DNA from: a virus
DNA length: 24,958 nt
IMG/VR virus record: IMGVR_UViG_3300030430_002548
Coordinates: 3,029-27,986 of that record
Strand: one strand, 5' to 3'
Shown: piece by piece, positions 1 through 24,958 of the stretch
How the letters are laid out: every line of letters starts with the position of its first letter
Position numbering within the stretch: the first letter of the stretch is position 1
Program-made: the position numbers and the translations under genes
The notes under the pieces: model-generated
Databases searched by the model: none
The model's input: only the letters and a program-made list of their open reading frames with translations
Told to the model about the DNA's origin: nothing

Positions 1-1
1 T

Positions 2-364
2 GATGCTAGTGGTAGTGTTATATCTGATAGTGAATATCAATATGCAAGACTACAAACTAGAAGTAATGCTAGTTTTAATCAAAATCAAAGCACTGGAGAT
101 ACTAACTGGGATAGACCATTTTGTACAAATGACAATAATCCTGAACCTGCTGTAGGAATTTTAACAATATTTAATCCTGCTGATAGTGGTAAGTTTACAT
201 TCGCTACTTCAGAGGGAGCAAGTATGAATGGAAGTAGTAATTTAAGAGGTGGTAAATTTATTGGTGTACACAAATCTACTGAAACTATTACAGGTATTCA
301 AATATTTAATAGTGATAATGCAATGGGTAATGGTACAAAACTTACAGTATATGGAGTTTTCTAA
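2..364 (+). CDS. Tail-fibre-like protein, C-terminal part (5' partial)
   Basis: The frame is open from the left edge to a TAA at 362-364, so this is the C-terminal 120 residues of a longer protein. It is rich in Ser, Asn, Gly and Thr, with alternating hydrophobic residues as in beta-structured fibre proteins. Its end (NGTKLTVYGVF) and an internal NLRGG segment match the next gene, which carries SDSEY, NLRGG and GGTFKLYGF at equivalent places, so the two are paralogues. Proteins ending in a G-T-x-K-L-Y-G motif are common in phage tail and fibre loci. A receptor-binding or fibre role is inferred from this resemblance and from the next small tail-type gene. The stop overlaps the next start (TAATG), suggesting coupled translation. 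Confidence 0.7.
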   Translation, partial: DASGSVISDSEYQYARLQTRSNASFNQNQSTGDTNWDRPFCTNDNNPEPAVGILTIFNPADSGKFTFATSEGASMNGSSNLRGGKFIGVHKSTETITGIQIFNSDNAMGNGTKLTVYGVF

Positions 365-885
365 TGTCAGGTAGTTTAATATTAATTAATTCAGCAGAAA
401 TAACTACATCTGTTACTGAAGTAGATTTGACAGGAATAGACAGCACTTATGATGTGTACATGGTTATTTATGCAAACCTTACACAAGTTAATGATAATTC
501 AAATATAAATATTAGATTTTTAGATAGTGGTGGAAGTCAAATTAGTGATAGTGAATATGATACTGCACAAGATAATATGTGTTCTGATGTAAGTTTTAGA
601 AGATTAAATGGACAAAATGCTGATAAATCTTTTATTCACGAGGCAGGTGGTGCTAATTCCAATGAATCAGCTAGTGGAACAATACATATTTTCAACGCAT
701 CAAATGCTAGTGAATATACACATTTTACAACTGATGGTGCTTATACAAATACTGCAACAAATCTAAGAGGTGGACAAGGTGGTGGTGTACTTACAAGTGC
801 TGAGGCAGTAACAGGTATAAGGTTTGTTATAAGTTCAGGAAATATAGATGGTGGTACATTTAAACTTTATGGATTCAAAAAATAA
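364..885 (+). CDS. Tail-fibre-like protein, paralogue of upstream gene
   Basis: This complete 173-residue protein starts at the ATG of a TAATG overlap, with a GGAG about 8 nt upstream. The sequence looks like a beta-sandwich: an N-terminal strand-rich segment, a central SDSEYDTAQD region, an NLRGGQGGG glycine loop, and a C-terminal GGTFKLYGFKK strand. The upstream partial protein shares these landmarks, which points to tandem duplication of one module. There is no signal peptide, membrane segment or catalytic motif. Fibre or adhesin function is inferred; the exact place in the virion is unknown. It could also be a surface decoration protein, since the same beta-fold class is used there. Confidence 0.7.
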   Translation: MSGSLILINSAEITTSVTEVDLTGIDSTYDVYMVIYANLTQVNDNSNINIRFLDSGGSQISDSEYDTAQDNMCSDVSFRRLNGQNADKSFIHEAGGANSNESASGTIHIFNASNASEYTHFTTDGAYTNTATNLRGGQGGGVLTSAEAVTGIRFVISSGNIDGGTFKLYGFKK

Positions 886-911
886 AATAGTATGGTAATA
901 TAGGAGATATT

Positions 912-1214
912 ATGGCAACAAAAGAAGAGCTACAAGCACAAGCAGACGCAGAGATAGAGGCAGCAAAGCCTCTTAATAAATCAGTTAATGGTGTTGTTAT
1001 GGAATTATCTGAGGAAGATTACGCACAAAAGAAAATCGACCTTGGTAATTACAAATGGGAACAACAAGAATATGGTTACATTTCTGCAAGAAAAGAAGCT
1101 TATCCAAGCACAGGAGACCAATTAGATATGCAATATTGGGATGCAGTCAATGGTACAACTACTTGGAAAGATGCAATAGCAAAAGTAAAATCTGATAATC
1201 CAAAGCCTGAGTAA
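912..1214 (+). CDS. Small tail-associated protein (tail assembly-like)
   Basis: This is a 100-residue soluble protein with a good ribosome site (AGGAGA, 5 nt before ATG). The N-terminal third is a charged helix. The C-terminal part contains AYPSTGDQLDMQYWDA followed by TTWKDAIAKVKSDNPKP. That Y-P-S-x-G-D-Q-L-D-M pattern is familiar from short proteins next to tail-fibre genes in marine myo- and podophages and in XkdW-like or fibre-assembly families. The position directly after two fibre-type genes fits a chaperone or accessory role in fibre attachment. The family assignment is from memory of the motif. Confidence 0.6.
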   Translation: MATKEELQAQADAEIEAAKPLNKSVNGVVMELSEEDYAQKKIDLGNYKWEQQEYGYISARKEAYPSTGDQLDMQYWDAVNGTTTWKDAIAKVKSDNPKPE

Positions 1215-1219
1215 ATCTG

Positions 1220-1228
1220 TGATATAAT
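1220..1228 (+). promoter_or_regulatory. Extended -10 promoter for leaderless transcript
   Basis: TGA-TATAAT gives a perfect -10 hexamer (1223-1228) with the extended TGn element. The ATG at 1235 lies seven bases downstream, which is where transcription should start, so the mRNA would be leaderless. No clear -35 is visible, as is usual for extended -10 promoters. It would drive the membrane, surface and lysis genes to its right. Confidence 0.55.
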
Positions 1229-1234
1229 CCCTTG

Positions 1235-1360
1235 ATGGATTATGTAATCGGATTTGTATTAGGATACTTTATTAAAAACTTTTTAACATGGTTAGATAGA
1301 TTTGCTGTGCCTGATGTACCTGACAATTACAAAGAAGAGGATTGGGATTGGATAACATGA
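1235..1360 (+). CDS. Small single-span membrane protein (41 aa)
   Basis: The protein begins MDYVIGFVLGYFIKNFLTWL, a hydrophobic N-terminal helix of about 18 residues. A short acidic and aromatic tail follows, ending EEDWDWIT. The likely start lies directly after a -10 box, so translation may be leaderless. The stop overlaps the next ATG (ATGA). It has no recognisable family. The position at the head of a run of membrane, surface and lysis-type genes suggests a membrane role, perhaps as an accessory to lysis. Confidence 0.6.
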   Translation: MDYVIGFVLGYFIKNFLTWLDRFAVPDVPDNYKEEDWDWIT

Positions 1361-1542
1361 GCAGTGGAAATGGTTATACAAATAAGGAACTTCTAAACAT
1401 AATTATTGAAACCCAAGAAAAAACAAACGAGAGAATAGATTTACTACACGAAAAAGTAAACAGTAAAATTTCAAGACAAGAACTAAGCGGTTGGCTTGTA
1501 GCAGGTTCTGCATTGGTGGTGTTAGTCAACGCCCTAATGTAG
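1357..1542 (+). CDS. XhlA-like coiled-coil/transmembrane protein (61 aa)
   Basis: A polar N-terminus leads into an amphipathic helix (about residues 8-40, rich in E, K, N, I and L). A hydrophobic C-terminal segment follows (about 44-61, GWLVAGSALVVLVNALM). This coiled-coil-then-single-TM layout is that of the XhlA haemolysin/holin-accessory type, though the similarity is architectural only. I chose the ATG in the ATGA overlap; in-frame TTG codons at 1342 and 1348 (the latter 7 nt after a GAGG) are alternatives. It ends just before a strong AGGAGG site for the next gene. A lysis-accessory role is inferred. Confidence 0.6.
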   Translation: MSSGNGYTNKELLNIIIETQEKTNERIDLLHEKVNSKISRQELSGWLVAGSALVVLVNALM

Positions 1543-1552
1543 GAGGTAATAT

Positions 1553-3409
1553 GTGCTGCGGTCAAGGCTGTTGCAATGGTGGTTAGTAGCATCACTGGTT
1601 TTTATGCCATTAAAGGCATTAGCTGACCATGTTCCTACGCAACCTGCATACAATCAATCAATAGCTTTAGATACATCAACAGGTGATTTAACTATTGGTA
1701 TATATACATCTGATGGATTTGAAGATAGTCCACCTGAAAAATACACTATATGGTTTACTATAAGTGATGAAACTATAGATACATCTACTGCTTATTGTAT
1801 ATCTACATCTTTTGGACACACAGATAATCTTGTGTGGAATTATCATGTATTTTCTTTAGAGGACCTACAAACATACTTTGAAAATCCCTATGGAACATTT
1901 AGAACAAAGATAAGGTCTGATAATGACACAGACCAAAGTTATAGCACATTAACATTAGAGCAATCAATAGTAATACCTAATGAATTACCTTTTATAAATT
2001 TAGGTGAGTGGACTGCTCCTACAAATACTTGTAACGATACAAGCACAACCACTACAACAACTACAAGTTCTACCACTACTACAAGTGTGCCTGAAGAAAC
2101 TACAACAACTACAAGTAGTACAACTACCACGACTACTACCACAACTTTACCACCAAAGCCTGAGCCACCACCTGCACCTGCACCTGAACCTGAGCCTGAA
2201 CCTGAGCCAATAAAAATTGTTATGGATGATGGAACTGTAGCTGAATATACAGAAACTGAAGTAGAGGATGGAACAGTTCAGAGAGACAATGAAAGACAAA
2301 AGAACTTTGAATTGTATGGTGTAGAATTGACTGACGAGCAAGTTGCAAGAGGTGATTTAGAATTATATGATATTGAAATCATTGAAGAAGAGGACATGGG
2401 AGAACTCGGAGAAGAGCTTTCTGATGATGTTGATATACCTGATGTTGTGGAAGATGAGTTTATTGAAGAAGAAATTATTGAGCTTACTGAAGAAGAAGTC
2501 AAAGAACTTGAACGAGAGATGGAAAGAGATGTTAAGAAACTTGAATATGAAGAAGAAATTGAAATATTTGTTTTTGAAGATGAAGAGGAACTTGAAGAGT
2601 TTATTGACACAATTATAGAAGTAGAAGAGTATTTAGAAGAGTTTGAAGAAGTAGAGATTATAATTATAGAGGATATAAAAGACATAGAAATAGATGACAT
2701 TGAGCTTGTAGAGGAGGTTGTAGAGGATGAAAACAACATTGAAGTTCTACCATTGGAAGATATTACCGAAGAAGTTGAAGAGATACTTACTGAAGAAATG
2801 GTTGATGAAAAAGTTGCAGAGCTAGAAGAAGTCATAGAGATAGAGGAAGATTTAACAGATGAAGAAGTCGCAGAGGCAATCGAAGTATTTGTGCAAGAAC
2901 TCGACACCGAAGAAGTTGTAGAGGTTCTTGAAGAAGTCAATGACATAGGTGTACAGAATTTAGACCAGGCTACAGAAGAAGTCCAGGAAGTTGTACAAGC
3001 TGTAGTTGAAGAGGCTATAGAAGATGTAGCAGAACTTACCGAAGAACAAGTAGAAGTTGTTGCAGAAGTTTTACAAGTGCAAACTGAAGATGTAGAAATT
3101 ATAGCTGAGGCAGTCAAAGAAGATGAGGTAGTTGCTGAGGCAGTAGAAGAGTATGTTGAAAGAGCTGTAGAAAATGCAGACGTAGAAAACTATACACTAG
3201 CTGATGTAGTTACAGAGGTACAGTTTGAAACATTCCTAGAAAATCCAATAGAAACTTTTGTAGATATAGATTTAACAGAAATAAACATAACAAACATAGG
3301 AGATGATATGACACAGGACCAAAAAGAAAAAGCACAAGAAGTAGTAGTGCCAGTTATTTTGACTAGAATAGCTACTATGGCAGCTTTTGTATTTAGGAAA
3401 ACAATATGA
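1553..3409 (+). CDS. Secreted, Thr-linker, Glu-rich surface protein (618 aa)
   Basis: AGGAGG at 1541-1546 sits 6 nt before a GTG start. Residues 1-24 form a signal peptide (basic LRSR, hydrophobic core, cleavage after LKALA). Residues about 25-163 are a beta-rich domain with three cysteines. Residues about 164-199 are an almost pure Thr/Ser linker, then a Pro-Glu linker to about 222. The next 370 residues are extremely acidic, with helical stretches such as LTDEEVAEAIEVF and LTEEQVEVVAEVL repeated in variant form. The last 24 residues contain a hydrophobic helix ending in RK. This resembles an anchored or exported actinobacterial cell-surface protein more than a virion part. The function is unknown; alteration of the host surface or a virion appendage are both possible. 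Its stop overlaps the next ATG. Confidence 0.75.
   Translation: MLRSRLLQWWLVASLVFMPLKALADHVPTQPAYNQSIALDTSTGDLTIGIYTSDGFEDSPPEKYTIWFTISDETIDTSTAYCISTSFGHTDNLVWNYHVFSLEDLQTYFENPYGTFRTKIRSDNDTDQSYSTLTLEQSIVIPNELPFINLGEWTAPTNTCNDTSTTTTTTTSSTTTTSVPEETTTTTSSTTTTTTTTTLPPKPEPPPAPAPEPEPEPEPIKIVMDDGTVAEYTETEVEDGTVQRDNERQKNFELYGVELTDEQVARGDLELYDIEIIEEEDMGELGEELSDDVDIPDVVEDEFIEEEIIELTEEEVKELEREMERDVKKLEYEEEIEIFVFEDEEELEEFIDTIIEVEEYLEEFEEVEIIIIEDIKDIEIDDIELVEEVVEDENNIEVLPLEDITEEVEEILTEEMVDEKVAELEEVIEIEEDLTDEEVAEAIEVFVQELDTEEVVEVLEEVNDIGVQNLDQATEEVQEVVQAVVEEAIEDVAELTEEQVEVVAEVLQVQTEDVEIIAEAVKEDEVVAEAVEEYVERAVENADVENYTLADVVTEVQFETFLENPIETFVDIDLTEINITNIGDDMTQDQKEKAQEVVVPVILTRIATMAAFVFRKTI
2041..2215 (+). 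repeat. Low-complexity coding repeat (ACN)n then (CCTGAR)n
   Basis: The DNA is a degenerate ACN triplet array coding for Thr, interrupted by Ser and Val, followed by short CCTGAACCTGAG-type hexamers coding for Pro-Glu. Such arrays change length easily by slippage, so linker length may vary between related phages. The lysozyme gene at the right end carries a similar but shorter Thr-rich linker (about 24760-24800). Confidence 0.8.
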
Positions 3410-3588
3410 TAAATAAAATATGGTCATGGTTTGTGGAGGCTATAAAAGAGACACTTAACCTTAGTTGGACTTTGGTTGGTTTAATTATTGCCACTTTGAC
3501 TTTGACTGGAAGTGCAAGACAGATTACTGGACTAGCCACTCTAATTACACTAGCTATTTGGTTACTTACTATAAGTTTTAGAAAATGA
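3406..3588 (+). CDS. Small two-span membrane protein, holin-like (60 aa)
   Basis: It starts in an ATGA overlap with the acidic protein. After an amphipathic N-terminus (INKIWSWFVEAIKE) there are two hydrophobic segments, about residues 20-35 (WTLVGLIIATLTLTG) and 41-57 (ITGLATLITLAIWLLTI), then a basic RK end. Size and topology fit a class II holin or antiholin. A better holin candidate lies 0.7 kb downstream, so this one may be a second holin or pinholin. No family was recognised. Confidence 0.6.
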   Translation: MINKIWSWFVEAIKETLNLSWTLVGLIIATLTLTGSARQITGLATLITLAIWLLTISFRK

Positions 3589-3758
3589 GTTATATGAAAA
3601 GACTGTATGAACAGAAATGTACAGCTAAACTTATTAATGGTACATGGGTTACAATTTGTAATTGTCAATTCGGTGTACATTCTCATAGTGAGATAGAGAA
3701 ACGAGTAATAGAAAAGGTGAGAGATGAAATTACAAGTAATACGAACCCAACTGGGTAA
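3585..3758 (+). CDS. Small Cys/His-containing protein (57 aa)
   Basis: It starts in an ATGA overlap with the preceding membrane protein and overlaps the next gene by 35 nt in another frame. It contains C12, a CNC pair (C25, C27) and H32/H34 followed by a charged helix (SEIEKRVIEKVRDE). This could bind a metal, but the spacing matches no classical zinc finger that I know. The coding call rests on tight coupling and a plausible protein composition; function unknown. Confidence 0.5.
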   Translation: MSYMKRLYEQKCTAKLINGTWVTICNCQFGVHSHSEIEKRVIEKVRDEITSNTNPTG

Positions 3759-4278
3759 GGACGCAACAAACGGATTACTATTTATTGATGGGTTGTTTGA
3801 GTGTTATACACTAGAGGACCAGTATCAAGCTAAAAAAGTTATGCATGAAACTTGCATACCTGAAGGAACATACAACATAAAACTTAGGACAGTTGGAGGT
3901 TTCCATGAACGCTACAAAAAGAAATATCCTACATTCCACCGTGGTATGTTGTGGATTCAAGATGTTCCAGGATTTGAGTTTATCTTAATTCATCAAGGCA
4001 ACACAGATGAACACACATCAGGTTGTCTCATAGTTGGTGATAGTCAACAAGACTTAGATGTAAACTTTAATGGGATGGTCGGCAGTTCAGCAAATGCGTA
4101 TAAAAAATTATATCCAAAAATATCTGCACAGTTATTAGCAGGTAATGATGTGACTATTGAGTACAGTAAAATACAATTAGAGGCACAAGAACCTACAGAT
4201 ATGTATGAGAAACTACAAGAGATAAGCGGTGAAATACAGGTTTTGACTGCTAAACTTGATGGAAAGAACATAATATGA
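3724..4278 (+). CDS. DUF5675-type protein, possible L,D-transpeptidase-like peptidoglycan enzyme
   Basis: This 184-residue protein has an AGGTGAGAG ribosome site before its ATG. Residues 76-105 read as LWIQDVPGFEFILIH followed by QGNTDEHTSGCLIVG, which matches the signature of the DUF5675 phage family. H90, H97 and C101 are the likely catalytic set, by analogy with the YkuD (L,D-transpeptidase) His...S/T-x-G-C motif. The C-terminal 45 residues are a helical extension (YEKLQEISGEIQVLTAKL). The gene directly precedes the holin (ATGA overlap), which supports a role in cell-wall processing or lysis. The enzymatic activity of this family is not established as far as I know. Confidence 0.75.
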   Translation: MKLQVIRTQLGKDATNGLLFIDGLFECYTLEDQYQAKKVMHETCIPEGTYNIKLRTVGGFHERYKKKYPTFHRGMLWIQDVPGFEFILIHQGNTDEHTSGCLIVGDSQQDLDVNFNGMVGSSANAYKKLYPKISAQLLAGNDVTIEYSKIQLEAQEPTDMYEKLQEISGEIQVLTAKLDGKNII

Positions 4279-4565
4279 GTGATTTATTTGAAAAAAATAA
4301 AAGAAAAAGAAACCAAGACGGCACATTTAAAAAAGATGTGGGGTGGACTCCTTGGAACGAGGCATGGAGTTACAAAATGAGTGATGACTTAAAAGACATG
4401 CTAGAACGTACCCTTTGGACATTTATCGAGGCATTTATCGGTGCATTGGTAGTTGCTCCATTGGCAGGAATTGACGCAAATTCCGTACAACTTGCAGCAA
4501 TCGCAGGTGGTGGTGCAGCTTTAGCAGTAGTAAAGACATACGCTAAAAAACAAATCAGTAAGTAG
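4275..4565 (+). CDS. Putative holin (r1t-type-like)
   Basis: This 96-residue protein starts in an ATGA overlap. It has a basic N-terminus (KNKRKRNQDGTFKK), a Trp-containing segment, an amphipathic DLKDMLERTLWTFIEA helix, then two hydrophobic stretches (about 53-67 and 74-89, the second Ala/Gly-rich) and a basic end KTYAKKQISK. The L-E-R-T-x-W-T-F-x-E-A pattern followed by two TM helices fits the r1t-like holins of actinophages. Co-location with the DUF5675 gene makes a lysis cassette likely. It is the last gene before a new promoter at 4586. Confidence 0.7.
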   Translation: MSDLFEKNKRKRNQDGTFKKDVGWTPWNEAWSYKMSDDLKDMLERTLWTFIEAFIGALVVAPLAGIDANSVQLAAIAGGGAALAVVKTYAKKQISK

Positions 4566-4585
4566 TTTTTATCTTATAAATCTTG

Positions 4586-4591
4586 TATAAT
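4586..4591 (+). promoter_or_regulatory. -10 box (TATAAT) upstream of metallophosphoesterase
   Basis: A perfect TATAAT lies 20 nt after the holin stop and about 29 nt before the open frame of the phosphoesterase. The -35 region is not convincing. An SD-like GGAG at 4607-4610 follows. Confidence 0.4.
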
Positions 4592-4614
4592 ACTATTGAC
4601 AGGATTGGAGATGT

Positions 4615-5793
4615 ATTACACGTAAAGAACCTATACCTGAAGAGTGGGGTAATAATTTTTATAAATCAGGTTGGAAACCTGGTCTTGAAGTTAACGAACA
4701 GAGTGGATTAGGTGAGATAACACACGTAGGAACTGACCCTAATTACAGGGAAAAGTTTGATGACATACTCTTACAATGGGGATTTGACCCTAAATTATAT
4801 GAAATAGAAGGCTCAGTACGTGCCTCAGCGTGGAATACTCAACTAAAAGGTGGTGAAACCACAACATTTTATGCATTTAAAGGCATTGTAAAGAAAAGAA
4901 ATCCTGGACATGACAAGTATTTCAAGGCTTTATTTAAACAAGCATCAAAGAAACCACCTTTAAAACTTAGAACATATGGAGGCGATACAGCCTTTTTGTT
5001 TTTTATGGCTGATTGGCAGTTAGGTAAAAAAGATTTTGGTGTAGCAAATACAATAAAAAGGTATGATATTGCACTACAGGACGCAGTAAACAGAATAAAA
5101 GATTTACGTAAATTAGGTGTACAGATAGATGAAATATATATTGTGGGGTTAGGTGACCTCACAGAAAACTGTACAAGTGCTTTCTACGATTCACAACCAT
5201 ACAATGTAGAACTCTCACTTATAGAACAATATGCTCTTGCACGTTCTATGATTATGAAAACAGTAGATACTTTCTTACCTTTAGCAGATAAGATAACTCT
5301 TTGTGGTGTGCCAGGAAATCATGGCGAAATGTCAAGGTCAGGCAAAGGTCAAGTGTTTACAGATAGATTAGACAACAGTGACACAATGCACTTGCAAATT
5401 TGTGAAGAGATAATGAAAGCAAATGTAGATAGATATAAAAAAGTTAAAGTTGTAGTTCCTGATTCTTACCATCAAGTTATAAAAATTAAATCAAAGACTT
5501 GTGCTTGGACCCATGGGCATATGAGTGGTGGCAGTGGGAATCCTGAAACAAAGATAGAAAATTGGTGGAAAGGTCAGATGTATGGACACCTACCTAGTGG
5601 TGAGGCAGAGATACTTGTTACAGGTCACTATCATCATTTTCGTAGTAAACAACAAGGTAATCGTACGTGGTTTCAAACTCCTAGTTTAGATAAAAGCATA
5701 GATTTTACATCTCGTACAGGTTTGTGGTCACATCCAGGTGTGTTGACTTTCACAGTTAACAAAAAAGGTTGGGATAATTTAGCAATACTTTAG
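4615..5793 (+). CDS. Calcineurin-like metallophosphoesterase with actinophage N-terminal domain
   Basis: The catalytic domain carries the Mre11/SbcD-type set, numbered from 4615: D133-W-Q135, GLGD181, GNH236-GE, H300-G-H302 and GH338-Y-H340. It probably binds two metals and cleaves a phosphodiester or phosphomonoester, perhaps nucleic acid. Q replaces the usual first His. A segment of about 128 residues before the first in-frame TTG/ATG (4996/5005) is also open and clearly coding (GWKPGLEVNEQSGLGEIT, then LLQWGFDPKLYEIEG). It resembles the N-terminal domain of actinophage phosphoesterases. No ATG, GTG or TTG exists in this frame after the stop at 4597-4599. The start is therefore uncertain: an ATT at 4615, 4 nt after GGAG, or a frameshift from the out-of-frame ATG at 4611. 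The gene ends convergently with the leftward operon. Confidence 0.8.
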   Translation: MTRKEPIPEEWGNNFYKSGWKPGLEVNEQSGLGEITHVGTDPNYREKFDDILLQWGFDPKLYEIEGSVRASAWNTQLKGGETTTFYAFKGIVKKRNPGHDKYFKALFKQASKKPPLKLRTYGGDTAFLFFMADWQLGKKDFGVANTIKRYDIALQDAVNRIKDLRKLGVQIDEIYIVGLGDLTENCTSAFYDSQPYNVELSLIEQYALARSMIMKTVDTFLPLADKITLCGVPGNHGEMSRSGKGQVFTDRLDNSDTMHLQICEEIMKANVDRYKKVKVVVPDSYHQVIKIKSKTCAWTHGHMSGGSGNPETKIENWWKGQMYGHLPSGEAEILVTGHYHHFRSKQQGNRTWFQTPSLDKSIDFTSRTGLWSHPGVLTFTVNKKGWDNLAIL

Positions 5794-5933
5794 ATGAATC
5801 CTCTGTTGCAGTTGTAACAAAGACCAGTCTTACCATCTAAAACATCAGTTTGTTTACAAACACGACACTTTATTGAATCTAACTCATCATCTAAATCATC
5901 TAAAAGTGGATTATCAAACCATGACATATTCAT
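5790..5933 (-). CDS. Small zinc-ribbon protein (47 aa)
   Basis: The frame MNMSWFDNPLLDD... contains an acidic segment (DDLDDELDSI), then C-x2-C (KCRVCKQ) and C-x2-C (LCYNCNR) separated by 12 residues, a compact zinc ribbon. The 5933 start has GAGGA 8 nt upstream; an internal ATG at 5927 is also possible. It is the last gene of the leftward operon. Its stop overlaps the stop of the convergent phosphoesterase gene (5791-5793), so no terminator separates them. Function unknown; such ribbons often bind nucleic acid or host polymerase. Confidence 0.65.
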   Translation of the reverse strand: MNMSWFDNPLLDDLDDELDSIKCRVCKQTDVLDGKTGLCYNCNRGFI

Positions 5934-6045
5934 CACATGTTTCCTCGTAGCAACATTTGTTTCTGTTGTTTAAAGTAACGCAACAACACTTGTAAGTCAT
6001 ACCAGTATTACAATAAATTATTACATCACCAGGTAAAATACTCAC
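5914..6045 (-). CDS. Cysteine-rich microprotein (43 aa)
   Basis: A GTG start overlaps the TGA of the upstream gene (GTGA), and the frame runs 43 codons to a TGA at 5914-5916, overlapping the next gene by 20 nt. It holds seven cysteines: C12, a CCC triplet at 20-22, CC at 31-32 and C37. The rest is small and polar. The density is unlike the zinc ribbons nearby and could mean a metal cluster or a disulphide-rich peptide. There is no signal peptide. The coding call rests on coupling and operon continuity. Confidence 0.5.
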   Translation of the reverse strand: MSILPGDVIIYCNTGMTYKCCCVTLNNRNKCCYEETCDEYVMV

Positions 6046-6272
6046 TCTTCTTCCTTTTTTTTATCTTGTTGTTCTCTTACTTCGTTCATCATTTGCATAT
6101 GAAAATTATAATCTATTGCGAACTGCTCTAATAATTTATCTACTTTTGCTACGCTGTGCTTGTTAAGTTTTATGCTTGTCTGTGTTACTTCTTGTCCACC
6201 ACATGCATTAGCTAAATCAATAGCCCATTTTTTAAGTTCTTTTGGTTCACTAAAAATATTAGGTTTAGCCAT
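6042..6272 (-). CDS. Small helical protein of unknown function (76 aa)
   Basis: It starts at the ATG of a TAATG junction. The sequence is helical and charged: EPKELKKWAIDLANACGG, then KLNKHSVAKVDKLLEQFAIDYNFHMQMMNEV, ending in a very charged QQDKKKEEE tail. No motif was recognised. It follows the annealing-protein gene by one small gene, so a part in replication or recombination is possible but unproven. Confidence 0.65.
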   Translation of the reverse strand: MAKPNIFSEPKELKKWAIDLANACGGQEVTQTSIKLNKHSVAKVDKLLEQFAIDYNFHMQMMNEVREQQDKKKEEE

Positions 6273-6568
6273 TAAAACACTCCTTTTATCATGTTTTCTT
6301 TTTGTTCTTTAGTTCTAATGATAGCGTTACATGTCTTAATATCGTACACGTAAGGGTTATCATCTCTTGTTTGTTTATATTGTCTAATACAAAAGTCGTT
6401 TCCCTCAACGTCAGTAGCATACTCACCAGGTCTGTCATTTTTTGTTACACATTTATGCACTCGGTCAGGTCTATTCGGTTGAGAGAAATCGTACTCAGGG
6501 TATCTTTTTTGTAGTTTTTTTAGTAACTTTTCTACATTGTAAGATATACGTTCTAGTTCATCTGCCAT
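6272..6568 (-). CDS. Hypothetical protein with three conserved-looking Cys (98 aa)
   Basis: The protein is linked by TAATG overlaps on both sides. The N-terminal helix (DELERISYNVEKLLKKLQKRY) is followed by a segment with HKC, DFC and KTC cysteines about 20 residues apart and an aromatic DDNPYVYDI stretch. No family was recognised. The strict coupling with the ERF-like gene upstream suggests a shared process. Confidence 0.65.
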   Translation of the reverse strand: MADELERISYNVEKLLKKLQKRYPEYDFSQPNRPDRVHKCVTKNDRPGEYATDVEGNDFCIRQYKQTRDDNPYVYDIKTCNAIIRTKEQKENMIKGVF

Positions 6569-7464
6569 TAGACTTTGTCACTATATTTGTCAATAATTTG
6601 AGATGCAGTCTCACCATTTATGTTACCATCACCGTACATCTCTTTGAGTTCAGGTAAAAAGTCTGCCTCTTGGTCTGTTGCTTTTGTAACAATATCATTA
6701 ACCCATTTCATTTGTTTTTCACTAGCAGGATTTTCTTTCCAATTCACGTCATCACCTCCCTCCACATCAAAAACTTTATCTACATTATCTATGCTACCTG
6801 TTGTCTCTTTGTAAAGTTGCTCAAACAAATCTAAGAATCTTGTCATCATATCGTTTGACCATTTCTCTACATCCTCCATAAATCCATCTTGCTCTACAAC
6901 TTGGGCGTATGCAGTTGCTTGTAGCTCTTTTAGTTGCTTGTCATCACTACAAACAGATTTCATTACATGTAACATTTGGTTTGCATTTTTCTTACTCTTA
7001 CCTGTTGGTGTTTTAGGCTCTGCAACCATCTCATCAACGACTTTTTCCATTTGTTCTTTTTGTTCTTTTGTAGGTCGTACAACTTTGCCTTTTGTAACTT
7101 CTACCTTGTCGTCTTTGTATGCCTGTGTTTTTGTCATCTCTTGTAAACTTGGTCTAGCTTTATCGCTACCTTGATACATCCAATTAGCTAAAGCTCTACC
7201 AATAGCAGATGTCTCACAGTTTTCTACATGAGATGTAGAGTTGACGTAGGTGTTACCCTGTCCTTTAGTTTCCTCCGCTATCCCAGTTGACACAGGATTT
7301 ATGTCCTCTTTATCTATGTAAACAAACGCTTTGAATATTACAGTCTTTGCGTCATCACTTACAAATACTTCCTCTGTCCATATACGACCGTTGGGATAAT
7401 CTGCCCAAAACTTTTTAAGTCTTTCCTCAACTGTCTCGTATTGGCTAATATCAAACTTTGGCAT
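6568..7464 (-). CDS. ERF/Rad52-like single-strand annealing protein
   Basis: This 298-residue protein opens with EERLKKFWADYPNGRIWTE. It then has beta-strand pairs (KTVIFKAFVYI) and the signature STGIAEETKGQG, then VENCETSAIGRALANWMY (about 80-97). The E-N-C-E-T-S-A-I-G-R-A-L block is typical of ERF/Rad52-superfamily annealing proteins of phages, which pair single strands during recombination-dependent replication. A charged linker (about 120-160) and a C-terminal helical region follow, including SEKQMKWVNDIV, a common tail module. It is central in the leftward early operon and linked by TAATG at both ends. Assignment to a specific subfamily is less certain than the superfamily. Confidence 0.7.
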   Translation of the reverse strand: MPKFDISQYETVEERLKKFWADYPNGRIWTEEVFVSDDAKTVIFKAFVYIDKEDINPVSTGIAEETKGQGNTYVNSTSHVENCETSAIGRALANWMYQGSDKARPSLQEMTKTQAYKDDKVEVTKGKVVRPTKEQKEQMEKVVDEMVAEPKTPTGKSKKNANQMLHVMKSVCSDDKQLKELQATAYAQVVEQDGFMEDVEKWSNDMMTRFLDLFEQLYKETTGSIDNVDKVFDVEGGDDVNWKENPASEKQMKWVNDIVTKATDQEADFLPELKEMYGDGNINGETASQIIDKYSDKV

Positions 7465-7604
7465 TACAGTTCTTTTCCTTTCTCAATTAATCTTTTATTA
7501 CGATTGTAAACTCGCATAAATTTTCTTTTAGTTTGCACTTGTCCAATGATTCGTCCTGTAACGTAAGCTACAATAACTAACATTGCTAAATATATTTCAG
7601 TCAT
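7464..7604 (-). CDS. Small single-span membrane protein (46 aa)
   Basis: The ATG at 7604 lies 6 nt after GGAGG, which decides the start over a longer in-frame option at 7673. The protein has a hydrophobic helix (MTEIYLAMLVIVAYVTGRIIG) and then a strongly basic cytoplasmic tail (KRKFMRVYNRNKRLIEKGKEL). It overlaps the HTH gene upstream by 8 nt and the ERF-like gene downstream by TAATG. Function unknown. Confidence 0.65.
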   Translation of the reverse strand: MTEIYLAMLVIVAYVTGRIIGQVQTKRKFMRVYNRNKRLIEKGKEL

Positions 7605-7809
7605 TACTTGCCTCCAATATCTTGTAGATACGTTGTCTTGATACATCAAACTTCTTTGCAATATCAATGACACTATATCCGTCTTTTATCATATTTTTTA
7701 TTACAACAATTCTTCTACGTCTGTTCGCATGTAGATGACGTGTAAGGTAATCTTCCTCATTATTTATGTGGTTTGCCATGCGTTCATAGTAAAGTTCACT
7801 GTTACTCAA
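7597..7809 (-). CDS. Small HTH DNA-binding protein (70 aa)
   Basis: Residues 34-67 form a clear helix-turn-helix: KNMIKDGYSVIDIAKKFDVS then RQRIYKILEA, similar to resolvase/Hin C-terminal or sigma region 4 HTHs. A basic run (HANRRRRIVV) precedes it. The listed start is a TTG overlapping the previous stop; the first ATG in frame (7779) would leave the HTH intact. The likely role is transcriptional control within the early operon. No partner domain is present. Confidence 0.65.
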   Translation of the reverse strand: MSNSELYYERMANHINNEEDYLTRHLHANRRRRIVVIKNMIKDGYSVIDIAKKFDVSRQRIYKILEASND

Positions 7810-8083
7810 CTAAATCACTCAAACTCTTTCTTTCGTCTGCGGTAGCAATCAACTCATACTCACAACTACCATTTGGTAAGTCGTGTGATAAGATGTCGTG
7901 TCCGTCTTTTCTTAATTGGTGTATTGTTCCGCTAATTCTTGGTATGTTGAAGTCATACACAAAAGTCATAGATTTAATCTTTCTATTTGATTCTCTTGCT
8001 GTCTCTAACAACCACAATACTTTTTTCTTTTTGTTTCTAAAACCTGGAACAGGTCTGTCTAAATAAAACTCAAACATTTGCAT
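7802..8083 (-). CDS. Phage helix-turn-helix protein (HTH_39-like, 93 aa)
   Basis: The central region (about 38-65) reads SMTFVYDFNIPRISGTIHQL followed by RKDGHDI. This fits the phage HTH_39 fold, where an R-I-S-x-x-I-x-x-L-R-x-x-G-H-x-I core marks a winged HTH. After it comes a short beta segment (CEYELIA) as a wing. It overlaps the upstream zinc protein by 14 nt and the next HTH gene by 8 nt. A DNA-binding regulator or replication accessory role is inferred. Confidence 0.65.
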   Translation of the reverse strand: MQMFEFYLDRPVPGFRNKKKKVLWLLETARESNRKIKSMTFVYDFNIPRISGTIHQLRKDGHDILSHDLPNGSCEYELIATADERKSLSDLVE

Positions 8084-8297
8084 TTGTCCTCCCTACGTTA
8101 TAGTTACATAAATCACAATAACAATCGCCATCTCTTGCTAGGTCTTGATACTCGTAATGTATTTCATCCCAACAAGTCCAACAATATTTATCGTTTATAT
8201 CTAAATTCCATAACTTACTTGCAACTTCTGATACTTCACACTCTGCAAGTGTTTTTTCATTAACCTTTAAACACGATACACATAATTCTTTTGTCAT
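8070..8297 (-). CDS. Cys-rich zinc-binding protein (75 aa)
   Basis: It starts in a TAATG junction with an AGAGAGGAAT site upstream. Eight cysteines form pairs: C6-x2-C9, C20, C39-x2-C42, and C59/C61/C64 (DCYCDLC). Two zinc sites are plausible. Between them lies an aromatic, acidic helix (WDEIHYEYQDLARDG). No family was recognised. It belongs to a run of zinc-type small proteins in this operon. Confidence 0.65.
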   Translation of the reverse strand: MTKELCVSCLKVNEKTLAECEVSEVASKLWNLDINDKYCWTCWDEIHYEYQDLARDGDCYCDLCNYNVGRTNANV

Positions 8298-8407
8298 TAT
8301 TCCTCTCTTATACTTATTTGATTAAGATTATTACAATCTAAACAAATAGTATTATTTTCTATTGTTATTTTTATATTTGTAGTTCCACACCAAACACACT
8401 CATACAT
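8297..8407 (-). CDS. Zinc-ribbon microprotein (36 aa)
   Basis: The protein begins MYECVWCGTTN and has a second pair ICLDCNN, a minimal C-x2-C...C-x2-C ribbon with a 14-residue loop. The start follows GGAGG (AATA spacer). Its last codons GAG GAA TAA themselves form the ribosome site of the next gene. It is too short for many gene finders, but coupling, ribosome site and motif agree. Confidence 0.65.
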   Translation of the reverse strand: MYECVWCGTTNIKITIENNTICLDCNNLNQISIREE

Positions 8408-8526
8408 TATTCCTCCTCTAATTTATTTATTTCTTTTAAAATTTTTTCATTAAGCTCGTAATCTGATTCAGGAATATAAGACCATAAAATTTCTATTTGT
8501 TTTTCTAACTCTTGTATTCTGCTCAT
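8407..8526 (-). CDS. Small coiled-coil protein (39 aa)
   Basis: It starts ATG after a TTGGAGGAAT site in a TAATG junction. Nearly the whole chain is a charged amphipathic helix (MSRIQELEKQIEILW, then NEKILKEINKLEEE). The terminal Glu codons overlap the Shine-Dalgarno of the next gene. No function can be assigned. Confidence 0.55.
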   Translation of the reverse strand: MSRIQELEKQIEILWSYIPESDYELNEKILKEINKLEEE

Positions 8527-8666
8527 TATTCCTCCAACATTTTTAATGTGCGTTCTACTGCACTTAATAAATCACTATCATTATCAAACTCACCATTTTC
8601 ACTTGCAAGTTGTTCTTGTAAGTACAAATAAACTTGCGTAAGTATTTGTATATTTAATTTACTCAT
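8526..8666 (-). CDS. Small helical protein (46 aa)
   Basis: The ATG is 3 nt after the TAG of the SGNH-like gene. The sequence is helical (MSKLNIQILTQVYLYLQEQL) with an acidic middle (ENGEFDNDSD) and a second helix ending LKMLEE. The terminal GAGGAATAA serves as ribosome site for the next gene. Function unknown. Confidence 0.6.
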   Translation of the reverse strand: MSKLNIQILTQVYLYLQEQLASENGEFDNDSDLLSAVERTLKMLEE

Positions 8667-8669
8667 GGG

Positions 8670-9494
8670 CTAAAACGGTTTGCCCATGAGTAGGTTGTTT
8701 TCGTTAATGTATCTAGATATGTGTTTTGCAATGCGTTTTGCACCTTTGTCATTAGGTTCAATCTCATTGTAATAACATTGACTTGACATAAACTCTCGTA
8801 AATCAAGCACATCATATGTTCCCCAATTACGTTTATCATGTTCTCGTGCAATGCGTGATAACCTATCGTTCCACATTGAGACGATTGCTTTCGCTGTGTA
8901 GTCAAAGCCATAGAACCTTTGTGGGTTATATGCGAGGTTGCCCTCGTACACAGATAACAGTAGGAAATCTCTGTTTTTCTGTTTCCATTGCTGTAACATG
9001 GTCTCGTATGCAATCGTCAATTTGTCAAGCTCACTGATTAACAAACCATGTAATAAGTTTGTGTCATCAATATCTTGAATCATTGGCATAAGAGATAACA
9101 AATCATTACCACCTGCACTTACAACAACTAGCTCTGTTGCCTCGTTGATTTGGTTGGCTTTGTCAATGCAATCGTAGATTGTATCACCGTCTCTACTTTG
9201 GTCATTGATTCTTGCCATGTATGTGCTGTTTGCATAGATTTCTGCGAAATACTCCACAGTGCCTTTGCCTGTCTTGGTATATGCTTTGCAATCAATTACG
9301 CTATCACCAATAAATGTTATTTCGGCTTTCTCGTTGACGTTCTTTTTGTTCAGCTTGGTCTGTATATAGTTTGTGTTATCTATAAAACCTGGATTGGTCC
9401 ATGCTGTGTTTGAACTGTCATCTTCATACCAATCGTTATTATCCATTGGGTAGTCATGAATCTTCTTGCTCATACTGTCCTTTCTATTTGACAT
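8670..9494 (-). CDS. SGNH/GDSL hydrolase-like protein
   Basis: This 274-residue protein shows block I (ITFIGDSVID, nucleophile S65), a block II glycine in SRDGDTIYD, and block III (SAGGND, G129 and N130 oxyanion residues). The last block is NEIEPNDKGAKRIA, where the usual D-x-x-H is replaced by an E-P-x-D form seen in some SGNH subfamilies. It would be a serine esterase or acyl hydrolase; the substrate is unknown. There is no signal peptide, so it acts in the cytoplasm or from the virion. It is the first gene of the leftward operon, which is odd for a family more often found in tails. The ATG at 9494 sits about 8 nt after a -10 box (leaderless); ATG 9473, with AAAGGA upstream, is the alternative. 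Confidence 0.7.
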   Translation of the reverse strand: MSNRKDSMSKKIHDYPMDNNDWYEDDSSNTAWTNPGFIDNTNYIQTKLNKKNVNEKAEITFIGDSVIDCKAYTKTGKGTVEYFAEIYANSTYMARINDQSRDGDTIYDCIDKANQINEATELVVVSAGGNDLLSLMPMIQDIDDTNLLHGLLISELDKLTIAYETMLQQWKQKNRDFLLLSVYEGNLAYNPQRFYGFDYTAKAIVSMWNDRLSRIAREHDKRNWGTYDVLDLREFMSSQCYYNEIEPNDKGAKRIAKHISRYINENNLLMGKPF

Positions 9495-9502
9495 CCTATA
9501 TT

Positions 9503-9530
9503 AACATACTTTCTAATTTAACTAGGTAAA
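9503..9530 (-). promoter_or_regulatory. Promoter of leftward early operon
   Basis: On the minus strand TTTACC (9530-9525) and TATGTT (9508-9503) are 16 bp apart. The -10 end lies 8 nt before the ATG at 9494, so the transcript would be leaderless or nearly so. It lies directly after the terminator of the structured RNA below. Confidence 0.45.
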
Positions 9531-9677
9531 TAAAAAAGAACCAGGTCGGTAGTAGTTTGGTATGCGTACGTATCACTACATGAAAGAAAGTTACTAACCT
9601 GGCTCTTTCTTATTTGTTACTGGCTTTCAGTTACAACAGAACAGGGCTGAAACGTTGCTCTTACTAACCAGTAACAA
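9531..9677 (-). ncRNA. Putative structured two-domain non-coding RNA
   Basis: Read on the minus strand, the first bases pair with bases about 55 nt later (UUGUUACUGG, 9677-9668, with CCAGUAACAA, 9623-9614: 10 perfect pairs). An inner helix lies inside (UUUCAG, 9652-9647, with CUGAAA, 9630-9625). A second domain pairs AAAGAGCCAGGU (9608-9597) with ACCUGGUUCUUU (9546-9535): 11 Watson-Crick pairs and one G-U. It runs into a U-rich tail, like a terminator. Inside are GUAGU/ACUAC pairing and a near-palindrome. Both domains carry GGUUAGUAA immediately after or at the end of their 5' stem. A -10 TATAAT places the start at the first stem. No known RNA family was recognised. Confidence 0.6.
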
Positions 9678-9681
9678 TTCC

Positions 9682-9711
9682 ATTATATACATAAATAGAT
9701 TTTAACAACAA
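9682..9711 (-). promoter_or_regulatory. Promoter of the structured RNA
   Basis: On the minus strand TATAAT (9687-9682) is preceded at 18 bp by TTGTTG (9711-9706), or at 15 bp by TTGTTA. The expected start is about 9675-9677, exactly at the first helix of the putative RNA. Confidence 0.5.
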
Positions 9712-9714
9712 ATG

Positions 9715-9743
9715 TTTACATATATTTTTATTTGTACTATCCT
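9715..9743 (+). promoter_or_regulatory. Promoter for the rightward tiny-gene operon
   Basis: TTTACA (9715-9720) and TATCCT (9738-9743) are 17 bp apart; TACTAT at 9735 is an alternative -10. It precedes an AAAGGCAGG ribosome site and the ATG at 9764. It is divergent from, and overlaps, none of the RNA promoter except its -35 edge. Confidence 0.35.
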
Positions 9744-9763
9744 TAAATTAGAAAGGCAGGTAA

Positions 9764-9799
9764 ATGTTTAAAAGAAAAAGAAAGAAAGACAGGTTATAA
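9764..9799 (+). CDS. Tiny basic peptide ORF (11 aa)
   Basis: The peptide MFKRKRKKDRL follows an AGGCAGG ribosome site and ends in a TAATG overlap with the next small gene. It may be a leader peptide that couples translation to the following gene, or just the entry site. Low confidence as a functional product. Confidence 0.3.
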   Translation: MFKRKRKKDRL

Positions 9800-9900
9800 T
9801 GTCTAAAAAAGGTTACCATTATCAAAAGTTTTTAGATAGATTCTTTTTAGGATTAAAAATAAAAACTTACATAATGTGGAAATTGAAAGGCATAATATAA
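9799..9900 (+). CDS. Small basic aromatic protein (33 aa)
   Basis: TAATG junctions on both sides link it to its neighbours. The chain (MSKKGYHYQKFLDRFFLGL, then KIKTYIMWKLKGII) is basic, aromatic and could form an amphipathic or membrane-associated helix. No family was recognised. Confidence 0.45.
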   Translation: MSKKGYHYQKFLDRFFLGLKIKTYIMWKLKGII

Positions 9901-10046
9901 TGTGTAATATCTGTGGTTCACGGATTCGTGAGATTGATGATAGGCACAATGCCCAACCAGTTACATACGGTCACGCTTGTGATTGGTGTAACCAACACGT
10001 AGTTATCCCAACTCGTGTGCTTGAATTAGCGAACGCTAAACAATAA
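9900..10046 (+). CDS. Zinc-finger microprotein (48 aa)
   Basis: It starts in a TAATG junction. MCNICGSRIRE supplies one C-x2-C pair and HACDWCNQH the second, with flanking His, a compact zinc ribbon or zinc finger. A short helix (RVLELANAKQ) ends the chain. It has more balanced codons than its AT-rich neighbours. It is followed within 10 nt by a terminator, so it closes this small operon. It could be a nucleic-acid or polymerase-binding regulator. Confidence 0.65.
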   Translation: MCNICGSRIREIDDRHNAQPVTYGHACDWCNQHVVIPTRVLELANAKQ

Positions 10047-10053
10047 TAATCAG

Positions 10054-10099
10054 GAAGGTTGATGCAGGTTTCTCCGTTACTTGCATCTCCTTCTTTTCT
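10054..10099 (+). terminator. Rho-independent terminator
   Basis: GAAGG...GATGCA pairs with TGCATC...CCTTC (11 pairs with a small 2/1 internal loop; loop 15 nt), followed directly by TTTTCT. It ends the tiny rightward operon just after the zinc-finger gene. Confidence 0.65.
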
Positions 10100-10603
10100 C
10101 CAGGATTATCTCCAACATCTTAGTTAACTAACTATCCCCCGTATCTAAACAAAAGGGGTACACTATATCTAGTATGTACTACATAACATATACACAACAT
10201 ATAGTATGTGCAACAAAACGTAACATGTCTACATGCACAAACGCACAATGTTTGTCGCACTTACACATAGGGGGGTTAAATGTGGGGGGCGGCTTTGTAA
10301 TGTGTACACACTCTAAAAATATGCTGTTAACTGTGGTACTAAATGTAGTGGTACTATATATAGTGGTGTACCTTTTATGTCTGTTTTAGTCAAGTAAAGT
10401 AAACATTGGAAGTACATCTCACCCTGTGTCATCCCTCCCAACCGATAACAAATCTGTTTATGACTTATTTTATATTATGAAGTAATAGGCTGTGACCCTA
10501 GTTAACATGGTCCTGCTAGTCCACTTTGTTGATGTTTTATCAAGAATCCTTTTCTAAAAGCAGGAAGAACTCTCTGATTGTGAAATCAATCTACCATAAG
10601 TTC
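10100..10603. other. Gene-poor control region
   Basis: About 500 nt without a supportable gene. It includes CCCC...GGGG hairpin arms (10135-10160), repeated GTAC/TATA-rich palindrome-like segments (10155-10215), an ACAAAC...GTTTGT inverted repeat (about 10235-10255), two G6 runs (10269-10274 and 10283-10288), and the 15-bp repeats listed separately. The rest (10400-10600) shows only a weak AGAACT...AGTTCT stem with an inner TGATT-GTGA-AATCA hairpin. The composition is richer in G than the surrounding coding DNA. A replication origin or operator cluster is possible. Confidence 0.4.
10333..10377 (+). repeat. Three 15-bp iteron-like direct repeats
   Basis: Units begin at 10333, 10348 and 10363. 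The first two share GTGGTACTA followed by six A/T-rich bases; the third starts GTGGTGTACC. The exact 15-bp phasing puts equivalent bases about 1.5 helical turns apart. This could be an iteron-type origin or a tandem operator. Confidence 0.5.
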
Positions 10604-10630
10604 TTTACAATTACAAGTTTATGTTATACT
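10604..10630 (+). promoter_or_regulatory. Promoter upstream of the three-way junction
   Basis: TTTACA (10604-10609) and TATACT (10625-10630) are 15 bp apart, and TGt precedes the -10 (extended -10). The transcript would start near 10637 and carry the three-way junction about 50 nt into its leader. Confidence 0.4.
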
Positions 10631-10685
10631 TAAAAGACAGTTTGCAAAAATAATTCTTTATTCATTGCATACTCCTTTCTGATTG

Positions 10686-10734
10686 ACGACTAATATCGTA
10701 ACGATAAGCCCTCACGCAAGTGAGGGTTAGTCGT
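10686..10734 (+). ncRNA. Compact three-way-junction RNA element
   Basis: Three perfect helices nest without overlap. P1 is ACGACTAA (10686-10693) with TTAGTCGT (10727-10734). P2 is TATCG (10694-10698) with CGATA (10702-10706), loop TAA. P3 is CCCTCAC (10709-10715) with GTGAGGG (10720-10726), loop GCAA, a GNRA tetraloop. Only two bases (AG) are unpaired in the junction. All 20 pairs are Watson-Crick. The GNRA loop favours the plus strand. An A9-T7 tract follows (10737-10752). It may be a leader or processing element, terminator, or DNA cruciform. No known family was recognised. Confidence 0.6.
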
Positions 10735-10756
10735 ATAAAAAAAAATTTTTTTCACA

Positions 10757-10765
10757 TGCTATGAT
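10757..10765 (+). promoter_or_regulatory. Late promoter (extended -10)
   Basis: TGC-TATGAT is an extended -10, preceded by an A9T7 tract likely to bend the DNA. An ideal AAAGGAGG ribosome site follows at 10776-10783, and the late operon begins at 10788. Confidence 0.5.
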
Positions 10766-10787
10766 ATATTTATATAAAGGAGGCAAG

Positions 10788-10838
10788 ATGCCAAAGCATA
10801 AGAAAAAAAAGAAAAAGAAAATGGGAAGAATGTACTAA
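10788..10838 (+). CDS. Lysine-rich 16-aa peptide
   Basis: MPKHKKKKKKKMGRMY starts 4 nt after AAAGGAGG and ends in a TAATG overlap with the next gene. The strong ribosome site supports real translation. It heads the late operon and may be a leader peptide or a DNA-neutralising virion peptide. The A-rich run is also prone to slippage. Confidence 0.5.
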   Translation: MPKHKKKKKKKMGRMY

Positions 10839-10963
10839 TGCCATATTCTAAATATTCCGCAAAGCAAAAAAAACTAGCAGCAGTAGCTCCACCGAGAGAT
10901 AAAATTACTGGTGCTGATTTTAAAAAATTAAGAGCTGATGCAAAGAGGAAGAAAAAAAGATAA
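10838..10963 (+). CDS. Small basic conserved phage protein (41 aa)
   Basis: The chain reads MPYSKYSAKQKKLAAVAPP, then RDKITGADFKKLRADAKRKKKR. The P-P-R-D-K-I-T-G-A-D-F pattern recurs in tiny proteins just before packaging genes of marine phages. It is probably DNA-binding or a structural accessory. It starts in a TAATG and abuts the next ATG. Confidence 0.6.
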   Translation: MPYSKYSAKQKKLAAVAPPRDKITGADFKKLRADAKRKKKR

Positions 10964-11221
10964 ATGGCAACTTACCAAGGTAAAACAGTAACGTTAAACA
11001 AACCATCTAGAATAAGCAAAGGCGAACCTGGACATGGTAGAAAAAAGTTTAAGGTTTATGTAAACGATAATGGTAAGATAAAAAAAGTAATGTTTGGAGA
11101 CCCAAACATGGAGATAAGAAAGGACAATCCTGCTGCACGTAAATCATTTAGAGCAAGACATAGATGTGCAACTGCTAAAGATAAAACGACTGCCAGGTAT
11201 TGGTCCTGTAAGATGTGGTGA
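10964..11221 (+). CDS. Conserved small phage protein, DUF6321-like (85 aa)
   Basis: The protein has a beta-rich N-terminus (KFKVYVNDNGKIKKVMFGDPN) and then a signature reading NPAARKSFRARHRCATA followed by KDKTTARYWSCKMW. This pattern is highly conserved in marine phages; I recall it as DUF6321, with moderate certainty on the number. It is basic and ends in two Cys (C68, C82). Its position before the terminase suggests a virion or packaging role. Confidence 0.7.
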   Translation: MATYQGKTVTLNKPSRISKGEPGHGRKKFKVYVNDNGKIKKVMFGDPNMEIRKDNPAARKSFRARHRCATAKDKTTARYWSCKMW

Positions 11222-11224
11222 GAC

Positions 11225-11398
11225 ATGAAAGTAAAAGGCGTAGATGTAAGTAAGTTGACCAAGAGTCAACAAAATGCTATGAAAAAACATTCAAAGCATC
11301 ATACAAAAAAACATATGCAATACATGTACAACTCTATGCGTAGAGGTAACAGCTTTTCCAAAGCACATGTCAATGCACAAAAGAAAGTAGGAAAATAA
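11225..11398 (+). CDS. Small basic His-rich protein (57 aa)
   Basis: The chain begins MKVKGVDVSKLTKSQQNAMK and continues through a KHSKHHTKKH cluster to an amphipathic helix ending HVNAQKKVGK. The S-K-L-T-x-x-Q-x-x-x-M-K-K-H-S-x-H-H-T motif recurs in marine phages next to the preceding family. It ends in TAATG with the next gene. Function unknown. Confidence 0.65.
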   Translation: MKVKGVDVSKLTKSQQNAMKKHSKHHTKKHMQYMYNSMRRGNSFSKAHVNAQKKVGK

Positions 11399-11637
11399 TG
11401 GCAATACCTGAAAGTGCAAAAAAGTCATTACGAGCAAAAGCACAAAAGAGTAAATACACTTACGGACAATTAGCACAGGTATATAGACGAGGACAAGGTG
11501 CGTATGTATCTTCAGGTTCTCGTAATGTATCTATGGCTGCTTGGGCTATGGGAAGAGTAAACTCTTTTATAAAAGGCGGACACTCGCAGGACAATGACAT
11601 TAAACGTGGTGTCAAAAAAACAAAGAAAAAGATGTAA
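11398..11637 (+). CDS. Small phage protein, DUF5824-like (79 aa)
   Basis: The central region RRGQGAYVSSGSRNVSMAAW followed by AMGRVNSFIKGG matches the DUF5824 type, which has a G-x-G-A-Y-x-S-S-G-S-R-P core and a Trp-containing helix. The tail is basic (KRGVKKTKKKM). These proteins are widespread in marine and cyanophage late regions; the role is unknown. Confidence 0.65.
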   Translation: MAIPESAKKSLRAKAQKSKYTYGQLAQVYRRGQGAYVSSGSRNVSMAAWAMGRVNSFIKGGHSQDNDIKRGVKKTKKKM

Positions 11638-11639
11638 CA

Positions 11640-11762
11640 ATGGCTAGACAAGTAAGTTGGATGTGGGGTGGCAAAAGATACTACGGTACTTTGATACGTG
11701 AAACTAAAACACATAAGTTTGCTAGAACAAAAAACGGCAAAATTAAAAAAATAAAAAAATGA
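11640..11762 (+). CDS. Tiny basic protein (40 aa)
   Basis: MARQVSWMWGGKRYYGTLIR and a Lys-rich end (ARTKNGKIKKIKK). It begins 2 nt after the previous stop and ends in an ATGA overlap. It could be a beta-hairpin nucleic-acid-binding peptide; no family was recognised. Confidence 0.55.
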   Translation: MARQVSWMWGGKRYYGTLIRETKTHKFARTKNGKIKKIKK

Positions 11763-11953
11763 GTAAACGTAAACAACCTTATAGGTATGGTGTACCTGCT
11801 AAGTATGTAGAAGGTTTGTCACCATCAGCAGCTAAGAAAAAAGCCGCAGAAATAAAACGTACAGCAAAAGCGTATAGAGAAGGTAAAAAAATAAATTTGA
11901 AAGCTGTACAGAAATCAAGAGTGGAGGCAGGTCGAAAAAAGAAACGCACTTGA
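11759..11953 (+). CDS. Small basic conserved phage protein (64 aa)
   Basis: The segment VPAKYVEGLSPSAAKKKAAEIKRT is typical of small marine phage proteins with a K-Y-V-x-G-L-S-P-S core. The rest is a basic helix (AKAYREGKKINLKAVQKSR). It starts in an ATGA overlap, and its stop overlaps the TTG start of the following zinc ribbon. Function unknown. Confidence 0.6.
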   Translation: MSKRKQPYRYGVPAKYVEGLSPSAAKKKAAEIKRTAKAYREGKKINLKAVQKSRVEAGRKKKRT

Positions 11954-12045
11954 TAATTAATTGCCCAAGGTGCGGAGAACCTTTATTGCCAAGTGATGAC
12001 ATGATATGTCAAAACAAAAAATGTAAAAATTATGCAAAAAAATAA
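11950..12045 (+). CDS. Zinc-ribbon microprotein before terminase (31 aa)
   Basis: TTG start overlaps the preceding TGA. The frame reads MIINCPRCGEPLLPSDDMIC, then QNKKCKNYAKK: C-x2-C and C-x4-C pairs, a minimal ribbon. It overlaps the start of terL by 14 nt. TerL itself begins with another zinc finger, so two zinc modules lie back to back. Confidence 0.55.
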   Translation: MIINCPRCGEPLLPSDDMICQNKKCKNYAKK

Positions 12046-13948
12046 ATTATGTTATGCAGGTGGATGTCACAGACCTTTACCAAAAGGTAGGTCAAAATAT
12101 TGTAGTGATAGATGTTATAACAGAATTAATATGCAAAAAAAACGTGCAAGAAAAGCAGGTGTCGAATGGACACAAGAAGATGATGAATTAAACATACCTA
12201 GTCAAAAAACAAATGTACAGTCTCGTAGAGGTAAAGTTTATAACGACATAGTCGAATCAGGACTAGCAAAAGAAATACTAGAAGAAAAAAATACAATTAA
12301 GAATGTTGCATCTATTTTAGAAACTACAGTAGGTGCAGTATCTATGGCATTTTCTGCATATGTAGAAGATTTAAAAATAGAAAAACAAAAAGAAAAATGG
12401 TCACTACCACAAGTTGCAGAAAAAAGTTTACAAGATTTTAAAAATTTTAGAGATAGATATTTTATGACAGAGACAGGTGATGCATACGAAACACCTGAGT
12501 TTCACGAAAAATGGATTGAAGAGATTATGAATGCTATTGATACAGGTGGACAACATATGATATTGTCACCACCTCGTCATGGCAAAACAGATTTGTTAAT
12601 ACATTTTGCTGTATGGCTTATTTGTAAAAATCCTAACATACGTATTTTATGGGTAGGTGGTAACGAAGAGATAGCAAAAAATGCTGTTGGCTCTGTATTA
12701 GACCAACTAGAAAGCAACGAGTTACTTATAGAGGAGATATGTGGACCAGGAGAAAAATTTAAACCTACATCACGTACAGGTAAGTCCTGGTCACAAAATG
12801 GTTTTACAGTTGGCACAAGGACTGTTACAGGAATCAAAAGTCCTACAATGGTAGGTCTTGGACGTGGTGGCAAAATTTTATCAAGAGACTGCGACATCAT
12901 AATTGCAGATGACATTGAGGACCACAGTTCTACAATGCAACCATCAAGTAGAGAAAACACTAGAAACTGGTGGACTACAACATTATCAAGTCGTAAAGAG
13001 GAACACACTGCAATGGTAGTCATAGGTTCAAGACAACACTATGACGATTTATATTCACATCTATCAGAAAACGATAGTTGGACTACAACAATAGAAGAGG
13101 CACACGATACAGCTTGTACATTACCTGAAGATGTAGAACATATGGATTGTATGTTATGGGGTTCTAAAAGAACTTACAAATGGTTGATGGACAGGAGACG
13201 TGCAGCAGAAACTACAGGTGGTAGAGCTATATACGAAATGGTTTATCTAAACGTTGCAATGCCTGAAGGACTTGCATTGTTTGACAGAGTAGAAATAGAA
13301 CAGTGTAGAAATCAAAGTAGAGACATAGGGCAAGTACCTCCAGGTACTAGATTAGTAGCAGGACTTGACCCTGCCTCTACTGGTTATCAAGCAGCTTTTC
13401 TTTGGGCTTTTGATACAGAAAACAACAAACTACACATGGTAGATATGAATAACAGTTTGGGTGGTGGTATACCACAGGCACTAAGCATTATCAAAGAATG
13501 GTGGATGAAATATAATTTATCACATTGGGTAATAGAAGAAAACGGTTTCCAAAAAGCAATACGACAAGATGTAAGCATTAGAGAGTTTGCAGCAACACAT
13601 GGAATATTTTTAGAAGGACATGAGACACATAACAATAAATTTGACCCTTTGTTCGGTGTAACAGCTATGAGACCAATGTTTGCTGATAAGAAAATTTCTT
13701 TACCATATCTTGGATTTGAGGCACAAGAAAAGGTAAACTTATATACAAGTCAGTTGGTTTATTTTAGTTCTGCAAAGACTAAAAGTAAAACAATAGGTAC
13801 AAAAACTGATATAGTTATGGCTAGTTGGTTTCCTATGAGAGCAATAAGACGTATGCAGAAAGAACGTTTTGCTGAACTAGGGTACGATTATAGTCCTAGC
13901 TTTGAAGGGTACGAACCTAGTAACATGGACTTAGATAGTTGGAGATAA
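12032..13948 (+). CDS. terL: Large terminase subunit with N-terminal zinc finger and HTH
   Basis: This is the 638-residue packaging motor. Residues 7-28 hold C7-x4-C12-H13...C24-x3-C28, a zinc finger. Residues about 80-108 look like an HTH (TIKNVASILETTVGAVSMAF). The ATPase has Walker A SPPRHGKT (179-186), Walker B DIIIADD (288-294) with the catalytic acid nearby, and a coupling motif VVIGSRQHYDDL (329-340). The RNase-H-like nuclease has D446 (GLDPAS), E502/E503 (WVIEENG) and D593 (TDIVMASW). It is longer than a typical TerL because of the N-terminal 120 residues. No separate small terminase gene is seen. The portal gene follows with no gap. Confidence 0.93.
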   Translation: MQKNKLCYAGGCHRPLPKGRSKYCSDRCYNRINMQKKRARKAGVEWTQEDDELNIPSQKTNVQSRRGKVYNDIVESGLAKEILEEKNTIKNVASILETTVGAVSMAFSAYVEDLKIEKQKEKWSLPQVAEKSLQDFKNFRDRYFMTETGDAYETPEFHEKWIEEIMNAIDTGGQHMILSPPRHGKTDLLIHFAVWLICKNPNIRILWVGGNEEIAKNAVGSVLDQLESNELLIEEICGPGEKFKPTSRTGKSWSQNGFTVGTRTVTGIKSPTMVGLGRGGKILSRDCDIIIADDIEDHSSTMQPSSRENTRNWWTTTLSSRKEEHTAMVVIGSRQHYDDLYSHLSENDSWTTTIEEAHDTACTLPEDVEHMDCMLWGSKRTYKWLMDRRRAAETTGGRAIYEMVYLNVAMPEGLALFDRVEIEQCRNQSRDIGQVPPGTRLVAGLDPASTGYQAAFLWAFDTENNKLHMVDMNNSLGGGIPQALSIIKEWWMKYNLSHWVIEENGFQKAIRQDVSIREFAATHGIFLEGHETHNNKFDPLFGVTAMRPMFADKKISLPYLGFEAQEKVNLYTSQLVYFSSAKTKSKTIGTKTDIVMASWFPMRAIRRMQKERFAELGYDYSPSFEGYEPSNMDLDSWR

Positions 13949-15715
13949 ATGCCATTAGATAGCGATACATTATACGACAGAATAGATTATTTGAGACTTT
14001 TAAATAAAGATTCAATAATAGATAGGTCACGTATAAGAGACATTATGAATGGTGGAGAATCTGCTGTAAGAGCATTACTAGGTAATACAATAAATGTCGA
14101 ATACCACGAATTACCTGCACCTAATTTATTTTTAACTGCATTAGAAAGATTTGCACAAAAATTAGGTAGAAGTCCTGATTTAAAAGTTGACATCATAAAC
14201 GAAAAAGATTCTGAACGTGCAAAGAAAAAATCTGAAAAACTTGAACGTATTGTTATGGCATATGACAAATATCAAAAACTTGGTATGCAGTTACCACAAG
14301 TAGGTAGATGGCTACCTGGTTATGGTTTTGTTGTTTGGACAATATCACACAAAAGAGACAAAGATGGTAACCCATATCCGTATGCAGAGATACGTGACCC
14401 TTTTACTTGTTACCCTGGTTACTTTGGTAACGACCAACAACCAAAAGAATTAGCAATAATTACTAGAGTTCCGCACAAGATACTTGCAGAACAATATCCT
14501 GATGCTAAAAAATTTATATACGAAAAACCTGATGAAGAAGAGCCATCACCATATGGCGTAATGATGGACTATGGTGATAGATTTAACAACTGGGCAGGTT
14601 CTAATGGTGACGGAAAGATTGTTGTTGAATATAAAGATGCAGAAGGAACTTATGTATTTTTACCTGAGAACAGAAAAATTATTGATTTTATGGAAAACCC
14701 ACTTAAATCAGGACCTTGTTTTGTAATAGCAAAAAGATATAGCTTTGACCAATTACAAAGTCAATTTCAACATATTACAGGTCTTATGGCAAACATGGCA
14801 AAAATAAACATCTTAGGAACTATTGCTATGGAAGATGCAGTATTTACTGAAACAAACATTGTTGGTGAGATTGAATCAGGGAAATACAGAAAAGGTAGGT
14901 TTGCTGTTAACTACCTTGCCCCTGGTTCATCAGTATCAAAACCTGTAAACAATTTACCATATCAGTTATTCCAACAAGTAGATAGATTAGAACGACACTT
15001 ACGACTAGGTGCAGCTTATCCTGTATCAGATGATGGACAATCTCCAAATGCATTTGTTACTGGTAGAGGATTAGAAGAACTTGGTCAATCTGCATCATTG
15101 CATGTAAGAGAATATCAATCAGTATTAGCTGATGCCTTACAAGAACTTGATGCAAAAAGACTTGAATATGATGAAGCAATGTTTCCTGGATTAAGAAAAC
15201 CTATAGCAGGTTTTCACAAAGGAACAGCTTACAGAGAAACTTATGTTCCAACAACTGACATAAAAGAATATTACACAACAAGAAGAGTGTATGGTGTTAT
15301 GGCAGGTTTTGATGAACCACAAAAAATTATTACAGGGCTGCAATTAAAACAACAGGGAATTATAGATACACAGACATTACAAGAAAATATGGATGGCTTG
15401 GATAATATTACAAAGATACAAAATAGAATAAATTCTGAAAAAGCAGAAACAGTTTTGTTTGAAAGTCTTATGGCACAAGCAGCACAAGGAAATCCAAAAG
15501 CAACTTTGGCTGCAATAGAAATAAGAAAAAATCCACAAAAAATGTCTGACATACTTGATAAGTTTTACACACCAGAAGGAGATGAGCTTTCAGAAGAAGA
15601 ACAACAATTAGTAGATGAAGCACAAGCACCTCAACAAATACCACAGGGAGTACCAGATATAGCTACAGTTCTTGCAGGTTTAGGTCCACCACCAGAAGGA
15701 GGACCAGTTGCCTGA
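13949..15715 (+). CDS. Portal protein
   Basis: This 588-residue protein begins immediately after the terL stop. It shows the portal pattern: an N-terminal YDRIDYLRLLNKDSI helix, then YHELPAPNLFLTALERFAQKLG, a mixed alpha/beta clip and wing region, and a long C-terminal helical stem with a Pro/Gln-rich tail (APQQIPQGVPDIATVLAG). The acceptance rests on size, gene order and the actinophage/SPP1-type portal look rather than on one decisive motif. It forms the dodecameric DNA channel at the capsid vertex. Its C-terminal codons carry the GGAGG of the next gene. Confidence 0.85.
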   Translation: MPLDSDTLYDRIDYLRLLNKDSIIDRSRIRDIMNGGESAVRALLGNTINVEYHELPAPNLFLTALERFAQKLGRSPDLKVDIINEKDSERAKKKSEKLERIVMAYDKYQKLGMQLPQVGRWLPGYGFVVWTISHKRDKDGNPYPYAEIRDPFTCYPGYFGNDQQPKELAIITRVPHKILAEQYPDAKKFIYEKPDEEEPSPYGVMMDYGDRFNNWAGSNGDGKIVVEYKDAEGTYVFLPENRKIIDFMENPLKSGPCFVIAKRYSFDQLQSQFQHITGLMANMAKINILGTIAMEDAVFTETNIVGEIESGKYRKGRFAVNYLAPGSSVSKPVNNLPYQLFQQVDRLERHLRLGAAYPVSDDGQSPNAFVTGRGLEELGQSASLHVREYQSVLADALQELDAKRLEYDEAMFPGLRKPIAGFHKGTAYRETYVPTTDIKEYYTTRRVYGVMAGFDEPQKIITGLQLKQQGIIDTQTLQENMDGLDNITKIQNRINSEKAETVLFESLMAQAAQGNPKATLAAIEIRKNPQKMSDILDKFYTPEGDELSEEEQQLVDEAQAPQQIPQGVPDIATVLAGLGPPPEGGPVA

Positions 15716-15932
15716 TATAAATAAAAAATTTTATGACATTATAAATCAAGAGGACTGGGATTTAGAAAGTATTGAAGATATACAAGATGAACCTGTAATT
15801 CTAAGACAATATATATTTATAGGTGATTTGCCAGAAGATTCATACATTATACCTACAAACATACCAGGAGTATGGTTGAACATTAATTTAGGTTTTAATA
15901 CAGAAGGAGGAGATGAACATGGTTCGTGGTAG
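15708..15932 (+). CDS. Small acidic protein (74 aa)
   Basis: A TTG start lies 5 nt after GGAGG inside the portal's end and overlaps it by 8 nt. The chain is acidic and aromatic (INQEDWDLESIEDIQDEP, then YIFIGDLPEDSYIIPTNIPG). There is no cysteine and no known motif. It sits between portal and the virion genes, so a head-vertex accessory is possible. Confidence 0.65.
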   Translation: MPDINKKFYDIINQEDWDLESIEDIQDEPVILRQYIFIGDLPEDSYIIPTNIPGVWLNINLGFNTEGGDEHGSW

Positions 15933-16275
15933 AAAACCATCAAAACTAAAACAAGCTACAGATACAAAACTAGATGGTGCTTATGCTGATTTACAAGCAA
16001 TACCTGGAGATGAGTTTGGTGGCAGACTTACACAAGAGGATTTGATTGCAGCAGCACGAAGTGAAACAGCTAGAACAAATACAGGTGTTTCAAATCAAAA
16101 TGTAGGAACTTTTGTTCCACAAGATTTTGCAAGAGAAACAGAAAAACAACAAGAACCTGGAAATGCTTTGGGCTCTACACAACAAAATGTAGTTCTTCCA
16201 GAAGGAACAAACACACAAATAGCTTTAGAGCTTATTAAACAAAATTATGGTTATGTGGTTCGCAGTAGGTTTTAA
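15919..16275 (+). CDS. Small virion-region protein (118 aa)
   Basis: ATG 15919 is 8 nt after AGGAGG and is preferred over ATG 15913, only 2 nt away. The N-terminus is basic (VRGRKPSKLKQ). The rest is polar and Gln/Asn-rich with few predicted ordered segments, ending IALELIKQNYGYVVRSRF. It overlaps the previous gene by 14 nt. It may be a scaffold-like or ejection-protein partner; no family was recognised. Confidence 0.65.
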   Translation: MVRGRKPSKLKQATDTKLDGAYADLQAIPGDEFGGRLTQEDLIAAARSETARTNTGVSNQNVGTFVPQDFARETEKQQEPGNALGSTQQNVVLPEGTNTQIALELIKQNYGYVVRSRF

Positions 16276-16277
16276 TA

Positions 16278-19200
16278 ATGTCATTATGGTTAGACTGGAG
16301 CAAAAACTGGGAAAAAGGTTATAAAGAACAAGAAGAATTTGAAAAGCAATTAAAAAAAGCTGAATCAGATTCAGGCATAGATGCAACAAAACTTGCAAAA
16401 AGATTTGAAGAATTAGAAGCCTTAACTCCCACAGAAGAACCTGAAGTTATTGCAGCAGCAGCAGACTTAGGATTATCTGATAGAGAATATATAGACATAC
16501 ATAAACAAACAAAAAATAGAGATATTTTATATAACAACAATAGAAGTATAGGTGTTGATACAAAAGCAAAACAATCTTATCGCTACGCATCTAATTTACA
16601 ATTAAGACTTATAGGTAAACCATTCGAAAATCTTGGCACAGCTACAAGAGAAGGTGCAAAAAGAGCATTAGATAAATTTGGTTCTTATGTTTTTGGTTCT
16701 TTAAGAATATTTGCTGATTCTGTTATACAAAGTGTTGATAGGGGTGCAAGAAATTATAGTGTAGAGTATCAAGCAGCACTTGAAGAAGAATTAAATAAAC
16801 AAGGTAAAACATTATCTGATGCTGTAGAGATAGCAGGTTATGAAGGATTAAAAGATAACAAGCTACCTTTCATCCCTGGTATCAAAGCACATTTAAGAGC
16901 AATAGTTAATTATGAAAAACAAAGAAATCAAAAATTAAGAAATGGTTCTAAATATTACACACCATCACAAACTGCAACAAATTTCTTAAAAGCTCGTGGT
17001 TTGGTGGATGAAGAAGGAAATCCAATAGTAACTAAAACAGATTTAAATATATTTACAGAAACATTTCCTGACATTGTTAGTGAAAAAATAACAGCTCTTA
17101 GAAATGAAAAAGGAAGAGATTTAGATTTTTCTGAAAAGGTAGGTTTATATTTACAAACTGTAGATGAATTAATTGACCCAGAAACTGACCAAAAAGGTTT
17201 AAGAGATATTATTGCTTTACATCCTGAATTTGATAAACAACAACAATTAAACGAAAAGTTTTTTGGACAGGCTATACCTGTTGGTTTAGGTGATGCTATT
17301 GTTTTTGGTCTTACAGGTAATCTATCTACTAATTATGGTTATGGAAATATTTTTACAGAATCAATAGACACTGCATTTGATAAATTAGAGCAACAAGCAC
17401 AGGATGCTTTAGAAAGCAAACAAATATCAGGAGCTCAATATATGGATATTCTTGAAACAGCAGAACAAGAAAGAAAAGATGCTTTACAAGATTTAGGTTA
17501 TGAAAAACAAAAAAGTGTTGCAGGATTTATGGCAGGTTTAATTAATGCTGCAAAATATATATTTTTAGACCCACTTAATTATTTAGTTCCTGGTGGTGGT
17601 GTCATTCGTAGAGCACCAAAAGATTTTGATGAAGTTCTTACATCTACAGCAGGTAAATTAATTGATGAAATAGATGCAGGAAAAACTATGAGAGATGTAT
17701 ATGATGAAAACATAGAGGTTTTTCAAGGCATTTCTAATTTATTAGTTGATGCAAAAAAAGCAGATGTTCCCATTGCACTTAAATTAATTAATGAAGGTTT
17801 TCATCCTGATTTCGCATTTAGAATAAAAAATGCTGCCACTACTGAAGCAGATATAATAAAAACATTAGAGGATGGTATTGAGAGTGGTTTTCTTGTCGAT
17901 ATGTTTTATGGTGGTAATTTTATTGGAAAAGGTAAAAACAAACATTTACAATCAAAAACTTTATATGAAAATAATTTAGAAGCGTTAGTTCAAACAGAAT
18001 TAGATGAGGGTATAACTGCTGCATATAGAAGAGGTGGAGGTTTTAGAGATACTTTCTTAGCACGAGATGTTAAATTACCTAAGTTAGGTGAAGCAGATTT
18101 AAGTGATACAAAAGCAGCAACAGAATACTTTGTAAGGTATGGTTACGCATCTAAAGTACCAGAAAGCAGATTAGAAGTTCTTACAAAAGAATTTTATGAA
18201 GCATTAACAGAAGGTGAATACTTTCAAGCAAAAGAAATATTTGAAAATAAATTAGTTTTTGGAGAAATGGGATTGCAACTAAAAAATACTTATGGTCTAA
18301 CAAATAATGAAATAGATGAATTTTTTACACAATTTTACATGAGAAACTCAAAAAATGGATTCAATGATGATTTTGCAAAACCTATGTCTCCTACTAGAAA
18401 TCCTGACCATTATGACCCTATGGAAACAGATATAATCACAGAAAAAATATTTGGTAGTACAGGTCTGCCAGAGCAAGATATTGTTAACTTTACATCACAA
18501 TCTATAGAACTTTTAGGACAACTTAAAAATTTAACAATACATGGTCCAGATATACAAGGATTGTTAAGAGCAACATCTGCAAAAAGAAGATTAAGAGCAC
18601 AAACACTTAATAAAGATGGAGAGCAAGAATTATTCGATATCGTTAGAAAAGCAGCAGATGAAGGTGTGCAGATAGATTTTTGGAAAGAAGGTAGTGCATT
18701 AAGAGATGCAATAGATGATGTATATACAGATTTTGAAGATGCAAATATATTATTTAAAGGATTTGAAAAAGGGACACAAACCTATGACAATTTAGTTTTT
18801 GGATATATGAGAAATTATCGTTATCCTTCTTTCTTATTAGGAAGATTATCTTATCCATTAAAACTTATTACAGATGCAACAATTAAATTTAAATTATTTA
18901 ATGTAAGAAGTTTTCTTGATAATCCTTTTGAATATCTTAAATTAATGTTAAGTGATTCAGAAGGATTATTAGCTAGAATTTTTAATTATAAACCACCAAC
19001 AACTCTTGTTGGACCATATAGAACAACAGTGCCTGTAGAAAAATTAGGACCTATACCTTTAAATAAAATCTTACCTGAAAGTCTTAGAAAATCATTAGGT
19101 GTTTTATCTGATTCACAACAATTTGGTGTGCCTGAATTAGGTCAATTATTCTCTGCAGATGTAAAATTTATTAACAATAGACATGTAACAAATACAGGTC

Positions 19201-22200
19201 ACGAGTTAGTAAATAAAACTGCACAAGGTAAAACATGGAATGATGCTTATGAATATTTTTTATTTAAATATGTTGATGATGATTTAGCACCTGTAATTGC
19301 AGGTATGAAAAGAAAAGGTTTTACTGTTGAGCAAATAGCAGAAGAAATACAAACAAATCCTGCACTTGCCAAAATAATTGATACATCAAACAAAATGATA
19401 AAACTTAGAGGACCTAGAAAAAGAAATCAAGGTATAGGTATTGTGAAATCTAGTGAAGACTTCCAAAGGTTAGCTAGGCATTATTCACAATCATTAGATA
19501 ATTATACAGGTGGCAAAGCAGAATTACTTAATATTATTGCTGATGCTAAACTTGGTCCTTTTAATTTAAGAGACTTAAATTCTACAACACCTGATGTAGC
19601 AAGAAAAGTTACTCAAAGATTACAAAGGCTTTCAGAAAAATTTAGAAATGATTTACCTACATCAATACCATATCCTAAAAATAGATTAAGAACTATTGAC
19701 CCTGATGCAACAGTAAAACAAAAGATTTTTGAATCCTATAGAAATGTAATACAATCTATATTTTTTGCAACGACACAAGGAGAAGGTAGTGCTATTCGTA
19801 TTCCATTTATAAAACAGGCATACGAAAATTTTGTAAAAGCATTTACTGTATTTGGAACAAAAGATGGTTTATCAGAAATGTTAAGATTACACAATGACCC
19901 AGATAGTGTTATTAATTTATCTGATGATATTGTAGAAGAGGTAACTAATCAAATATCAAAAGCAAACATTACTTTAGAAGATAGTGCAGAAGTATTATCA
20001 AAAAATATCAAACCACAAGTAACACAAAGAACAGATAAAGGTGTTACCACATTTAACGCAACTGTATTTACAGAACAAGGTGGAAATAGAAGTGTAAATT
20101 ATCTTTCTAAAAATACATTAAATCAAGATAGTTTAAAACTAACAACAGATTTGCAAAGAGCTGAAGAACTTGTTTACAAAACTGCAGATAAAATAGCAGA
20201 GGGTAGATTAGGTTTTGATGATTCTAAAATAGGTACATACACTGCACAATTTAGAAAAGATGAAGTTATTTACAATGGTCAGTTACCAGATAAAAAACAA
20301 TTAAGCTCTGTTTTAAAAAATAATTTTGATTCTGGATATAACGATTCAGATATAGATATATTAATAAATGAAGCACTAGATTATTTATCTAAACCTGGTG
20401 CAACTAAAAAAGGTTTAGAAGATATATTAGGCTTGTCAAATAAACAACCAAATTTAACAAAGATAAAAAGTAAATTCCAGGCATCAACTAAAGGAAGGTC
20501 AACGCCAAATAAATATTCTGGCGAGTTAACTTTTGATGTTGGAAGACAAACTATTGAAAGAGTTTTAGGTAAAAAAATAACTGTTGCAGTAAAAAAACAA
20601 AATATAACTGATGAATTAATTGATGATATATATAAATTTACACAAGAAAATAATGAAGGTTTTAGTTTAGATTTAGGTAATCCTGATAGTTGGGGTAAAG
20701 AAGCTATGTTGTTTGTATCGCCATATAAAACAAGAACACTAACAATTACAGGAAAAGATAAACTTACAAGAGATGCAGTCGCTATGTTTGTAAAAGACAA
20801 TCAAGATAAATTACGACTTGTAGACCATGTGCTTGGAGGTAAATGGGATGCAACAAGAGGTCAATGGACATTAGATGTTTCTGTAAAAATAAACAGAGGC
20901 GTAAAAGATACCAGAGATATTGCAGGTGTAGCCGCTTACAACAAAGCAAAATATTTAGGTTTAGCAGCAGACCAAATAAGTTTTGGAGAAACATATCTTG
21001 TAAAAGAAGGTGATGAAATTATTGAAACAGTGTTTAAACAAGATGATACTTATGAACTTATAAACAACTCAGCAGTTTATAACTTATTACGAACAAAAGG
21101 CAAAAAATTACTCAATGATAAACAAGTAAAGGCTTTAGGTGATGAAAGTATTGTTCGTGGAAAAAATTATCTTGCTAATAGACAAGGTAAAAACATAGAA
21201 GAAAGAGCTTTTAAGCCAGATGCAATATTTGAAAAATCATTTATAAAAGGAATATTTGATAGAAAAAATAAATCATTAGAAATATTTACACCAAGAAAAA
21301 ATACAATAATGCAAAACTTTGATGAATACAGTTATACAACACATCTTGATTTAAATGATGTAAAGCTAAATGTAAAAAGAAATATGAGTTTTGAAGATAT
21401 ACATAACAGAGCAATGGAAGCAGCTATGGAGGCACAGACTAATCTTTTATACAACTTAACTGAAAGAGGATATTTTGCACAAGCATACAGAAGTTCTTTT
21501 GCTTTCTTTGAAGCATACAGAGAATATGTAGGAAGATATTTTTTACTTACAGCTAACAATCCAAAAGGTGCAGTGCAAATTGGTCAAGGTGCAAGAAGAG
21601 GTATAGAAAATAATATTATTGTTGAAGACAGATTTGGTGATTTGTATGTATTTCTACCAACATCAGGAACTCCTTTAGAACCATACACAAAATCAGATGC
21701 TAATGGTCAAGCCAATGAGGATGTTTCTGTAGATGAGAATAGAGTATATATTAAAAGAGGAGTTCCTCTCAAATCTATTGGTGTAGGCGGTGTTGGTTAT
21801 TTACCATCATTAGGAGATGGAATAACAATACCACTTGGATTTTTAGTTAGAAATAATCCTGGAGCAAGAAAATTCATAGAAAAAAATATCATGGCAGGAT
21901 TTGCTTTACCATTCAGTGAAGAACCTTTGTCACTTAATGAAATACCTGCAGAACTTTTTGACATGGCTATTCCTTCTGTTGCAAAAAATTGGTTTAATGC
22001 TATGGCTAGTTCTTTCGGTTTAGAAGGTGTAGATGAAGATATATGGGTTTCTGCAAACACAACTGCTTTGCAAATAGCAGCACAATTACATCCAGAGTTA
22101 GCAAATGATGTAGATTCTTTACAAAAAGTTGCAGAACAAGTTAGAGACAATATTTATCATCTAAGAGCATGGGATAGATTTATAAGTCCTTTTGCACCAA

Positions 22201-23204
22201 AGTTAAATGTTATGTACAAAATAGAGGGTAATGAACAAAACTTTAATGAATGGTATGACAAAGAAGGTTATGAAGCAGGTCTTGCATACAATAATTTTGT
22301 TGAATTAGCTGCAATACAAGGATTTTATCAAGACAAAAGAAAAGAGTGGGTGTCTATATTAGGTCCAAAACAAGGAGAATATTACGCATTATTAGAAGTT
22401 GTAAGACTTTTGGGTCTTGATAGATACGATATAAACAAACAACTTACTTCTGCAGGATTACAACTTAGAGGTAAGAGTGTTTCAGAGGCAGGAAGATTAC
22501 CAAGAACAACAAAAGAATATGATTTTGTAAATAACAATCAAGAGCTGAATGAAGATTATGGACCAGTGTTAGTTTATTTTTCTAGAAATTTAGATGAAGG
22601 TAAATTAGATTTTTCAGGATTTACAGCAGTAAAATATCTTGGATTAATTACACCAAAAAATGGTGATGAGTTGTACTTAGAAGTACAAAGATATATTGCA
22701 TCTTTAGTTCAACAAGCAGCAAAAGATGTAAATTTACAAAGTCTTGAAGCAACAGGAAAAGCAACACCAGAAAATATAAAAGCCAAAAATGCACAGATAG
22801 ATGGTCAAGTAGCAACATGGTTTCCAATGGCTTTTGGAAAATCAGAGCAATACAACAAAGTTCTTGGTGGAGAAACTACTGAGAGATTAAGAAATGATAT
22901 ACTAGTAGATTATTTAGTAAGAGCATCTAATGACCCAAGATTTCAAGAGTTTGAAATAACACCATTTTTAAAAGAGTATATTGACTATAGACAAATTGCT
23001 ATTGATTCAATACAAAAAGAATTAAATTACCCTAATGAAATATCAGCAATAAATTGGTTGGTTACAAGTGATACTGATAGAGCACAAGATGTAAGGATGA
23101 AGCTATATGATAAAGCGTACACCATTGTAGAAAAATATCCATTGTTTATGGTAGTATTTGATGAAGTGCTTAGTTACGAGTTAAATAGATTTGGAGTTGA
23201 TTAA
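16278..23204 (+). CDS. Giant virion-type protein, cysteine-free (2308 aa)
   Basis: One uninterrupted frame of 6.9 kb lies between portal-linked genes and a lysozyme gene. The whole chain contains no cysteine. The N-terminal 100 residues are charged helices; several Gly/Ala-rich hydrophobic segments occur (for example KSVAGFMAGLINAAKYIFLDPLNYLVPGGG near 415-445). Residues about 1440-1570 (KEAMLFVSPYKTRTLTI, then DAVAMFVKDNQDKLRLVDHV, then LDVSVKINRG) resemble a module I recall from large phage polyvalent proteins. The C-terminal region (1800-2300) has PxGxxxPL-type and SPFAP motifs. I see no polymerase or protease active site. By position and size it is probably an internal/ejection protein delivered with DNA, like a giant analogue of T7 gp16. 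Its identity is inferred. Confidence 0.75.
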   Translation: MSLWLDWSKNWEKGYKEQEEFEKQLKKAESDSGIDATKLAKRFEELEALTPTEEPEVIAAAADLGLSDREYIDIHKQTKNRDILYNNNRSIGVDTKAKQSYRYASNLQLRLIGKPFENLGTATREGAKRALDKFGSYVFGSLRIFADSVIQSVDRGARNYSVEYQAALEEELNKQGKTLSDAVEIAGYEGLKDNKLPFIPGIKAHLRAIVNYEKQRNQKLRNGSKYYTPSQTATNFLKARGLVDEEGNPIVTKTDLNIFTETFPDIVSEKITALRNEKGRDLDFSEKVGLYLQTVDELIDPETDQKGLRDIIALHPEFDKQQQLNEKFFGQAIPVGLGDAIVFGLTGNLSTNYGYGNIFTESIDTAFDKLEQQAQDALESKQISGAQYMDILETAEQERKDALQDLGYEKQKSVAGFMAGLINAAKYIFLDPLNYLVPGGGVIRRAPKDFDEVLTSTAGKLIDEIDAGKTMRDVYDENIEVFQGISNLLVDAKKADVPIALKLINEGFHPDFAFRIKNAATTEADIIKTLEDGIESGFLVDMFYGGNFIGKGKNKHLQSKTLYENNLEALVQTELDEGITAAYRRGGGFRDTFLARDVKLPKLGEADLSDTKAATEYFVRYGYASKVPESRLEVLTKEFYEALTEGEYFQAKEIFENKLVFGEMGLQLKNTYGLTNNEIDEFFTQFYMRNSKNGFNDDFAKPMSPTRNPDHYDPMETDIITEKIFGSTGLPEQDIVNFTSQSIELLGQLKNLTIHGPDIQGLLRATSAKRRLRAQTLNKDGEQELFDIVRKAADEGVQIDFWKEGSALRDAIDDVYTDFEDANILFKGFEKGTQTYDNLVFGYMRNYRYPSFLLGRLSYPLKLITDATIKFKLFNVRSFLDNPFEYLKLMLSDSEGLLARIFNYKPPTTLVGPYRTTVPVEKLGPIPLNKILPESLRKSLGVLSDSQQFGVPELGQLFSADVKFINNRHVTNTGHELVNKTAQGKTWNDAYEYFLFKYVDDDLAPVIAGMKRKGFTVEQIAEEIQTNPALAKIIDTSNKMIKLRGPRKRNQGIGIVKSSEDFQRLARHYSQSLDNYTGGKAELLNIIADAKLGPFNLRDLNSTTPDVARKVTQRLQRLSEKFRNDLPTSIPYPKNRLRTIDPDATVKQKIFESYRNVIQSIFFATTQGEGSAIRIPFIKQAYENFVKAFTVFGTKDGLSEMLRLHNDPDSVINLSDDIVEEVTNQISKANITLEDSAEVLSKNIKPQVTQRTDKGVTTFNATVFTEQGGNRSVNYLSKNTLNQDSLKLTTDLQRAEELVYKTADKIAEGRLGFDDSKIGTYTAQFRKDEVIYNGQLPDKKQLSSVLKNNFDSGYNDSDIDILINEALDYLSKPGATKKGLEDILGLSNKQPNLTKIKSKFQASTKGRSTPNKYSGELTFDVGRQTIERVLGKKITVAVKKQNITDELIDDIYKFTQENNEGFSLDLGNPDSWGKEAMLFVSPYKTRTLTITGKDKLTRDAVAMFVKDNQDKLRLVDHVLGGKWDATRGQWTLDVSVKINRGVKDTRDIAGVAAYNKAKYLGLAADQISFGETYLVKEGDEIIETVFKQDDTYELINNSAVYNLLRTKGKKLLNDKQVKALGDESIVRGKNYLANRQGKNIEERAFKPDAIFEKSFIKGIFDRKNKSLEIFTPRKNTIMQNFDEYSYTTHLDLNDVKLNVKRNMSFEDIHNRAMEAAMEAQTNLLYNLTERGYFAQAYRSSFAFFEAYREYVGRYFLLTANNPKGAVQIGQGARRGIENNIIVEDRFGDLYVFLPTSGTPLEPYTKSDANGQANEDVSVDENRVYIKRGVPLKSIGVGGVGYLPSLGDGITIPLGFLVRNNPGARKFIEKNIMAGFALPFSEEPLSLNEIPAELFDMAIPSVAKNWFNAMASSFGLEGVDEDIWVSANTTALQIAAQLHPELANDVDSLQKVAEQVRDNIYHLRAWDRFISPFAPKLNVMYKIEGNEQNFNEWYDKEGYEAGLAYNNFVELAAIQGFYQDKRKEWVSILGPKQGEYYALLEVVRLLGLDRYDINKQLTSAGLQLRGKSVSEAGRLPRTTKEYDFVNNNQELNEDYGPVLVYFSRNLDEGKLDFSGFTAVKYLGLITPKNGDELYLEVQRYIASLVQQAAKDVNLQSLEATGKATPENIKAKNAQIDGQVATWFPMAFGKSEQYNKVLGGETTERLRNDILVDYLVRASNDPRFQEFEITPFLKEYIDYRQIAIDSIQKELNYPNEISAINWLVTSDTDRAQDVRMKLYDKAYTIVEKYPLFMVVFDEVLSYELNRFGVD

Positions 23205-24265
23205 TGCCTCACATACCTGGACATCCTGCAGATGACCCAATGATTATAAAAGAAGATGATGGTATAGATTTTTTATTTCCTGATATTGATGATGATGCAC
23301 CTGAACCTGGATTAGTTTCTCCTGGAGATGTGGGAAGTGGTTATGCTCCACCAAGCACTGACCCAAACGCTACTCAATTTCAAGCTGAAGTATTAGATTT
23401 ATTGAGAGGTGAATTAAGTGACCCTGATAAACCATTAGGAAATAATTTTCAAAAAACATATGAGGTTGAAACAGGAAGAATTGACCAAGAATCTGGATTA
23501 CCAATAGTAGATACTGTAGATGCTGAAGAGTTTTTGACACAAGATAAATACCAAGAAGCTAGGAGAAAAATATTTGGCACAGGTAAAGCATTTCTTAATG
23601 TTTATTATCAAAGAGATATAGCTCAACAATTTAACATACTAGAACCAAGAGAAAGAATTGCTATAAAAAATCTTTTAAGTGATGCAGGTCTTATTGATTT
23701 AGATAAGACTTATGGAACATTTTTAGATAATGAAACTATAAAAGGTATAAAACTTGCAATGGACTTTACTATGAATAATCAAGGTCAACTCTCATGGGTA
23801 GCAACAACTAATGCTTTAAAAAATTCAGCACAAGCTCAAAGAGCGTATGAAACAAATAATTTTGAATTTACTGATGAAGTATTAAAGGATTATAGAGATG
23901 AATTATTATCAGGTGCAGAAACACGAAAGGGAGCACCACTTACAGATAGAGAAAAAAGTATTATTTTGTCAGGTATAGATGAACAAGTAGAACAGTTTGA
24001 TACCAGTAATTTAACTGCAGGAACAACAGAGTTTTTAGACTACAATCCACTTACAGGAGAAACAATATTAGTACCTGGTACAGAAGCTGAAGAGCCAGAC
24101 TTTGAAGAATTTAGTGAACAAGGAGCAGATATATTAGAACAGATATTTGCACCTAGAGAATCATTAGCACAAGCATCAGCACAAGATGATGATACTTTTG
24201 TAAGAATGCAAAGGAATCTTAGAGGATTAAAAGCTGCAGAAAATAGAAGAACAGGAAGACCATAA
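23204..24265 (+). CDS. Virion-region protein of unknown function (353 aa)
   Basis: TAATG overlap with the giant gene. The N-terminus is acidic and Pro-rich (HIPGHPADDPMI, then FLFPDIDDDAPEPG), likely disordered. The middle is helical (ERIAIKNLLSDAGLIDLDKT, then GIKLAMDFTMNNQGQLSWVA). The acidic C-terminus is ETILVPGTEAEEPDFEEFSE, ending basic (ENRRTGRP). It contains no cysteine and is followed by a lysozyme via TAATG. Probably a partner of the giant protein in the virion; no known domain. Confidence 0.65.
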   Translation: MPHIPGHPADDPMIIKEDDGIDFLFPDIDDDAPEPGLVSPGDVGSGYAPPSTDPNATQFQAEVLDLLRGELSDPDKPLGNNFQKTYEVETGRIDQESGLPIVDTVDAEEFLTQDKYQEARRKIFGTGKAFLNVYYQRDIAQQFNILEPRERIAIKNLLSDAGLIDLDKTYGTFLDNETIKGIKLAMDFTMNNQGQLSWVATTNALKNSAQAQRAYETNNFEFTDEVLKDYRDELLSGAETRKGAPLTDREKSIILSGIDEQVEQFDTSNLTAGTTEFLDYNPLTGETILVPGTEAEEPDFEEFSEQGADILEQIFAPRESLAQASAQDDDTFVRMQRNLRGLKAAENRRTGRP

Positions 24266-24958
24266 TGGAACTAGAGATATCACCACCTGCTATAGAAATA
24301 ATAAAAGAACTTGAAGAATTAAAATTAGAAGCATATCAAGATGGTGCTTCAATATCAATAGGATATGGTCATAGTAATTTATCAGGTGGAGAACAGTTTG
24401 AGTTAGGTGACACTATAACTGAAGAAAAAGCAAATGAATTACTAGAAAAGGATTTACAAGAAATACAAAGAATAGTAAATCAAAGACTAGCAAATTATGA
24501 CATTACTTTTAATCAAACACAGTTTGATGTGATGGTTATAGGTACATTTAATAGACCAGGTAAGTTATCTAATAAGAAATATTATGAGGCTTTGTTGTTA
24601 GATAATACAGATGAAATAGCAAAAGTATGGAATACATCTATAACAGATGAGGACAGAAAAAATTTTCCAGGTCTTGTAGATAGATTAAATGTAGAAATCT
24701 CTGCACTTGAACCAGATAGAGGAATACCAGAGCCTGAAGAAGGTTTTGACCCTAGTCCAACTCCATCTACAACTCAACCACCTACAACCACTACAACAAT
24801 GCCTATGCAAGATGAAGAAATAGATACGCAATCTAGAAGTCAAGGTATTACAAATATGTATGGAACACCACCACAAGATAATAAAAAATTATTATACGAG
24901 GATTATGTTTTAAGTTTATTGAAGGCAAAAATAAATATGCAAAGAAAAAATGCAGGGC
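24265..24958 (+). CDS. Phage-type lysozyme (GH24-like), 3' partial
   Basis: The start is in a TAATG overlap; the frame is open past the right edge. Residues 11-36 (ELEELKLEAYQDGASISIGYGHS region) fit the GH24 active site: E17, D26 and S31 correspond to T4 lysozyme E11, D20 and T26, with one residue less in the loop and Ser for Thr. It cleaves the glycan strand of peptidoglycan. After about 155 residues comes a Pro/Thr linker (PTPSTTQPPTTTTTMP) and a further helical domain, so this is longer than a simple endolysin. Its place in the virion module rather than beside the holin suggests local wall degradation during DNA entry. Confidence 0.8.
   Translation, partial: MELEISPPAIEIIKELEELKLEAYQDGASISIGYGHSNLSGGEQFELGDTITEEKANELLEKDLQEIQRIVNQRLANYDITFNQTQFDVMVIGTFNRPGKLSNKKYYEALLLDNTDEIAKVWNTSITDEDRKNFPGLVDRLNVEISALEPDRGIPEPEEGFDPSPTPSTTQPPTTTTTMPMQDEEIDTQSRSQGITNMYGTPPQDNKKLLYEDYVLSLLKAKINMQRKNAG

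Follow-up and report, generated by a model that had tools for sequence, protein, structure and literature searches.

The 24,958-nucleotide stretch of viral DNA analyzed here (the window, part of an IMG/VR virus record of 31,168 bp) carries on its minus strand a single member of a previously uncatalogued family of structured RNAs that is strongly conserved in many uncultivated aquatic phages. The core of this RNA is a hairpin at positions 9612 to 9679, located between a group of small plus-strand genes and a minus-strand gene, and it scores 73.2 bits (E 1e-15) against the covariance model of the family. That the RNA exists, and that it is read from this strand, are as good as certain. The core is present in a single copy per phage, on the strand of the early genes, and because it is also widespread and has been conserved through deep sequence change, it must serve some need of these phages early in infection. 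It is common in uncultivated aquatic phages, yet absent from RNA libraries. Its role is probably that of a switch built into a transcript or of a free-standing regulatory RNA. The original prediction for this locus envisaged a trans-acting or protein-titrating RNA; the wider family points to a cis-acting element at least as much.

The core hairpin and its relatives

On the minus strand, positions 9690 to 9521 fold with an energy of -49.6 kcal/mol (z = -4.4), a value that none of 200 shuffled sequences equaled, whereas the same stretch of the plus strand reaches a z of only -2.4. Two hairpins make up the fold, one at 9679-9612 and another (H2) at 9605-9538, the latter being followed by a U-tract. 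The structure, its strand and its two-hairpin geometry are thus as originally predicted, including a G-U pair in the stem of H2 that would read A-C on the plus strand. The first hairpin is the core. Its outer stem P1 has 10 bp, formed by the 5' arm TTGTTACTGG (9668-9677) and the 3' arm CCAGTAACAA (9614-9623), and all 10 pairs covary among relatives. Within P1 lie two conserved internal-loop strands, AGTAAGA (9659-9665) and ACTGAAAG (9624-9631), and then an inner stem P2 of 5-6 bp, in which GCAAC (9654-9658) pairs with GTTGT (9633-9637), again with covariation. The conserved apical loop GCCCTGTT (9640-9647) is invariant in 80 distinct relatives, partly as a consequence of the search pattern used to find them. 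The A9661-U9629 pair of the window is G-C in many relatives.

The general architecture of the core is P1, an internal loop with AGUA opposite GAA(A), a 2-bp step, P2 and the GCCCUGUU apical loop. This can be abbreviated as AGUA-R-GA / GCCCUGUU / ACYGAAAG, or written in full as P1 - N(U/C)N - AGUARGA - P2 - GCCCUGUU loop - P2' - NACYGAAAG - P1'. In their sequence, the opposing AGUA (in AGTAAGA) and GAA (in ACTGAAAG) conform to the definition of the loop E motif given for T-box RNAs (PMC4695836). Among 80 distinct sequences the AGUA is invariant except for one AUUA and the GAA is invariant, both being in part constraints of the search.

BLAST comparisons with related loci had indicated that the first hairpin is kept while the sequences of its stems change. 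A search of IMG/VR with a DNA pattern of fixed letters retrieved 28 stretches at first and 103 later, about a dozen of which would be expected by chance according to our own estimate. Some pattern matches lacked P1 and were set aside as chance occurrences (among them L135, L150, L152, L157, L181, L190, L191, L193 and L224); the covariance model found neither L150 nor L152. This model, built on 20 sequences, gave 94 matches among 100 loci, one per locus. For an earlier set of loci it had given 39 matches, again one per locus, with a gap between 57.7 bits and the next score of 20.3 bits. Pattern and covariance searches of IMG/VR together yielded 80 distinct relatives, with one core on each contig.

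In the alignment of these 80 sequences, 95% of the cells are paired, and 15 of the 16 pairs have changed on both sides. Compensatory changes, whose absence from related phages had been named beforehand as a refutation of the prediction, occur in 269 cells as compared to 55 after shuffling and no more than 55 with slid partners; the fixed letters of the alignment were partly imposed by the search pattern, and the stems are free of that constraint. On the strand that runs in the direction of the genes, there are 1107 Watson-Crick, 104 G-U and 10 A-C pairs, and the predominance of G-U over A-C implies that it is the transcript of this strand that is under selection. The core is intergenic and covaries as pairs, which speaks against a protein-coding reading, in agreement with the original prediction, as is the lack of a matching RNA family. 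At gathering scores, neither the window nor any of 13 related loci matched a family of Rfam 15, and the best matches below these scores (E 0.4-8) resemble chance. ARAGORN detected no tRNA or tmRNA, and an identity as 6S RNA, tRNA or tmRNA is unsupported by Rfam or ARAGORN matching.

Transcription signals, neighboring genes and host

A putative -10 box, TATAAT (9682-9687, minus strand), precedes the P1 stem of the window by 4 nt, and a transcription start near 9675 is plausible. The promoter predicted for this RNA is perfect in its -10 sequence, but the -35 candidates upstream of it (TTGTTG and TTGTTA) are weak, no pairing of -35 and -10 at this box passes a standard promoter scan, and a TATAAT-type box just before P1 is seen only in the close relatives of the window (L084, L083, where it reads TATAATA, L085 and L005). 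At the other end, H2 (9538-9605) and the U-rich tail TTTTTTAT (9531-9537) look like an intrinsic terminator, as had been proposed. H2 has the arms GAGCCAGG and CCTGGTTC in the window, L084 and L083, and GAGCTAGG and CCTAGTTC in L085 and L005, a difference of one compensatory change, and in all of them a U-tract follows. This predicted terminator was found by a custom scan; a scan with loops of up to 8 nt misses it by design. The two hairpins of the window do have the 9-mer GGTTAGTAA in common at their 5' stems, which had suggested the duplication of a domain. In the first hairpin, however, the AGTAA part of the 9-mer belongs to the conserved core, and H2 is without the rest of that core, so that we rejected H2 as a duplicated core.

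Between H2 and the next gene there is an extended -10-like sequence, TGTTAATAT (9498-9506, minus strand), also present in the leaders of L008, L009 and L005, which is probably a separate promoter of the downstream gene. Together, H2 and TGTTAATAT suggest that the window has a discrete, predicted unit of transcription here. The downstream gene (8670-9473, minus strand) encodes a GDSL/SGNH-like hydrolase (Pfam PF13472, 38.7 bits against a cut-off of 32.9). It likely starts at the ATG at 9473, with AGAAAGGA upstream, rather than at 9494 as in the listed ORF, and its relatives of 255-283 aa have the same location. This hydrolase gene belongs to a phage early operon and adjoins the RNA in two clades. 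At the 3' end of the gene (8660-8692) there is an inverted repeat of 14 nt with 93% complementarity and a 5-nt loop, probably a terminator or a regulatory hairpin.

In a second clade the core itself is placed at a terminator-like site. P1 is followed directly by U5-U9 in L032, L185, L204, L218, L223, L229, L182, L128 and L145, so that the core forms the loop of a terminator-like stem; the P1 sequences of these loci vary and the U-tract is constant. In the first seven of these loci, an extended -10-like TGNTACAAT comes next, with a GDSL gene ~68 nt further on.

The core is intergenic in 75 distinct loci, in about 70 of which the next downstream ORF has the same direction and lies 15-600 nt away, and in most phages other than that of the window it is situated between early genes. 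The genes downstream differ. The GDSL-like hydrolase is found in the window clade and in the clade with P1 as terminator stem, and other loci have small unknown genes followed by genes for an AAA ATPase and a VWA-like protein (named by sequence motifs).

Among cellular records, the core was found in one 1.1-Mb Actinomycetota MAG (G001), on two contigs. The first contains a repeated unit of 43,859 bp, with identical cores at 2868 and 46727; its first 2 kb and the repeat, when compared directly, are not identical. In the complete phage within G001, the core lies in a plus-strand early region, and the minus strand carries a block of large genes that includes one the size of a terminase gene. The polarity of the window is the same, with its core on the minus and its terminase on the plus strand. 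The second contig has a core at G001:C36:13697-13765 (L334; 62.6 bits). None of 98 genomes related to this MAG contains the core, and an Actinomycetota host, suggested by the binning of phage contigs into one MAG, is only a guess. No isolated phage is a close relative by DNA, and the identity of the terminase to that of Streptomyces phages is only ~25%. A 2308-aa ORF of the window (16278-23204, plus strand) has no PHROG match; its relatives of 2000-2160 aa are located beside the terminase.

Exchangeable hairpins and shared strands around the core

Many loci contain long hairpins with a near-constant stem, UAGGUAGCUUGUAGCACAUA / UGUGUGUUACAAGCUAUCUA, of ~20 bp with conserved G-U pairs, and with loops of ~30-115 nt. 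Clustering of the loops, 66 of which are distinct, gave 41 groups, and the same loop can turn up in different phages and places (that of L007 equals that of L172; those of L084, L160 and L238 are nearly alike). Such recurrence makes the long hairpins look like exchangeable cassettes. Between the core and H2, their number is zero in the window, one each in L084, L083 and L085, and two in L005. Scanning of viral contigs for long hairpins gave at least 120 stretches, and a clear core was found in 23 of 84 newly retrieved loci, from which we conclude that the long hairpins are widespread. They occur in early intergenic regions, often without a core nearby (for example L140:4868-5127, L005:3281-3540 and L172:11527-11764). 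Matches of the loops outside the hairpin context are few and short, and the notion that the loops are spacers copied from elsewhere was rejected. Weak matches to the core model were seen at the edges of long hairpins or exactly between them (L279:11961-12141, L311:7819-7999, L266:1778-1915 and L281:322-458), which suggests that there may be types of junction module other than the core. The loop family CUUUCUGCAGAAAG / ACUUAUUGCAAUAAGU / ACGUAUUGCAAUACGU of L178, L214 and L228 shows compensatory changes, an indication that at least some accessory loops are themselves structured RNAs.

In most loci the core is connected to such hairpins through its outer stem. With a criterion of at least 15 complementary nucleotides out of 16, 52 of 75 loci have a P1 whose 3' strand doubles as the 5' arm of the hairpin that comes next downstream. 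In 27 of 75 the 5' strand of P1 doubles as the 3' arm of a hairpin upstream, and at least one of the two applies to 57 of 75, as compared to none with shuffled flanks. The common strand makes P1 and the outer half of the neighboring hairpin mutually exclusive. When the two states were imposed on the folds, they differed by a mean of 2.3 kcal/mol and were within 3 kcal/mol of each other in 36 of the 52 loci; the state with the neighboring hairpin was favored by energy in 45 of the 52. Strand sharing with a long neighbor was not found in the window itself, and a partial sharing between P1 and H2 was discounted, as it is lost in L085 and L005.

More generally, strands a (GCUAUCUA) and a' (UAGRUAGC) have a density around the core that is 19 times that of other regions. 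They alternate in 200 of 212 steps between neighbors (shuffled mean 127, maximum 147), a count in which the P1 of the core gives most arrays one alternating step by definition, and 44 of 58 arrays begin and end with a. As an RNA architecture, such arrays of alternating strands and exchangeable hairpins are unusual. Terminator-like sites are present in 34 of the 75 loci and a nearby Shine-Dalgarno sequence in 9 of the 75; in 9 loci the stem that has a strand in common with P1 ends right before a Shine-Dalgarno sequence and an ORF. In L132 and L126 this stem ends in the strand of a terminator, since the final a strand is able to pair with a strand after it that runs into a U-rich stretch.

Possible modes of action and known systems

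The reading that we favor, with a probability somewhat short of even, is that the core acts in cis in early transcripts, as part of a two-state switch or a punctuation element that in the window is reduced to promoter, core and terminator. It is favored by the sharing of strands, by the connection with terminators and ribosome-binding sites, and by the position in early operons. The core would act within the leader or between the genes of an early transcript, where its folding, or its binding by a protein, host factor or ligand, might favor P1. With P1 fixed, the outer half of the neighboring hairpin would open in most phages, and the opened half would adjoin a ribosome-binding site in some of them and the strand of a U-tract in others; in one clade P1 itself, directly before U5-U9, would be the terminator stem. 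In the phage of the window, with its -10 box, core, terminator hairpin and then a separate promoter for the GDSL hydrolase, the unit might set whether transcription stops at 9531, or might just yield a short RNA of ~145 nt. A switch of this kind would show RNA timing of early genes in phages without cultured hosts. Several observations count against it. The downstream genes differ between phages, as would rarely be the case with a riboswitch specific for one ligand, the loci do not all have any one expression platform in common, and strand sharing was not found in the window. The promoter that appears to follow the terminator in the window clade seems to fit an independent RNA at least as well. 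An extension of the cis-acting switch, which we put forward tentatively and consider less likely than not, is a modular array in which a and a' strands alternate along the early leader and enclose exchangeable modules and one invariant core. Each strand could pair to its left or its right, and branch migration would carry the state of the core onward until it reached a terminator or a ribosome-binding site. If true, such an RNA switch would work as a relay whose modules can be swapped, unlike the known single-step attenuators.

A stand-alone trans-acting RNA, which is possible and less probable than the cis-acting switch, would bind a host or phage protein (RNA polymerase, the ribosome, a nuclease or a defence protein are candidates) or another RNA through its loop E-like core and its GCCCUGUU loop, and the neighboring hairpins might then be additional small RNA modules, released by processing of one common transcript. 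Arguments for it are the presence of exactly one core per phage, the constancy of the core while the adjoining genes change to unrelated ones, the units of the window clade and of the clade with P1 as terminator stem, which end in a terminator with a new, separate promoter after it, and the recurrence of accessory loop families in unrelated positions. If it is correct, the rigid loops should reveal the host target. However, many cores lie 16-300 nt after a gene on the same strand and have no evident promoter of their own, and an RNA that acts purely in trans would have no use for either the strand sharing or the proximity to Shine-Dalgarno sequences. The complement of the loop, AACAGGGC, is absent from the E. 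coli rRNA operon tested (a stretch of rrnB), and pairing of GCCCUGUU with rRNA as an antisense was rejected. Three other explanations are less likely than either of these. RNase III substrates have stems of about 20 bp, and the intercistronic, sense-oriented stems of ~20 bp with conserved G-U pairs would suit a role as punctuation for the processing or stability of early polycistronic mRNA, with RNase III cutting the stems and the core protecting or marking the ends; we consider this improbable, since it leaves the invariant loops of the core and the strict alternation of strands unexplained. Even less credit can be given to an element that functions as DNA (a replication origin or a recombination or packaging site, with the hairpins as cruciforms or in single-stranded DNA). 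The gain, loss and exchange of accessory hairpins between phages and the single site per genome would accord with such an element, but its orientation is fixed with that of the genes, it is coupled to terminators, and compensation on one strand is by G-U and not A-C, albeit single-stranded DNA could use G-T. Equally slight are the chances of a new class of self-cleaving ribozyme. What can be said for it is that the conserved core is small, that it has an internal loop of two strands and an apical loop that does not vary, and that it is unmatched in Rfam. Nothing more positive was observed, no known ribozyme consensus was seen, and P1 serves as a terminator stem in one clade.

With respect to known systems, GOLLD and ROOL are large phage-associated structured noncoding RNAs (PMC2864571, PMC12286853), found like the core in phages and metagenomes. 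The core differs from them in its size of ~68 nt and in matching no Rfam family. T-box RNAs employ terminator and antiterminator alternatives (PMC4695836), and T-box riboswitches (RF00230) share with the core an internal loop with AGUA and GAA and, in some core loci, mutually exclusive stems that end in a terminator. The core differs in having no Rfam T-box match, specifier codon, AG bulge or T-box UGGN sequence, and the phage genes near it are not related to amino acids. Close to a terminator or ribosome-binding site, the conserved stem of the core and the stem next to it make use of one strand, which resembles attenuators and riboswitches in general; differences are the lack of an Rfam riboswitch match, the variable genes downstream and the organization of the core regions as arrays, in which 3-11 complementary strands alternate and the modules can be exchanged. 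The put sequences of phage HK022 and other RNAs of processive antitermination are likewise phage hairpins near an early transcription start with terminator-like hairpins after them. No relation in sequence or in Rfam was seen between these and the core, which is present in single copy and is itself the terminator in one clade. Finally, the PeSL cassettes of the T4-type phages are mobile stem-loops that carry a promoter together with a terminator-like stem. The core regions have in common with them the presence of exchangeable stem-loops between phage genes, and are distinguished from them by stems of ~20 bp, structured variable loops and a conserved core hairpin.
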